Shown: positions 1 to 64,000 of the stretch, piece by piece
Layout: the number at the start of each line of letters is the position of its first letter
Position numbering within the stretch: the stretch's first letter is position 1
Source: Synechococcus lacustris
GTDB taxonomy: Bacteria > Cyanobacteriota > Cyanobacteriia > PCC-6307 > Cyanobiaceae
Length of the DNA: 64,000 nucleotides
Direction of reading: 5' to 3'
NCBI GenBank assembly: GCA_903943975.1
Contig: CAJAQB010000019.1
Coordinates: 248,001 to 312,000, forward strand
Made by a program: the position numbers and the translations under genes
Notes under the pieces: model-generated
Databases searched by the model: none
Told to the model about the DNA's origin: nothing
Seen by the model: only the letters and a program-made list of their open reading frames with translations

Positions 1-322
1 AACGGGTGCCGTTGGTGGTGCTCATAAAAATCCGCTTGCCCCCCACCAGCTCTGGGGTAACCGCCAGGGGTGAATTCCCCAGCTCAAAGCCCTCAAGCCG
101 GGCACCGCCCCGTTCGCCGGCCCGCAGGCGGCGATCCGCCGGCCAGGCCCGGGCCGCCGCATCCAGCTCCTCGAGATCGGCGAAGGCCTGGATCGCCTCG
201 GCGCCGTTCTGCAAAGACCAGGCCATCGTTGTGGTGGCCCGCAACACGTCAATTGCCACGGCCGCATCGGCCATGCCGCTGTTGGGCGCCCGCTCGGGGG
301 TGTGGAAAAAGAAGAGACGCAT
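1..322 (-). CDS. comB: 2-phosphosulfolactate phosphatase family protein (ComB), 3' part outside the window
   Basis: Partial gene: reading leftward from an ATG at 322, the frame is open to the window edge, giving the first 107 codons. The start reads [10 protein letters not shown] and is followed by [20 protein letters not shown], the ComB signature around a metal-binding Asp, then [18 protein letters not shown] and a segment ending near MSTTNGT, all characteristic of this family. In archaea the enzyme removes phosphate from 2-phosphosulfolactate on the way to coenzyme M. Its role in cyanobacteria, which make no coenzyme M, is not settled. It is divergent from ubiD, with 55 bases between the two start codons, so the promoters must overlap. 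Confidence 0.85.
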
Positions 323-377
323 CCGGCAGGCGACCTAAGAGGTGCGCCACAGTAGGGGCCACTGTTCTAGGCAATCC

Positions 378-1928
378 ATGGCGCAGCGTGACCTGCGCGA
401 CTTTCTTGCTCTGCTGGAAAAGCGGGGCCAGTTGCGCCGCATCAGCGCCCCGGTGGATCCCGATCTGGAACTGGCGGCGATCGCCGACCGGGTGCTGGCC
501 CTGGGGGGGCCGGCGCTGCTGTTTGAAAACGTGATCGGCAGCTCAATGCCGGTGCTGGTGAACCTGCTGGGCACCGTCGAACGGGTGGTTTGGAGCATGG
601 GCCTGGAGCGGGTGGAGCAGCTGGAGGAGCTGGGGGCCCGCCTCGCCCTCCTGCAGCAGCCCCGCCCCCCCAAGGGCTTGCAGGAAACAGCCGCCTTTGG
701 CCGCATCCTTTGGGACCTGATCAAGGCCCGCCCCGACCGCGATCTCACCCCCCCCTGCCAGCAAATAGTGCTGGAGGGGGAGGCCGTAAACCTCGATGCC
801 CTGCCGCTGATCCGCCCCTGGCCCGGCGATGCCGGTCGAGTGATCACCCTCGGCCTGGTGATCACCAAGGATCCGGAAACCAAGGTGCCAAATGTGGGGG
901 TGTACCGGCTGCAACAGCAGGACGCCCGCTCGATGACCGTGCACTGGCTGAGCGTGCGGGGCGGCGCCCGCCACCTGCGTAAGGCGGCGGAACGGGGCGA
1001 AGACCTGGAAATTGCCATTGCCCTTGGCGTGCATCCGCTGCTGGTGATGGCCGCCGCCACGCCGATCCCGGTGCAACTTTCTGAATGGTTATTTGCCGGT
1101 CTCTATGCCGGCGAAGGCGTGCATCTGGCCAAATGCAAAACCGTTGACCTGGAGGTGCCCTCCCACAGCGAGATCGTGCTGGAGGGGCGGATCAAACCGG
1201 GGGAAACCCTGCCCGACGGCCCCTTTGGCGACCACATGGGTTTCTACGGCGGTGCGGAGCAATCACCCCTGGTGCGCTTCCACTGCATCAGCCAGCGGCG
1301 CCAAGCGCTAATGCTCACCACCTTCAGTGGCCGGCCCCCCAAGGAGGAGGCGATGCTGGCGATTGCCCTCAATCGCATTTACACGCCGATCCTGCGCCAA
1401 CAGGTGCCGGAAATCGTTGATTTCTTCCTGCCGATGGAAGCGCTCAGCTACAAGCTGGCGGTGATCTCGATCGATAAGGCCTATCCGGGCCAGGCAAAAC
1501 GGGCCGCCATGGCCTTCTGGAGTGCCCTGCCCCAGTTCACCTACACAAAGTTTGTAGTGGTGGTGGATCGGGCGATCAACGTGCGCGATCCCCGCCAGGT
1601 GGTTTGGGCGATTGCCGCCCAGGTGGATCCCCAACGAGACATGTTTGTGCTGGAAGACACCCCCTTTGATTCGCTCGACTTCGCCAGCGAGCGCTTGGGC
1701 CTCGGCGGCCGCCTTGCCATTGATGCCACCACCAAGATCGGCCCTGAAAAACGCCACGACTGGGGCGAAGCCCTGGGCCGTGATGCCGAGCTGGAGCAGC
1801 GGGTAAGTGGCCGCTGGCAGGAGCTGGGGCTTTCAGACCTGGGGGCCGCCAGCGGTGAGGGGCCCAACCCCGACCCCAGCCTGTTTGGCCTCCAGCTCGA
1901 ACACGTGCTGGAACGCCTGCGGTGCTAA
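378..1928 (+). CDS. ubiD: UbiD family decarboxylase (plastoquinone pathway)
   Basis: About 516 residues, the usual UbiD length. UbiD enzymes use prenylated FMN, supplied by UbiX, to decarboxylate 4-hydroxy-3-polyprenylbenzoate; in cyanobacteria this feeds plastoquinone synthesis. Visible family features are the N-terminal RDLRDFLALLEKRGQL segment, the DGPFGDHMGFYGG block near residue 280, and VDFFLPMEALSYK near residue 345, which supply acidic and cofactor-contacting residues. The frame is open from 342, but the ATG at 378 gives the family N-terminus; the extra twelve upstream residues look non-coding. The last codons overlap the GTG start of the next gene by 7 bases, suggesting translational coupling. 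Confidence 0.93.
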   Translation: MAQRDLRDFLALLEKRGQLRRISAPVDPDLELAAIADRVLALGGPALLFENVIGSSMPVLVNLLGTVERVVWSMGLERVEQLEELGARLALLQQPRPPKGLQETAAFGRILWDLIKARPDRDLTPPCQQIVLEGEAVNLDALPLIRPWPGDAGRVITLGLVITKDPETKVPNVGVYRLQQQDARSMTVHWLSVRGGARHLRKAAERGEDLEIAIALGVHPLLVMAAATPIPVQLSEWLFAGLYAGEGVHLAKCKTVDLEVPSHSEIVLEGRIKPGETLPDGPFGDHMGFYGGAEQSPLVRFHCISQRRQALMLTTFSGRPPKEEAMLAIALNRIYTPILRQQVPEIVDFFLPMEALSYKLAVISIDKAYPGQAKRAAMAFWSALPQFTYTKFVVVVDRAINVRDPRQVVWAIAAQVDPQRDMFVLEDTPFDSLDFASERLGLGGRLAIDATTKIGPEKRHDWGEALGRDAELEQRVSGRWQELGLSDLGAASGEGPNPDPSLFGLQLEHVLERLRC

Positions 1929-2395
1929 CCCGCACTGGCACCATCGCCCTGCGGGCCCTGGTGGAACTGGCCCGCAGCCCCGGCCAGAGCCTGGCCGGAC
2001 CGGCCCTGGCCGCCCGCCAAGGCCTGCCGGCGCCGCTGCTGGAGCAACTGCTATTGCAGCTGCGCCGGGCGGGTCTGCTGGCGGCCCGCCGCGGGCGCAG
2101 CGGCGGCTATCGGCTGGCCCGTGCCCCGGAACAGCTAGCCGTGGCAGAGGTGCTCGACGCCGTGGCTGGTCGCCGCCAACTACAGCTGCGGGAACCGAGG
2201 GACGACTCCGCTGGCGACAGCAGTGCCGCCCCACACACTGCCGCCGCCGGCGATCGCCTCGAACGGCAACTACAGCAGCGGCTGAATCAGGCCGTGGAAA
2301 GGGAGCTGGCCCAGCTCACCATTGCCGAACTTCTCTACGACCAGCTCAGCTGGGAGGCCAGCCTCGAGCCGGAAGGCGGCTTGATGCTGGGCTAA
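1922..2395 (+). CDS. Rrf2 family transcriptional regulator without cysteines
   Basis: A 157-residue winged-helix protein with a GTG start. The N-terminal half has the Rrf2 pattern: ALRALVELAR, a recognition-helix region (GLPAPLLEQLLLQLRRAGLL) and the wing motif RGRSGGYRLAR, followed by LAVAEVLDAVAG. The C-terminal half is helical and carries no cysteine at all, so it cannot ligate an iron-sulfur cluster as IscR or NsrR do. It overlaps the end of ubiD by 7 bases and is probably co-transcribed with it. Its target genes are unknown. The fold call is firm and the function is not. Confidence 0.85.
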   Translation: MLTRTGTIALRALVELARSPGQSLAGPALAARQGLPAPLLEQLLLQLRRAGLLAARRGRSGGYRLARAPEQLAVAEVLDAVAGRRQLQLREPRDDSAGDSSAAPHTAAAGDRLERQLQQRLNQAVERELAQLTIAELLYDQLSWEASLEPEGGLMLG

Positions 2396-2460
2396 GGCCA
2401 GCCAGCGACCCCAGCCCCCCTGCCGGTCCATAGGATCCAGCTCCCGGCCCCGTTGCAGCC

Positions 2461-3774
2461 ATGGCAAGCACCACCCTCACCAGCGGCACTCGCCTGCGGG
2501 GCACGGTGCGGGTGCCGGGCGATAAATCGATCTCGCACCGGGCCCTGTTATTCGGGGCGATCGCCGAAGGCGAAACCCAGATCGAAGGCCTGCTGCCCGC
2601 CGAAGACCCGCTCAGCACCGCCGCCTGCCTGCGGGCCATGGGGGTGGAGGTGTCTGCGATTGAAGCGGGCCAGCCGGTGCTGGTGCGGGGGGTGGGCCTC
2701 GATGGCCTGCAGGAACCAGCCCAAGTGCTCGATTGCGGCAACTCCGGCACCACGATGCGGCTGATGCTGGGCCTGCTGGCCGGTCGCAGCGGCCGCCACT
2801 TCGTGCTGGATGGCGATAGCTCCCTGCGGCGGCGGCCCATGGCCCGGGTGGCAAAACCCCTGGGCCAGATGGGGGCCAGCATCCACGGCCGTCAAGACGG
2901 CAACCTGGCGCCCCTGGCCATCCAGGGCCGCCAACTCCAGGGGGCCGTGATCCGCACCCCGGTGGCCTCAGCCCAGGTGAAAAGTGCCCTGCTGCTGGCG
3001 GGCCTCAGCGCTGAAGGCCCCACCACGGTGATCGAACCGGCCCTCTCCCGCGACCACAGCGAGCGGATGCTGCGGGCCTTTGGCGCTGATCTGGTCAGTG
3101 AGCCCCAGGCCAGTGGGGGACCGAGGGTACTGATTACCCCTGGGGCCAGGCTCCAGGGCCAGCGGGTGGTGGTGCCCGGCGACATCAGTTCCGCCGCCTT
3201 TTGGCTGGTGGCCGGCCTGCTGGTGCCTGGCGCTGAGTTGCTGCTTGAAAATGTGGGCCTAAACCCCAGCCGCACCGGCATCCTTGAGGTGCTGGAGGCC
3301 ATGGGTGCCCCCCTGGAAATCCTCAACGAACGCTTGGTGGCGGGGGAACCGGTGGGGGACCTGCGGGTGAGCCCAGCGCCGCTCAAGGCCTTCAGCATTG
3401 GCGGTGAGCTGATCCCGCGGCTGGTGGATGAGATCCCGATCCTGGCGGTGGCGGCCCTGGCCGCCGAGGGCACCAGCGTCATCCGTGATGCCGAGGAACT
3501 GCGGGTGAAGGAAACCGACCGGCTGGCGGTGATGGCCCGGCAATTGCGGGCGATGGGGGCGGAGCTGGAGGAAACCAGCGACGGCCTGGTGATCCCCGGC
3601 GGCCAGCAGCTGCATGGGGCCAGCGTTGATAGCGAAACCGACCACCGGGTGGCGATGAGCCTGGCGGTGGCGGCCCTGGTGGCCAGAGGCAGCACCAACA
3701 TTGCCCGGGCGGAGGCTGCCGCCGTGTCTTATCCAAATTTCTGGGATGACTTGTCCAGACTCCAGGCCGGCTGA
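2461..3774 (+). CDS. aroA: 3-phosphoshikimate 1-carboxyvinyltransferase (EPSP synthase)
   Basis: Length 437 residues, normal for the family. It transfers enolpyruvate from PEP to shikimate-3-phosphate in aromatic amino acid and chorismate synthesis; chorismate also feeds the menaquinone-type pathway encoded at 13-16 kb. Motifs seen: [20 protein letters not shown] near residue 18 (substrate-binding Lys/Ser), [12 protein letters not shown] near residue 90, the catalytic Asp in [18 protein letters not shown] near 320, and RVKETDRL near 345. The start is the ATG at 2461. The 3' end overlaps the start of the downstream methyltransferase by 29 bases. Confidence 0.97.
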
Positions 3775-4675
3775 ACTACAGCCGCGCCTCACTGCCGATG
3801 GCAGTTTCAGCCTCTGGAGTGAAGCGTTTCAGGAGGGTTTCCACTGCGACCGCGGCGCCCTGGGCGAAGCCCAGCACACCTTCCTGGCACCGGCGGGGCT
3901 GGAGTTAATAGCCCGAAACAGGTCCGTGCGGGTGTTGGAGGTGTGTGTGGGCACAGGCACCAACACTGCGGCCCTGCTGGAACAGCTCTCTGACCTGGGC
4001 AGGGGCATGCAGTGGTGGGGGCTGGAGCTAGATCGACGCCCCTTGGCCATGGCCCTGGCGGAGGTCAGCTTCCGGAGCCAATGGCGACCCAGCAGTGTGG
4101 CTGTGCTGGAGCAATTGGAGCAGCAGGGCCACTGGCAAAGCAATCAAAGCCAAGGGCGGCTCCTCTGGGGGGATGCCAGAGAGCAATTGCGGCACTTGCT
4201 ACCAGCCCTGCGGGGCTCCCTTGATCTAGTGCTCCATGACGCCTTTTCCCCGAGGGTATGTCCCCAGCTTTGGACCCTGGAATTCCTTGGTCAATTGGGT
4301 TCCCTATTGGGCCCCAGGGGGCGCCTGGTGAGCTACTGCTCAGCGGCAGCGGTACGCCAGGCATTGCGACTCCAGGGCCTGGAGCTAGCCAGCATCAGGC
4401 CCTGGCCTGATGCCCCCGCCCACCAATGGAGCAACGGCAGCGTGGCCAGTCCAGCAGCCCTGGGCAATAACCAGCAATTCGCTGCGCTTTCAACGATGGA
4501 GGAGGAACACCTCAAAACCAGGGCGGCGGAACCATATCGGGACTCCAGTGGCAGGGCAGATGCTGAAACGATCAGGGCTGAGCGGCGCAAGGCCCAGGCA
4601 AACAGCACTGCCAGCAGCACCAATGGCTGGAGAAAACGTTGGCAAGAAGTCGGTAACTTTCGCAACCCCCGGTAG
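3746..4675 (+). CDS. MnmC-like SAM-dependent methyltransferase
   Basis: About 309 residues from the ATG at 3746 ([10 protein letters not shown]), which lies inside the end of aroA. The opening ([19 protein letters not shown]) matches the N-terminus of the MnmC methyltransferase domain, whose proteins begin by recognising a modified tRNA wobble uridine pathway. The SAM-binding motif [12 protein letters not shown] is near residue 62, and [13 protein letters not shown] near residue 160 matches the MnmC 'D-x-F-s-P' motif. The FAD-dependent oxidase domain of the bifunctional E. coli enzyme is absent, as in other cyanobacterial homologues. The C-terminal 70 residues are basic and low in conservation. 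Methylation of 5-aminomethyl-uridine is inferred from family membership. Confidence 0.8.
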
Positions 4676-4700
4676 ATTCCGGCCCAGTTGCTGAGCACCG

Positions 4701-6056
4701 ATGCTCGCCGTTGCCGTGCTGGCCGCCGGAAAAGGCACCCGCATGAAGAGCAGCCTGCCGAAGGTGCTCCAACCCCTGGCGGGGACCACCTTGGTGGAAC
4801 GGGTACTGGCCAGCACCAGGTCTCTGCAGCCCAGCCGGGTGCTGTTGATCGTGGGGCACCAGGCGGAACGGCTGGAGGCGGAGCTGAAGCAGCACCCCAG
4901 CACGCCGGAGTTTGTGCTGCAACAACCGCAAAACGGCACGGGCCATGCGGTGCAGCAATTGCTGGCTCCCCTTGGAGATTTCGAAGGCGATCTGCTGGTG
5001 CTGAATGGCGATGTGCCACTGCTACGGGCCGAAACCCTGGAACAGCTGCTGGCCCAACACCGCAGCAGTGGCGCCGCCGTGACCCTGCTCAGCGCCCACC
5101 TGCAGGACCCCAGTGGCTATGGCCGCGTTTTTGTGGATGGGGCTGGCCAGGTGCAGGCGATTGTTGAACACCGCGACTGCAGCGAGGAGCAACGCCAAAA
5201 CAACTTGATCAACGCCGGCATTTACTGCTTCCACTGGCCGCGGCTGCGCCAGGTGTTGCCGCTGCTCAGCAGCGACAACGACCAGGGGGAGCTATATCTC
5301 ACCGACAGCATTGCCCTCTTGAAAAACGCCGGCCACCTGGTGGTAGAAGACCTCTCGGAGATCACCGGCATCAATGACCGGCGTCAACTGGCCGAATGTG
5401 AGGCGATGCTGCAGGAACGACTACGCCAGCATTGGATGAAGGAGGGAGTTACTTTCGTAGATCCCGCCAGCTGCAGCCTTTCAGAGGATTGCAGCTTTGG
5501 TAGGGATGTGCAGGTGGAACCCCAAACTCACTTCCGCGGCCATTGCCAAATCGGCGACAATTGCCGCATCGGCCCCGGCAGCCTGATCGAAAACAGCGTG
5601 CTGGGCGACGACGTTCATGTGCTGTTTTCAATGCTGAATGGCGCCACGCTGGCCAAGGGGTGCCGCATCGGCCCCTATGCCCACCTGCGCCCGGAGGCGG
5701 AACTCGCTGAGGGCGTAAGGATCGGCAACTTCGTGGAGGTGAAGAAGAGCCAGATCGGCGCCGGCAGCAAGGTGAATCACCTCAGCTACATCGGCGATGC
5801 CCAGCTGGGGCCCGATGTAAATGTGGGGGCTGGCACGATCACCGCCAACTACGACGGCGTTAACAAACACCGCACCGTAATTGGCGCCGGCAGCAAAACC
5901 GGCGCCAATAGTGTGCTGGTGGCCCCTGTAGTACTGGGGGCAGGGGTCACCGTGGGGGCAGGCTCCACTATCACCAGAGACGTGCCAGACGGAGCCCTCG
6001 CCCTGGGCCGCGCCCGCCAGGTAAACAAGGATAATTGGCAAACAATAAATCCATAA
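4701..6056 (+). CDS. glmU: Bifunctional UDP-N-acetylglucosamine pyrophosphorylase / glucosamine-1-phosphate N-acetyltransferase
   Basis: 451 residues. The N-terminal nucleotidyltransferase domain shows [20 protein letters not shown] near residue 7 and the ILNGDVPLL-type metal site near residue 105. The C-terminal half is a left-handed beta-helix of hexapeptide repeats ending in [18 protein letters not shown] and [13 protein letters not shown], with the acetyltransferase His. It makes UDP-GlcNAc for peptidoglycan and lipopolysaccharide; murF follows at 8.8 kb on the other strand. The stop codon is the first part of an AT-rich tandem repeat, so the gene ends exactly at the border of the next low-GC stretch. 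Confidence 0.97.
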
Positions 6057-6130
6057 TTATAAGTTTTGCAATTATGAGTTTTATAATTGCAAGTTTTCAA
6101 ATTGCAAGTTTTATAATTGCAATTTGAAAA
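6056..6130. repeat. Five tandem 15-bp units with an embedded 14-bp-stem hairpin
   Basis: Five units of about 15 bases follow one another (6056, 6071, 6086, 6101, 6116), variants of ATTGCAAGTTTTATA. Two pairs also form a 30-bp repeat. Inside, 6094-6107 (TTTTCAAATTGCAA) is perfectly complementary to 6117-6130 with a 9-base loop. No long T-run follows, but the hairpin lies directly behind glmU and could act as its transcription end. The repeat starts on the last base of the glmU stop codon. Confidence 0.85.
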
Positions 6131-6468
6131 CTCATGAACAGAGGCTGTCACACAAATAGAATGCTTTCAAGCTCTAAACATGCAAAGACTAGACAGCTTT
6201 AGCCAAGCCTTAATTCTCTATGCATACTATTTGCCGCCAAAGCATTCTTGACCCCTGCATGCAATTAGCCTTCAATGCCTATATACTAAGGCTTCATGGA
6301 CAAGTGGTGCACATATCAACATGATGCCGATATCCCATACCTGTTATCTTTGCGTCAAATGCTCATGCAGAATTACATATTTAGCGAAACAGGCATTTTT
6401 ACTCAAAATCCAAGCCAATTAATATGCTAAACTAAAAAAGCACATTAAAGCTAAAAATAAGCGACAAC
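6131..6468. other. AT-rich intergenic region upstream of the GH9 gene
   Basis: About 340 bases without a convincing ORF. Base composition is much richer in A and T than the flanking genes and similar to the GH9 gene that follows. It must contain the GH9 promoter. The stretch just before the gene (6415-6468) is almost all A/T with TATGCT at 6423, a possible -10 element, but no clear -35 box or strong ribosome binding site is visible. Confidence 0.5.
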
Positions 6469-8484
6469 ATGTCTTCAGGAATCCCAAGCCAATTTAGCCT
6501 GTATTCGCTTACTCCTAACGCAGCCAATTCACCGGCACAACTACGTACTGGAGCCTTAAATGTCTATCGTCTTTATAATCAAAAAAGCAATACCCATTAC
6601 TACTCATCTCTACTTGCTACTGCTGAGGCAATTCAGACTCAATTAGCCGATTTCAAGCTGGAAGGCATAGCATTTGGAGCGGCAACTGGCGCTGATGCAA
6701 GCTCAGTTTACAGTTTCTTCGACACAACATCAAATTCTACTTTCTATACAGCAGATGTCGCGGAAAGAGATAATATTCTCAAAAATATGCCCAGCTTCAT
6801 CTATCAAGGGGCAGATTTCAAGGCATACAAGAAAAGCAGTAGCTCCGCAGGCATAGACGTTCACCGCTTTTTAAACCCCCATACTGGCGAACATCTGTAT
6901 ATCAGTGATCCCAAAGAATATGAACAAATCTTAGCCAATCAGCCCTACTTTCTCTACGAAGGAGTTGCATTTAAAACCAATGCTGCCAGCAACACTCCAA
7001 GCAATACCTTGGCAAGCACAGCCTACCCAACACTAATTTCTAATTCCCTCCTTTTCTACAATGCCGAACGATCAGGCCAATTGGTCAATAACTCAGGATA
7101 TTTTGGTAATACATTGTACCCAAACAATGTCAGCTGGCGTGGCAATTCAGCCCTAACAGATGGCTCGCTTGCTAATGGCATTTATTTTGGGGGTGACTAC
7201 ACTACATCCAGCCCTCAGGCAGGCCTAACAACCGACCTTGTTGGCGGCTATCACGATGCCGGAGATCACGTTAAATTTGGCCTGCCCTTTGCGGAGAGTT
7301 TAACAACCCTAGCCTGGGGAGGCATTGAATTTGCCGCTGGCTATAGTGCCAGCTCACAAACAACAGCTCTTTATCAAGCAGTTAAATGGGGAACAGATTA
7401 CCTACTTAAATGCGAAAAGCTGGGCACGGATCTAAGTGGTTACTTTGTAGCTCAAGTAGGTGATGGCAACCTCGATCATAGCTACTGGGGCCCATCTGAA
7501 ACACAAACATTCCAACGGCCTGCCTATGCGGTAACGAAGGATAAGCCTGGTTCAGATGTGGCAGGGAGTTCGGCTGCAGCTTTAGCAGCTGCTTCAATAC
7601 TATTCAAAAGCACCGATAGCAGCTATTCCAGCACTCTACTTGCCAGCGCTAAACGACTTTATCAATTTGCTAAAACATATCAAGGTAAATATTCAGATGT
7701 TATTCCTGATGCCCAGGAATTTTACCCTTCCTATAGCTACCAAGACGAGCTAGCCCTTTCAGCAGCATGGCTCTACAAGGCCACCGGAGAATCGAGTTAT
7801 CTAAATGATGCCAAAACATTTTACTCTGGCATCCAATACAGCCTGGGCTGGGGAAGCACAATGAACTGGGATACATCGATATATTCTGCCGCTTTGCTAC
7901 TTTCCCAAGCAGGCCTTGGCTCCGAGCCCCTTGGTGGTAACAGCCCTACACTTGATGAAAATATAAAAGGCTGGCTAGATAGCTGGGTTAATGGAGTAAA
8001 TGGAATAAATATCACCACCGGTGGCTTACGAGTCATTGGTGGCGGCCAATGGGGCAACCTTCGCTATTCAGCCAACACTGCAATGCTCGCAGGTATGTAC
8101 TCAAACTGGACAGCAACTACCGATCCAACTAGATCAGCCAATTACGAAAGCCTTGCGCAATCCCAGATTGATTATATCACCGGACTTAATCCAGATGGCT
8201 TCAGTTACGTAACGGGTTACGGAAATAATTTCCCCCTAGCACCACACCATGAAGATGCCTCTGGCTACACCGATTGGACTGGATTTAATACTGCCGCTGG
8301 GAATGGTAGTCAGACCTCTCCACCAAACACTCATGCCTACGATTTTCTTGGCGCCCTGGTGGGTGGACCCGCAACTAATAGTGATTCCTCATACATAGAT
8401 AATATTGGAAATTCCAATACAAACGAAGTGGCACTTGACTACAATGCAGGCTTCACTGGTGCCCTGGCCTGGGCAGCCAAATAG
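6469..8484 (+). CDS. Glycoside hydrolase family 9 protein (putative endoglucanase) with N-terminal DUF5648-like repeats
   Basis: 671 residues. Residues ~30-175 hold three repeats of about 48 residues beginning VYRLYNQKSNTHYY, VYSFFDTTSNSTFY and VHRFLNPHTGEHLY, typical of DUF5648, a module found on secreted proteins. Residues ~190-671 are a GH9 catalytic domain: LFYNAERSGQL, VSWRGNSALTDG, GGYHDAGDHVKFGLP near 260 with the Asp pair that activates water, VTGYGNNFPLAPHHED near 590, and the catalytic acid in NEVALDYNAGFTGALAWAA near 652. GH9 enzymes cut beta-1,4-glucans by inversion. The Arg that usually follows PHH is Glu here. There is no classical signal peptide, so export may follow a type I or other route. 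Composition is clearly more AT-rich than the neighbours, suggesting acquisition. Confidence 0.9.
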   Translation: MSSGIPSQFSLYSLTPNAANSPAQLRTGALNVYRLYNQKSNTHYYSSLLATAEAIQTQLADFKLEGIAFGAATGADASSVYSFFDTTSNSTFYTADVAERDNILKNMPSFIYQGADFKAYKKSSSSAGIDVHRFLNPHTGEHLYISDPKEYEQILANQPYFLYEGVAFKTNAASNTPSNTLASTAYPTLISNSLLFYNAERSGQLVNNSGYFGNTLYPNNVSWRGNSALTDGSLANGIYFGGDYTTSSPQAGLTTDLVGGYHDAGDHVKFGLPFAESLTTLAWGGIEFAAGYSASSQTTALYQAVKWGTDYLLKCEKLGTDLSGYFVAQVGDGNLDHSYWGPSETQTFQRPAYAVTKDKPGSDVAGSSAAALAAASILFKSTDSSYSSTLLASAKRLYQFAKTYQGKYSDVIPDAQEFYPSYSYQDELALSAAWLYKATGESSYLNDAKTFYSGIQYSLGWGSTMNWDTSIYSAALLLSQAGLGSEPLGGNSPTLDENIKGWLDSWVNGVNGINITTGGLRVIGGGQWGNLRYSANTAMLAGMYSNWTATTDPTRSANYESLAQSQIDYITGLNPDGFSYVTGYGNNFPLAPHHEDASGYTDWTGFNTAAGNGSQTSPPNTHAYDFLGALVGGPATNSDSSYIDNIGNSNTNEVALDYNAGFTGALAWAAK

Positions 8485-8545
8485 AGATTAGAGATTAGAG
8501 ATTAGAGATTAGAGATTAGAGATTAGATATTAGAGATTAGAGATT
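8483..8545. repeat. Nine tandem copies of a 7-bp unit (AGAGATT)
   Basis: Units of AGAGATT run without gaps from 8483 to 8545; the seventh reads AGATATT. The array begins inside the stop codon of the GH9 gene, so changes in copy number would not alter the protein but could alter the 3' untranslated region. Confidence 0.95.
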
Positions 8546-8568
8546 ATCCCAAACTAAGCCAACCCGTT

Positions 8569-8594
8569 GCCCTAAACTCTGCCATTTTTAGGGC
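8569..8594 (+). terminator. Possible terminator hairpin behind the GH9 gene
   Basis: GCCCTAAA at 8569-8576 pairs with TTTAGGGC at 8587-8594 around a 10-base loop. The following sequence is AATTAAAC rather than a T-run, so rho-independent termination is only possible, not shown. Confidence 0.3.
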
Positions 8595-8668
8595 AATTAA
8601 ACTCAGCCCCAATACCCCGATCAAGGCTCCCCGATCAAAACTCCTCGAACACCCCCCCAAACAACAGT

Positions 8669-8738
8669 GCTCGAATAAGACTGCTCGAATAAGACTCCTC
8701 GAATAAGACTGCTCGAATAAGACTGCTCGAATAAAACC
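8669..8738. repeat. Five tandem copies of a 14-bp unit
   Basis: The unit GCTCGAATAAGACT occurs at 8669, 8683, 8697 (first base C), 8711 and 8725 (last bases altered). The surrounding region 8546-8846 contains no supported gene. A less regular related motif (CCCCGATCAA) appears twice just upstream around 8617-8637, so the whole spacer between the GH9 gene and murF is built largely of short repeats. Confidence 0.92.
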
Positions 8739-8846
8739 GCTCCACCCAAACTCTCTTGAATCTGACCCTAGTCATCTGACCCTGGTCATTTTCGTTAGAG
8801 TCCGAGTAGCTCTCCATGCGGCCGCCTCAAGCGAACTGCGCCCAAT

Positions 8847-10265
8847 TCAGCTGAGCAACGGAATCAGCCGCTCCAGGGCCACGCCACGGCTGGCCTTAAG
8901 TAACAGGTGATCGCCCGGTTGCAGCCATTCAAATAATGGCTGCGCCGCATCCTCTGGTAGCGCAACTTGCAGCAGCAGAGGAACTGCCTGGGCCGCCGAT
9001 AACAAGGCATCTAAATCCGGCCCCTCCCCCACCACCACCAGTCCATCAAGGCCGAGGGCCGCAGCCCTGGCCCCCACCTGGCGGTGCAGAGCTTCGCTTT
9101 GCTCACCAAGTTCCAACATCGAACCGAGCACCGCAAAGCGGCGTCCCCCCTGGCTGTGCAGTAACTCCAGGGCGGCCAACACCGCCTCGGGGGAGGCGTT
9201 ATAGGTTTCATCCAGCAGGGTCACCCCGGCCAGGGGGCCCTCCGCCAAAACAAGGCGCCTGGCCCGGCCCCCGGGCAAGGCCACCTGCAAGGAAATAAGT
9301 GCCGAACGCGGCACCCCCAGCTCCTCAGCCACCGCTAGGGCCAGCAACAAATTGCTGGCGTTGTGGCGACCCTCCAGGGGCAAGCTGATTTTGCTGCCAT
9401 CGCTAAACAACAATTCACTACCCGCAATTGCCGAGCCGTTCTGCAATTCAGCCACCAAGTCTGCAACTGGTAAATCAGCACCGCACAAATCACTGTCCGC
9501 AAGCGCCACCCGCAGCACGCGCCCCCGCCAAACCCTGGCCAGGGCCGCCTCCAGCAAGGGATCACCGGCAGGAATCACCACCAACCCCTCCGGCTTAAGG
9601 GCCGCACACACCTCGCATTTAGCCGTAGCAATCGCCTCGCGGCTCCCCAGGCGACCAATGTGGGCCGTACCCACATTCGTGATCACCGCCACACTCGGTT
9701 CGGCACAGCGGCTGAGCCGTTCAATTTCCCCGAGGCCGCGCATGCCCATCTCCAACACCACCGCCGCCAGCGGCTCCTGGGCCCGCAGCAGGGTGCGCGG
9801 CACACCGATGTCGTTATTTTCATTGCCGCTGCTGGCTTCAACGGCCCCCAGCGGTTGCAAACAGGCCTTGATCAACTCGCGGGTGCTGGTTTTTCCGGCG
9901 GAGCCAGTCACCGCCACCACTGGGGCCTTTAGTTGCCGTCGCCAGAGCAACGCCACCTGTTGGTAGGCATCGAGGGTGTCTTCAACTAGGAGATACGCCA
10001 GTTGTTCGGGAATGTGGCCGTGCCAATCCCTAGCCACCAGGGCGCCGGCGGCCCCCACGGCCACCGCTGCCCCCAGGTAGTCGTGGCCATCAAAGCGCTC
10101 CCCCCGCAGCGGTACAAACAAATCACCGGCCTGCAGGGCGCGACTATCGGTGCAAACCTGCTCAAAGCTCCACTCCAGGGTGCCGATATCTAGGGGGGTG
10201 CTGCGCCGTTGGACCGGCTGGTCAAACAGTTCGGCCAGGTCCTGGAGGCAGAGGGAAGGGCTCAT
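8847..10265 (-). CDS. murF: UDP-N-acetylmuramoyl-tripeptide--D-alanyl-D-alanine ligase
   Basis: About 472 residues from the ATG at 10265 (MSPSLCLQDLAELF). The frame is open further upstream, but that part overlaps the preceding gene and reads as low-complexity sequence. MurF joins D-Ala-D-Ala to the UDP-MurNAc-tripeptide, the last cytoplasmic step of peptidoglycan precursor synthesis. The ATP-binding motif VAVTGSAGKTSTRELI is near residue 118, NENNDIGVPRTLL follows, and LLDETYNASPEAVLAAL is near residue 340 in the C-terminal domain. The start overlaps the stop of the upstream membrane-protein gene by 4 bases (ATGA), so the two are coupled. Confidence 0.96.
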   Translation of the reverse strand: MSPSLCLQDLAELFDQPVQRRSTPLDIGTLEWSFEQVCTDSRALQAGDLFVPLRGERFDGHDYLGAAVAVGAAGALVARDWHGHIPEQLAYLLVEDTLDAYQQVALLWRRQLKAPVVAVTGSAGKTSTRELIKACLQPLGAVEASSGNENNDIGVPRTLLRAQEPLAAVVLEMGMRGLGEIERLSRCAEPSVAVITNVGTAHIGRLGSREAIATAKCEVCAALKPEGLVVIPAGDPLLEAALARVWRGRVLRVALADSDLCGADLPVADLVAELQNGSAIAGSELLFSDGSKISLPLEGRHNASNLLLALAVAEELGVPRSALISLQVALPGGRARRLVLAEGPLAGVTLLDETYNASPEAVLAALELLHSQGGRRFAVLGSMLELGEQSEALHRQVGARAAALGLDGLVVVGEGPDLDALLSAAQAVPLLLQVALPEDAAQPLFEWLQPGDHLLLKASRGVALERLIPLLS

Positions 10266-11008
10266 GGCAGGGGGGTTGACCAGAGAATCATGCCGCCCCC
10301 CAGCAGGGCCGAACGCCCCAACAGTTGCCCCTGGGCCGACCGCAATTCGAGCCGGTCGTAGCCCAGCGCCTGGCTCTGCTGCTGCCATTGATTGGCCTGC
10401 CCCTGCTGCTGGCTGCTGGGCAACGCCAAAAACGCCGCCGTGGGGGTGAGCTGCAGCAAGCCTTGGTGCGTCAGCGGATGGAGCGAGGCCACCAGGGCGG
10501 GACCCTCCTTGGCCTGCAACAGGGCCACCAGCGGATCCAACTGGGGAACGGCTTCACCCAAAGATTCGGGTTCTATGGCCGCTGACTCAACAGCTAAAGA
10601 CTCCGCCGCCAGTGGTTGAGCAGCCTGTTGGTCCGCAGCAGGTGATTTAGCAACCAGTGGAGTTGGTTTCGGCAACCCAGCGGTTTCTGCTGCGCTCAGC
10701 AAAGCATCACTGCTCCCAGCAGTAGATATCACCGCCGCAGGGGCGCTGCGGCCCTGGCCCTGAAAAGGCAAGCGCAGCAAAACCACCAGGCTGAGCAGCA
10801 ACAGCAGGGCCATAAACGGCCAAAACAGCGGAGTCCAGCCCCCGGGCCAAAAGCCCGGCACCGAGAGATCCCCCTCGCGGTTGCGGCGCCAAAGCTCCCT
10901 CAGCCGTAGGACCACTGAGGAGCCCACCGCCGGCAGGTCACGGCCCAGGTCGCTGCGTAGCTGCTCCCAGGGGCTGCGGTAGGGCACCGGCAACTCCGAT
11001 TTAGGCAT
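10262..11008 (-). CDS. Hypothetical single-pass membrane protein between glgA and murF
   Basis: 248 residues, no recognised family. The N-terminal ~55 residues are cytoplasmic-like (SPWEQLRSDLGRDLPAVG, basic). A transmembrane segment lies around residues 58-80 (PLFWPFMALLLLLSLVVLL). It is followed by an Ala/Ser/Pro-rich linker of about 60 residues and a C-terminal ~90-residue domain rich in Gln and Leu, ending GGGMILWSTPLP. It overlaps glgA by 1 base and murF by 4, so the three form a tight minus-strand unit. The position next to murF hints at an envelope role, but that is inference from context only. Confidence 0.75.
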   Translation of the reverse strand: MPKSELPVPYRSPWEQLRSDLGRDLPAVGSSVVLRLRELWRRNREGDLSVPGFWPGGWTPLFWPFMALLLLLSLVVLLRLPFQGQGRSAPAAVISTAGSSDALLSAAETAGLPKPTPLVAKSPAADQQAAQPLAAESLAVESAAIEPESLGEAVPQLDPLVALLQAKEGPALVASLHPLTHQGLLQLTPTAAFLALPSSQQQGQANQWQQQSQALGYDRLELRSAQGQLLGRSALLGGGMILWSTPLP

Positions 11009-12549
11009 CAGCCACCGTTGCGGCGCAGCAGCGTTAACGGATTAAAGCGACGCAGGGGCGCCGGCTGGGGCACCGGGCTGGGATCACGGGCATCGGCGGC
11101 GGCATGGGCGGCCCGTTGCTCCGGCGGTTCGGGAATCGAGAAGCGGGCCACGGTTTCGGCATCGGGGCCCGGCTCCTTGCTGCCGCGCACCTCCCGATAC
11201 ATGGCGTCGTATTCAAGGGCGGAGCGATTCCAACTGAAATCCAGCTGCATCACCCGCCGCATCAAGGTTTGCCAGCTATCGCGATGGCGATAGGCCTCCC
11301 AGGCGCGCACCAGGGCGGTGTAGAGGTCGATGGCCTCATAGCGATCAAAACAGAAGCCATTGCCGGTCTGCCTTGCGGGGTCATAGGGGGGCACCGTATC
11401 CACCAGGCCCCCCACCCGCCGCACCACCGGAATCGTGCCGTAGCGCATCGCCAGCAGCTGACTGATCCCACAGGGCTCAAAGCGGGAGGGCATCAGGAAG
11501 GCATCACTACCGGCATACACCAAGCGCGACAGGTCGTCGTCGTAGGTGAGGAAGGCGGCAAAACGGCCGGGATGGCTACTGGCCATCTGCCAAAGGCCAC
11601 TTTCATAGCCACGGTCACCAGTACCCAACACCACAATTTGGGTGTCGGTATAGGCCAGCAAACGCTCGGCCACCTGCAGCAGCAGATCAACGCCCTTTTG
11701 ATCCACCAGGCGACTCACCATGCCGATCAGAAAGGTGTTGGGGTTCTGGGGTAACCCCATGCGCTGTTGGAGGGCCTGTTTGTTCTTGGCCTTGCCGGCC
11801 AGATCGCTGGGGGAGAAAACGGCGGGAATGCGCTGGTCCTTGGCCGGATCCCAGTCCTGCTGATCGATGCCGTTGAGAATGCCGCGCAATTTGGCGCTGA
11901 TGTAATTGAGCAGGCCATCGAGCTGCTCGCCATATTCAGCGGTGCGGATCTCCTTGGCGTAGGTGGGAGACACGGCATTCACCCGGTCGGCATAGAGAAG
12001 CGCCGCCGCCATCGTGTTATCCCCAGCCATATACCAGGGGCACCAGGTCATTCGCTCCAGCTTCCAGCGCCAGGGCCCCTGGTACTTGAGGTTATGGATA
12101 GTGAACACCGTGCTGATCTCTGGGTCTTGGTGCATCCACACCGGGATCATGCCCGTGTGCCAGTCATGGCAATGCAGCACCTCCGGCTTCCAAACATTCC
12201 AGGCAAACTCGGCGGTGGCACTGGCAAAGAAGGTGAAACGCCAGTCTTCGTCTTCACCGCCATAGATGCGTTCAGCATCAAAAACCGGATGACCGATCAA
12301 ATAAATCGTGAGGCCATTGCTGGGATGTTTGGTTTCAAACACGGCAAAATCCGTGCCCATCGTCTGGGCCCGCCAGATCGGCTCAGGATTGATCTGCAAC
12401 TTGGACCAGAGCTTGCCGTAGCCCGGCATCACGATGCGCACGTCATGGCCCAGGGCCGCCAGGGCCGGCGGCAGGGAACCCACCACATCCCCCATGCCAC
12501 CCACCTTCACCAGGGGCGCGCATTCGGCAGCCGCGAACAGAACGCGCAT
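11008..12549 (-). CDS. glgA: Glycogen synthase (ADP-glucose)
   Basis: 513 residues, family GT5. It elongates alpha-1,4-glucan from ADP-glucose and works with the branching enzyme encoded at 51 kb. The N-terminus [22 protein letters not shown] carries the ADP-glucose-binding KxGGxGDV motif. [13 protein letters not shown] near residue 143 and [10 protein letters not shown] near 170 are typical GT5 blocks, and [18 protein letters not shown] near residue 365 holds the conserved Glu of the C-terminal nucleotide-binding site. The C-terminal ~45 residues are Pro/Ala/Arg-rich and variable. Confidence 0.96.
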
Positions 12550-12590
12550 GGGCAGGAACCCGAGAGTTGTGGGGACTCTACGGAGACGCC

Positions 12591-13187
12591 TCAGGGAATC
12601 ACTGTGACCGTGGTGCCAGGTTGCACTTGATCAAACAAAGCCTGGATGTGTTCCTCAAAAAGCCGCACGCAGCCATGGGAAACCGCATGGCCCACGGTCC
12701 AGCGATGGGGGGTGCCGTGGAAGCCTGCGATGGTGCAGCCCTGGATATCCAGCTCCTTTTCCCCGTCAAAGCCCTTCTTGGCGCTGCAATCCCTGTGGAA
12801 GCCGATCCAGCGACTGCCCAAGGGGTTCTGGGGGGAGCCGCCCGCCACCAGGTCACCGCTGTGGGGATTACTCCAGGGGGGGTCACTGCGTTTTTCGAGG
12901 ATCCGAAACTTTCCCAGCGGTGTTTCCCAGCCGGCCATGCCCACCGCCACCGGATAACGGGCCAGCAACTGGCCCTGGTCGAGCAGCAACAACTGGCGGC
13001 GGCCCCGCACCAACACCAACTGACGGCCCGGCTGCTGCTGCAATGCCACTGGCAATTCCCGCAGCTGCAGCGCCAGCGGTCGCAGCGGATGGTCTGGGTC
13101 ATCCAGGGGACCGGCCCGCAGCGGTAAAGCCCAGCCGCTGCAGAGCAGCAAAGGCAGCAACAGCAGGGGCAGGCGGTTTGTGGTCAC
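12591..13187 (-). CDS. L,D-transpeptidase (YkuD domain), exported
   Basis: 198 residues. An N-terminal signal peptide is visible ([21 protein letters not shown]). The YkuD catalytic signature [20 protein letters not shown], followed by RL, lies near residues 155-176 with the active-site Cys in SHGCVRL. This family forms 3-3 crosslinks in peptidoglycan or anchors proteins to it, in the periplasm. It stands between glgA and menB on the same strand with about 40 and 30 bases of spacing, so it may have its own promoter or be read with menD-menB. Confidence 0.9.
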
Positions 13188-13217
13188 GGCAGTGGTGGGC
13201 TCAAGGCATTGCTGATA

Positions 13218-14108
13218 TCAAGGCAGCCAGGGCACGTCACTGAAATCAGGGTCACGTTTTTCCAGGAAGGCCCTCTGGCCCTCCTTACCCTCTTCGGTGC
13301 GATAAAACAGGTGGGTGGCCTGGCCGGCCAGTTCCTGCAGTCCTGCCATCCCATCGGTTTCAGCATTGAAGGCCGCCTTCAAACAACGTATTGCCGTAGG
13401 GCTGTGGTGGAGGATTTCCCGGGCCCAGCGCACCCCCTCGTTTTCCAGCTGGAACAGGGGCACCACCTCATTCACCAGGCCCATGGCCAGGGCCTCATGG
13501 GCGCTGTAGCGGCGACAAAGGAACCAAATCTCCCGGGCCTTGCGCTGGCCCACCAGGCGGGCCAGGTGGCTGCAACCAAAACCGGCATCAAAGCTGCCCA
13601 CCCGCGGGCCGGTTTGGCCGAACTGGGCATTTTCGGCCGCCAGGCTCAAATCACAGAGCAGGTGCAACACCTGGCCGCCGCCGATGGCATAGCCAGCCAC
13701 CAGGGCGATCACCACCTTGGGCAGGCTGCGGATCAAGCGCTGCAGGTCGAGCACATTGAGCCGGGGCATGCCCCCCTCGTCGAGGTAGCCGCCATCGCCA
13801 CGCACTGACTGATCACCGCCGGCGCAGAAGGCGTAGGCACCATCGGCGGCAGGCCCCACCCCGGTGAACAGCACCACCCCGATGGCCGGGTTATCGCGCA
13901 CCCTGGAGAAGGCGTCGTAGAGCTCCGTAACCGTGCGGGGCCGAAAGGCATTGCGCTTCTCGGGACGGTTGATGGCGATCCGGGCGATGCCCTCCGGCGC
14001 CAGGTCGAGCAGCACATCCTGATAATTGCCGCTGGGGGTCCAGGTCAGCAAGCTTTTACCGGGCAGCACCTGGCGGGGGGCGGCACCGGCGGCGGCGGGC
14101 TCAGGCAT
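13218..14108 (-). CDS. menB: 1,4-dihydroxy-2-naphthoyl-CoA synthase
   Basis: About 296 residues, a crotonase-fold enzyme that closes the naphthoate ring from o-succinylbenzoyl-CoA; in cyanobacteria the product leads to phylloquinone, the photosystem I electron carrier. Seen: [18 protein letters not shown], the oxyanion-hole region [15 protein letters not shown] near 105, [17 protein letters not shown] near 155 and the MenB block [13 protein letters not shown] near 180. The ATG at 14108 shares one base with the menD stop codon (TGATG), indicating coupled translation. The N-terminal ~20 residues before the conserved part are Ala/Pro-rich. Confidence 0.95.
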
Positions 14109-15838
14109 CAAGACGCAGCGGTAGGCAGTAGCCCATCCTCACCCCGCAAGCGTTGGCGCAGGCCGGCGTCCGCCCCCCGATCGGTGGGAAAGCGCAACAG
14201 CAACATCGGTTCCTGGCGTTGCTCATCCGCCAGCAGCCAGGCCAGGGCAGCGGGCAGCTGCTCCAGCTGGCTGCAAGTGCGCCCCGGCACCCCATGGGCG
14301 GCCGCCAGGGCGAGGGGATCCAACGCCTGGGGCATGGCAAACAAACGCTCAAAGTCGAGGCCGTCGCGGGGCAGCGGCAGCTGTTCAAAAACGCCGCCGC
14401 CGTTGTTATCAATCAGCAGCACCAACAACTGCCCCTGCAGCTGCTGGCGCCAAAGCCAGCCGTTGCTGTCGTGCAACAGGGCCAGATCACCGGTCACCAG
14501 CACCAGGCGCCCCCACTCGGCCGCCAGGCCTGCCGCCAGCGACAGGGTGCCATCGATGCCTGAGGCGCCCCGAAAACTGACCACGGTGCGCTGGGCCTCC
14601 AACCGGGCGGCATAGCTCTCCCAATCCCGCACCGGACTGCTATTCGCCAGCAACACCGGCCACTCCGGCGGCAACAGGCGATTCAGCCAGCGGGCCAGGG
14701 CCGGTTCAGTGCAGGCTCCCTTCAGGGGTAGGGCCTGATCCAAATGGCACTGGAGTTTTTCTTCCGCCTCAAGCCAGTGCTGTTGGCAGGCAAGGGCCGC
14801 CGGCGCCGGCGCCCCAGGCGCGAGGCCGGCCACCCAGGCCGCCAGGCCCTGCCAAAGCTGCTCGGCACCGCTGGCCAGGGGGTCCTGGCGGCGGGGTTCC
14901 AGCTCCGTAATGATCAACTGGGGCCCCTGCTGGCCCTCCAGCCACTGCTGCAGCCGCCGGCTGGCGGGCAGCGGCCCGAGCCGCAGGATCTGGGGGGCCG
15001 TTAAGCCCAGGCCCGGATCAGCCAGCAACAGGTCGTAACCACTCACCACCGGCAGGGGCAGGCCGCGCAGGCCGGAGGCGGCATCGGCCAGCAGCGGCCA
15101 GCCCGTGCGCGCCACCAGCCGCCGCAGCGCCCCCACAAAGGCGGCCCCAGCCCCGCGGCGCCAGGGACCCACCACGATTACGCCGGGCTGGTCGAGGTCT
15201 AGGGGCCCAGGGCTGCCCAGGGGGGGCAACTCGAGCTCTTGGCCACTGCTGCTGGGCTGGGGCGGCGCTGGCGGGGCAGTGCTGGCCTCGGCATGCAGGG
15301 GTTCCTCAAAGGCGAGGTTGAGGTGCACCGGCCCAGCGGGCACCCCCAGGCATTGGCGCCAGGCCAGGGCGGCCAGGGCCTCCAGCCGCGGGCCATCGGC
15401 CTTGTGCAGGCCCCCCAGGGGCCCCTGGATCAGGGCCCGGCAAACGGGCTGGAGGAAGGCCTCCTGGTTCAGGGTTTGGTTGGCACCGCAGTCCTTAAGC
15501 CGCTCGGGTCGGTCGGCCGTGAGCAATAGCAACGGCAGGGCACTGCGGTCTGCCTCCACCGCCGCCGGTAAGAGTTCAGCCACGGCGGTGCCGGAGGTGG
15601 TTACCACCGCCACCGGCTGACCATCGGCCCGGGCCAAACCGAGGGCAAAGAAGCCCGCAGAACGCTCATCAATGCCGGTGAACAGGCGCAGCCCCTGGGC
15701 TTCGCGGCGGGCGGCGGCTAGGGCCAGGGGCCCGGAGCGACTGCCAGGGCAAAGCACCAGCCGCCGCAGGCCAAGGCCCATCAGCGCCCCCAGCAACTGA
15801 TCGGCGGCCTGGAGGTTGTCTGTTGCCTGCAGGACCAC
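14108..15838 (-). CDS. menD: 2-succinyl-5-enolpyruvyl-6-hydroxy-3-cyclohexene-1-carboxylate synthase
   Basis: Thiamine-diphosphate enzyme of phylloquinone synthesis, about 576 residues from a GTG at 15838. Seen: [36 protein letters not shown] with the ThDP-contacting Glu near residue 57, [18 protein letters not shown], and the ThDP/metal site [14 protein letters not shown] with [14 protein letters not shown] in the last third. The frame is also open to a TTG at 15898, but that would overlap the divergent lepB start. The GTG sits 9 codons before the conserved core ([12 protein letters not shown]). The start is therefore uncertain; the product is not. Confidence 0.93.
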
Positions 15839-15888
15839 GGCGCCGGCTGCTGTAGGAAGCAACGATTGTGCTGCCTGCCCGTTCCCCC

Positions 15889-16440
15889 ATGGCCCCAAGT
15901 CCGTCTACCCCCCAAAAGGGGCTCTGGGGCCAGCTGCGCGGGCTTTTGCTGGTGGCGGCCCTGGCGCTGCTGCTGCGCTGGGCGGTGCTGGAACCCCGCT
16001 GGATCCCCTCCGGCTCGATGCTGCCCAGCCTGCAGCTGGAGGACCGCATCCTGGTGTGGAAGCTGGGCCAACGGCTGGGCCAGCAACCACAGCGGGGCGC
16101 CATCGTTGTTTTCCATGCGCCGCCACTGCTGCAGGCCCGCGGCTATGACCCCGAGGCGGCCCTGATCAAACGGGTGGTGGGCCTACCCGGCGATCAACTG
16201 GCAGTACACAACGGCGAACTGATCCGTAATGGCGCCCCGGCCGCGGAACCCTGGCTCACGGCAGCGATGGCCTACGAGCTGGAGCCCCTGCAGGTGCCAG
16301 AAAAAAACCTGCTGGTGCTGGGGGACAACCGCAACGCCAGCCTCGATTCCCACCTCTGGGGTCCGCTGCCGGAGCAGGAACTGATCGGCGTGGCAATTTG
16401 GCGCTACTGGCCCCTGCACCGATTTGGTCCTTTGCTGTAG
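15889..16440 (+). CDS. lepB: Signal peptidase I
   Basis: About 183 residues from the ATG at 15889; a GTG 21 bases upstream is an alternative. It removes signal peptides from exported proteins at the membrane. One transmembrane segment (LLLVAALALLLRWAVL) is followed by PSGSMLPSL with the catalytic Ser near residue 43, ALIKRVVGLPGD with the catalytic Lys near residue 93, and box E, LVLGDNRNASLDSHLWGPL. It is divergent from menD with a very short spacer and is followed at once by the DUF760 gene. Confidence 0.95.
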   Translation: MAPSPSTPQKGLWGQLRGLLLVAALALLLRWAVLEPRWIPSGSMLPSLQLEDRILVWKLGQRLGQQPQRGAIVVFHAPPLLQARGYDPEAALIKRVVGLPGDQLAVHNGELIRNGAPAAEPWLTAAMAYELEPLQVPEKNLLVLGDNRNASLDSHLWGPLPEQELIGVAIWRYWPLHRFGPLL

Positions 16441-16470
16441 GTTGTGTGCTGGATGACAACCGGTGACGGA

Positions 16471-16818
16471 ATGTTCAATCCCGAATTTCTGACATCGGAA
16501 TCCGACTCCGTCAGTAGCAACGGGCTTATTCGATACCTGCAAGAGCAAAGCCCAGACGTGCTGCAGCGGGTGGCCCGCTCGGCTGGTCCGGAGATCCAGG
16601 AGATCATCCGCCACAACGTCCAGGGGCTGCTGGGGATGCTCCCCGGCGAGCAGTTCGAGGTGAAGGTGCAAACCAGCCGCGACAACCTGGCGGGCCTGCT
16701 GGCCTCGGCGATGATGACCGGTTATTTCCTGCGCCAGATGGAGCAACGCATGGAGCTGGAACGCTCCGTATTCGGCTGCTTTGACGAGGAAGAGATCGAA
16801 AAAGACTTCGAGCTCTAA
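16471..16818 (+). CDS. DUF760 family protein
   Basis: About 115 residues starting MFNPEFLTSESDS; an in-frame ATG at 16453 would add six residues. This small soluble protein is conserved in cyanobacteria and plastids, and in plants a DUF760 protein is linked to chloroplast protein turnover; the bacterial role is unknown. The conserved block IRYLQEQSPDVLQRVARSAG is followed by EIQEIIRHNVQGLLGMLPGE and SAMMTGYFLRQMEQRMELE. The C-terminus is acidic. It starts 30 bases after lepB and may be read with it. Confidence 0.85.
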   Translation: MFNPEFLTSESDSVSSNGLIRYLQEQSPDVLQRVARSAGPEIQEIIRHNVQGLLGMLPGEQFEVKVQTSRDNLAGLLASAMMTGYFLRQMEQRMELERSVFGCFDEEEIEKDFEL

Positions 16819-16837
16819 AACCCGCCGGGCCCGCTGC

Positions 16838-17929
16838 CTAGCTTTCGCCCATGGGCACAAGCCCCAGTTGCTCAAGGCGAGTGTTGAGTTGCCGGAGCAG
16901 GCTGAGGTTCTCCCCCCCCAAGGGTTCATCGCCCCGTTGCCAGGCTTCGGCTAGGGCCAGGAGAGTGGCTGAGTTGGCCGCCACCGGCGCCTCGAAATGG
17001 GCCGGGATCACTTGCTGCACGGGCAGCTGGGCACAACGGCGCAGCCAGTCGGCCATTAGGTAACGGTGGCGCGGGAAAACCAGCTCCTCGAGGATTGGCG
17101 CCACCTGCAGGGCCCCCTGGCGACTAATCGCCTCAAAATCCCGCTGCCAGCCGGGCCGCCAGCGAAAGGGGAAGCGGTTAAACACCTGCTCCACCGCCCG
17201 GGGCCGCAAGTAGCAGGAAAACAGCACCAGCCGCCGCCAGCCCTTTACCCGGCGCTCCTCGCAGTCGTCCATCGCTTCAGCGCCGCTTTCGCGCCCATGG
17301 AATAACAGCGGCCGCGGGTCTAGCTCCAGCAACTCCGGCCGCCGGTCTGAAACGGCGATCAAGCCATCGGTAACCAAGAGGCTGCCCGTGGCCCGATGGA
17401 AGAGGCTCGCCTCAAAGAAGGGCCCTGGGCCCAGGGGCACGGGGCCCAGGGGTAACCAGTCCAGTTGATCACTGTGGGGCAGGCCCTGCTCAAACAGCAC
17501 CCGGGTGCGGCTGGCGGGAAAGCCCAACCAGCTGAGCGGCAAGCGCAGCGGAAAACTCCACTGGCCAGGGGCCACCCAGAGCTCAGCCCCTGGAAAAGCC
17601 CGGGCCATGGCCGGCACCGCCACCTTGTGTTCAAGGCCGGAGGCCGTGGGATGCACAATCGTGACCACGGGCCCATGGTTGGCCTCCAGCTCCCGAATCA
17701 ATTCAAGACATTCGGGGGTGGGGGCCACCGGGGCGTAGAGCAGCAGGCCCTGGCGCAGCTTCACCGCCAGCATCCGGATCGGCACGGCCACCGCAAACAC
17801 CCCCTGCAGCTGCTCAAAGGCCCAGAGCTGTCCAGCCAGCAACTCACGCCGCAGGGTGCGACGGCGGCCGTAGGGATAGAGGGGCAGCAACGGCCACCAG
17901 CCCCAGTATTCGCGATGGCGAGCTTGCAT
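16838..17929 (-). CDS. DUF4336 domain-containing protein
   Basis: 363 residues. DUF4336 proteins are cyanobacterial and plant proteins with remote similarity to metallo-beta-lactamase folds; no reaction is known. Visible landmarks are an N-terminal WGWWPLLPLYPYGRRRTLRR, VTIVHPTASGLEHKV near residue 92, FPGAELWVAPGQWSFPLRLP near 115, LLVTDGLIAVSDRRPELL near 185, and VIPAHFEAPVAA near 310. It converges on the DUF760 gene, with 19 bases between the ends. No signal peptide is evident. Confidence 0.8.
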   Translation of the reverse strand: MQARHREYWGWWPLLPLYPYGRRRTLRRELLAGQLWAFEQLQGVFAVAVPIRMLAVKLRQGLLLYAPVAPTPECLELIRELEANHGPVVTIVHPTASGLEHKVAVPAMARAFPGAELWVAPGQWSFPLRLPLSWLGFPASRTRVLFEQGLPHSDQLDWLPLGPVPLGPGPFFEASLFHRATGSLLVTDGLIAVSDRRPELLELDPRPLLFHGRESGAEAMDDCEERRVKGWRRLVLFSCYLRPRAVEQVFNRFPFRWRPGWQRDFEAISRQGALQVAPILEELVFPRHRYLMADWLRRCAQLPVQQVIPAHFEAPVAANSATLLALAEAWQRGDEPLGGENLSLLRQLNTRLEQLGLVPMGES

Positions 17930-18011
17930 TTAGGCAGATTAAGCAGCCCCGGGTTGGCCCGAAGCGCTGGCCAGCGATCGGTAGGATCCGCGGCACTGCG
18001 CTTCCCGTTGG

Positions 18012-18599
18012 ATGGCAAACATCGACCACGCCCCCAGCCGCACCATGCTCAACCTGCTGCATGTGCTGCCGGCCTTTGCCGATGCCGAGGAATTGCGGCT
18101 GAACGTGATCGTGGAGCTCAACTCGATGACGATCAACAAATACGAACTGATCACCGAAACCGGCCACCTGAAGCTCGACCGAGTGGGCTATTCCTCCCTG
18201 TCTTACCCATTCGCCTATGGCTGCATCCCCCGCACCTGGGATGAGGATGGCGACCCGCTTGATGTGGAAATTGTTGGCGTAACTGAGCCACTGGTACCCG
18301 GCTCCCTGGTGGAGGCCCGGATCATCGGCATCATGAAATTTGACGACGGCGGTGAAGTAGACGACAAGGTGATTTGTGTGCTAGCCGACGACAAACGCAT
18401 GGATCACATCACTAGCTACGAGCAGCTGGGCGCCCATTGGTTAAAGGAAACCACCTACTACTGGGAACATTACAAGGATCTCAAGAAGCCCGGCACCTGC
18501 AAGGTAAACGGCTTCTTTGATAACGCCGAAGCGGTGAAGATTATTGGCGACTGCGAACAGCGCTACCTGGAAACAATCGAAGCCAAGCTCGTTAACTGA
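18012..18599 (+). CDS. ppa: Inorganic pyrophosphatase (family I)
   Basis: 195 residues. It hydrolyses pyrophosphate released by biosynthetic reactions such as those of GlmU and ADP-glucose synthesis. The metal-binding signature is DEDGDPLDVEIVG near residues 76-88, with YPFAYGCIPRTWDEDG before it, DDKVICVLADD near 116 and YKDLKKPGTCKVNGFF near 155. Its last 8 bases overlap the end of the convergent flavoprotein gene, an unusually tight tail-to-tail arrangement. Confidence 0.96.
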   Translation: MANIDHAPSRTMLNLLHVLPAFADAEELRLNVIVELNSMTINKYELITETGHLKLDRVGYSSLSYPFAYGCIPRTWDEDGDPLDVEIVGVTEPLVPGSLVEARIIGIMKFDDGGEVDDKVICVLADDKRMDHITSYEQLGAHWLKETTYYWEHYKDLKKPGTCKVNGFFDNAEAVKIIGDCEQRYLETIEAKLVN

Positions 18600-20223
18600 G
18601 GGTGTGGCTGAGCGAACGGGCCACGGCCTCAGCCACCTTCAGGCCATCAATCCCCGCCGAGAGGATGCCGCCGGCATAGCCGGCCCCCTCACCGGCGGGG
18701 AAAAGGCCGGGGGTGTTGAGGCTTTGGAATTGCTTGTCTCGGGTTATCCGCACGGGGGAACTGGTGCGGGTTTCAACGCCGGTAAGTAGGGCATCGCCTA
18801 GGTCAAAACCGGGGATCTGCTTTGCAAAGGCGGGCAGCGCCTCCCGGATCGCAGCAATGGCGTAGGCAGGCAGAGCCGTGGAGAGATCGGTGGGGGTAAC
18901 CCCCGGGGCATAGGAGGGCCGCACCGGGCCCAGATCTTTACTGGCCACCCCAACCAGAAAATCCGCCAGCCGCTGCACGGGGGCGTTGTAGTTGCTGCCG
19001 CCCAGCTCAAAGGCGCGGGCCTCCCAGTGGCGCTGCAATTCAAGCCCCGCCAGGGGGCCAGCGGGGTAATCCTGGTCGGGGGTGATGCCCACCACAATGC
19101 CGCTATTGGCATTGCGTTCATTGCGGCTGTACTGGCTCATGCCATTGGTCACCACCATCCCCTCCTCGGAGGTGGCCCCCACCACCAGGCCGCCAGGACA
19201 CATGCAGAAGGTGTAAACAGAGCGGCCATTGCTGGCGTGGTGCACCAATTTGTAATCGGCGGCGCCGAGGAGGGGATGGCCGGCAAAATCACCCCAGCGG
19301 GCGGCATCCACTAGGTCCTGGGGATGTTCAATCCGAAAACCAATCGAAAAAGGCTTGGCCTCCATCGTTACCCCCAACCCAGCCAACATCTCAAAACTGT
19401 CGCGGGCGCTATGGCCAATCGCTAGCACCACCGCCTCGGCGCTAATAACACTGCCATCGGCCAGCTGCACCGCCCGTACGGCCCTAGTTACGGGATCTAG
19501 ATCGAGGCCAGTGAGCTGCTGTTCAAAGCGCACCTCACCGCCGAGGGCCTCAATCCGGGCCCGCAGTTGCTGCACCACCCCCACCAACTTGAAGGTGCCG
19601 ATGTGGGGCTTGCTGATTACAAGGATCTCGGGGTTAGCGCCACTGGCCACCAGTTCCTCCAGCACCCAACGGCCATAACCCTTGCTTTCCTTTACCCCGG
19701 AATAAAGCTTGCCATCGGAAAAGGTGCCGGCGCCGCCTTCACCAAATTGCACATTTGAATTGGGGTTAAAGGGGCTGCGCCCCTTCCAAAAACCAAAGGT
19801 GTCGGCGGTGCGTTGATTAACGGAGCAGCCCCGTTCCAACAACAGCGGCCGATAGCCCTGTTGGGCGAGGCTGAGGGCAGCAAAATAACCGCAGGGGCCG
19901 GCGCCAATCACGATGGGCCTAGGCCGCACTCCGCCCTGGAAGTCGGCGGCAGCGGGCCAAGCAGGCCGCTGCTTAGGGGCCGGGGTGGGGCCAATATCTG
20001 GATCCCGACGCAGCCGCCCCAATACAGCCGCCTCATCGGCCACGGTCACATCAACGCTGTAAACCAGCTGGATCGCCTGCTTATCGCGGGCATCAACGCT
20101 GCGGCGGAACAATGTCAGTTCCGCCAGGGAGGCCTCGGGTAGCTTGAGCCGCATGGCCACCAGCTCCGCCAGGGCCTGGGGCGGATGGTCTAGGGGCAGG
20201 GCCAGCTGGTGAATCCGGATCAA
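18592..20223 (-). CDS. FAD-dependent dehydrogenase (COG2509 type)
   Basis: 543 residues. The dinucleotide-binding motif VIGAGPCGYFAALSLAQQGY is near residue 105, after a ~95-residue N-terminal domain with the family's RRSVDARDK segment. Other landmarks are GEGGAGTFSDGKLYSG near 165, the second FAD-contacting block VVLAIGHSARDSFEML near 265, and the C-terminal GLFPAGEGAGYAGGILSAG. Proteins of this type are widespread flavoproteins without an assigned substrate. Convergent with ppa (8-base overlap). Confidence 0.88.
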   Translation of the reverse strand: MIRIHQLALPLDHPPQALAELVAMRLKLPEASLAELTLFRRSVDARDKQAIQLVYSVDVTVADEAAVLGRLRRDPDIGPTPAPKQRPAWPAAADFQGGVRPRPIVIGAGPCGYFAALSLAQQGYRPLLLERGCSVNQRTADTFGFWKGRSPFNPNSNVQFGEGGAGTFSDGKLYSGVKESKGYGRWVLEELVASGANPEILVISKPHIGTFKLVGVVQQLRARIEALGGEVRFEQQLTGLDLDPVTRAVRAVQLADGSVISAEAVVLAIGHSARDSFEMLAGLGVTMEAKPFSIGFRIEHPQDLVDAARWGDFAGHPLLGAADYKLVHHASNGRSVYTFCMCPGGLVVGATSEEGMVVTNGMSQYSRNERNANSGIVVGITPDQDYPAGPLAGLELQRHWEARAFELGGSNYNAPVQRLADFLVGVASKDLGPVRPSYAPGVTPTDLSTALPAYAIAAIREALPAFAKQIPGFDLGDALLTGVETRTSSPVRITRDKQFQSLNTPGLFPAGEGAGYAGGILSAGIDGLKVAEAVARSLSHTLS

Positions 20224-20269
20224 TGGGGCGAAGCAAACCCAGGTAACAACCCTAGTTTCTCACATTTGC

Positions 20270-20548
20270 TCAACTATAACGACGCAATAACGGTGCTGCA
20301 TTCCAAACAGTGCCCAGCAGGGCCAGCAGGGAATCAACAGTGCCAATCCGAGGCAGGCGAATGTACTGATTTGATTCACTATAAATCAGTTGAATCAACG
20401 CAGCCTCCAATTTGGCATCTTGATATTCAAACAACATGCCGATAACTGGATGGCCATCTTGAATGCCCTGCCGCTTAATTATTACTGGTATTTGAATGTT
20501 CTGCTGTACCACTTCCAAGACCCCGTCAAGGAAACCGCTGCCTGTTGA
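20270..20548 (-). pseudogene. Possible C-terminal PilZ-domain remnant of a cellulose-synthase-like gene
   Basis: Reading leftward after an in-frame stop at 20549-20551, 92 codons are open to a TGA at 20270. The sequence (GVLEVVQQNIQIPVIIKRQG, FEYQDAKLEAALIQLIY, WNAAPLLRRYS) resembles the end of the PilZ domain of bacterial cellulose synthases, including the 'L-x-x-L-I-Y' strand and a final helical tail. There is no ATG; only a TTG at 20518 could start it. The upstream catalytic part is not present nearby, so this looks like a decayed fragment. An independent small protein remains possible. The PilZ similarity is my pattern recognition and needs a profile search. Confidence 0.35.
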
Positions 20549-20670
20549 TCAGCACCCTTTGCCAAGCAACCGCCTAGGCCGAATAAACCAAGGGGAAGCA
20601 GCCAGCCCACCAGGCCGATACCAAGGGCCTGCCGAGACAGAAACCTATTTTGGAAGGGGGTTAGGCTCAT
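20482..20670 (-). CDS. Small ORF with lipoprotein-like signal, doubtful
   Basis: 62 codons starting MSLTPFQNRFLSRQALG. A basic N-terminus, a hydrophobic stretch (IGLVGWLLPLGLFGLGGC) and an LGGC lipobox-like end resemble a lipoprotein signal, but only about 28 residues follow. It overlaps the PilZ-like fragment in another frame, so it may equally be a frameshifted upstream piece of the same dead gene. The stretch 20671-20751 after it shows nothing recognisable. Confidence 0.25.
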   Translation of the reverse strand: MSLTPFQNRFLSRQALGIGLVGWLLPLGLFGLGGCLAKGADQQAAVSLTGSWKWYSRTFKYQ

Positions 20671-20751
20671 TAACTTGGATTGGCGATGGCTTCAGCCAAC
20701 AAATAATACATGGTCCTAGCTTCACTATTTAGCCCATAGACAAGCTTTCGA

Positions 20752-22758
20752 CTAAATTGAGAAAACCTGATCCCTACCAGCTCTTTTAGCCATATACATG
20801 GCTTGATCAGCCCGAAAAACCAGTGAATCTGTACTCTCACCCTCAATTAGAATTGTCACCCCGATGCTAAGACTAGCTGTAATTGAAGCCACTGTTAAAT
20901 TTATTGGCTGCCGGCAAGTTAAACGCAATTTTTCAGCGATCTGAATGGCATTATCCAAATCCTGAACACCGTATAGCACCACCAGTAGTTCATCACCCCC
21001 ATAGCGTGCGGCAAAATCATCACTTCGAAGAGAGGACCTAATCCGATCACAGAGATGACTAATAACCTTGTCACCCACAAGATGGCCGTAGGAATCATTG
21101 ATAAACTTAAACTTATCTATATCACAAAAAAGAACAGCAGTGGCTGTACCGGTGCGTGGTATTTTAGCATGTAGCATATCAATGCGCTCCAGCGCAGTCT
21201 TACGATTTAGGAATCCTGTGAGTTGGTCGGTTTGTGCCTGCCTACTCAGTTCCTCTTCAGCTGCAACCTGATCATCAATTATATTAAATGCTGCAATGTG
21301 ACCTTCAATCTCTCCATTTTCATTGATGAACGGTCGGGATTGAATTTGAACCCAATGAAATTTTCCAGCCATTCCTAACATCCGGATCCTACTGCTAATA
21401 GACTTGCCCGTAGATAATACTTTTCGGGCATCAAGAGCAGCCTCTAAATCTCCAGACTGAATAAATTTAGAAGTTGCATGGCCTACCCATTCGTCATGAT
21501 GCCAGCCAAATATACGAAATAGAGATGGTGAAACCCAACTAAATCTATATTCATCATCAATGCGGGCAACCACATTTGTAGAATTCTCCGCCAGCAATCG
21601 ATAATTTAATTCAGAAGCAGCCAGCCTTGAGATAGTTAAGTATCGCTCAGTAACGTCGCGCCATGTACAACTAAGTGATTCACCTACCTTAACAGCACGT
21701 ATGTCTAGATGCAGGCTCTGACCATGGGCTTCGTGATGATGTACATAATCATCAAGGGCCAGCGGATTGCCTGTTTCAATAACATTTACATACATTTTGA
21801 ATAGACCCGAAGCAGCATGATCAGGAAGTAAATCCAATAATCTAGCCCCAATCAGCTGTTCGCGGCTAATTTTATTGTGCACACAGGCAGCCTGATTCGC
21901 TTCAACGTAAATGAAATCTATGATTTTACCAGCTTGATCAAGAACTGGATCTGCAATTACATGGGGATCCAGCATGGAATTTAAAGTAATAGATGATCTT
22001 GCTTTTTCCGCCTCAACTCTGTTTGTTGCTTCAATCTCCAAGTGAATATCCTTCAAGCCTCCAACAAATCTGAGTCTAACACCATTTTTATAATAACTAG
22101 GCTTTAATTTGGCCGCCATACGGCAGGATTTGCCATTGCTACACATTACCCGCAGAGTTTCAATTATATTTGTCGCCAATTTATTGCCTTCAAAATACAA
22201 TGCCAAGCAAGGCCTATCGTCAGGATGAATAAAATTCAGGAATGACCTGCCAGTGCATTCAGCAACATCCCAGCCCAAGATGTCCTTAACAGAGATAGAA
22301 ATCCATAGGATAACAGCCTGGTCATCAATCTCAATAACAATATCTGAGCTATGTAGTGCTAGAATGCGATATCGTTCCTCTGAATAGGCTAGCTTCTCTA
22401 GAGTATCAAGCCGACTTGATGCCAGGAGCACAGCTACAAAGGAAATGACCAATAGTGCAATCAATACTCCAAGATGGTCAATAGAAGCAAGCCTGGCAGA
22501 ATTAAATGCTAAAATAATGGCCAATACTATAAAGTAAGCGCCGAGAATAATGTACTTTTGCCTAGCAAACAAAAGTGAAGCCAATAATACAGGAAATGTC
22601 AAAAACAATAACAGCACAATTCTTTGATCTCCGGCCAGCCTAACCACCCAAGCACTAGAGATCAGTATGGCAATTGGCGTTAATATCTGTAGCCAATATC
22701 TATAGTTTGCGCCTGCATATTTGGCTACATCTATACTCCTCAGGTATGCAGGCATCAT
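20752..22758 (-). CDS. Membrane sensor diguanylate cyclase (three PAS-like domains plus GGDEF)
   Basis: 668 residues. Four transmembrane segments lie at about residues 22-115. Three PAS-like domains follow (about 125-235, 250-370 with RDVTERY, 375-500). A GGDEF domain starts at QAQTDQLTGFLNRKTALERI. The signature reads RYGGDELLVVLYG near residue 587: the last Phe is Leu, a tolerated change. RSDD five residues before it is an intact inhibitory RxxD site. The enzyme should make c-di-GMP from GTP in response to a membrane or small-molecule cue. The start ATG at 22758 has GAGGGA about 6 bases upstream. A 67-base AGTG array lies 52 bases before the start. Composition is AT-richer than the core genes. 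Confidence 0.92.
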   Translation of the reverse strand: MMPAYLRSIDVAKYAGANYRYWLQILTPIAILISSAWVVRLAGDQRIVLLLFLTFPVLLASLLFARQKYIILGAYFIVLAIILAFNSARLASIDHLGVLIALLVISFVAVLLASSRLDTLEKLAYSEERYRILALHSSDIVIEIDDQAVILWISISVKDILGWDVAECTGRSFLNFIHPDDRPCLALYFEGNKLATNIIETLRVMCSNGKSCRMAAKLKPSYYKNGVRLRFVGGLKDIHLEIEATNRVEAEKARSSITLNSMLDPHVIADPVLDQAGKIIDFIYVEANQAACVHNKISREQLIGARLLDLLPDHAASGLFKMYVNVIETGNPLALDDYVHHHEAHGQSLHLDIRAVKVGESLSCTWRDVTERYLTISRLAASELNYRLLAENSTNVVARIDDEYRFSWVSPSLFRIFGWHHDEWVGHATSKFIQSGDLEAALDARKVLSTGKSISSRIRMLGMAGKFHWVQIQSRPFINENGEIEGHIAAFNIIDDQVAAEEELSRQAQTDQLTGFLNRKTALERIDMLHAKIPRTGTATAVLFCDIDKFKFINDSYGHLVGDKVISHLCDRIRSSLRSDDFAARYGGDELLVVLYGVQDLDNAIQIAEKLRLTCRQPINLTVASITASLSIGVTILIEGESTDSLVFRADQAMYMAKRAGRDQVFSI

Positions 22759-22764
22759 GATTGT

Positions 22765-22770
22765 TCCCTC
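22765..22770 (-). promoter_or_regulatory. Ribosome binding site of the diguanylate cyclase gene
   Basis: GAGGGA on the minus strand, 6 bases before the ATG at 22758, fixes the start and places the AGTG array in the untranslated or promoter region. Confidence 0.6.
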
Positions 22771-22810
22771 ATGTCACAACTAGTGGTAGACCAACCAGCT
22801 GGTGCATACA

Positions 22811-22877
22811 AGTGAGTGAGTGAGTGAGTGAGTGAGTGAGTGAGTGAGTGAGTGAGTGAGTGAGTGAGTGAGTGAGT
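22811..22877. repeat. Tetranucleotide microsatellite, 16.75 perfect copies of AGTG
   Basis: An uninterrupted period-4 array of 67 bases with no mismatch. It lies in the 669-base spacer between the two divergent c-di-GMP genes, nearer to the diguanylate cyclase. Perfect arrays of this length are prone to slippage. In the frame of the cyclase an in-frame stop (22774-22776) separates the array from the coding region, so slippage would change spacing, not the protein. Confidence 0.97.
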
Positions 22878-23427
22878 TTAATTATAAATTTAATTTTAAA
22901 GACTAGTCTTCTTCTACTGTAGCAATACGCAATCGGCGACTTTTCCAGGAGTAAACTGAATTTAACTGGCAACGAAACAGGGATACGGGCCTGAGGGCAG
23001 TCAAGTCCCATACTTTCAGGGCTGGCTAGAAAAACTGCACTCATTGTTCCTGAATGCGCTTTGCTTCAATAACACAATACGCAAAGGGCATCACGTCCGC
23101 ACCTGTTAAACCAGATAAAATTGACTTTATGCAATATTAGCATAAATAAAGCGCCTTGAGCCCAGAAAAGGGCTAGCAAATCCAGGAACGCAAATATGTA
23201 AATCCGCATAAGTGCATTGCTCGAATCCGCTGGCTGCGCTGGCCTCACTTCCTTTTGAGTGCATTTATGCTTGCAACTCTTGCAAAAATAGCAGTTTCAG
23301 CATATATAGACAAAGCCAATGCATAAACTATCAAAACAACCTTGGCGGCAATACAGCAACACGCTTCGCTTCCAACTATATTCTGATATATACAGACTAT
23401 TCAGCCCATGGCAAGAGCTGGCTTGCC
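22878..23427. other. Intergenic remainder between the divergent c-di-GMP genes
   Basis: About 550 AT-rich bases with no supported gene. Short ORFs on the minus strand here are only the repeat translated plus chance sequence. It should hold the promoter of the GGDEF-EAL gene, but no confident boxes are visible. Confidence 0.5.
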
Positions 23428-25530
23428 ATGCTAAATTTCATAGATTCCTTCTGCGGCACTTTGCTGCGCGCCCCTCTCAGGAGCATGACTTCAGCAAATC
23501 AGCCCTTTTTGCTGCTGCCCAATGATGGCTTTTTTCTGGTTAATCGTGCCGAAATTGCCTTTTATTTGAATCGAGAAGCCAGTCTATGGCTGGCAGCAGA
23601 ACCAGCCCGTAGCGCTGCCATTGAGCTAAATGGCAACCCCTTAAGTGACACCTGGCCTCAATTATCTGCCTTCATTGCCAAACAGCCCCCCTGGCAGGAA
23701 CTGCAGGAACCGATTGATGGTTTAGTAGAACTTAGCTCCGAACAAATAGCTGTGCGCTTATTCCGCACAGATGATGGTTATGGAATAGGTATTATTGCCG
23801 ATGAGACTCTCTCAGAGAACAAAAAATCAAGCACCACCGAAAAGCTCTATAAATCTATCATTGATATTGCCGAGGATGTGGTAATTGTTACCACAGCTGA
23901 GCCCTTTGACCGGCCTGGACCAATAATTATCTATGCTAATCAGGCAGTATTAAAAGATACAGGTTACAGCATAAACGAAGTTCTGGGCCGTAGTCCGCGG
24001 ATCTTTCAAGGGCCAGACACCTCATTAGAGACGAGGGCTAAATTTAGAGATGCATTGAATAATTGGTCCTCAATTAGTATGGAGATAGAGAACTACAGCA
24101 AGACAAATATACCATTTTGGGTAAATATTGCGATGGCACCCATTACGGATGACACTGGTTGGTACACCCATTGGGTGGCAGTACAGCACAATGTGACCGC
24201 CCATCATGAGATTGCCAAAGCTTTAAATATTCAAGCCCATCTTGATCCAGTAACAGATTTACCTAATCGCCTGAGCCTCAAGAACAGTCTAAGCTATGTG
24301 CTTACAAAATATTGTAAAACCTCCGAAAATGTTGCAATCCTTATAGCTGATATTGACAGATTTAAAGATATTAATGAAAACTTGAGCCACAGAGTTGGTG
24401 ATTTACTTCTGGTTGAACTTGCCGCAAGGCTCAGGGCTGCCATGCGGCCCAGTGACATGCTTGTGAGAATGGGTGGAGATGAGTTTGCAATATTAATCGA
24501 GAATATCTCCGATTCAGATGAGGCCTTAGCCATTGGAGAAAGGCTTATGACTTGCCTAGATGCCCCCTGGAAGCACAATAGTCGAGATCATCATATTTCA
24601 ATGAGTATTGGCATTGCAATCGCCAATGGGCATGAACACGATCTATCGGCCGATGAGATTATCAGGCGTTCTGAAATAGCCCTGTATCATGCTAAGGCTA
24701 ACGGCAAAAGCAGGATAGAGCTATTTAGACCTGAACTAGATAAGAACCTCCGCAACTCTATGCTTATAAATCAGGATATTTGCAAAGCCATTGACGAAGG
24801 CACTTTTCTGCTTCATTATCAACCTATCATCAACTTGGCAGATCTTGCGATAGTAGGCGCCGAAGTACTTGTGCGCATGAAAAAGGCTGATGGCACACTC
24901 AGCCCCCCAGCAGATTTCATTCCCGAAGCAGAGGTGAGTGGCCTTGTGATTCCAATGGGAAAATGGATTTTACATAATGCCATCCAGCAGCAGCAGCAAT
25001 GGCAACGGCTTGGCTATAAATTTAATCTCTCTATAAATGTAAGCCCGGTTCAACTCCGTGATGGCAATTTTGCAGATTATTTTCTTAGTGTTTTGGCTGA
25101 GTCAGATGTCTCGCCGGGCAGTATCACGGTGGAAATCACAGAGCAGGTTCTTATCGTTGATTACGATGCAAAGATGGCTGAGCTTATTAAATTGCACGAG
25201 GCGGGGGTTGGCATTTCTTTGGATGATTTTGGTACCGGATATTCTAGCCTTGGTTGGCTTACAAGGTTTCCCGTAAACACGGTGAAGCTAGACAGGTCAT
25301 ACACCAAGGATGTGGGTGAAGACAGAGCCAAAACTGCCATCATAAGGGCAATAATTGATATGTCGCACGAGCTTGGTTTTAATGTTGTTGCTGAAGGTAT
25401 CGAGACTCAAGAACAAAGGCAGAGAATAACTGAACTGGGATGCGACCATGGCCAGGGTTATTTATTTGGCAAGCCAGCCAGTGCAAATTCATTTCTTGAG
25501 CTGGTCCAAGCGTCTAATCTAATCAAATAA
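23428..25530 (+). CDS. PAS-GGDEF-EAL protein (c-di-GMP synthesis/degradation)
   Basis: About 700 residues from the ATG at 23428; the frame is open from 23212, and another ATG at 23485 is an equally possible start. Residues ~1-145 are unassigned. A PAS domain follows (~150-265) containing GRSPRIFQGPDTS, which resembles LOV domains but has Pro in place of the flavin-reactive Cys. The GGDEF domain has VRMGGDEFAIL near 348 with an RPSD inhibitory site before it. The EAL domain (~455-690) reads EVLVR instead of EALVR but keeps the catalytic set: NVSPVQLRDGNF, VEITEQVLI, LDDFGTGYSS, VKLDRSYTKD and AEGIETQEQ. Both activities look possible. It is divergent from the diguanylate cyclase. Confidence 0.9.
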   Translation: MLNFIDSFCGTLLRAPLRSMTSANQPFLLLPNDGFFLVNRAEIAFYLNREASLWLAAEPARSAAIELNGNPLSDTWPQLSAFIAKQPPWQELQEPIDGLVELSSEQIAVRLFRTDDGYGIGIIADETLSENKKSSTTEKLYKSIIDIAEDVVIVTTAEPFDRPGPIIIYANQAVLKDTGYSINEVLGRSPRIFQGPDTSLETRAKFRDALNNWSSISMEIENYSKTNIPFWVNIAMAPITDDTGWYTHWVAVQHNVTAHHEIAKALNIQAHLDPVTDLPNRLSLKNSLSYVLTKYCKTSENVAILIADIDRFKDINENLSHRVGDLLLVELAARLRAAMRPSDMLVRMGGDEFAILIENISDSDEALAIGERLMTCLDAPWKHNSRDHHISMSIGIAIANGHEHDLSADEIIRRSEIALYHAKANGKSRIELFRPELDKNLRNSMLINQDICKAIDEGTFLLHYQPIINLADLAIVGAEVLVRMKKADGTLSPPADFIPEAEVSGLVIPMGKWILHNAIQQQQQWQRLGYKFNLSINVSPVQLRDGNFADYFLSVLAESDVSPGSITVEITEQVLIVDYDAKMAELIKLHEAGVGISLDDFGTGYSSLGWLTRFPVNTVKLDRSYTKDVGEDRAKTAIIRAIIDMSHELGFNVVAEGIETQEQRQRITELGCDHGQGYLFGKPASANSFLELVQASNLIK

Positions 25531-25555
25531 AAAACCCCCGCAATTTGCGGGGGTT
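25525..25555 (-). terminator. Rho-independent terminator of psbA
   Basis: An 11-bp perfect stem (AACCCCCGCAA with TTGCGGGGGTT, 25533-25555) with a one-base loop as drawn, or a few bases if the A-T pairs open. On the minus strand it is followed by a T-rich tract (TTTTATTTG). It lies 46 bases after the psbA stop and could also block read-through from the GGDEF-EAL gene. Confidence 0.92.
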
Positions 25556-25601
25556 AAAGAAGGTTGAGAATTGGTTTAAAAACCAAACTCAGCAATCAAG
25601 C

Positions 25602-26678
25602 TCAACCAATGGAGGGGGCAATCAGGGCCACAGGAGTGGTGCTGATTGTGGCCAGGTCGAGGGGGAAGTTGTGGGCATTGCGCTCGTGCATCACTTCCAT
25701 GCCGAGGCCGGCACGGTTGAGGATGTCGGCCCAGGTGTTGATCACCCGGCCTTGGTTGTCGAGGATCGACTGGTTGAAGTTGAGGCCATTCAGGTTGAAG
25801 GCCATCGTGCTAATGCCGAGGGCAGTGAACCAGATGCCCACCACGGGCCAGCCCGCCAGGAAGAAGTGGAGGCTGCGGCTGTTGTTGAAGCTGGCGTATT
25901 GGAAGATCAAGCGACCAAAGTAACCGTGGGCAGCCACGATGTTGTAGGTCTCTTCTTCTTGGCCAAACTTATAGCCGTAGTTTTGCGACTCGCTCTCGGT
26001 GGTTTCACGCACCAGGGAGGAGGTCACCAGGGAGCCGTGCATGGCAGAGAACAGGCTGCCACCAAAGACACCGGCCACACCCAACATGTGGAAGGGGTGC
26101 ATCAGGATGTTGTGCTCAGCCTGGAACACCAACATGTAGTTGAAGGTGCCGCTGATGCCCAGGGGCATGGCATCGGAGAAGGAACCTTGACCCAAGGGAT
26201 AGATCAAGAACACCGCAAAGGCAGCCGAAAGAGGGGCGCTGTAGGCAACGCAGATCCAGGGGCGCATGCCGAGCCGATAGGAAAGCTCCCATTGGCGACC
26301 CATGTAGGCAGAAATACCGATCAGGAAGTGGAAAACCACCAGCTGGAAAGGGCCACCGTTGTAGAGCCACTCATCGAGGCTGGCGGCTTCCCAAATCGGG
26401 TAGAGGTGCAGGCCGATGGCGTTGCTGGAGGGCACCACAGCGCCGGAAATGATGTTGTTGCCGTAGATCAGGCTGCCGGCAACGGGCTCACGGATACCGT
26501 CGATGTCAACGGGGGGAGCGGCAATAAAGGCAATGATGAAACAGGTGGTCGCTGTCAGAAGACAGGGGATCATCAACACACCAAACCAACCCACATAAAT
26601 GCGGTTGTCGGTGCTGGTGACCCACTCACAGAAGCTGGCCCAGCCACTGGAGCGACCGCTGCGTACAGCAGTAGTCAT
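25602..26678 (-). CDS. psbA: Photosystem II D1 protein
   Basis: 358 residues, the photosystem II reaction-centre protein that binds P680, pheophytin, QB and the Mn cluster. Seen: [20 protein letters not shown], the five transmembrane helices, [15 protein letters not shown] with the Mn-ligand Asp, [19 protein letters not shown] with the Glu/His ligands, and HNFPLDLA, after which CtpA cuts. The residue equivalent to position 130 is Gln (YMGRQWELS), the low-light D1:1 type. The tail after the processing site ([15 protein letters not shown]) is longer and different from that of many marine relatives. There is no obvious Shine-Dalgarno sequence; the leader is pyrimidine-rich. Confidence 0.98.
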
Positions 26679-26750
26679 GAGTGCGGAGGTAGGAGATGGA
26701 TATCAACCCATAGGGCTGACAGCCTCAATTTAGGAAGCCGAAGCCACTCC

Positions 26751-28082
26751 TCAGGAAAAGTTTGCAGAAGTTCTTGAAGACCCGTTAAGTAAAGACCCGT
26801 TAAGTAAACGAGTATTAAGTAATGGTTGCTGCTGCCGCAACCATTGCTGCGCCTGCTGGGCAAAACCCTGCCAGTCGAGCCGTTCCGCCTCCGAGGCCCT
26901 GGCCACCAGCAGCGGCAACTGCTGGCGCAGGGCCGGCAGTTCCGCCTCCGTCACCCCTGCCGCCAGGGCGAGGTAATCGGCCATGGAACGGGCCAGCACC
27001 CGGGTGAAATAGGCCGCCGCCAGGGCCTGGAGACTGCCCCCCACCAACCAGGTGACCCCATGGAGCTTGAGCAGCCCCGCCAGGGCCTGGCTGCCCCACT
27101 CCAACGCCCCCAAACCCAGGGCCGTGCGGCCTAATTCCAGGGCCGCCGCCTGCAGTTGCTCGCCAGTCCATTGGCACTGCCAGAGCTCGGCCATTTCCTT
27201 AAGCAGCAAGCCATTCACCGCCGTAACCAGCAACAAATCAGCGGTGGGCAGCGGCGACACAAATACCGCCGCCGCCACCAGCCACTGGCTGCGCAGCACC
27301 AACGGTTGCAAGCGGTCCCGGCGGGCCTGCTCCAACAACCCCTGCCATTGGCCCTGCAGCTGCCGCAGACAGCGCAGCTGGGTGCTGCGGCGCTGGCGCT
27401 CGAGGCCTAACAGTTCCAGGGGTAGCGACTCGCCGACCCTGGCCAGGGGGCGGCTGTCCCCCAGCTGGGCCTGCAACTCCAGGCGCCGCTGTTCCCAAAG
27501 TTCTCCTGCTTCACAGTTACTAAGCAACAACAGGGGCAATTCAGCTGGGGCCGCCTGCAACCAGCGCAGGTCTGCGGCGCTGGCCTGCTCCCCCAACAGA
27601 TAAAGCACCTGATCACAGTGCAGCAGCTGCTCCGGCCAGCACCATTGCTCAGGCACCAGGGGGAAGGGCTCGGCCCGATGCAACAGCACCGGCCTGCGCC
27701 CCTGCAACTGCTGCTGAAACAGCTGCCAATGCTCTGGGCTGGGGGCCGCCCCCACCAGGCCCACATGGCACTGCTGGCGTTCGCCCAGCGCCAGCAAGGC
27801 CGTTAATTGCTGCTGCCGCGGTTCCACGGCCAGCTCCAGCGCCTCAAATTGCTGCAACAAACCCCGGCAATGGGCCAGCAGCGCCTCCGGTGAGCTGGGC
27901 AAGCGATCCGCCGGCTTACGGCCACGGCCCTGGAGAAACCAGATACCTAGGCCCGCCAACGCCGCCAGCCCCAGGGAGCCCCCCAAGCCATGCAGCAGCT
28001 CGCCAGCCAGGAGGCCACCCCCCAGTAATACCGAGGCGGCCAGGGCGGGGCGCAGGGGTAGGCGTTCCGGCAGCAGGGCCAT
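26751..28082 (-). CDS. DUF697-type membrane protein of unknown function
   Basis: 443 residues. Two hydrophobic segments occur near the N-terminus (ALAASVLLGGGLLAGELL and SLGLAALAGLGIWFLQG). A central Gln/Leu-rich region (residues ~60-250) resembles a degenerate GTPase-like domain without a visible P-loop. The C-terminal third (SQWLVAAAVFVSPLPTADLL, followed by LKEMAELWQCQ and ALELGRTALGLGALEWG) matches the DUF697 pattern seen after GTPases in cyanobacteria. The last residues LLNTRLLNGSLLNGSS come from a short direct repeat in the DNA. It lies 72 bases upstream of psbA on the same strand. The family call is moderate. Confidence 0.7.
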   Translation of the reverse strand: MALLPERLPLRPALAASVLLGGGLLAGELLHGLGGSLGLAALAGLGIWFLQGRGRKPADRLPSSPEALLAHCRGLLQQFEALELAVEPRQQQLTALLALGERQQCHVGLVGAAPSPEHWQLFQQQLQGRRPVLLHRAEPFPLVPEQWCWPEQLLHCDQVLYLLGEQASAADLRWLQAAPAELPLLLLSNCEAGELWEQRRLELQAQLGDSRPLARVGESLPLELLGLERQRRSTQLRCLRQLQGQWQGLLEQARRDRLQPLVLRSQWLVAAAVFVSPLPTADLLLVTAVNGLLLKEMAELWQCQWTGEQLQAAALELGRTALGLGALEWGSQALAGLLKLHGVTWLVGGSLQALAAAYFTRVLARSMADYLALAAGVTEAELPALRQQLPLLVARASEAERLDWQGFAQQAQQWLRQQQPLLNTRLLNGSLLNGSSRTSANFS

Positions 28083-28155
28083 GGCAGCAACGGAGTTTCG
28101 ACTTGTCTAAGCGACGCCCCCAGAATGGCAAGGCCCCCACCTCCGGAACTCCCCC

Positions 28156-28671
28156 TTGGAGCGGCCGCCCCGAGACAGCCCCCTGCCCCTGCTACAGCGC
28201 CTGCAGGAGCAACTGCAACGCTGCCAACGGCAAATTCAACGGGAACAGCAATGGCATGGAAAGCTGCCGGTGCTGCTGCTGAACCGTTGCTGGCTCAGGT
28301 TGGAAACCCTGCCCGTGAGCCAATTACTGGCGCGGCTACCCGTAGATAGCAGTGCCCACGCACCGGAATTAGTGCGTTTCAGGCAGCTTCTAGATGGCGG
28401 CATCCCCGTGGCCGAGGCGGAGCAGAGCTGTTGGGAGGAATTTGGAGCGGATGCCTGCCATCGGGCCCTGCGGCGCTACTGGGAGGTGCAGCAGCAACCG
28501 CAGCAGCTCTGGAGCCTTGAGGAATACCTCAGCCTGGTGAGCCGTTACCGCCAGGGGATCGAAGCCGCGGCAGCTGAGCTGCCACTGCTGGTAATGCCCC
28601 GCCCCCAAGACCCCCAACGGCTCAGCTGCCACTGGTACCCAGGCCAAGCCTCCGGCGATGCGCCACACTGA
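28156..28671 (+). CDS. Hypothetical soluble protein
   Basis: 171 residues with a TTG start; no ATG or GTG is available between the upstream stop at 28108 and the conserved-looking part. Not recognised. It is Gln/Arg/Leu-rich and mostly helical (LLQRLQEQLQRCQRQIQREQ), with SCWEEFGADACHRALRRYWE in the middle and a short C-terminal tail. It lies head-to-head with the DUF697 gene and 9 bases before the next gene, with which it may be co-transcribed. Confidence 0.6.
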   Translation: MERPPRDSPLPLLQRLQEQLQRCQRQIQREQQWHGKLPVLLLNRCWLRLETLPVSQLLARLPVDSSAHAPELVRFRQLLDGGIPVAEAEQSCWEEFGADACHRALRRYWEVQQQPQQLWSLEEYLSLVSRYRQGIEAAAAELPLLVMPRPQDPQRLSCHWYPGQASGDAPH

Positions 28672-28680
28672 TGGGCTGCA

Positions 28681-29343
28681 ATGAACAACGGCGTCATGTC
28701 CGATCAGGACCGCGATAACTGGGGCCAGGGCGCTGGCGAAGGCCAGGAAGGGGGTCGCCCCGAAGGCACTCGCCGTGAGGGCTCAGGACGCCGGGGTGGC
28801 GGCGGCGGTGGCGGTGATCGCGAAAGCGGCGGTTTCCGGATCCGGCTGAGTGACAACGAGCTGCGGGCCGCCCGCAGCATCCAAGACGCCCTGCAGCTGC
28901 GCTCCACCGTGGCTGTGCTGGGCTTCTCCCTGCGCACCGTGGCCCAGCTGCTGGAGCAGGGGGCCCTGGCCGAAATCGTGGCCCAACAACAACAGCAGGC
29001 CGGCAGCCGGCCCGAACGTACTGAGCGGGGCGAGGGCCGTGATCGGGGCGAGCGCCCTGAACGCGGTGAGCGGCGCGTGATCGGTGCTGGCGCCAGCCAA
29101 CGGGGTGCCCGGCCGGACCCCTTTGCCCGGCCCAGTAAGCCTGCGGTGCAGGAGGAAGTTGTGGAAATCGCCCCTGAGCTAGCCGATGCTGAGCTGGCTG
29201 GCGAAGCAGTGGTGGGCGAAGAGCTTATTAGCGATGTATTTGCTGATGAAGCCGCTGCCAGCGAAGCAATTGCTAGCGAAGAAGCTGCTAGCGAAGAAGT
29301 TGCTAGCGAAGAAGCGGCCCCTGAGGAAGCAAGCCAGGCGTGA
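28681..29343 (+). CDS. Hypothetical low-complexity protein upstream of trpS
   Basis: 220 residues in three parts. A Gly/Arg-rich N-terminus (~55 residues) is followed by a short conserved-looking core (FRIRLSDNELRAARSIQDAL, VAVLGFSLRTVAQLLEQGAL). The rest is a disordered C-terminus that first alternates Arg/Glu/Gly and then becomes strongly acidic with Ala/Ser/Glu repeats (ASEEAASEEVASEEA). The core could be a small helical or nucleic-acid-associated domain, but no family is recognised. The stop codon overlaps the trpS ATG (TGATG). Confidence 0.65.
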   Translation: MNNGVMSDQDRDNWGQGAGEGQEGGRPEGTRREGSGRRGGGGGGGDRESGGFRIRLSDNELRAARSIQDALQLRSTVAVLGFSLRTVAQLLEQGALAEIVAQQQQQAGSRPERTERGEGRDRGERPERGERRVIGAGASQRGARPDPFARPSKPAVQEEVVEIAPELADAELAGEAVVGEELISDVFADEAAASEAIASEEAASEEVASEEAAPEEASQA

Positions 29344-30356
29344 TGACTAAGCCCAGGGTTCTCTCCGGCGTGCAACCCACCGGGTCCCTGCACCTGGGCA
29401 ACTGGCTGGGGGCAATCCGCAACTGGGTGGAGCTCCAAGACAGCCACGACACCTTCTTTTGTGTGGTGGACCTGCACGCGATCACCGTGCCCCACGAGCC
29501 AGCCCTGCTGGCGCAGCAAACCCGTTCCACGGCAGCGCTCTATTTGGCCTGCGGCATTGATCCCCAGCGCTCCACCGTATTTGTGCAGAGCCAGGTGCCT
29601 GCCCATGCGGAACTCTGCTGGCTGCTCAACTGCCTAACGCCGCTGAACTGGCTGGAGCGGATGATCCAGTTCAAGGAAAAGGCGCTGAAGCAGGGCGACA
29701 ACGTTTCGGTGGGGCTGCTTGATTACCCGGTGTTGATGGCCGCAGACATCCTTCTCTATGACGCCGACCAGGTGCCGGTGGGGGAAGACCAAAAACAACA
29801 CCTGGAATTGGCCCGTGACATCGCCCAGCAACGGGTAAATAGTCGCTTTGGCAGCGAGGAGCAGCCGCTGCTGAAGGTGCCCAAACCTTTGATCCTGCGC
29901 GATGGGGCGCGGGTGATGAGTCTCACCGATGGCAGCGCCAAGATGAGCAAGAGCGACCCCAACGAAGGCTCGCGGATCAATCTGCTCGATCCCCCAGAGT
30001 TGATCACTAAAAAGATCAAGCGCGCCAAAACCGACCCGGTGATCGGCCTCGAATTTGATAACCCTGAACGGCCCGAGGCGGCCAACCTGCTGGGGCTCTA
30101 CGCCCTGTTGAGTGGCAAGGGCCGGGGGGAGGCCGCCGCTGAATGTGCAGCGATGGGTTGGGGAACTTTTAAACCGCTGTTGGCGGAAACGGTGGTGGAA
30201 GCGTTGCGGCCAGTGCAGGAGCGCTATGCGGAGATCAGTGCCGATCCAGCCCAGCTGGACCTGGTGCTGGCCCAGGGGCGGGAACGGGCCACGGCGGTGG
30301 CTGCCGGCACCCTGGCGCGGCTGAAACAGGCGATGGGTTTTCTCACTTTCCCCTAA
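29343..30356 (+). CDS. trpS: Tryptophan--tRNA ligase
   Basis: 337 residues, class I aminoacyl-tRNA synthetase. VLSGVQPTGSLHLGNWLGAI holds the HIGH-like signature (HLGN), YPVLMAADILLYDADQVPVG with GEDQKQHLELARDIA is the tryptophan-binding region, and KMSKSDPNEGSRINL is the KMSKS loop near residue 200. The ATG at 29343 is chosen over a GTG one codon earlier because it forms the TGATG overlap with the previous gene. Confidence 0.97.
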   Translation: MTKPRVLSGVQPTGSLHLGNWLGAIRNWVELQDSHDTFFCVVDLHAITVPHEPALLAQQTRSTAALYLACGIDPQRSTVFVQSQVPAHAELCWLLNCLTPLNWLERMIQFKEKALKQGDNVSVGLLDYPVLMAADILLYDADQVPVGEDQKQHLELARDIAQQRVNSRFGSEEQPLLKVPKPLILRDGARVMSLTDGSAKMSKSDPNEGSRINLLDPPELITKKIKRAKTDPVIGLEFDNPERPEAANLLGLYALLSGKGRGEAAAECAAMGWGTFKPLLAETVVEALRPVQERYAEISADPAQLDLVLAQGRERATAVAAGTLARLKQAMGFLTFP

Positions 30357-30649
30357 GCAGGGGCTTGTCAAATCCCCTGGCCCACTGATCGAGCCTTAAC
30401 AGAAAGATAAGAAGCACTTATAGATTAATCGCCCCAACGGCCAGGGATCCCCTGGCCGGAAGCGCCTGAGAGCAAACCGCCGAAAAGCCATTAAGACCCC
30501 TGGGACCCACTGATCTAGCTTGTCCCAGCCTGGACCCAGTCGAGGCGCTTGCACATCGCGGTCGCATAAGCAACCCCCAGATGGGCAAATGCAAATAGTC
30601 GGTTTTCAGGGGGAACACTGGTTGGGCTCACAAGACTCAACAAGATCAC
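30357..30649. other. Intergenic region with a 9-bp-stem hairpin and a short direct repeat
   Basis: No gene seen. CGGCCAGGG (30438-30446) pairs with CCCTGGCCG (30450-30458) around ATC, a strong hairpin without a T-run. Two similar ~22-base segments (CCCCTGGCCCACTGATCGAG near 30374 and CCCCTGGGACCCACTGATCT near 30497) flank it. A weak CCCCT/AGGGG stem overlaps the end of trpS. Confidence 0.55.
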
Positions 30650-31276
30650 ATGCATTTGGCCAAGAGACTCAGGGCAGGCCTGGGGCTGAGCTATTGCGCC
30701 ATCGGTGCCAGCCTCTCCCTCGCCAGCGCCCCGAGCCCCGCCACCAGCAGCGCCAGCAGCAGCCATACCGTGCCCGCGCAGCACCCCAAGCCCACCTATG
30801 CGATCACGCCAGAACGTCAGGCATTACTCAACACGATCCGCTACGCCGAAGGCACCTGGAGGAACGGATCCAGCCGGGGCTATCGAGTGCTCTATGGCGG
30901 CGCTGAATTCAAAAGCCTGGCCAAGCACCCAGACGTAGTGGTGGTGAAGCGCTATGCCAGCGCCGCCGCCGGTGCCTACCAGTTCATGCCCAGCACCTGG
31001 GCCCTGGCCGCAGCGAGGCTGAAACTGCCTGATTTCGGCCCCAGCAGCCAAGACCAGGCCGCCCTCTACCTGATCGATCAACGCCAGGCCCTGGCCGAGG
31101 CCGATGGCGGCAAGCTCACCCCCGCCCTGGTGGCAAAGCTCTCAGCGGAATGGGCCTCCCTGCCCACCCTGGCGGCCTCCAGCTTCTACGGCCAGCCGGT
31201 GAAGGAACTCAATGAGCTGGTGAGCTTCTACGAAGACAACCTGGAAGACCTGCGCCGTCAAACCAGTAGGGGCTAA
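30650..31276 (+). CDS. Lambda-type lysozyme/transglycosylase (GH104 family), exported
   Basis: 208 residues. A signal-peptide-like N-terminus (LRAGLGLSYCAIGASLSLAS) and a Ser/Ala/Pro linker precede a domain resembling phage lambda endolysin: LLNTIRYAEGTWRNGSSRGY with the catalytic Glu in AEGT near residue 67, YRVLYGGAEF, SAAAGAYQFMPSTWALAAA near 105, LPDFGPSSQDQAALYLIDQR, and SAEWASLP. The enzyme would cut the glycan strand of peptidoglycan. No phage genes are nearby, so it looks like a domesticated, chromosomally used hydrolase. Its stop codon directly abuts the stop of the convergent amidase gene. Confidence 0.88.
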   Translation: MHLAKRLRAGLGLSYCAIGASLSLASAPSPATSSASSSHTVPAQHPKPTYAITPERQALLNTIRYAEGTWRNGSSRGYRVLYGGAEFKSLAKHPDVVVVKRYASAAAGAYQFMPSTWALAAARLKLPDFGPSSQDQAALYLIDQRQALAEADGGKLTPALVAKLSAEWASLPTLAASSFYGQPVKELNELVSFYEDNLEDLRRQTSRG

Positions 31277-32140
31277 TCAACGGGCCTCGAGGCCATAGCG
31301 CTCCGGCACCCCACAGCGCTGGGCCGCCTGGCGCCAGGCCTGATCAAACCGCTCCCAGCGGAAACTGCGGGGGTCGCGGCGGCTGTGGCTGCGGTCCACG
31401 GCGTTATGGGTGCTAACCCGACGCATCGGAATGCCCCAACGGAGCTGCCATAGCAACACCTGTTGGGCAAGGCTGCGGTATTGGCTGGTGCTGTAACCAG
31501 CATGGCCATCGCCATCACCACGGCCATCGGCGGGGCTCTCCAGGCTCACATGCAGGGCCACATTGTTAATCGAACCAGCGGCGAGGGGGGTATCAGCAAG
31601 CCGATGGCGGATCGTGGCGTCCCCCCAGGCACTCCAGCCCGCCCCAAAGGCCCGCTTCTGATCCGGCACCAGGCGAAACAGCGTTCCGTTATTAGCAATC
31701 AAGAGGTGATAACTGGCCTGGTCCGCGTCGCGGGGGTGGGGGGTTTGAAACAGCCGCAGGGTGTCTGGCAGGGAGAGCACGGTTTCATGCAGCACCACCA
31801 AGGAGGGGGCCGCAGGCACCCGGCCACCGGCCTGGTCGCGGCGGCGGCGCTCTCCGTAATTACTGGGGTCCGCCAGGGTTAGCACTTCTGTAGTGCCGAG
31901 GAGGCGGGCACAACGCCGGGCCGCCGCGGTATTGGCGGCCAGCAATGGCTGCAGTCCCTGGCCCTGGGCGAAAGGTGCCCCGGCCGGTTTCAGGCGCCAC
32001 CAGCGAGCGCCGGCCAGCCCCAGCAGCGAACCCAAGAGTGTTCCCAGCAATATCCCCAGCAGCAGCGCCCGAGGTGGAGTGCCCAGGCCCCTCAATTTTT
32101 CACCAAGCGGATAGATGCCTTGGAGCAGAAATGTTGCCAT
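31277..32140 (-). CDS. N-acetylmuramoyl-L-alanine amidase (Amidase_2 family), membrane-anchored
   Basis: 287 residues. A transmembrane segment at ~25-48 (ALLLGILLGTLLGSLLGL) anchors a periplasmic domain. The Amidase_2 core runs from SLVVLHETVLSLPDTLRLF (first Zn-ligand His) through SYHLLIANNGTLFRLVPDQK, NNVALHVSLESP (second His region) and STHNAVDRSHSRRDPRSF (third ligand region). It would remove stem peptides from the glycan chain. It converges with the GH104 gene with no bases between the two stop codons. Confidence 0.87.
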   Translation of the reverse strand: MATFLLQGIYPLGEKLRGLGTPPRALLLGILLGTLLGSLLGLAGARWWRLKPAGAPFAQGQGLQPLLAANTAAARRCARLLGTTEVLTLADPSNYGERRRRDQAGGRVPAAPSLVVLHETVLSLPDTLRLFQTPHPRDADQASYHLLIANNGTLFRLVPDQKRAFGAGWSAWGDATIRHRLADTPLAAGSINNVALHVSLESPADGRGDGDGHAGYSTSQYRSLAQQVLLWQLRWGIPMRRVSTHNAVDRSHSRRDPRSFRWERFDQAWRQAAQRCGVPERYGLEAR

Positions 32141-32265
32141 GGCGTGGGCTGGGGGGCCGCAAGTATCGAGATATCAAGAGTGGCTTGACCGTAGAAAGGT
32201 TGAGGCAACTCTGCAGCGGCCGTCAGCAAAGCTTGGTGAGTTAATGCTCACTCCTAACGGCCAGC

Positions 32266-32724
32266 TCAGGGCTCCCGGTAAACCACCCGACCCCGCTCAT
32301 CGTTGGTTACATCGAGCAGGTCAGCATGCAGCAGGGCTTGGATCTCAGAGCGCACCTGCTCGGGGCTGGCCAGGCCACTGGGCTGCACCGCCAAAACGGC
32401 GTCGTTAATCGTGAAGCCATTCACCCCCACCCGCCGGGCCAACACCAGCAACTGGTGGGCCAGGGGCTGCGGCGCCGGCAATGCCTGGCGCCTGGCCTGC
32501 TCCAGCAGCAGCGGGTAATTGGCCTTTTCCACCATCGCGGCAATAAAAAACAGATCAATGATCTGACCAATGCCAAACAAGCCGAAAGTAAATAGATAAA
32601 GAAAGCCGCTTAGCGGTTTGCGGCTGTAAAAGCGCTGCAGGCCGCAGATTCCCACCAGCCCCAGCCCCCAGAGCAGATAGGCCACAACCACGTGCCGCAG
32701 GCAGCCACTGGGGGATCGAGACAC
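32266..32724 (-). CDS. TM2 domain-containing protein
   Basis: 152 residues. The N-terminal half has the TM2 pattern of two close transmembrane helices: HVVVAYLLWGLGLVGICGLQ with RFYSRKPLSGFLYLFTFGLF and GIGQIIDLFFI, the second ending in the family's Asp. The C-terminal half is a soluble helical domain (FTINDAVLAVQ, SPEQVRSEIQALL) that could be a small winged helix. The function of TM2 proteins in bacteria is unknown. It is divergent from thrS. Confidence 0.85.
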   Translation of the reverse strand: MSRSPSGCLRHVVVAYLLWGLGLVGICGLQRFYSRKPLSGFLYLFTFGLFGIGQIIDLFFIAAMVEKANYPLLLEQARRQALPAPQPLAHQLLVLARRVGVNGFTINDAVLAVQPSGLASPEQVRSEIQALLHADLLDVTNDERGRVVYREP

Positions 32725-32817
32725 GCGGGCTCAGGAACTGCCCCCATTAGAGCCAGCAGACCCCTGGGCTGCCAATGGTTCTGCTGCGTAGGATCAAGGA
32801 CCCCGTATGGCTGTCCG

Positions 32818-34653
32818 GTGTCCGCAAGCGCAGAGGTCAAGAGCAACCCGACCCTGCCGGCGGCCGAGGCCAGCCCCCCAGTGCCCCTGCCGAAAACCAG
32901 CGAAAGCCCGCAGCTACTGAAGATTCGCCACTCGATGAGCCATGTGCTGGCCATGGCCGTACAGAAGCTTTTCCCCGCCGCCAAGGTGACGATCGGCCCC
33001 TGGACAGAAACTGGTTTTTATTACGACTTTGACAATCCCGAACCCTTCAGCGAGGGGGACCTCAAGGCGATCAAGAAGGAAATGGCCAAGCTGATCGGCC
33101 GGCGCCTACCCCTAGAACGCCTGGAAGTGAGCCGGGCCGAAGCCGAAGCCAGGATCCGCGCCCAAAACGAACCCTACAAACTGGAAATCCTTGAGGGCCT
33201 CCAGGATCCGATCAGCCTCTACACCCTGGGGGATGACTGGTGGGACCTGTGTGCCGGCCCCCACGTGGCCCACACCGGTGAACTAAACGCCAAGGCCTTT
33301 GAGCTGGAAAGCGTCGCCGGGGCCTACTGGCGTGGCGATGAAAACCGGGCCCAACTACAACGCATCTATGGCACCGCCTGGGAAACCCCAGAACAGCTAG
33401 CCGAATATCAACACCGCAAGCAGGAGGCGCTGCGGCGCGACCACCGGCGCCTGGGTAAAGACCTGGAGCTCTTCTCCATTGAAGATGAGGCCGGTGCCGG
33501 GCTGGTGTTTTGGCATCCCCGCGGCGCCCGCATGCGGCTGCTAATCGAAGACTTCTGGCGCCAGGCCCACTTCGCCGACGGCTACGAGCTGCTCTACACC
33601 CCCCACGTGGCCGACATCAGCCTCTGGAAAACCTCAGGCCACCTGGATTTCTACGCCGACAGCATGTTTGGCCCGATGCAGGTAGACGAGCGCGAATACC
33701 AACTCAAGCCGATGAACTGCCCCTTCCACGTGCTCACCTACGCCAGCAGCCTGCGCTCCTACCGGGAACTGCCGATCCGCTGGGCAGAGCTGGGCACCGT
33801 GTACCGCTACGAACGGCCAGGGGTAATGCATGGGCTGATGCGGGTGCGCGGCTTCACCCAAGACGATGCCCATATTTTCTGCCTGCCAGAACAGATTGGT
33901 GATGAAATCCTTGGGGTGCTCAACCTCACCGAAGCAATCCTTTCCACCTTTGATTTCAAGAACTACGAGATAAATCTCTCCACCCGTCCAGAGAAATCCA
34001 TTGGTGATGATGCCGTTTGGGATTTAGCCACCAAAGGATTAATTGAGGCCCTAGATCGCAAGGGTTGGGCCTACAAGGTGGATGAGGGCGGCGGCGCCTT
34101 CTATGGCCCCAAGATTGATCTCAAGATCGAAGATGCCATTGGCCGGATGTGGCAATGCTCCACCATTCAGCTCGATTTCAACCTGCCGGAACGCTTCAAC
34201 CTTGAATATGTGGCCGCCGACGGCAGTCGCCAACGGCCGATCATGATCCACCGGGCAATATTCGGTTCGCTGGAACGCTTCTTCGGGATCATGACCGAGA
34301 ACTACGCCGGCGATTTCCCCTTCTGGTTAGCCCCCGAACAGATCCGGCTACTGCCAGTTACCGATGAGGTGATCGCCTATGCGGAATCCCTGCAGGCGGA
34401 GCTGCGCCAGGCGGGGGTCCGCAGCAGCATTGACCGCAGTGGTGATCGCCTCGGCAAACTTATCCGCAACGGCGAACAGCAAAAGATCCCCGTGCTAGCG
34501 GTGATCGGCGCCCAAGAAGCGGAGCAGGGCAGCCTCAGCCTGCGCAGCCGCCGCCAGGGGGACCTCGGTGCCGTGGCCCGGGCCGAGCTGGTCAACGCCG
34601 CCCGCCAGGCCACTGAGCAACGGCTCAGCCTCTTACCCCTGGGTGCGCACTGA
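32818..34653 (+). CDS. thrS: Threonine--tRNA ligase
   Basis: 611 residues from a GTG at 32818. The frame is open to 32692, but that extension overlaps the divergent TM2 gene and has no family character. The usual N-terminal TGS domain is missing, as in other cyanobacterial enzymes. The editing domain starts almost at once (IRHSMSHVLAMAVQKLFPAA, and DDWWDLCAGPHVAHTGEL with its Cys/His). The class II core follows: KPMNCPFHVLTYASSLRSYR with the Zn-ligand Cys, and the anticodon-binding C-terminus near VTDEVIAYAESLQAEL. The stop overlaps the glk ATG (TGATG). Confidence 0.96.
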   Translation: MSASAEVKSNPTLPAAEASPPVPLPKTSESPQLLKIRHSMSHVLAMAVQKLFPAAKVTIGPWTETGFYYDFDNPEPFSEGDLKAIKKEMAKLIGRRLPLERLEVSRAEAEARIRAQNEPYKLEILEGLQDPISLYTLGDDWWDLCAGPHVAHTGELNAKAFELESVAGAYWRGDENRAQLQRIYGTAWETPEQLAEYQHRKQEALRRDHRRLGKDLELFSIEDEAGAGLVFWHPRGARMRLLIEDFWRQAHFADGYELLYTPHVADISLWKTSGHLDFYADSMFGPMQVDEREYQLKPMNCPFHVLTYASSLRSYRELPIRWAELGTVYRYERPGVMHGLMRVRGFTQDDAHIFCLPEQIGDEILGVLNLTEAILSTFDFKNYEINLSTRPEKSIGDDAVWDLATKGLIEALDRKGWAYKVDEGGGAFYGPKIDLKIEDAIGRMWQCSTIQLDFNLPERFNLEYVAADGSRQRPIMIHRAIFGSLERFFGIMTENYAGDFPFWLAPEQIRLLPVTDEVIAYAESLQAELRQAGVRSSIDRSGDRLGKLIRNGEQQKIPVLAVIGAQEAEQGSLSLRSRRQGDLGAVARAELVNAARQATEQRLSLLPLGAH

Positions 34654-35693
34654 TGTCGTCCCTATTGCTGGCCGGAGATCTCGGCGGCACAAAAACCCTG
34701 TTGGCCCTCTACGAACGCGAGGCTGATCGGCTGATCTGTCGGGTGCAGCAGCGCTACAACTCGCCGGAATGGCCCTCCCTGGCGCCGATGCTGCAAAGCT
34801 TCCTGGCCGACCATCACGACCAGAGCCGGCCGGTAATCGCCGGCTGCATCGCCGTGGCGGGGCCCGTGCAGCGGGGCAAGGCCCGGATCACCAACCTCGC
34901 CTGGGACCTAGACGAAAAAGAACTGGCCAGTGGCGCTGGCCTCACCCAACTCGAGCTGGTGAACGACTTCGCCGTGCTGGTTTATGGCCTGCCCCACCTG
35001 GAACCCCATCAGCAGGTGTTGCTCCAGCAGGGCAATGCCGATCCGGAAGGTCCCCTGGCGATCATCGGCGCCGGCACCGGCCTTGGCATGGCCAGGGGCA
35101 TCCATGCCAAGGAGGGGCTGATCGCCCTGCCCAGTGAGGGGGGCCACCGGGAATTCGCCCCCCGCAACACCGATGAACTGCTGCTGATGGGCTGGTTGCT
35201 GCGGCTGCTGAAGCTGGAACGGCTATCGGTGGAACGGGTGGTGAGCGGCACCGGCCTCGGCTTGATCTACCTCTGGCTGCTGCACTGCGGTGCCATGGAC
35301 GAAAACTATCCGCTCAAGGCCGCTGCCGACGCCTGGCAGTCGCAACCCCCCGGCACCCCTGGCCGCCCCGATCTACCCGCCCTGGTGGCGGCCCGGGCCC
35401 TAGAAGGCGGGCCCCTGGCCCTTAAGGCCCAGGAGTTATGGCTGGGGGCCTATGGCTCCGCCACCGGTGATCTGGCCATCCATGACCTGGCCAGCGGCGG
35501 CATCTGGGTGGGGGGTGGCACCGCCCATAAACAACTGCAGGGCCTGCAATCCCAGGCCTTCCTCGCGCCCATGCGCCACAAGGGTCGCTTCAGCGACTTC
35601 GTGGCTGGCCTGCCGGTGCGGGCCTTGATAGACGACGATGCCGGCCTGTTTAGCGCCGCCTGTCGGGCCCGGATGCTGGCAGAGTGCCGTTAA
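34653..35693 (+). CDS. glk: Glucokinase
   Basis: 346 residues. LLAGDLGGTKTLLALYE near residue 5 is the ATP phosphate-binding loop, LVNDFAVLVYGLP near 105 carries the catalytic Asp, and IIGAGTGLGMA near 140 and VERVVSGTGLGLIYLW near 192 complete the active site of the bacterial Glk family. It phosphorylates glucose, including glucose released from glycogen made by GlgA and GlgB. Translationally coupled to thrS by a 1-base overlap. Confidence 0.94.
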   Translation: MSSLLLAGDLGGTKTLLALYEREADRLICRVQQRYNSPEWPSLAPMLQSFLADHHDQSRPVIAGCIAVAGPVQRGKARITNLAWDLDEKELASGAGLTQLELVNDFAVLVYGLPHLEPHQQVLLQQGNADPEGPLAIIGAGTGLGMARGIHAKEGLIALPSEGGHREFAPRNTDELLLMGWLLRLLKLERLSVERVVSGTGLGLIYLWLLHCGAMDENYPLKAAADAWQSQPPGTPGRPDLPALVAARALEGGPLALKAQELWLGAYGSATGDLAIHDLASGGIWVGGGTAHKQLQGLQSQAFLAPMRHKGRFSDFVAGLPVRALIDDDAGLFSAACRARMLAECR

Positions 35694-35722
35694 CAACAAA
35701 AACGCAGCCATGGCGGCCAGCT

Positions 35723-35728
35723 GGAAGG
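35723..35728 (+). promoter_or_regulatory. Ribosome binding site that favours the GTG start of thrB
   Basis: GGAAGG is 7 bases before the GTG at 35736, an ideal spacing. The alternative ATG at 35745 would be 16 bases away. Confidence 0.6.
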
Positions 35729-35735
35729 TAGTGCA

Positions 35736-36686
35736 GTGGCAGTAATGGTTCAACCAACCGTGGGCCAGGCGGTGTTGGTGGATGTGCCCGCCACCACCGC
35801 CAATCTCGGGCCCGGTTTTGATTGCCTTGGGGCCGCCCTCAACCTCAGCAACCACTTTCAACTGAAGGTGCTGGAGGGCGGTGGCGAACGCTTTGAACTG
35901 ATCATCGAAAGCACCGAGGGCTCCCACCTGCGTGGTGGTCCAGAAAATCTCGTGTATCGGGCCGCCCAACGGGTCTGGCGCGAGATTGGCGCCTCCCCCA
36001 TGGCCCTAGAGGCCCGCGTTCACCTGGCGGTGCCCCCAGCCCGGGGGCTGGGCAGCAGCGCCACCGCCATCGTGGCCGGCCTGATCGGCGCCAATGCCCT
36101 GGCCGGAGAGCCGCTGGGCAAGGAAAAATTGCTGGAGCTGGCCATAGATATCGAAGGCCACCCCGACAACGTGGTGCCCTCGCTGCTGGGGGGCCTCTGC
36201 CTCACCGCCCGGGCCGCCTCCCACCGTTGGCGGGTGGTGCGCTGCGAATGGAACCCGGCGGTGCAGGCGGTGGTGGCGATCCCCACGATCCGGCTCTCCA
36301 CCGCCGATGCCCGCCGGGCCATGCCCAAGCAGATCGCGATTGCCGATGCCGTGGCCAACCTCGGCTCGCTCACGCTGCTGCTCCAGGGGCTGCGCAGTGG
36401 CAACGGTGATCTGATTGCCGATGGCATGCACGACCGCCTGCATGAGCCCTACCGCTGGCCCTTGATCCAGGGGGGTACGGAGGTGCGCAAGGCCGCCCTT
36501 GAAGCTGGCGCCTGGGGTTGCGTGATCAGTGGTGCCGGCCCCAGCCTGCTGGCCCTTTGCCCTAAAGACAAGGCTGTTGCCGTGGCCGCCGCCATGGAAC
36601 AAAGCTGGGAAAGCAAAGGGGTGGGCGCCAAGGCGGAACCACTGCAACTGCAACTGGGGGGCAGCCGCTGGGAAACGCTCAGCTGA
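35736..36686 (+). CDS. thrB: Homoserine kinase
   Basis: 316 residues, GHMP kinase family. It phosphorylates homoserine on the way to threonine, fitting its place behind thrS. Seen: VPATTANLGPGFDCLGAALN near residue 17, the ATP-binding glycine-rich loop VPPARGLGSSATAIVAGL near 96, IEGHPDNVVPSLLGGL near 138, and the third GHMP motif GCVISGAGPSLLALCP near 265. A GTG at 35736 is taken as the start because of a well-spaced GGAAGG; an ATG three codons later is the alternative. Confidence 0.95.
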   Translation: MAVMVQPTVGQAVLVDVPATTANLGPGFDCLGAALNLSNHFQLKVLEGGGERFELIIESTEGSHLRGGPENLVYRAAQRVWREIGASPMALEARVHLAVPPARGLGSSATAIVAGLIGANALAGEPLGKEKLLELAIDIEGHPDNVVPSLLGGLCLTARAASHRWRVVRCEWNPAVQAVVAIPTIRLSTADARRAMPKQIAIADAVANLGSLTLLLQGLRSGNGDLIADGMHDRLHEPYRWPLIQGGTEVRKAALEAGAWGCVISGAGPSLLALCPKDKAVAVAAAMEQSWESKGVGAKAEPLQLQLGGSRWETLS

Positions 36687-36780
36687 AACCAGGGCTATCC
36701 CATAAAACCCAATCGATAAAATGCATTTATGCATATCCTGCAAAAATTGCCTTAGGCTTGCAATCGATTGACCAGAGCAT

Positions 36781-37569
36781 TTGCCGACTTCAAAGCGTCT
36801 TCGGCTGCATTGCTCTGCCCTTAATGCCGCCAGCCTTGGCCGAGCAGGCTTAGCGCTACTGGCTGGTTTCAGCTTTGCTTCGGCCTCGGCCGCCCGGGCT
36901 GCGGATGCCGCGCCGACCGAGCAAGGCACTGGTTTCTATGCAACCCTCGGCCTTGGGGCAAGTGAAGCAGAGGAGGTGCATGCAAACAAAAAAAGCAACT
37001 TTATATACAACAACCAACAATACGAATTCAACCCCTCCCTGATTCTCCATCCCAGCCCAGGTTTCAGCGCAGAAGCTGGCTTGGGCTACGACTTCGGCCT
37101 GGTGCGCACTGAGCTCACTTACCTATACAATAATACCAGCTTTAATGACTCCACTCGCCAAACCTACGTTCGCAATACCTCAAACAATAACAGCATCGTA
37201 TTTGACAGAAAAATCAAATTTAATGGCTCCGCCGATAGCAACAGCCTGTTACTAAGTGCCTACTTAGACATACCAACCGGAAGCCGCTTTGTGCCATACA
37301 TTGGCGGCGGCATTGGCCCTAGTCAAGTCAATGTGAGCGGCTTTCCTAGAAAACAGGATAGCTACAATTTACTTGGTTACCAAGCAAAATTAGGTGTTAG
37401 CTACCTGGCTAGCTGTAGCACAGACCTATTTGTGGAGGGCACCTATAAAGGCACCTCCGCCTCTAATTTAGACAATGTTGATTACAGCGGCATGAACAAC
37501 TGGGGCGCCAAACTCGGAGCAAGGCTGCGCTTCGCCAATCGCTGCGCTTCCAGCTCACTCGCTAAGTAG
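36781..37569 (+). CDS. Outer-membrane beta-barrel protein (porin-like)
   Basis: 262 residues from a TTG, the first available start after a stop at 36769-36771. A signal peptide is clear (AGLALLAGFSFASASAARAA). The mature part alternates amphipathic strands: GFYATLGLGASEAEEV, FSAEAGLGYDFGLVRTELTY, SLLLSAYLDIPTGSRFVPYI, GGGIGPSQ, YQAKLGVSYLASCSTDLFVE and WGAKLGARLRF at the C-terminus. This is the pattern of eight-stranded OmpA/OMP_b-brl barrels. Asn/Ser-rich loops (NTSNNNSIVFD) are AT-rich in the DNA. Two late cysteines could pair. Substrate or partner unknown. Confidence 0.8.
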   Translation: MPTSKRLRLHCSALNAASLGRAGLALLAGFSFASASAARAADAAPTEQGTGFYATLGLGASEAEEVHANKKSNFIYNNQQYEFNPSLILHPSPGFSAEAGLGYDFGLVRTELTYLYNNTSFNDSTRQTYVRNTSNNNSIVFDRKIKFNGSADSNSLLLSAYLDIPTGSRFVPYIGGGIGPSQVNVSGFPRKQDSYNLLGYQAKLGVSYLASCSTDLFVEGTYKGTSASNLDNVDYSGMNNWGAKLGARLRFANRCASSSLAK

Positions 37570-37632
37570 TTCTACCCAGGGGGCTAGGTCTGACTGATAG
37601 GTTGGGCGGCTTGAGAGGGCAGGTGTGCTCCC

Positions 37633-39177
37633 ATGGATCCCAGCCTGAGCAGCGCCTTTCCCTGGCTAAGTGTGATCGTGCTGCTGCCCCTGGCCGGCGC
37701 CCTCGGTTTGGTGCTGCTGCCAAACGAATGGCAGCGCTCCTACCGCTGGGTGGCCTTTGGGGTGTTGTTCGCCGACCTGGCCCTGATGGTTTGGGCCTTC
37801 GCCCGCCATTTCGACACCCAGCTGGGCACCCTGCAGCTGGTGGAACGGGTGGACTGGGTACCCGCCATGGGCCTGCAGTGGTCCCTGGCCGCCGATGGCA
37901 TCTCGGCCCCCCTGGTGCTGCTCAGCGGCCTGGTGACCCTGCTCACCGTGGCGGCCAGCTGGAAAATTGAACTAAAACCACGGCTCTACTTCGCCCTGCT
38001 GCTGGCCCAGGCCTCAGCCCAGGGGGTGGTGTTCCTCTCCCAAGATTTTCTGCTCTTCTTCCTGGCCTGGGAACTGGAGCTGGTGCCGGTTTACCTGCTG
38101 ATTGCGATCTGGGGCGGCCATCGCCGCCAGTACGCCGCCACCAAGTTCATCCTCTACACGGCCACCGCCTCCCTGCTGATCCTGATCAGCGGCCTGGCCC
38201 TCGCCTTCAGCGGCGATGGCTACACGCTCAACATGCAGGAACTGACCGAACGCAGTTACAGCGGCAGCTTTGGCATTCTTTGTTACCTGGGCTTCCTGAT
38301 CGGCTTCGGCGTGAAGTTACCAATATTCCCGCTGCACACCTGGCTGCCCGATGCCCATGGGGAGGCCAACGCCCCGGTATCGATGTTGCTGGCCGGGGTA
38401 CTGCTGAAGATGGGCGGCTATGCCCTGCTGCGTTTCAACGTGCAGATGCTGCCGGATGCCCACCTGCAGCTGGCCCCGGCCCTGATGGTGCTGGGGATTG
38501 TCAATGTGGTTTATGGCGCCCTCAATGCCTTTGGCCAAGACAATGTGAAGAGGCGAATTGCCTGCAGTTCGGTGAGTCACATGGGTTTTGTGTTGCTCGG
38601 CATTGCCGCAGTCGATGACCTGGGCTTGAACGGCGCGATGCTGCAAATGATCAGCCATGGTTTGATCGCCGCCGGTCTCTTCTTCGTTACCGGCGTGTTC
38701 TACGAACGCACCAAAACCCTCTCAATTCCCAACATGGGCGGCCTGGCCAAGGTGCTGCCGATCACCTTCGCCCTGTTTGTGACCACCTGCCTCGCCTCCC
38801 TGGCCCTACCAGGCATGAGCGGCTTCGTGAGTGAAATCACCGTGTTCCTGGGGATCACCAGCAACGACAACTTCACCATTGGTTTCCGGGTGGTGACGGT
38901 GGTGCTGGCGGCGATCGGCCTAGTGCTCACCCCCATGTACCTGCTCTCGATGTGCCGCCGGGTTTTCTTCGGCCCCCGGATCCCGGCCCTGGCCGTGGTG
39001 GGCGACATGACCCCCCGGGAGCTAACCATCGCCCTGGTGCTGATCGTGCCCACCCTGATGATCGGTTTCTGGCCGCGGCTCGCCACCGGCATCTACGACG
39101 CCACCACCGATTCGATTGCCGCCAGCCTCAACAGCAGCCTGCTGGCGGTCCTAGAAAAGTTGCCTGCCTTCGGCTGA
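37633..39177 (+). CDS. ndhD: NAD(P)H-quinone oxidoreductase (NDH-1) subunit D/4
   Basis: 514 residues with about 14 transmembrane helices. This is the antiporter-like proton-pumping subunit of the thylakoid NDH-1 complex, used in respiration and cyclic electron flow. Diagnostic parts are the Glu in [20 protein letters not shown] near 140, the Lys/His helix [20 protein letters not shown] near 230, and [18 protein letters not shown] near 255. Which NDH-1 form (respiratory D1/D2 or CO2-uptake D3/D4) cannot be decided from sequence alone; the absence of neighbouring ndhF or cup genes speaks against the CO2-uptake form. Confidence 0.94.
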
Positions 39178-39184
39178 TATCCCC

Positions 39185-41290
39185 ATGACCCTTGCCCCCT
39201 CCCCAGCCGCCGCCCTGCTGCGGGGGGAAGGTTTACCGGATTTCGCAGCGATCAACGCCGCAGCGGTGCGGGAGGGTATCCCAACCCTGCTCCACGACCT
39301 GCACAGCCGCCTCGATCAGCTGGAAGCCCAGCTCAGCGCCAACAGCGGCGCAGATGCCAGTTGGGACAACCTGATGGCGCCATTGCAGAGCCTTGCCGAA
39401 CGGCTGCGCTGGAGTTGGGGGGCCGTGAATCATTTGCTTGGCGTTTGCAATAGCCCAGAGCTGCGCGAGGCCCACCAGCAGCAACAGGCGGCGGTGGTGG
39501 CCTTCGGCAGTCGCCTGGCCCAGTCGCAGCCGATCTATGGGGCCCTGGTCGCCCTCAGCGCCCAGGCGGAGGGCCTGGATGGCTGCCAACGGCGCATCCT
39601 CGCGGCCGAACTGCTGGGCATGCGCCTGCGGGGGGTGGGCCTCCAGGGGGAAGAGAAGCAACAGTTCAACCAACTCACCCAGGAGCTGGCCGAGGCCTGC
39701 ACCGCCTACAGCAACCACGTGCTCGATGCCACCGCCGCCTGGGGGCTGCTGCTCACCAGCCCAGAGCAACTGGCCGGCTGCCCCGAAAGCCTGCGCCAAT
39801 TGCTGGCCGCCGCCGCCCGCGAGGCGGGTCACCCCGAGGCCAGTGCCGAGGCTGGTCCCTGGCAATTGGGGCTCGACTATCCCCGCTATGGCCCCTTCCT
39901 GCAGTTCAGCGAACGGCGGGAACTGCGGGAACAACTCTTCCGCGCCTCCATCGGCCGGGCCGCCCAGGCCCCCAACGACAACCAGCCGCTGGTGGAGCAA
40001 ATCCTGGGCCTGCGCCAACGCAAAGCAGCCCTGCTGGGCTATGGCAACTGGGCCGAGGTGAGCCTCGCCCCGAAGATGGCCCCCTCCGTGGCCAGCGTTG
40101 AAAGCCTGCTGGAGCAGCTGCGGGCCCCCAGCCTCAAGGCCGGTCGCACTGAATTACAAGACCTCCAGCAGCTGGCCCAGCGCCGCGGGGCGCCGGAGGC
40201 CAGCGAATTGCGCCCCTGGGATCTCAGCTACTGGGCTGAACAGTTGCGCCAGGAGCGCTTTGCCCTTGATAGCGAAGCGCTGCGGCCCTGGTTCCCGCTG
40301 CCCCAGGTGCTGGAGGGCTTGTTTGGCCTCTGCCAACGGCTGTTTGACATTCGCATCGAGGCCGCCGATGGCCAAGCACCGATCTGGCATCCAGACGTGC
40401 GCTTCTTCCAGGTGCGGGAGGCCAGCAGCGGCGAGGCCCTGGCCAGTTTTTACCTGGATCCCTACAGCCGTCCGGGCAGCAAACGCGGTGGCGCCTGGAT
40501 GGATGAATGCCTCGGCCGCCTACGCCGGGCCGATGGCCAAATGGTGTTGCCCGTGGCCTATCTGGTGTGCAACCAGAGCCCACCGGTGGGGGATACCCCC
40601 AGCCTGATGACCTTCAACGAAGTGGAAACCCTCTTCCACGAATTCGGCCATGGGCTGCAGCACATGCTCACCAGCGTTGATCGGCCGGAGGCCGCCGGCA
40701 TCAACGGGGTGGAATGGGATGCGGTGGAACTCCCCAGCCAGTTCATGGAGAACTGGTGCTTTGATCCCCCCACCCTCAGCGGCCTAGCCCGCCACTGGCA
40801 AAGCGGCGAACCCCTGCCCGCCGAGGAATTGCAAAAGCTGCTGCAGGCCCGCACCTTCATGGCCGGCAGCGGCACCCTGCGCCAGGTGCACCTGGCGCTC
40901 ACCGACCTGCGCCTCCATGCCCAATGGCAGCCAGGCAGCGGCCAGAGCCCAGAACAACTGCGGCGCCAGGTGGCAGAAACCACCACCCTGCTGCCGCTGC
41001 TGGAGGAAGACTCACTGCTCTGCAGCTTCAGCCATATCTTTGCCGGCGGCTATGCCGCGGGCTACTACAGCTACAAGTGGGCCGAGGTGCTCAGTGCCGA
41101 TGCCTTTGCCGCCTTTGAGGATGCGGGGCTCAACGATGAGGCCGCCGTGCGGCACACCGGCAAACGCTTTCGCGCCACGGTATTAAGCCTGGGGGGAAGC
41201 GTGGCCCCTGAGCAGGTGTTTGAGGCCTTCCGCGGTCGGCCCCCCAGCCCTGAGGCGCTGCTGCGCCATACCGGGCTGGTGAGCGTTTGA
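39185..41290 (+). CDS. prlC: M3 family oligopeptidase (oligopeptidase A type)
   Basis: 701 residues. The zinc site VETLFHEFGHGLQHML is near residue 484, with the third ligand Glu in the following helix (EWDAVELPSQFMENWCFD). The N-terminal two thirds are helical, and SFSHIFAGGYAAGYYSYKWA near 615 carries the substrate-binding tyrosines of the thimet-oligopeptidase fold. It degrades peptides, such as cleaved signal peptides, in the cytoplasm. It starts 7 bases after ndhD and ends 5 bases before the convergent proA. Confidence 0.94.
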   Translation: MTLAPSPAAALLRGEGLPDFAAINAAAVREGIPTLLHDLHSRLDQLEAQLSANSGADASWDNLMAPLQSLAERLRWSWGAVNHLLGVCNSPELREAHQQQQAAVVAFGSRLAQSQPIYGALVALSAQAEGLDGCQRRILAAELLGMRLRGVGLQGEEKQQFNQLTQELAEACTAYSNHVLDATAAWGLLLTSPEQLAGCPESLRQLLAAAAREAGHPEASAEAGPWQLGLDYPRYGPFLQFSERRELREQLFRASIGRAAQAPNDNQPLVEQILGLRQRKAALLGYGNWAEVSLAPKMAPSVASVESLLEQLRAPSLKAGRTELQDLQQLAQRRGAPEASELRPWDLSYWAEQLRQERFALDSEALRPWFPLPQVLEGLFGLCQRLFDIRIEAADGQAPIWHPDVRFFQVREASSGEALASFYLDPYSRPGSKRGGAWMDECLGRLRRADGQMVLPVAYLVCNQSPPVGDTPSLMTFNEVETLFHEFGHGLQHMLTSVDRPEAAGINGVEWDAVELPSQFMENWCFDPPTLSGLARHWQSGEPLPAEELQKLLQARTFMAGSGTLRQVHLALTDLRLHAQWQPGSGQSPEQLRRQVAETTTLLPLLEEDSLLCSFSHIFAGGYAAGYYSYKWAEVLSADAFAAFEDAGLNDEAAVRHTGKRFRATVLSLGGSVAPEQVFEAFRGRPPSPEALLRHTGLVSV

Positions 41291-41295
41291 GGCAG

Positions 41296-42606
41296 TTAGA
41301 GGGGTAGGTCGCGGTGCTGGAAGGAGAGGCTGCCGGCCGCATAGGGGGCCACCACATGGCCAGCACCGCGCAGTCGATAGCGATAGGTAACTAAACCCTC
41401 TAGCCCCACCGGCCCGCGGGGGGGCAGGGTTTGGGTGCTGATGCCCACCTCCGCCCCGAAGCCATAGCGGAAACCATCAGCAAACCGGGTGGAGCAGTTG
41501 TGATAAACCCCGGCACTATCCACCCGGGCCAGGAAGGTTTCGGCGGTGGCGGCATCGCTAGTGCAGATAAGTTCCGTATGGCGGGAGCCATAACAACGAA
41601 TGTGCGCCATCGCCGCCTCCAGATCCTCCACCACCCGCACAGCCAGGATCAGGTCGAGGTATTCAGTGGCCCAATCCTCATCAGTGGCCTCACCCCGGAT
41701 GCCATAGCTGCGGGCCTCCCCATCACCGCGCAGTTCCACCCCGGCGGCCTCCAGGGCGGCAATCGCCGCGGGTAAAAAGCTAGGGGCGGCCTCGCGGTGC
41801 ACCAAGAGGGTTTCAATGGCATTGCAGGCGGCCGGATATTGGATCTTGCTGTCGAGCACAATCGCCAGCGCCTGCTCCCCATCCACGGCTCTATCCACGT
41901 AGGCATGGCAGATGCCATCGGCGTGGCCCAGCACCGGAATCCGGGTGTTGTCTTGGATGAACTGCACCAGGGCATTGGAACCCCGGGGAATAATCAAATC
42001 CACAAGACCATCAAGCTTCAGCAGGGCCAGGCTTTCCTCCCGGCTGGTGAGCAAGGCCAACACCTCTGGATGCACCGCCGAGCGGGCCAGCCCCGTTTGC
42101 AGGGCCTGGAGGATTGCCGTGCAACTGCGGTTTGCCTCGCGACCCCCCTTGAGGATGGCGCCATTGCCGGAACGGACCGCCAGGGCAGCGATCTGGATCA
42201 AGGCATCGGGCCTGGCTTCAAAGATCACCCCCAGCACCCCCAGGGGCACCGTGATCCGCTCCAGCACCAGGCCATCGTCGAGGGCGCGGTGCAGTTGGCG
42301 CAAGCCAAGGGGATCGGCCAGGGCCGCCACCTGGCGCACCCCTTCAATCGCCCCAGTCAACTTGTGGTCGTTGAGCTTGAGCCTGGCCACCAAGGCGGGG
42401 GCAAGCGCCTCTGTAGCCGCCGCCTCCATATCGGCTTGGTTTGCCGCCAGGATTTCGCTGCGCTGTTCATCCAAGGCGGCGGCCATGGCCAGCAGGGCCT
42501 GGCGCCGCTGGTCATCGCTGCATTGAGCCAACTCCAAAGCCTGGCGGCGCAGGCCTACGGCCCTGGCCAGCAGGGCGGGAGTGGGGTCAGGAACGGCAAT
42601 GAACAC
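41296..42606 (-). CDS. proA: Glutamate-5-semialdehyde dehydrogenase
   Basis: 436 residues, second step of proline synthesis, reducing glutamyl phosphate with NADPH. Seen: [20 protein letters not shown] near residue 120, [17 protein letters not shown] near 142, [13 protein letters not shown] near 205, [14 protein letters not shown] with the conserved Cys near 228, and [14 protein letters not shown] near 345. It lies 23 bases upstream of nothing related: proB is not in the window. Same strand as the ROK kinase and TamB genes. Confidence 0.96.
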
Positions 42607-42629
42607 TGCAGATCAACAACTTGGGGCCA

Positions 42630-43589
42630 TCATCCTTGGCCACCGGTGGCGGAGTAGCCACCGGGGCCAAAGCGATCCAGGGCGAGGCGGGCTGCCCCCA
42701 CCCGACCGGCGCCATTACCCAGGGCCGCCCGGCTGATCACCAAACCCTCACGGCTGGGGAACAACACCCGCCGCTCCACCTCCGCCAGCAGGGCCGCAGA
42801 AAAGTAAGGAAAAGCAGCACTGAGGCCGCCCCCCAACAGCACCCGCTCCGGCGTGAAGGCATAAACCAAGGAACTGATGCCACAGCCCAGCAGGCGGCCG
42901 TAGGAGGCCCAGGCGGCCAGGGCCTCGGGGTCTGCCGCCGCCGCCCGGGCGGAGAGCTCGGCGGGGTCAAGGCCGCTGGCGCGGGTCACCGCGCCAATGC
43001 TGCAGAAGCTCTCCAGGGAGCCGTTGTTGCCGCTGTTGCAAGGGGGTCCATCGGGATTGAGACCGATCAAACCCGGCTCCGCCGCCGCCCCCTGGCGGCC
43101 GGTGAATAACTTCCCCCCCAGGATCACGCCACCGCCCACCCCGGTACCCAGGGTGAGCAGCACCACGTCTTGGAGGCCCTGGGCGGCCCCCTGCCATTGC
43201 TCGCCAAGCACGGCACAGTTGCCGTCGTTGCCAAGGGTTACCCGGCGGCTGAGCCGCGACTCCAGCCAGTCGGCCAGGGGCACGTTGTCCCAACCGGGCA
43301 AATTGATTGCAATCCGGGCGATCCTGCCGGCCAGATCGGTGGGCCCGGGCATGCCAACGCCCACCCAGGGGGCCAGCCGCTGGGGATCGAGCTGCTCAAT
43401 CGCATCCACAATCGCCGTGGCCACCGCCCCGGGGGCCGCCGGCTGGGGGGTGGGTAGGAAATGTTCCGCCAGGCATTCACCGTTGGCCCTAAAGCGGGCC
43501 AGCTTCAGGCCCGTGCCGCCCACATCCACACCGATCACCTGGGCTTCAAGCGGATCAGGCACCACGGAAACCGTTAGCGGCAGGGCCAT
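42630..43589 (-). CDS. ROK family sugar kinase without the zinc-binding cysteines
   Basis: 319 residues. VIGVDVGGTGLKLARF near residue 18 is the ATP phosphate loop, GVGMPGPTDLAG near 95, LGNDGNCAVLGEQW near 140 with the catalytic Asp, and LTLGTGVGGGVILGGKLFTG near 165. The ROK zinc motif C-x-C-G-x-x-G-C-x-E is altered to NSGNNGSLESF, so zinc is probably not bound in the standard way. Likely a glucose or related sugar kinase. The start ATG shares a base with the tamB stop (TAATG), indicating coupling. Glk at 34.6 kb is a second, unrelated glucokinase type. Confidence 0.88.
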   Translation of the reverse strand: MALPLTVSVVPDPLEAQVIGVDVGGTGLKLARFRANGECLAEHFLPTPQPAAPGAVATAIVDAIEQLDPQRLAPWVGVGMPGPTDLAGRIARIAINLPGWDNVPLADWLESRLSRRVTLGNDGNCAVLGEQWQGAAQGLQDVVLLTLGTGVGGGVILGGKLFTGRQGAAAEPGLIGLNPDGPPCNSGNNGSLESFCSIGAVTRASGLDPAELSARAAAADPEALAAWASYGRLLGCGISSLVYAFTPERVLLGGGLSAAFPYFSAALLAEVERRVLFPSREGLVISRAALGNGAGRVGAARLALDRFGPGGYSATGGQG

Positions 43590-46500
43590 TAAAAGCGGAA
43601 GAACAGCTGCACCTGCCCCTGCCAGCGCCCCTCCTGGTCGAGGGAACCCTGGATACCCAGCAGGTCATTGGCCTGATAGCGCAGGGTGGCCTCCGGCGGA
43701 ATATCGCTGCGGTTTGGCGCCGCCAGCACCGAAAAATTAAGCCGATCAGTGAGGTCTACCCCCACCTCAGAACCCAGCACCAACTGGGAAGGCACCCGCT
43801 GGTTACTGGAGTTGCCTTTATTGGCACTCAGCACGTAGGGGTCGAGGTAGGTGGGGTAAAGCGCCACATTCAGGCGTTGGCCCAGGAGTTCCGAAAGGCC
43901 CCCCACCACCGGGGTGAGCAGGCTCTGGCCCAGCACCGTCACCAGGGCGGTGCCGGCGTCACCACCGGAAAGGCCGGAAAGGGTGTTGCCGCCCAGGAGG
44001 GCCACCAGGCGCTCCCGGGGTAGGGGCGGGGTGCTGCGGATCTCCAGGTTGTCGCCGATGCGATCGGCCGGGCCCGCCACCCGCACCACCACCTTCACCA
44101 AATTGAGGCGATCGAGGTTGGAAAAACTGCCCTGCAACTGGTCGGCGGAGAGCACCCCGCCACTGTCTACGGGCCGCACCTGGCCAGACACCCGGGTGGT
44201 GAGCGCCAAATCGAGGTAGGGGATCAAGCCCAGGGAGGGGGTGAACACCGCCACGTTTGGACTGTCGGTATCGAGGCGCAGGCTGCTGGTGAAGATATTG
44301 ATCCGCCCCTGCAACAGCCGCACCACCCCGGAAAGACTGATGTCTGGCCCCATGGGGCCATTGAGGGTGAGCAGCCCGCCGGTGCTGAAATCCGCCACCG
44401 GCGGCGCCCCCAGGCGCAGGTCGGGGCCGAGGCTGAGCCGCAGGTCGCGGAACTGCAGGTAAGCGAGGTTTGGGATCGCCTGGCGCAGGGCGGCGCCGGA
44501 ACTCGATTCCACCGAGGGGCCCAGCAACACCAGCGGTTCTTTGAAACCCCAACGGCTTTCCGGCATGCGCACCGCCAGGGGAATCGGCTTGCCGGCACCA
44601 CCCACCAACTGGGAGGCCCCCAGCAGCACCCGGCCGTGGCTGAGGCTCAGTTCCCCCCCCAGCAGCGGCCTTTCCAGGCTGCCGCCCACCAGCAATTCAC
44701 CATCGGCCTGGAGCCGCAGGTTGGCCCGCTGGAAGGGCACGGCTTTGAGGCTGAGCTTGAGGCTGTCGGTCTCCGTTGAATTTTGCAGCGGCAGGCTGCC
44801 CTTGCCCTCCAGCAGGCCGGCGGCCCCCACGGTGGCGCTGAATTGCTCCAGTTGCAGCCGGCGGAAATCAAAAAATGCCGCGGCCTGAAGCTCCCGCACC
44901 GTTTGCCCCGCCAGCTTTAGCTGGCCATCCCGCACCCGCAGGAAGCCATTGGCAATCGGTTGGCGCAGGCTGCCGCGCACCAGTAATTGCAAGTCAGCGC
45001 TGCCCTGTTGCCACTCCAGTTCGCCACCGGCCAGGGCGGTAAGAAAGATCAGGCCGTCATTACGGCTGGAAAGCCGCAACTCCAGGCCGTCGGCCAGGGG
45101 GTTAAGCGGAATCAAGCCCGCCAGGTCGATGCTGCTGCTCGATTGGCCACCGCGCAGGGCCAAATCCAGGCGCAGTTTCGCCCCCTCCAGGGCCAGGGCC
45201 CCCTTCTCCAAGCTGAGGGGCTTATCGCGCAACTGCCCCCCCGCCAGGGCCAACTGCAACGACAGTTTTGGGCTGCCCTGGCCCAGCTGCCAGCGGCCAG
45301 TGGCCCCCAGGCTGCCCCTGAGGCTGGCGGGCACCGGCGTGAGCAGGGCGATTAGCCCCAGGGGCAAACCAGCAAAGCTGAAACTGCCCTCCCCCTGGCC
45401 CAGGGGCCCCTGGATCTGGGCCGTGAATGGCGCCAGCTGCAGCGCCTGGTCGCGGTCTTGGCCCTCAAACCAGAGGTGCCCCCGGGTGGCGCCATTGAGC
45501 TGCAGGCTGCGGGGGTTAGCGCCCCGCAGCTCCAGGTCCCCATCCAGCCTTCCCTGCAGCTGCCGCAGCGGCCGCCGCCGCCGCTCCTCAGCACCCCCCT
45601 GGCGCAGGGCTAACAACTGATCTGCCTGCTGCAGGGCCTGGAGCTGGCCATCAAGGCTGCCGCCAAAGGTGTCGATCACCAGCCCCGCCAGATCTTGGGC
45701 ATTGCCGCTGGCCCCCGGGCCCAAGGGTTGCCGCAGCGCCTGCAATAGCCGCAGCAGCGGCGCCGGTTCGAGGCCGCGGGCCTTGGCCTGCAAATCCAGC
45801 TGGCCGCCCCAGGCGCCCCGGCCGCGGAAGCTGAGCTGGCCCCGGGCCAAGGGTTGCAGCTTTGCTGATAAATCAAAGCCAGGGGGCCGCAGCTGGCCCT
45901 TGAGTTCGAGCCGCCGACCCCGGATCCAGGCCAGGGCCGGTTGGTTCAGCTCAAGGGAACCGTTGAGGTCAAAGGGGGCTAGGGCCAGCTGGCCGCCACC
46001 GCTCAATTCACCGTCTACGGGCAGCGCCGGCCGGCCGGGCAGTTGCAACTGCAGCGGCTGGAGCGGTAACTGCCGCACCAGCCAGCGGTAGCCAGATCCC
46101 TGGGGTCGTAACTGCAGGCTGCCGGAGCCCCGCTCCAAAACCAGGGAAATGAGCCTCTGGCCGTTCAGCTGGGCCCGCAGCACTGCCCCAGGGGCCTGCA
46201 GCGTTAACAGGCCTGGCTGCCAGTGCCCCTGCCAGCGCTCCCGCAGCTGCAGGGGGCCGATGCCCGGTTGGTCTAGGTCTAGATCGGCCTGCAGCAGTGG
46301 TTTAGCCAGGGGGCCGCTGAGCCGGGCACTACCGCTTAACCAGCCCTGCAGGCGGGCCCTGGGATTCAACAGGGCCAGGGGCAAGCGTTGCCACTGGGCC
46401 TGCAGCTGCAGGGGCCCGGCCCGCCAGGGTTTGGCCGCCAGCGGTTGCCACCAGCCCTGGAAGCTGAGGGGGTAGCTGGCCTGGGGGCTGGTTTGGCCGC

Positions 46501-47899
46501 TGGCCAGCAAACGACCCCCAGCCCAATGGAAGTTCCCCGCCAGCGGTCCCAAAAGCCGTTGCCCCTGGCGGCTCCAGCCCTTGGGCAGTTGGTAATCCCC
46601 CCGCAAGCTTTCGAGGGCGATGCCCCCCCGCCAACGGCCCCGGGCCGTGGCGGCCAGCCAGAGCTCGCCCCCTGGGCTGGGCTGCAGCGTGCGGGGAAGC
46701 GTCAGCTGCCAGTGGTTGCGGTCCAGCTGCAGCCGGGCCCGCAACAGGGGCGCCCCCAAACGCTGGGGAATCCAGGGGCTGGGGTCGAGGCTTAATTCCT
46801 GGCTGCTGAGCTGCAACTGGGGTCGTAGCTGGCCGGAGGCCCGTAAACGGGAGCGACCTGAGCGCAATTCCAAGCTGCTGAGCAGCCAGCCGTGGCTATG
46901 GCGATGCAGCAGGGCGTTGCCCTGCACCGCTGGCCCTGGCGCCCGGGCCTGGAGCTGGCCGCTCAGGCTGAGGGCCAGGGGCCGCCGCGGCGCAAAGCTG
47001 AGCCGGCCGCTGAGCTGACCCCGCCATTGGCGCCATTGCCAGGGGGCGTTGGTCCAGTGCAGCTGCTCCCCACGGCAGGCCAGCTGCAGCAGAGGGCTCT
47101 GCAGCGGTGCCCCCCAACCCCGCCGCGCCAGGCTCAACTGCTCCAGCCGCAGCGGCCCGAGGCAATGCAAACGGCCCTGCTGGCGCTCCAGCCGCAGGGA
47201 GCCGGATGCCAGACCCCGCAGGGAATCCAAAGGCAGGCCCGGCCAGAGCGGAGCTAAGACCTCAAGCGGCAGACGCCGCAAACTCAGCTGCAGCTGCTGC
47301 TGGCCCTGGGGGCCCCAACGGTGGCGCAGGTTCAGGCGCAACTCCCCAGCCGCCCTGGCTTGGCCCTGGGGCTGCAAGCGGCCGCTGAGCTGCAGCCGCC
47401 GCTTACCGAGATCAAGATCTAGTTGGCCGTTGCTCCAGCGCCAGTTGGCGCCGGGCCGCAGCCGTAGCTGGGCTGGGTCCAGCAGCCGCAGCTTGAGCTG
47501 AAGATTGGGGGCCTTGCCCTTGCCCCTGGGGAACACCCAGAACTGGCCCTGGGCATTGCGGCGCAGCTCCAGCTCCAGACCGCGCAGGCCCACCAACAGC
47601 ACCGGCCGCCGTTGCCAGAGGCTGGCGCCAAGGTCGAGCTGCAGCTGCGCCTGGCGCACCCGCAGGCTGCTGCCATCGACGGGCCCCCCCAGCACCTGGC
47701 TGGGGCCAAACAGCAAGCCCTGGCTGCTGATGGCCTGCAGTGGCCCCAGCCGCACGGGGTGGCCCACCCCCCGCTGGATCAGCTTTTGCAGTTGCTGGCG
47801 CCCGGCCTGGGGCGTTAGGCGCTGCCCACAGCCGCCCAGCGCCAGCAAGCCAAGCGCTGCAATCGGTGCCAGTGAAAGGCGCTGGATCGATCCCCCCAT
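43589..47899 (-). CDS. tamB: TamB-like translocation/assembly protein (DUF490) with a lipobox
   Basis: About 1436 residues from the ATG at 47899. The N-terminus is a short signal ending LLALGGCGQ, which is a lipobox-like LGGC with Cys at residue 24; most TamB proteins have a plain transmembrane anchor instead. Most of the length is Leu/Gln/Arg-rich beta-strand repeat (ELELRRNAQGQFWVFPRGKG and many similar), typical of the lipid-conducting 'beta-taco' of AsmA/TamB proteins. The last ~330 residues are the conserved DUF490 part: GDNLEIRSTPPLPRERLVAL, GLSELLGQRLNVALYPTYL and a C-terminal strand ending LFFRF. It would span the periplasm and act with Omp85 in outer-membrane assembly or lipid transport. 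Confidence 0.92.
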   Translation of the reverse strand: MGGSIQRLSLAPIAALGLLALGGCGQRLTPQAGRQQLQKLIQRGVGHPVRLGPLQAISSQGLLFGPSQVLGGPVDGSSLRVRQAQLQLDLGASLWQRRPVLLVGLRGLELELRRNAQGQFWVFPRGKGKAPNLQLKLRLLDPAQLRLRPGANWRWSNGQLDLDLGKRRLQLSGRLQPQGQARAAGELRLNLRHRWGPQGQQQLQLSLRRLPLEVLAPLWPGLPLDSLRGLASGSLRLERQQGRLHCLGPLRLEQLSLARRGWGAPLQSPLLQLACRGEQLHWTNAPWQWRQWRGQLSGRLSFAPRRPLALSLSGQLQARAPGPAVQGNALLHRHSHGWLLSSLELRSGRSRLRASGQLRPQLQLSSQELSLDPSPWIPQRLGAPLLRARLQLDRNHWQLTLPRTLQPSPGGELWLAATARGRWRGGIALESLRGDYQLPKGWSRQGQRLLGPLAGNFHWAGGRLLASGQTSPQASYPLSFQGWWQPLAAKPWRAGPLQLQAQWQRLPLALLNPRARLQGWLSGSARLSGPLAKPLLQADLDLDQPGIGPLQLRERWQGHWQPGLLTLQAPGAVLRAQLNGQRLISLVLERGSGSLQLRPQGSGYRWLVRQLPLQPLQLQLPGRPALPVDGELSGGGQLALAPFDLNGSLELNQPALAWIRGRRLELKGQLRPPGFDLSAKLQPLARGQLSFRGRGAWGGQLDLQAKARGLEPAPLLRLLQALRQPLGPGASGNAQDLAGLVIDTFGGSLDGQLQALQQADQLLALRQGGAEERRRRPLRQLQGRLDGDLELRGANPRSLQLNGATRGHLWFEGQDRDQALQLAPFTAQIQGPLGQGEGSFSFAGLPLGLIALLTPVPASLRGSLGATGRWQLGQGSPKLSLQLALAGGQLRDKPLSLEKGALALEGAKLRLDLALRGGQSSSSIDLAGLIPLNPLADGLELRLSSRNDGLIFLTALAGGELEWQQGSADLQLLVRGSLRQPIANGFLRVRDGQLKLAGQTVRELQAAAFFDFRRLQLEQFSATVGAAGLLEGKGSLPLQNSTETDSLKLSLKAVPFQRANLRLQADGELLVGGSLERPLLGGELSLSHGRVLLGASQLVGGAGKPIPLAVRMPESRWGFKEPLVLLGPSVESSSGAALRQAIPNLAYLQFRDLRLSLGPDLRLGAPPVADFSTGGLLTLNGPMGPDISLSGVVRLLQGRINIFTSSLRLDTDSPNVAVFTPSLGLIPYLDLALTTRVSGQVRPVDSGGVLSADQLQGSFSNLDRLNLVKVVVRVAGPADRIGDNLEIRSTPPLPRERLVALLGGNTLSGLSGGDAGTALVTVLGQSLLTPVVGGLSELLGQRLNVALYPTYLDPYVLSANKGNSSNQRVPSQLVLGSEVGVDLTDRLNFSVLAAPNRSDIPPEATLRYQANDLLGIQGSLDQEGRWQGQVQLFFRF

Positions 47900-47959
47900 C
47901 GCCCGCGACGGCGCTCGTCCAGAGTCGGCGCAATATAGGTTCGATTGAGCACTCGCCCC

Positions 47960-48451
47960 ATGGCTATCAATGCATTGCTGCTGCAAGCGGGGCTCTGGCT
48001 GGCGGCGGCCAGCGGCCTGCTGGCGCTAGTCACGCTGCTGGCTTTTCTGAAGAGTTGGAGCTTCCGCTTCCGTTTGGTGGGAGTTACCAGCTTCACCCTG
48101 CTGCTGGCGGCCTCCTGTGCCGCCTTTGCAGTGAGCTATACCCCCCGCCGCAGCATTGAAGGGGCGCTCACAGTGCCGGTGGTTTACGACAACGGCGGCG
48201 ACCTGGTGGTGGCCGCCGCCGGCCCCGATTTTCCAAAGGCCGCCATTGGCCCCAGCCTTGAGCAGCTGGCCAGCAACCTGCGGGGCTCCGGCCGCAACAG
48301 CAGCGACCGCCAGGTGCACGTGCGCCTGCGGCAACTGCTGCCCCAGGCCGATGGCAGCAACAAGCCAGTGGTGCTGGGAGAAGCCCTGCGGGAGCTCAGC
48401 ACAGGCGCCGTGACCCTGGTCCCAGCTGCGACGGGTCGGACCGGGAACTGA
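47960..48451 (+). CDS. ycf51: Ycf51 family (DUF2518) membrane protein
   Basis: 163 residues from the ATG at 47960. Two transmembrane helices near the N-terminus (QAGLWLAAASGLLALVTLLA and FRLVGVTSFTLLLAASCAAF) flank the family's FLKSWSFRFRLVGVTSF segment. The rest is a soluble domain (TVPVVYDNGGDLVVAAAGPD, QVHVRLRQLLPQ). Ycf51 is conserved in cyanobacteria and red-algal plastids with no known role. Divergent from tamB, with about 60 bases between the starts. Confidence 0.85.
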   Translation: MAINALLLQAGLWLAAASGLLALVTLLAFLKSWSFRFRLVGVTSFTLLLAASCAAFAVSYTPRRSIEGALTVPVVYDNGGDLVVAAAGPDFPKAAIGPSLEQLASNLRGSGRNSSDRQVHVRLRQLLPQADGSNKPVVLGEALRELSTGAVTLVPAATGRTGN

Positions 48452-48517
48452 CACCCGGCCGCCACCAGGGTGACTTTCGCGGTCTGGAATGAAAGCGGTG
48501 GTTCTGAGGAAATAGTG

Positions 48518-48799
48518 ATGAAAAACCAGTTCCCCCTTTTGCTTCTGGTCGGCCTGCTGGGGGGCTTCTGTTTCAGCCCGGCCCTGGCGGTGGCCAGCCC
48601 CCTGCTCGAATCGGTAAAACAAAACAAGCAACTCGCCACCCAGCTCTGTGGTGAATTCCGCAAGCTCAATGCCAGCGGCCAACGGGCCCACGAGCCAGCA
48701 AATATCCGTAACACCGCCGCCAGCCAAGGGCTGAGCCCCCTCGACGCCGAGATCCTCACCACCTACGTCGTAGGCATGTACTGCCCAGACGTGCGCTAG
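48518..48799 (+). CDS. Small exported hypothetical protein
   Basis: 93 residues from the ATG at 48518; GAGGA 7 bases before it supports this start over the longer open frame. A signal peptide (PLLLLVGLLGGFCFSPALAV) is followed by a ~65-residue helical domain (NKQLATQLCGEFRKLNASGQ, SPLDAEILTTYVVGMYCPDV) with two cysteines that could form a disulfide. Small proteins of this look occur in picocyanobacteria without assigned function. It is followed after 6 bases by the hydrolase gene. Confidence 0.72.
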   Translation: MKNQFPLLLLVGLLGGFCFSPALAVASPLLESVKQNKQLATQLCGEFRKLNASGQRAHEPANIRNTAASQGLSPLDAEILTTYVVGMYCPDVR

Positions 48800-48805
48800 C
48801 GAGCT

Positions 48806-50428
48806 GTGAATCAAGAGCCGCTCAGCCTCAGCCTGCGGGATGGGGTGCAGTTGCGAGGCAGTCTCTGGTACCCCAACGGCCCGGGCCCCTGGCCGGCCCT
48901 GCTGATGCGCCAGCCCTATGGCCATCGGCTCGCCTCCAGCCTGGTGTATGCCCACCCCGCCTGGTACGCCCGCCAGGGCTACCTGGTGCTGGTGCAAGAC
49001 GTGCGCGGCCAAGGGGACTCCGAAGGGATCTTCCGGGGCTTTGCCCAGGAGGCCGCCGATGGGGCCGACAGCCTCGCCTTTCTGCGCTCCCATCCCCTCT
49101 GCAACGGCCGGGTGGGCAGCTACGGCTTCAGCTATCAGGGGCTCACGCAGCTGCTCTGCGCTGAGCCCTCCCTAGCGGCCGATTGCCTCGCCCCGGCAAT
49201 GACCGGCCTCGATGAACGGCTGCACTGGGCCTGTGAGGGCAATACCCACCGCTGGGGCCTCAGCCTCGCCTGGGGCCTGCAGCTGGCCGCCCAGCACTGC
49301 CAACGGCAGGGGGACCGCCAGGGCTGGATTGCGATCCGGCGCAGCTTGGTGGGGGGCGCCTTCCCCTACGAGGGTCTGGAGCTGTTGCGCAGCCATGACC
49401 CCGAAAACTTTGTGCTGGCCTGGCTGGAGCGGGATCCCAGCAGTGGTGAGGGCTGGCAACGGCACGAACTGGCGCCAGAGCTTTTGCGGCGGCCGTTGCT
49501 GCTGCTCCAGGGCTGGAGCGACCCCTACCTCAGCGGCGGCCTCGACCTCTGGCAACGCTCCCGCCAGGCCGGGGGCCAACCGCTGCTGCGACTCAGCCCC
49601 TGGGCCCACCTGGGCTGGGACCGGCGGGTGGGCAGCCAAGACCTGGGGCCTGCCGCCAGCGGCCGGGTTGATGAAGAGCAGCTCAGCTTCTTTGACCTGC
49701 ACCTGCGCGACCGGGAGCCGGCGCCAGCCATGGTCCCCAGCCTTGGTTTTGATCTGCTGGCCCAGCACTGGCGCGAGCGCTGCCCCCTGAACGGCAGCGG
49801 CCAGCGCTGGGGCCTGGAGAGCAATGGGCTGGCCGCCAGCCGCAGCGATGAGGGGCTACTCAGGGCCGATGGGGGCGGTGCTGGCCGCTTGCACTGGGTC
49901 CATGACCCCTGGCGGCCGGTACCGGGCCGGGGGGGGCACCTGGGCCTCGATGCTGGCCCGGTGGAAAGGGGCGACCTTGATGGCCGCGCCGATGTGGTCT
50001 GTTTCAGCACCCCCCCCCTGGGCGAAAGCCTGGAGCTTTGGGGCCAACCGCTGCTGGAACTCCAGGCCAGCGCCGACTGCCCCGGCTTTGACCTCTGTGC
50101 GGCCCTTTCGGTGCTGCGCCGCCAGGGGGCTGAGGTGCTGCAACTCAGCACCGGGGTGAGTAGCCAGCGCGGGGACCACTGCCAACAGCAGCGCTGGCGC
50201 CAGGTGCGGCTGCAGCCACTGCTGGCCAGCCTGGCGCCGGGGGACAGCCTGCGCCTCTCCCTGGCGGCAGCGGCCTGGCCCCAGATCCGGGTTAATCCCG
50301 GTGATGGCAGCCTTGGCCGCGGGCCAGCCGGACCCGACCACCGCCAGATCTGCATCGAGCTGCAGCTGGAGGGGGCCCAGCTCAGCCTGCAGCCGATGCT
50401 CGAAGCAGCCGGAACCAGGCCAGACTGA
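48806..50428 (+). CDS. CocE/NonD family alpha/beta hydrolase
   Basis: 540 residues with a GTG start. The N-terminal alpha/beta-hydrolase domain of the X-Pro dipeptidyl-peptidase S15 type shows LRGSLWYPNGPGPWPALLMR, LVQDVRGQGDSEGIFRGF near 70 and GSYGFSYQGLTQLL with the nucleophilic Ser near 112. LLLLQGWSDPYLSGGLDLW near 233 has the acidic residue and SPWAHLGW near 260 the His. The C-terminal beta-sandwich (VVCFSTPPLGESLELWGQPL, LRLSLAAAAWPQI) is complete. The substrate may be an ester or peptide and is unknown. Confidence 0.88.
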   Translation: MNQEPLSLSLRDGVQLRGSLWYPNGPGPWPALLMRQPYGHRLASSLVYAHPAWYARQGYLVLVQDVRGQGDSEGIFRGFAQEAADGADSLAFLRSHPLCNGRVGSYGFSYQGLTQLLCAEPSLAADCLAPAMTGLDERLHWACEGNTHRWGLSLAWGLQLAAQHCQRQGDRQGWIAIRRSLVGGAFPYEGLELLRSHDPENFVLAWLERDPSSGEGWQRHELAPELLRRPLLLLQGWSDPYLSGGLDLWQRSRQAGGQPLLRLSPWAHLGWDRRVGSQDLGPAASGRVDEEQLSFFDLHLRDREPAPAMVPSLGFDLLAQHWRERCPLNGSGQRWGLESNGLAASRSDEGLLRADGGGAGRLHWVHDPWRPVPGRGGHLGLDAGPVERGDLDGRADVVCFSTPPLGESLELWGQPLLELQASADCPGFDLCAALSVLRRQGAEVLQLSTGVSSQRGDHCQQQRWRQVRLQPLLASLAPGDSLRLSLAAAAWPQIRVNPGDGSLGRGPAGPDHRQICIELQLEGAQLSLQPMLEAAGTRPD

Positions 50429-51175
50429 ATGCTGCCCACTTATCGCAGCGCCTTGGCTTTGCTCTCCCTGCGCCGCTTTTGCCTGGCCCTAATGCTCAGT
50501 GGCGCAACCCTCAGCGCAGGCCTCGGCAGCAGCCCAGCGGCGGCGGGTCCCAACAGCGAAGCCAAGGCCCGGGCCACCGCCAACCAATTAATCGAAGCCC
50601 TCAGCCAGAAAAACGGCCAGCAACTCTTCAACCTGCTGGGGGGCCCCCTGCGCAGCAACACCAGCCCCAGCCAGCTGCAAGGGCGTCTCAATAGCCAGCC
50701 GAAGCTGCAAGAAGCCAAGCTGCAACGGGTGCTCCGCGGCCTAGACACCTCTGTGGTGGAAATAGAACTGCGCACGGAAAAGGGGATCGATTCCCTGCGG
50801 CTAGTGGTGGACAGCAACGGCAAATTGCTGGGCTACGAGCTGGGGGAAACCACTGAAACGATCGACCGGATTGCCCGGGCCTTCGTGGAGGACCTGGGGG
50901 CCGGCCGTTGGTTATCGGCCCGCAGCCGCCTGGTGCTCAGCCTCCAGGACAGTCTCAATGGGACCCAACTGGAAAATCGCTGGAAAGAACTGGAAAAGCG
51001 CACAGGGGCCTTTCGCCGCATTACCGCAGTGGTGACCGCGAGCGCCGGCGGTCCCCAACAGCTGGTGCTGGTGACCACTCAATTCAGCAATCTGAACGAC
51101 TCGCTCTTTGTGATCCTCGATGACAAAAATCGGATCACGGGCGTCGATTTTCCGCTGCAACGGAGCGATCACTGA
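50429..51175 (+). CDS. Exported protein with DUF3887-like domain
   Basis: 248 residues. An N-terminal signal peptide (RRFCLALMLSGATLSAGLG) precedes two NTF2-like repeats of about 100 residues each, the DUF3887 pattern: RATANQLIEALSQKNGQQLF and IDRIARAFVEDLGAGRWLSA both open a helix-sheet unit, followed by strands such as QQLVLVTTQFSNLNDSLFVI. DUF3887 domains often bind small ligands or act as accessory domains of hydrolases. The ATG directly follows the stop of the CocE-type gene, so the two are probably co-expressed. Confidence 0.75.
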   Translation: MLPTYRSALALLSLRRFCLALMLSGATLSAGLGSSPAAAGPNSEAKARATANQLIEALSQKNGQQLFNLLGGPLRSNTSPSQLQGRLNSQPKLQEAKLQRVLRGLDTSVVEIELRTEKGIDSLRLVVDSNGKLLGYELGETTETIDRIARAFVEDLGAGRWLSARSRLVLSLQDSLNGTQLENRWKELEKRTGAFRRITAVVTASAGGPQQLVLVTTQFSNLNDSLFVILDDKNRITGVDFPLQRSDH

Positions 51176-51220
51176 GGCATATCCGTTTAGGCTCCGCCCC
51201 AAACGTCAGTGATCGTTCAG

Positions 51221-53527
51221 ATGGTGGTGGCCAGCCTTGATTGGATGCATGGTGATGCCGAACGGCTAGCCAGCTGCAGCCACGACCATCCCTATGCGGT
51301 GCTCGGTCCCCAGCCCCAACCCCAGGGGGGCTGGGTGGTGCGGGTCTGGATGCCAGATGCCGACGAGGTGCTGCTGCTCCACCAGGGCCAGGAGCTGCCG
51401 ATGCAAACGCCCCACCACCCCTGGCTATTTGAACGGGCCCTGGCGGAAAACCCCGGCAGCGCCTATCGGGTGCGGGTCAGTCGGGCTGGGGTAACCCACG
51501 AACAACACGACCCCTACTCCTTCCGCCAGGAATGGATGGGGGAAACAGATCGCCACCTGTTCTCTGAGGGCAACCATCACCACATCTGGCGACGGATGGG
51601 CGCCCACCCGGTGTTGCAAGACGGGGTGGCCGGTGTGCAGTTCTGCCTCTGGGCCCCCAGCGCCCGCAGTGTTGCCCTGATCGGCGATTGCTGCGGTTGG
51701 GATGGCCGCCATCTGCCGCTGCAACAACGGCTCGGCGGCAGCTGGGAATTATTTGTGCCCGGGCTCAAGGTGGGTGAGCGTTACAAGTACGAAATCCGCA
51801 GCCAGGAGGGCCACTGCTACGAGAAGGCAGATCCCTATGGCTTCCAACACGAGGTGCGCCCCCTGCAGGCCTCCCTGGTGGCAGACCTAAACAACTACAA
51901 CTGGAACGATGGCCATTGGCTGGAACATCGCGACAGCCGCGATCCCCTGGAGCAGCCGATCTCGGTTTATGAAATGCACCTGGGCAGCTGGATGCATGGC
52001 AGCGTTGATGATCCCTATATCGAGCCCAATGGCCAAGGGCGACCAGCGGTGCCCGCCGCAGATCTCAAGCCCGGCGCCCGGCTGCTCACCTATCCAGAAT
52101 TAGCCGATCGGGTGATCCCCTACGTGAAGCAACGGGGCTTCACCCATATCGAATTGATGCCGATTGCCGAGCATCCCTTTGATGGCTCTTGGGGCTACCA
52201 GGTCACTGGTTTTTATGCCCCCACCAGTCGCTTCGGCAGCCTTGATGAATTCAAGGCCTTCATTGATCGCTGCCATGCGGAAGGCATCGGCGTAATCCTT
52301 GACTGGGTGCCAGGCCACTTCCCCAAGGATGCCCATGGCCTTGCCTTCTTCGATGGCAGCCACCTCTATGAGCACGGCGATTCCCGGATCGGCGAACATA
52401 AGGAATGGGGCACACTAATCTTTAATTACAGCCGCAACGAGGTAAGAAATTTCCTTGTTTCCAACCTGCTGTTCTGGTTTGAGGAATTCCACATAGATGG
52501 CATCCGCGTTGATGCGGTGGCCTCGATGCTGTACCGGGATTACCTGCGCCCCGATGGCCAGTGGCTACCCAATGAACACGGCGGCCGCGAAAATCTTGAG
52601 GCCGTGCGCTTCATGCAACAGGCAAACTCGCTGCTGTTCCACTACTTCCCAGGCGCCCTTTCCATTGCCGAGGAATCCACCACCTGGCCGATGGTGACCC
52701 AACCCACCTCCATGGGCGGCCTGGGCTTCAATATGAAGTGGAATATGGGCTGGATGCATGACATGCTCGATTACTTCGAGCTGGATCATTGGTTCCGTCA
52801 ATTCCATCAAAGCAACATAACTTTTTCGATCTGGTATCACCACACCGAAAACTTCATGCTGGCCCTCAGCCACGATGAAGTGGTGCACGGCAAGAGCCAT
52901 CTGCTCCACAAGATGCCGGGCAGTGATGAGCTGAAATTTGCCAATGTGCGGGCCCTACTTACATATATGTGGACCCACCCTGGCAAAAAAACCATCTTCA
53001 TGGGCATGGAATTCGGCCAACGGGGTGAATGGAATGTTTGGGGGGATCTGGAATGGGACAAACTCCAGTACCCGCATCACCAGGGCCTGCTCAACCTGGT
53101 GGACGACCTCAACGCCTTCTACAAATCAGAACCGGCCCTCTGGCGTAACGATTTCGATCACTTCGGCTTCCAGTGGATCGACTGCGACGACACCAGCCAC
53201 AGCGTTGTGAGCTTCATGCGCCGCGATGAGAAGCAGGGCAATTGGGTGGTGGTGGTTTGCAACTTCACCCCCGAAGGCCACGGCAACTACCGGATCGGCG
53301 TGCCGGTGGAGGGCTTTTACAAAGAGGTGTTTAACAGTGACAGCAGCCGCTACGGCGGTGGCAACGAGGGCAACCTCGGCGGCAAATTCACCGACCAGTG
53401 GGGCATGCATAACTACGGCCAGTCCCTCGACCTCTGCCTGCCGCCCCTGAGCGTGTTGGTGTTCAAGCTCGATTCCAGCCGGGAGCTCCCTCGGGTAGCG
53501 TCAGCGGCTGCTTCAGCCACCCCATGA
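51221..53527 (+). CDS. glgB: 1,4-alpha-glucan branching enzyme
   Basis: About 768 residues from the ATG at 51221; a GTG four codons earlier is possible. Domains: two N-terminal carbohydrate-binding modules ([20 protein letters not shown] and [20 protein letters not shown]), then the GH13 barrel with [20 protein letters not shown] near 305, [18 protein letters not shown] near 350, [16 protein letters not shown] near 425 with the nucleophile Asp, [10 protein letters not shown] near 480 with the acid/base Glu, and [20 protein letters not shown] near 547. It adds alpha-1,6 branches to glycogen. Its last bases overlap the hemE start (ATGA). Confidence 0.97.
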
Positions 53528-54582
53528 GCGATTCCCTCCCCCTGCTGCTACGCGCCGCCCGAGGTGAGCAGGTGGAGCGGCCGCCGGTTTGGATGATGCG
53601 CCAGGCCGGCCGTTACATGAAGGTGTACCGCGACCTGCGCGACCGCCATCCCGGTTTCCGGGAACGCTCTGAGAACGCTGATCTCTCCTATGAGATCTCG
53701 ATGCAGCCGTTCCGGGCCTTCAAGCCCGACGGCGTGATTCTTTTCTCCGACATCCTGACGCCGCTGCCGGGGATCGGCATCGACTTCGACATCATCGAAA
53801 GCAAGGGCCCGATCATTGATCCGCCGATCCGCAGCCAGGCCCAGGTGGATGCCCTGCGGCCGCTCAACCCCGCCGAGGCCCTGCCCTTCGTAGGCGAGGT
53901 GCTGGGCCGCCTGCGCCAGGACGTGGGCAATCAATCCACCGTGCTCGGCTTCGTGGGCGCCCCTTGGACCCTGGCCGCCTACGCGGTGGAAGGCAAGAGC
54001 AGCAAGAACTATGCGGTGATCAAGGCGATGGCCTTCCAGGAGCCGGCGCTGCTGCACCAGCTGCTGGGCCACCTGGCCGATGCGATCGCCACCTACGTGA
54101 ACTATCAAATCGAGAGCGGCGCCCAGGTGGTGCAGCTGTTTGATTCCTGGGCCGGTCAACTGAGCCCGATCGACTACGACGTCTTCGCTGCCCCCTACCA
54201 GAAACGGGTGGTGGATCAGGTGAAGGCCAAGCACCCCGAAACGCCGCTGATCCTCTACATCTCCGGCAGCGCCGGCGTGCTGGAGCGCATGGCAACCACA
54301 GGGGTCGATTTCATCTCGCTCGACTGGACCGTGGACATGGCCGATGGCATCGCCCGCCTGCCTGGCCACCTGGGGGTACAAGGCAATGTGGATCCGGGGC
54401 TGCTGTTTGGTACCCCCGAGGCGATCCGCGCCCGCATCGTTGACACCGTGCTGAAGGCCAAGGGTCGGCGCCACATCCTCAACCTGGGCCACGGCATCCT
54501 GCCGGGCACCCCCGAGGAAAACGCCCGGGTCTTCTTTGAAGCCGGCAAGAACGTCAATGCCCTGATCAACGCGGTGGGTTGA
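53524..54582 (+). CDS. hemE: Uroporphyrinogen decarboxylase
   Basis: 352 residues. It removes four carboxyl groups from uroporphyrinogen III, feeding heme and chlorophyll synthesis. The substrate site [20 protein letters not shown] lies near residue 20, with [17 protein letters not shown] near 75, [20 protein letters not shown] near 142 and [17 protein letters not shown] near 205. [19 protein letters not shown] is near 325. Coupled to glgB by a 4-base overlap. Confidence 0.97.
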
Positions 54583-54583
54583 A

Positions 54584-55624
54584 GTGACGGCGGAACGGAT
54601 CCTGATCACTGGGGCCAGCGGTTGCGTTGGTCAACACATCGCCCATCGCCTCTTCCACCACTCCGATGCCGAGCTGCTGCTCTGGCTGCGGGATCCCGCC
54701 AAGCTCACGGCGGTGCCCCACCAGCATCCACGCATCCAGCTGCTGGTGAGCGACCTGCGGGAGCAAAGCGCCCATGCCGCCCAGCTGGCCACGGTGACCC
54801 GGGTGATCCATACGGCCACCGCCTGGGGGGATCCGCTGCGGGCCCAACAGGTGAATGTGGACGCCGTCAAGGAACTGCTCGCTCGGCTTGACCCGAACCT
54901 GGTGCGGCAGATCATCTATTTCTCCACCGCCAGCATCCTTAACCGCGACCTGAAATTGCTGCCGGAGGCGGAACGCTTCGGCACGGAATACATCCAAACC
55001 AAGGCCCTCTGCCTGGGCCAGCTAGAGCAGCATGCCCTGGCCGCCAAGGTGGTGGCCGTGTTCCCCACCCTGGTATTTGGTGGCCGCGTTGATGGCGCTG
55101 GCCCCTTCCCCACCAGCTACCTAACCGCTGGCCTAGGCGAAGCAATCCGCTGGCTCTGGCTAGCCCGCTGGCTGCGCACCGATGCCAGCTTCCATTTCAT
55201 CCATGCGGCAGACATCGCCAAGGTTTGCTGCCACCTGGCCCTTAACCCCCACCAGGCCAACCCGGAGGCCGGCCAGGGGGCAGTGCGGCGCCTAGTGCTG
55301 GGTCAACCGGCGGTTTCGATCAATGGCACGGTGGCCAGCCTCTGCCGCTGGCGCGGGGTGTGGCTACCGCCGGGAATCCCCCTATGGGGCTGGCTGATTG
55401 AAGCCCTGGTGCGGGTGTTGCCGATCGAGATCAATGACTGGGATCGCTTCAGCATTCAGCAACGCCATTTCGTCCACCAACCGGTGAGTCCCCCGGAACG
55501 ATTCGGGCTGCATTCCCATGCCGCCAGCCTGGAGGCGATCTTTGACGATGCCGGCCTGCCGCAACGGGGGGAAATTCATGTCAAACCGTTGCAGAGCGCT
55601 GGGGAGCAGGGGGCCACTTCCTAG
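54584..55624 (+). CDS. NAD-dependent epimerase/dehydratase family protein
   Basis: 346 residues from a GTG placed 1 base after the hemE stop. An extended SDR: ILITGASGCVGQHIAHRLFH is the NAD(P)-binding glycine motif, VSDLREQSAHAAQLATVTRV follows, IYFSTASILN carries the catalytic Ser, and YIQTKALCLGQLEQH the Tyr-x-x-x-Lys pair. The substrate is unknown. Position between hemE and petJ suggests a tetrapyrrole or envelope role, but only by context. Confidence 0.87.
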   Translation: MTAERILITGASGCVGQHIAHRLFHHSDAELLLWLRDPAKLTAVPHQHPRIQLLVSDLREQSAHAAQLATVTRVIHTATAWGDPLRAQQVNVDAVKELLARLDPNLVRQIIYFSTASILNRDLKLLPEAERFGTEYIQTKALCLGQLEQHALAAKVVAVFPTLVFGGRVDGAGPFPTSYLTAGLGEAIRWLWLARWLRTDASFHFIHAADIAKVCCHLALNPHQANPEAGQGAVRRLVLGQPAVSINGTVASLCRWRGVWLPPGIPLWGWLIEALVRVLPIEINDWDRFSIQQRHFVHQPVSPPERFGLHSHAASLEAIFDDAGLPQRGEIHVKPLQSAGEQGATS

Positions 55625-55649
55625 GTTGAACCGGATTGTTTCTGCGCCC

Positions 55650-55991
55650 ATGCGTCGCCTCTTCGGCCTGCTGGCCATCTGTTTTGCCCTTCTGTTTGGT
55701 TCCGCCCCAGCCTTCGCTGCGGATCTGGCCAACGGTGCAAAGGTGTTCTCCAACAACTGCGCCGCTTGTCATATCGGTGGCGGCAATGTGGTGAATGGCG
55801 AGCGCACCCTCAAGGCTTCAGCCCTTGAGGCTTACCTCGCCAACTACAGCGCCGGCCACGAAGCCGCCATCGCCTACCAGGTGACCAACGGCAAAAACGC
55901 CATGCCCGCCTTCGGTGGCAAGCTCAGCGAAGCTGATATTGCTGATGTGGCAGCGTTTGTGGAAGACAGCTCCGCCAAGGGCTGGAGCTGA
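55650..55991 (+). CDS. petJ: Cytochrome c6 (c553) precursor
   Basis: 113 residues with a cleavable signal peptide (LFGLLAICFALLFGSAPAFA). The mature protein starts near ADLANGAKVFSNNCAACHIG, with the heme-attachment CxxCH. The axial Met is in KNAMPAFGGKLSEADIADVA near residue 88. It is the soluble thylakoid-lumen carrier from cytochrome b6f to photosystem I, and can replace plastocyanin. A strong terminator follows. Confidence 0.96.
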   Translation: MRRLFGLLAICFALLFGSAPAFAADLANGAKVFSNNCAACHIGGGNVVNGERTLKASALEAYLANYSAGHEAAIAYQVTNGKNAMPAFGGKLSEADIADVAAFVEDSSAKGWS

Positions 55992-56017
55992 GCTAGCTAG
56001 CTAGCCATAGATTCTTA

Positions 56018-56044
56018 AGCAGGGCCTAGGCCCTGCTTTTTTTT
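56018..56044 (+). terminator. Rho-independent terminator of petJ
   Basis: AGCAGGGCCT at 56018-56027 is a perfect inverted repeat with AGGCCCTGCT at 56028-56037, followed by an eight-base or longer T-run. The next gene starts within or just after it. Confidence 0.95.
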
Positions 56045-56048
56045 GCCG

Positions 56049-56372
56049 ATGTTTCCAATGCGCCGCCTTGCCGCCGCAGCCCTGCTGGCCCTGCTGCTGC
56101 CCTTGCCGGTGTCGGCCCAGATTGCCGGAACCCCCAGGCCTGGCTACACCGCCGACCGCTGCCGCTGGCTGGTGCCCTGGGGCATGGAATTCCTGCAACC
56201 CAAGAAATTGCCTGCCAAGGAAGTGGCAGGAAAAAATGCCAGGGGTTGCCTCTCCCAAAACGATGCCAGCTACGCCAGTGATGGCTGCCCAGCAAAGTTC
56301 TGCAGCTATCGGGAAATCGGCCCCCTTCCCAGCCAAGACGACTCCGTGAAGTTGCAATTACCGAAGCCCTAG
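56049..56372 (+). CDS. Small exported hypothetical protein with conserved cysteines
   Basis: About 107 residues from the ATG at 56049; an ATG at 56058 gives a typical short signal sequence start and is equally possible. Signal peptide (RRLAAAALLALLLPLPVSAQ), then a ~80-residue domain with DRCRWLVPWGMEFLQPKKLP, ARGCLSQNDASYASDGCPAK and FCSYREIG: four cysteines, so two disulfides are possible in the periplasm. It does not match a family I recognise. It begins inside the T-run of the petJ terminator, so it probably has its own weak promoter. Confidence 0.65.
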   Translation: MFPMRRLAAAALLALLLPLPVSAQIAGTPRPGYTADRCRWLVPWGMEFLQPKKLPAKEVAGKNARGCLSQNDASYASDGCPAKFCSYREIGPLPSQDDSVKLQLPKP

Positions 56373-56463
56373 GCGGCAGGCCGTACTCCCCAGGTGGGGT
56401 TCGCCCCACCCCAGCAGCGCCCAGAGCCCATAGCTTTAGCCAAGAGAAAGCAACCGGCGCCCT

Positions 56464-59070
56464 GTGATCCAACCCACTGCCGAACAATTCACCGAACAAG
56501 CCTGGGGGGCGGTGGTGGCCGCCCAAGGGCTGGCCCAGGAAAAACGCCAGCAACAACTGGAAACCGAACACCTGCTCTTGGCGCTGTTGCAACAGCCCCA
56601 GGGGTTGGCGGTGCGCATCCTTGAAAAGGCTGGTGTAAACCCAGCCCAGCTGCAACAACAGGTGGAGGCCCACATCGGCCGTCAGCCGAGCCTTGGTGGC
56701 GCCCCAGACAATGTGTACCTGGGCAAGGGCTTGCAGACCCTGCTGCAACGGGCCGAGGAACTGAAGAAGGAACTGGAGGACAGCTTCATCTCGGTGGAGC
56801 ACCTGCTCTTGGCCCTGGCCATTGATGACCGCTGCGGCAAACAGTTGCTGCAGGGGGCCGGGCTGAGTGAAGCCAAATTGCGGGATTCAATTAAGGCCGT
56901 GCGCGGCAGCCAACGGGTCACCGACCAAAACCCCGAGGGCACCTACGAATCCCTGGAAAAATATGGCCGTGACCTCACCGCCGCCGCCCGCGAAGGCAAG
57001 CTTGATCCGGTGATCGGTAGGGATGAGGAAATCCGCCGCACCATCCAGATTCTGTCGCGGCGCACCAAAAACAATCCGGTGCTGATTGGTGAACCGGGCG
57101 TTGGCAAAACAGCGATTGTGGAGGGCCTGGCCCAACGGATCGTTAATGGCGATGTGCCCTCGGCCTTGCAAAACCGCCAGCTGATCGCCCTCGACATGGG
57201 GGCCCTGATCGCCGGTGCCAAGTACCGCGGTGAATTTGAAGAACGGCTCAAGGCTGTGCTCAAGGAGGTGACCTCCAGCGAGGGGCAGATCGTGCTGTTT
57301 ATCGATGAGATCCACACGGTGGTGGGGGCCGGCGCCGCCGGGGGGGCGATGGATGCCAGCAACCTGCTGAAACCGATGCTGGCCCGGGGGGAACTGCGTT
57401 GCATCGGCGCCACCACCCTCGATGAACACCGCAAACACATTGAAAAAGATCCCGCCCTGGAGCGGCGCTTCCAGCAGGTGTTCGTGGATCAACCCACGGT
57501 GGAAGACACGATCTCGATCCTGCGGGGCCTGAAGGAACGCTATGAGGTGCACCACGGCGTGCGCATCGCTGATACGGCCCTGGTGGCGGCGGCGGTGCTG
57601 AGCAGCCGCTACATCGCCGATCGGTTTCTGCCGGATAAGGCGATCGACCTGGTGGATGAATCTGCGGCACGCCTAAAGATGGAGATCACCTCCAAACCGG
57701 AGGCGATCGATGAAATCGACCGCAAGATCCTGCAGCTGGAGATGGAGAAACTCTCGCTCGCCCGGGAATCAGACACGGCCAGCAAGGAGCGGCTGGAACG
57801 GATCGAGCGGGAACTGGCGGAACTGAACGAACAACAAAGCAGCCTCAATGCCCAATGGCAGAAGGAAAAGGGGGCGATCGACGACCTCCAGGCCCTCAAG
57901 GAGGAAATCGAGCAGGTAACCCTGCAGGTGGAACAGGCCAAGCGCAGCTACGACCTGAACAAGGCGGCCGCCCTGGAATACGGCACCCTGGCCGAACTCA
58001 ACAAAAAGCTGGCGGCCCGCGAGCTGGAACTGGGCAGTGCCGATGGCAGCAGCGCCAGCAGCAGCCACCAACTGCTGCGGGAGGAGGTCACTGAAGACGA
58101 CATCGCCGAGGTGATTGCCAAATGGACCGGCATCCCCGTGAGCAAATTGGCCCGCTCGGAGATGCAGAAATTGCTGGAGCTGGAGGCTGAACTGCACCAG
58201 CGGGTAATTGGCCAGGCCCAGGCAGTTACGGCGGTGGCCGATGCAATCCAACGCTCCCGGGCGGGGCTATCGGACCCGAACCGGCCGATCGCCAGCTTCC
58301 TTTTCCTCGGCCCCACCGGTGTGGGTAAAACCGAGCTGAGCAAGGCCCTGGCCAGCCAGTTATTCGACAGCGATGACGCCATGGTGCGCATCGACATGAG
58401 CGAATACATGGAGAAGCACTCCGTATCAAGGTTGATCGGAGCCCCCCCCGGCTATGTGGGTTTTGAGGAGGGGGGTCAACTCACCGAGGCGGTGCGCCGG
58501 AGGCCCTATGCGGTGATCCTGTTTGACGAGGTGGAGAAGGCCCACCCGGATGTGTTCAATGTGATGCTGCAGATCCTCGATGATGGCCGCGTTACCGACA
58601 GCCAGGGCCGCACGGTGGATTTCACCAACACGGTGCTGATCCTCACCAGCAACATCGGCAGCCAATCGATCCTCGAGCTGGGCGGTGACGACGCCCGCCA
58701 CGAAGAAATGGAACGGCGGGTAAATGAAGCCCTGCGGGGCCACTTCCGGCCGGAATTCCTCAACCGACTCGATGAAACGATCATCTTCCACAGCCTGCGG
58801 GCCGATGAACTGCGCCAGATCGTTGGGCTGCAGGTGCAAAGGCTCGCCAAACGCCTGGAAGACCGCAAGATCAACCTGGAAACCAGCAGCGAATCACTCG
58901 ACTGGCTGGCCAGCGCTGGCTACGACCCTGTTTACGGCGCCCGGCCCCTAAAGCGGGCGATCCAACGGCAACTGGAAACACCGATCGCCAAGGCGATCCT
59001 GGCCGGCAGCTATGGGGAGGGCAGCACGGTGTATGTTGCCGTGGCAAACGATCGGCTGGTATTCAGCTAA
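56464..59070 (+). CDS. clpB: ATP-dependent chaperone ClpB
   Basis: 868 residues with a GTG start. The N domain ([20 protein letters not shown]) is followed by the first AAA+ module with Walker [21 protein letters not shown] near residue 205 and [18 protein letters not shown] near 278. The long coiled middle domain (residues ~390-530) has [20 protein letters not shown]. The second AAA+ module has [20 protein letters not shown] near 617 and [20 protein letters not shown] near 688. Complete ClpB disaggregase with an intact M domain, so not ClpC. Works with DnaK after heat stress. Confidence 0.97.
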
Positions 59071-59081
59071 AACCCCTGGCC

Positions 59082-59846
59082 GTGAATCAGCTTGTTGCTT
59101 ACGCAATCGAGAAGAATCTGCACATTCTCTCGGGTTTTATCGCGGCATTTATCATATTTCCAGTGGCTGCCTTTGCCCGCAAGGACTCTCAACGCCACCG
59201 TAAATACGGCCACATGGCCACGCTATTCGCCTGTGCCGTTGCCCTAACCGGAACCCTGATGCTGCTCAATCCGATGTTTCCATCGCTTTGGGCAGCAAAC
59301 GTAAAGGCCAGGGGAATTGAATGGCAGCTATTTTTCAATGAAACCTTCTACGAACCGGCCTTTTTTATATGGCTAGATATAATACTTCTGTATGCATGCT
59401 TTTCAGCGATACGCGTTTGGATGCGGATCAAATCGATCAAAGCGGAGACCGCCCCCTTTGGCAGCATAGATTTGCTCCTTACATTTTTGCTAACAGCTAG
59501 CAGCCTATTCTTTATATGGGTAGGCATACACGACATCAGCCATCTGGCGGTGCATCCGTTTGCAACAATATTCATAGGCCTTGGGCTATACGCCCTGGCA
59601 TTCGCAGCAATAGATATTGTCAGCTTTTACCTTCCCGCCCAACTGCTGGTGCGCCATGGCTGGATTCTGCACGGCTATAAGTTTCTATTTGCCTGGCATG
59701 GGCTGATCACTGCATTTACAATCAGGATGAGAATCAGCTATCAAGCCTTCAGCAGCCTAGACACCACAATTACATTGCTAGGTTATCTCTCAACGGCAAT
59801 TCTTTTTTGGTTCTACCTGCGGGCCCAGAGGCCTTTGACCCCATAG
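59082..59846 (+). CDS. Multi-pass membrane protein of unknown function
   Basis: 254 residues with a GTG start 11 bases after clpB. About seven hydrophobic helices are visible: ILSGFIAAFIIFPVAAFA, MATLFACAVALTGTLMLL, FFIWLDIILLYACFSAIR, IDLLLTFLLTASSLFFIW, IFIGLGLYALAFAAIDIV and ITLLGYLSTAILFWFYL. His residues occur in KYGHMATLF, HDISHLAVHPF and WHGLITAF, which could bind metal or heme, but no family is recognised. Composition is AT-richer than clpB, and this gene opens the low-GC stretch that continues to the window end. Confidence 0.7.
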   Translation: MNQLVAYAIEKNLHILSGFIAAFIIFPVAAFARKDSQRHRKYGHMATLFACAVALTGTLMLLNPMFPSLWAANVKARGIEWQLFFNETFYEPAFFIWLDIILLYACFSAIRVWMRIKSIKAETAPFGSIDLLLTFLLTASSLFFIWVGIHDISHLAVHPFATIFIGLGLYALAFAAIDIVSFYLPAQLLVRHGWILHGYKFLFAWHGLITAFTIRMRISYQAFSSLDTTITLLGYLSTAILFWFYLRAQRPLTP

Positions 59847-59925
59847 AATTTAATTATCACAGAGAAGAATTAGACAACAAAAGCTGATCGGATAATTGCT
59901 CACAGCTATCTACCGGCAAAGTAGC

Positions 59926-59958
59926 CACCAAATTACGCAGAACTTGCATAATTTGGTG
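59926..59958. promoter_or_regulatory. 10-bp inverted repeat upstream of the RCC1-RTX gene
   Basis: CACCAAATTA (59926-59935) and TAATTTGGTG (59949-59958) are perfect complements with a 13-base loop. With no T-run after it, an operator or RNA structure is as likely as a terminator for the upstream gene. The rest of 59847-60093 holds only a small ORF. Confidence 0.45.
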
Positions 59959-59987
59959 AGCGAGGACGACTGAGGCTTTAAAGCAGC

Positions 59988-60089
59988 ATGCTATTATCGT
60001 TATTCAATAAAAAAACACTGCCAGGCAGCGACAGCTTTACCGGCTTCGACTACCAGCAACCTTTAGGTCACCTACCAACTTCGCCCTAG
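59988..60089 (+). CDS. Possible leader peptide upstream of the RCC1-RTX gene
   Basis: 33 codons starting MLLSLFNKKTLPGSDSFTGF, ending at a TAG 4 bases before the next ATG. Too short to judge by itself. It may be a leader ORF that couples translation, or the true N-terminus of the giant protein separated by a frameshift. No strong ribosome binding site is visible. Confidence 0.3.
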   Translation: MLLSLFNKKTLPGSDSFTGFDYQQPLGHLPTSP

Positions 60090-60093
60090 CCCG

Positions 60094-63000
60094 ATGCCCG
60101 TTGACTCAAGCACCTATGCGGAGGGGATGGTAGTAACAGTCAATGGGCCCTCCATTCCTGGCCGCAGCAAGGGGGAATATATAAATGCCGCTGCCTTTGC
60201 CGCCCTTAAGAGCGATGGCACCGTCGTTGCCTGGGGTGATGGCCGCTATGGCGGCACGGCACCGGCGGGGCTGAGCGGCGTTAGCCAGATCTTCTCCACT
60301 AACACTGCCTTTGCGGCGCTGAAGAGCGATGGCAGTGTCGTCGCCTGGGGTCTCAGCAGCTCTGGCGGCACTGCCCCAGAAGGGCTGAGCGGTGTCACCC
60401 AGATCTTCTCAACTAATTCTGCCTTTGCGGCATTGAAGAGCGATGGCAGTGTCGTCGCCTGGGGTGACGAGATGGCTGGCGGCAATGCCACCCCATTTGC
60501 GCTGAGCGGTGTCACCCAGATCATCTCAACTGAAAAGGCCTTTGCGGCATTAAAGAGCGATGGCAGCGTCGTCGCCTGGGGTGACTGGAGCTATGGCGCC
60601 TTGTCCCCATACTTCCTTAGCAATGTCACCCAGATCTTCTCCACTGAAAAGGCCTTTGCGGCATTGAAGAGCGATGGCAGCGTCGTCGCCTGGGGTGACT
60701 GGAACAATGGCGGCAATGCCCCAGAGCTGAGCAGCGTCTCCCAGATCTTCTCCACTAGAACAGCATTTGCCGCCTTAAAGACTGATGGCAGCGTCGTCGC
60801 CTGGGGTGGCTACGGCTCTGGCCTTGCTCTCCCCCTAGGTGGCGGCATAAATGGTGGCAGGGCCCCAGCGGGGCTGAGCGGCGTCTCCCAGATATTCTCC
60901 ACTGACTCTGCATTCGCCGCCCTGAAGAGCGATGGCAGCGTTGTTGCCTGGGGTCTCAGCAGCTCTGGCGGCACGGCAACGGCGGGGCTGAGCGGCGTCA
61001 CCAAGATCTTCTCCAATGCCAATGCCTTTGCGGCGCTGAAGAGCGATGGCAGCGTCGTCGCCTGGGGTGACAGCAACTATGGCGGCACGGCACCAACGGG
61101 GCTGAGCGGCGTTGCCCAAATCCTCTCCAATAACGGTGCCTTTGCGGCGCTAAAGAGCGATGGCAGCGTCGTCGCCTGGGGTGCCAGCAGCTCTGGCGGC
61201 ACGGCACCGTCAGGGTTGAGCGGCGTCGCCAAGATCTTCTCCAATGCCAATGCCTTTGCGGCGCTGAAGAGCGATGGCAGCGTCGTCGGCTGGGGTGACA
61301 GCAGCAATGGCGGCACGGCACCAGTGGGGCTGAGCGGTGTGGTGGCGTTTGCCAATCCCTATACCGATGATCGGCTCACAACCATTCAGCCGCAAAATTC
61401 ACCACCCTCAACACTCAAGGGCACGAATACGGCTGATAATCTGATCGGCACAGCGCCAAATCAATTTATTGATGCCCTTGCAGGCAACGACACCATTTCC
61501 ACTGGCTTTGCCAACAGCACGCTATATGGGAATAGTGGCAATGACAGCTTTTATTTTGCCACGGCTTTAACCAGTGTTTTGATAGCAAGCAACCAAGATA
61601 ATGATACAATTCAACTACGTGGTGCATCTACCAAAACGAGTATTTGGGGTGGTAGCGGCAACGACAGCATAAAACTAGAAAACACAGCAACAGCCGGTTA
61701 CATCAGTGGTGATGAAGGTGATGACACAATTGATATCAGCGGAGCACTACTGAACACCAGCATAATTGGCGGCGACGGTGAAGACCGTCTATACATTACT
61801 GGCACATTAAGTGCTGCATCTATATCAGGGGGAAATGGCAACGACAGCTTGGTCTTCGCCGGAATCGCAAACAACAGCACAATCACCGCTGGTAATGGGG
61901 CAGACAGTATTGCCCTGCTGGCAGGCGTCAGCGCCAGCAGTATCGACGGCGGAGAGGGTGATGATTCAATCACCCTGGCGATTTCAGCTAATTCCTCCAC
62001 AGTGATTGGCGGCAGTGGCAACGACTTAATCGCTCTGTCCGCTGACACGACAAGCATTTCAATCAATAGTGGCAGTGGCAATGACTCAATTGTCATTACT
62101 GGTGCACTTAATAGTGGTTTTATTCTTACCAGATGGGGCGATGACTGGATATCAATATCCAGTTCAGTGGTAAATGCAAGAATTTATGGCGGCAGCGGTA
62201 ACGATACGATCACGGTGAATAACACAGTTAGTGGTGGTATATTTGGCGGCCAAGAAGGCGCAGACTCATTGGTGGTGAGGGGCGGGATCATAAACGCCCA
62301 GGTGGAGCTGGCGGCATCGCCAACAGACACCACCACCCTGGCAGACACCCTGGTGGTGACCGGTGAAATACAAGGCAGCACAATCCTTGCAGGGTCCGGC
62401 TCCGATAGCCTGCTGCTAAGTAGCAGCTTTGGCGGCTATGGGGAGCTTGGCGACGGCAATGATTATGTGAGCGCTGCTGGTGCGCTAAGCCTTGCCTCAC
62501 TGCTGGGAGGAACCGGCAATGATACTATTAATTTTAATGGTGGCACTTCCTCAAGTGTGGTCGGTGGCTATGGAGCAGACCAACTTATCTTTAGCGGCAC
62601 GAATGCAAACCTGGTTGATACAACAGTTTATGGTGGGCAAGTTAGTACTTGGTACAGCACAATTAGCGGCATTGATGGCAATGATTCCATCTATGTGGCC
62701 GGCTCACTTAGTAATACCTGGCTATATGCCAACCAAGGGGAAGACACGATATCCGTAGTTGGCAGCGCATATAGCTCACGCATATATGGCGGAAGTGGCA
62801 ATGATCTAATAAGTGTAGGCCCAATGATATCAAGAGGCGCCATCCTGGGTGGCACTGGCAACGATACCATTTATGTAAGCAGCCTAGAGCAAGGGGTTTA
62901 CCTGTTTGGCGACGAAGCCAACAATAGCGGCAGTAATGATAATGATTTCATTCAGATTGGTTCGATTAGCACCGCCTACATATCTGGAGAACAGGGTAAT

Positions 63001-64000
63001 GACCAGATTATAGTTACCGCTGGTTCTGCCACGGCTGCCACGCTGTTAGGTGGCAGCGGCAACGACACCCTATCTATCTTGGGAGATTTCTCTGCAGGGA
63101 TACTGGAGGGCGGTACGGAAGCAGATTCAATTCTAATTGGTGGTGCAGTGCTTGGCCGTGCCAGCATCTATGGGGGCAGCACAGCTGCTGACAGCGGCAA
63201 TGACAGCGCAGACTATATATCAATCGGAGGCGGCATAAGCTCCGCTCAAGTGATTAGCAATCTTGGGAATGACACCATTCTCGTGGGGGGGAGCCTGCTG
63301 GAGTCAAGCCTCTGGGGAGGCAGCGGCAACGATTCAGTAAGCCTAGCTGGAAGTTTAAGTGCTGCCTTATTTGTGGGCGGCACTGATTCCGATAGCCTGC
63401 TGATTGGTAACAACGTTATTTCTAGCTCACTGATTGGTGATGACGGCAGCTACAACAGCAGTGCTGATGGTTCCGATAGTTTTGTGGTAGCTGGTGGTTT
63501 TAGCAGCTCATACTTCAGCGCTGGATCCGGTAATGATTTCTTCTCCGTGGCCGGCACCGTAAATAGAAGCGTTATATACGGTGGAGTCGGAAACGACAGC
63601 CTTAACTTCGGGGCGCTATCAGGCAGCAATTCGCTATTTGGTGGTTCAGGTAACGACTACTTGACAGTGGTTGGCATCATCCAGGCCGGCTCCCTACTGG
63701 GCGAGGCCGGAGACGACAGCATCTATGGAGGAAACAGCATAGCTGATGGCTACATAGACAGCGGCGATGGGAATGACCTTATCAGTATCGCTGGTTTGGT
63801 TAGCAAGACCAGTCTTGATGGCGGGGCTGATAACGACACCCTGCTATTAGCAGGTGGCCTTAGCGGCAGCTACGTTTATGGCGGCGAAGGATCAGACCTT
63901 ATCAGCATAGCCGCTGGTATTAGTGCTGGGTATGTAATATCAGGCAACGGCAACGACACAGTGATATTAAGCGGGCTAATTTCTGCCGGCTATATTAATG
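60094..64000 (+). CDS. Giant RCC1-like and RTX-like repeat protein, 3' end outside the window
   Basis: Open from an ATG at 60094 (first start after an in-frame stop at 60064) to the window edge, 1302 codons. Residues ~40-425 contain ten repeats of ~39 residues of the form FAALKSDGSVVAWGDxxxGG followed by a TAPxGLSGVxQIFS segment, resembling RCC1/beta-propeller blades. From ~residue 450 on there are about 40 glycine/aspartate motifs of the GGSGNDxI type, roughly one per 21 residues, separated by strands such as SGALLNTSIIGG. These resemble calcium-binding RTX motifs but are spaced rather than contiguous. There is no classical signal peptide; RTX proteins are exported by type I systems through a C-terminal signal, here off the window. 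Likely a cell-surface or adhesion protein; motility or biofilm function is inference. Confidence 0.85.
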   Translation, partial: MPVDSSTYAEGMVVTVNGPSIPGRSKGEYINAAAFAALKSDGTVVAWGDGRYGGTAPAGLSGVSQIFSTNTAFAALKSDGSVVAWGLSSSGGTAPEGLSGVTQIFSTNSAFAALKSDGSVVAWGDEMAGGNATPFALSGVTQIISTEKAFAALKSDGSVVAWGDWSYGALSPYFLSNVTQIFSTEKAFAALKSDGSVVAWGDWNNGGNAPELSSVSQIFSTRTAFAALKTDGSVVAWGGYGSGLALPLGGGINGGRAPAGLSGVSQIFSTDSAFAALKSDGSVVAWGLSSSGGTATAGLSGVTKIFSNANAFAALKSDGSVVAWGDSNYGGTAPTGLSGVAQILSNNGAFAALKSDGSVVAWGASSSGGTAPSGLSGVAKIFSNANAFAALKSDGSVVGWGDSSNGGTAPVGLSGVVAFANPYTDDRLTTIQPQNSPPSTLKGTNTADNLIGTAPNQFIDALAGNDTISTGFANSTLYGNSGNDSFYFATALTSVLIASNQDNDTIQLRGASTKTSIWGGSGNDSIKLENTATAGYISGDEGDDTIDISGALLNTSIIGGDGEDRLYITGTLSAASISGGNGNDSLVFAGIANNSTITAGNGADSIALLAGVSASSIDGGEGDDSITLAISANSSTVIGGSGNDLIALSADTTSISINSGSGNDSIVITGALNSGFILTRWGDDWISISSSVVNARIYGGSGNDTITVNNTVSGGIFGGQEGADSLVVRGGIINAQVELAASPTDTTTLADTLVVTGEIQGSTILAGSGSDSLLLSSSFGGYGELGDGNDYVSAAGALSLASLLGGTGNDTINFNGGTSSSVVGGYGADQLIFSGTNANLVDTTVYGGQVSTWYSTISGIDGNDSIYVAGSLSNTWLYANQGEDTISVVGSAYSSRIYGGSGNDLISVGPMISRGAILGGTGNDTIYVSSLEQGVYLFGDEANNSGSNDNDFIQIGSISTAYISGEQGNDQIIVTAGSATAATLLGGSGNDTLSILGDFSAGILEGGTEADSILIGGAVLGRASIYGGSTAADSGNDSADYISIGGGISSAQVISNLGNDTILVGGSLLESSLWGGSGNDSVSLAGSLSAALFVGGTDSDSLLIGNNVISSSLIGDDGSYNSSADGSDSFVVAGGFSSSYFSAGSGNDFFSVAGTVNRSVIYGGVGNDSLNFGALSGSNSLFGGSGNDYLTVVGIIQAGSLLGEAGDDSIYGGNSIADGYIDSGDGNDLISIAGLVSKTSLDGGADNDTLLLAGGLSGSYVYGGEGSDLISIAAGISAGYVISGNGNDTVILSGLISAGYIN
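60205..61350 (+). repeat. Ten RCC1-like coding repeats of about 117 bp
   Basis: Each unit carries a nearly identical DNA core around GATGGCAGCGTCGTCGCCTG. The sixth unit is longer by about 11 codons (GYGSGLALPLGGGINGGRAP); the tenth has GWG for AWG and leads into the RTX region. The strong DNA identity suggests recent duplication. Confidence 0.9.
61480..64000 (+). repeat. RTX-like coding repeats, about 40 copies to the window edge
   Basis: Motifs of the form GGxGNDxI recur on average every ~21 codons, each after a short strand with G-x-L-x-x-S-x-I pattern. Three units carry insertions in the loop (near 62915, 63180 and 63435, for example SADGSDSF). No two neighbouring units are identical at DNA level, unlike the preceding RCC1-like block. 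Confidence 0.85.

Follow-up and report, generated by a model that had tools for sequence, protein, structure and literature searches.

A perfect 67-base AGTG array stands immediately upstream of a predicted diguanylate cyclase (DGC) gene in a picocyanobacterium, and long homopolymer tracts stand at the 5' ends of further GGDEF genes in the same genome. We tentatively read the array as a graded contingency-type simple sequence repeat (SSR) in a transcribed leader of the DGC gene, and as one member of a set placed on c-di-GMP genes. The window, that is, the whole 64,000-nucleotide stretch analysed (G000:C19:248001-312000), belongs to a draft Cyanobiaceae genome of 2.47 Mb in 23 contigs. Coordinates without a contig or locus label are window positions.

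Results

The array

Tandem Repeats Finder placed AGTG x16.75 (reported as x16.8) at 22811-22877 with 100% matches over 67 bases, which bears out the preliminary description of a perfect period-4 array. The unit reads AGTG on the plus strand and (CACT)n on the sense strand of the DGC gene. Positions 22759-22810 separate the array from the DGC ATG at 22758, and the distance of 52 bases given earlier is therefore exact. The array has two marks of an SSR contingency locus: it is a long, perfect, short-unit tract of a length far beyond chance, and it is located close to a gene start. No tetranucleotide run of at least 17 bases appeared in two simulated Markov-1 sequences of 475 kb.

In a genome-wide pattern search, (AGTG) of at least five units occurred at this single place in the 2.47 Mb. 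Such arrays had been called unexpected in picocyanobacteria, and they are indeed rare, since (AGTG) of at least six units was present in 5/400 Cyanobiaceae genomes. The arrays elsewhere in the family have 7.25 to 13.75 copies, and the present one is the longest among about 400 genomes. No (AGTG) array was found at a DGC gene elsewhere in the 400 genomes by pattern search, and DNA comparison with 60 relatives gave no orthologous array of another length. The lack of an ortholog with the array in any relative counts against the contingency reading.

Two genomes of another genus (G191 and G299) carry (CACT)n of 13.75 and 9.0 units immediately upstream of the start ATG in GG-leader peptide genes, and neighbouring sister copies share the conserved leader without the array. 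Within Cyanobiaceae, 5' leaders have thus seen more than one expansion of the CACT unit on the strand that matches the DGC array. Arrays of (CACT)n before GG-leader (RiPP-like) peptide genes are seen at L174 9841-9895 and L175 9728-9763. The arrays of G084 and G134 adjoin unrelated genes and were dropped as informative parallels.

Copy numbers of repeats are often miscounted in assemblies, and in a draft of 23 contigs the array could be an artefact, absent from the real genome or of another length there. However, a usual short read is longer than 67 bp, the sequence on either side is unique, and the array (at about 270.8 kb) is far from both ends of its 427-kb contig. An artefact is hardly to be expected.

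The DGC gene and its control region

The DGC gene (20752-22758, minus strand) encodes a PAS-PAS-GGDEF protein of 668 aa, whose GGDEF domain matches PF00990 at 1.6e-40. The motif is GGDEL, the F to L variant of the GG(D/E)E(F) signature, accompanied by the RxxD I-site RSDD, and the protein is predicted to be a cyclase.

On the DGC strand of 22759-23000, each TANNNT hexamer is either upstream of the array or overlaps its edge. A perfect TATAAT -10 hexamer (22881-22886, minus strand) adjoins the 5' side of the array, and a transcription start 6-8 nt past it would fall in the first array units. Judged from hexamers only, therefore, transcripts of the DGC gene probably carry the array as a (CACU)n leader. 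A sigma-70 scan gave no two-box promoter at the array and no excess over shuffled sequences.

A perfect 12-bp palindrome, AAGACTAGTCTT (22899-22910), is located upstream of TATAAT, 21 bp 5' of the array, and may be an operator. Following the NadA precedent (PMC2791445), the array could act as a spacer that determines how far a regulator site upstream of it, such as this palindrome, is from a DGC core promoter on its downstream side. However, the 52 bp between the array and the ATG contain no TANNNT on the DGC strand, and hence no recognisable core promoter on the basis of hexamers. Because of this hexamer map an operator-spacing switch is disfavoured, and we consider it very unlikely.

The 52-nt leader between the array and the DGC start (22759-22810, minus strand) contains an SD-like GAGGG (22770-22766), a TGA in the DGC frame and a 12-codon ORF, MHQLVGLPLVVT (22769-22807, minus strand), which is unaffected by array length. 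Because of the in-frame TGA, no array length can fuse to or frameshift the DGC, and slippage does not shift the downstream frame as it does in a translational ON/OFF switch. Of the phase-variation switch proposed in the preliminary description, a slip-prone array directly 5' of a PAS-PAS-GGDEF gene remains, but ON/OFF switching is rejected, and any effect of array length would be graded. Occlusion of the ribosome-binding site was also rejected, since folding predicted the same accessibility of the SD and start from 4 to 30 units, with the leader unpaired. Any effect would then come from leader length, which does change with unit number, or from the transcript.

If transcripts begin further upstream, unit number would also change the end of a 91-codon ORF that runs through the array (22769-23044, minus strand). 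Its computed stops cycle exactly with unit number modulo 3, falling 10 nt before the DGC ATG, 21 nt before it, or on a TGA overlapping it, and this could alter re-initiation at the DGC. However, the ORF has no family match, and a promoter upstream of 23044 would be needed, whereas the AT-rich promoter-like stretch lies inside the ORF. The ORF is probably not a real gene, and such translational coupling is quite improbable.

The divergent gene encodes a PAS-GGDEF-EAL protein (23485-25530, plus strand) with GGDEF, EVL and DDFGTGYS motifs. Its frame is open from 23212, and its likely start is the ATG at 23485, with AGGAG just 5' of it. This ATG is about 607 bp from the array, and many -10-like TANNNT sites are nearer to it than the array. 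The earlier placement of the array in a promoter region shared with this gene is therefore doubtful, and joint control is unlikely.

A low-GC islet with both c-di-GMP genes

Both genes are located in an islet (20224-25601) of 43.8% GC, against 60.9% for the window, between a FAD gene and psbA. One congener (G003) has the gene order DUF697-psbA-FAD gene-pyrophosphatase without the pair, although an N where psbA and the FAD gene meet makes this empty-site comparison less secure; in another (G002), the FAD gene comes next after DUF697. Neither protein had a match in three congeners. The pair was either gained here or lost in all sampled congeners, and the low GC of the islet favours gain. When the DGC was searched against contigs of other genomes, only remote matches of at most about 42% identity were obtained, and no donor was identified. 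Its closest paralog in its own genome (C13:300464) shows 46% identity.

The window contains other repeats. Period-7 (TAGAGAT x9.3) and period-14 tandem repeats are present at 8482-8789, at the end of and just past a cellulase-like ORF (6469-8484), and 114-bp tandem repeats of nearly ten copies form two blocks at 60191-61337, probably coding and RCC1-like by eye.

Poly-C/G tracts at other GGDEF genes

A genome-wide search found nine poly-C/G tracts of at least 12 bases, and a Pfam search found nine GGDEF matches. Two or three other GGDEF genes, the closest DGC paralog among them, carry four of the nine tracts at their 5' ends, and a fifth tract is at a CHASE-PAS sensor kinase. The link to c-di-GMP made in the preliminary description is strengthened by these tracts.

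On contig C3, a C18A9 tract (C3:63506) precedes the ATG of a PAS-GGDEF gene by about 20 nt; this gene heads a KaiC-KaiB-PAS row and is itself frameshifted inside GGDEF. A C14 tract (C3:60366) lies between the KaiB and PAS frames. The row is read on the minus strand of L163 353-3612 (G000:C3) as the frameshifted PAS-GGDEF gene, a KaiC-like gene, a KaiB-domain gene and a PAS gene. The opening codons of a CHASE-PAS-GGDEF-EAL gene (L165 1439-4252, G000:C10) contain a G18 tract (C10:1508). Two C14 tracts (C13:300118 and C13:300380; L162 8118-8131 and 8380-8393) are at the 5' end of the closest DGC paralog, where a unit of C14 and about 35 bp is doubled; this unit occurs nowhere else in the genome. 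A tract of 13 C (C13:284388) is in the first codons of the CHASE/PAS-type sensor kinase, named by sequence reading. The other tracts are at C3:52087, which reads as a phycobilisome intergenic region, and at C21:102592 and C13:147527. Four other GGDEF genes have no 5' tract. Perfect hexamer arrays were seen inside and upstream of the GGDEF gene C13:127625 (L164 10740-10774 and 12057-12095).

With the twin C14 tract merged to leave eight independent tracts, the chance of at least 3/8 at GGDEF 5' ends is P ~2.5e-7 when reckoned from sequence span and 2.9e-6 from the share of genes; GGDEF stretches had been sampled before the association came to notice, while the tract list itself is genome-wide. 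Poly-C of at least 14 is widespread in the family (58/150 genomes).

At their assembled tract lengths, the G18 gene, the C14 paralog and the kinase have only GTG or TTG starts 5' of the tract in the catalytic frame, and one base more or two fewer would bring an ATG start into register. A tract of 19 bases would give the CHASE protein the N-terminus MPFFRDLCQRLQAAAPGLVYIYLPCLLFVGGGGGGLW, which could plausibly form a first membrane helix. These frames may be OFF phases, or the homopolymers may have been under-counted in the assembly, or the GTG/TTG starts may be true. Homopolymer lengths are unreliable in a draft assembly, which counts against the contingency reading.

Discussion

The following model is plausible, although tentative. 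A contingency-type SSR would act on the DGC alone, from the transcribed 5' leader. Through strand slippage the leader would grow or shrink 4 nt at a time, and DGC expression would be adjusted by degrees, as by a rheostat and not by an on/off switch. Long mono- or tetranucleotide tracts at the 5' ends of three other GGDEF genes and of one sensor kinase would belong to the same set, and some of these genes would change frame through slippage. Collectively, the tracts would give a clonal population whose cells differ in c-di-GMP output. The set suggests random variation of the c-di-GMP signal among cells.

The main rival, which we rank below the contingency reading but regard as a serious possibility, is neutral expansion. 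On this view the islet would be a recent low-GC acquisition in whose non-coding DNA the array lengthened through slippage, without an effect on expression, and the other GGDEF tracts would reflect the same relaxed acquired DNA. This idea is consistent with the low GC of the islet and its absence from congeners. The tract-bearing GGDEF genes have a 5' GC of 44-56%, against 60-65% in three of the four tract-free ones, so tracts may simply gather in low-GC acquired DNA. Two further tracts in plain intergenic DNA, and the unrelated neighbours of the G084 and G134 arrays, are also as neutral expansion would predict. However, chance would hardly place four of nine tracts at the 5' ends of nine GGDEF genes. 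Moreover, about 20 poly-C tracts of at least 14 bases were listed in ten GGDEF-rich relatives, and none was within 5 kb of a GGDEF-EAL gene among the matches listed; the contrast with this genome gives Fisher P 0.002, in an after-the-fact comparison with an incomplete GGDEF list.

The contingency reading can be extended to a slippage-driven c-di-GMP contingency network over several genes in a free-living picocyanobacterium. The tetranucleotide rheostat would then work beside poly-C/G tracts in the opening codons or leaders of three further GGDEF genes and the sensor kinase, and at one or more of these, the G18 CHASE-PAS-GGDEF-EAL gene, a one-base slip would give an ATG-started, membrane-anchored frame. 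We consider this wider network unlikely. If it is true, bet-hedging between free and attached life would be a heritable, countable DNA state in a photosynthetic picoplankter. The tract set could also help explain why a small genome retains several related GGDEF genes that are missing in congeners.

SSR phase variation has been described mainly in host-adapted pathogens, where it mostly affects surface structures. In the open-access literature we found no slippage-controlled set of diguanylate cyclases and no demonstration of SSR phase variation in picocyanobacteria. For Pseudomonas aeruginosa, the authors of a study of intergenic homopolymer indels speculate that phase variation at homopolymers may work in concert with redundant c-di-GMP enzymes; the parts of that report available to us describe no long tracts grouped at the 5' ends of GGDEF genes, unlike here (PMC8115180). 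In Clostridioides difficile, phase variation is likewise placed on c-di-GMP enzymes, and that of pdcB and pdcC shifts cellular c-di-GMP and many phenotypes (PMC9286219). In that case, however, the switch is a site-specific promoter inversion and the enzymes are phosphodiesterases, whereas here candidate slippage would act on a cyclase. The nadA gene of Neisseria meningitidis also has a tetranucleotide repeat in its 5' control region, but there the repeat precedes the core promoter and alters the spacing of the operator, whereas the DGC gene shows no visible core promoter on the downstream side of its array (PMC2791445).

In Moraxella catarrhalis, (AGAT)n of 12-20 units upstream of the uspA2 ORF gives graded mRNA, differing up to 3.4-fold by unit number (PMC7302503). 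There the gene encodes a pathogen adhesin, the array is 132 bp upstream and variation is proven, whereas our case is a candidate locus at the gene for a c-di-GMP enzyme of a cyanobacterium. Nevertheless, both are perfect tetranucleotide arrays of similar length, upstream of an ORF and outside any frame, and uspA2 is the nearest working analogue of the DGC array.
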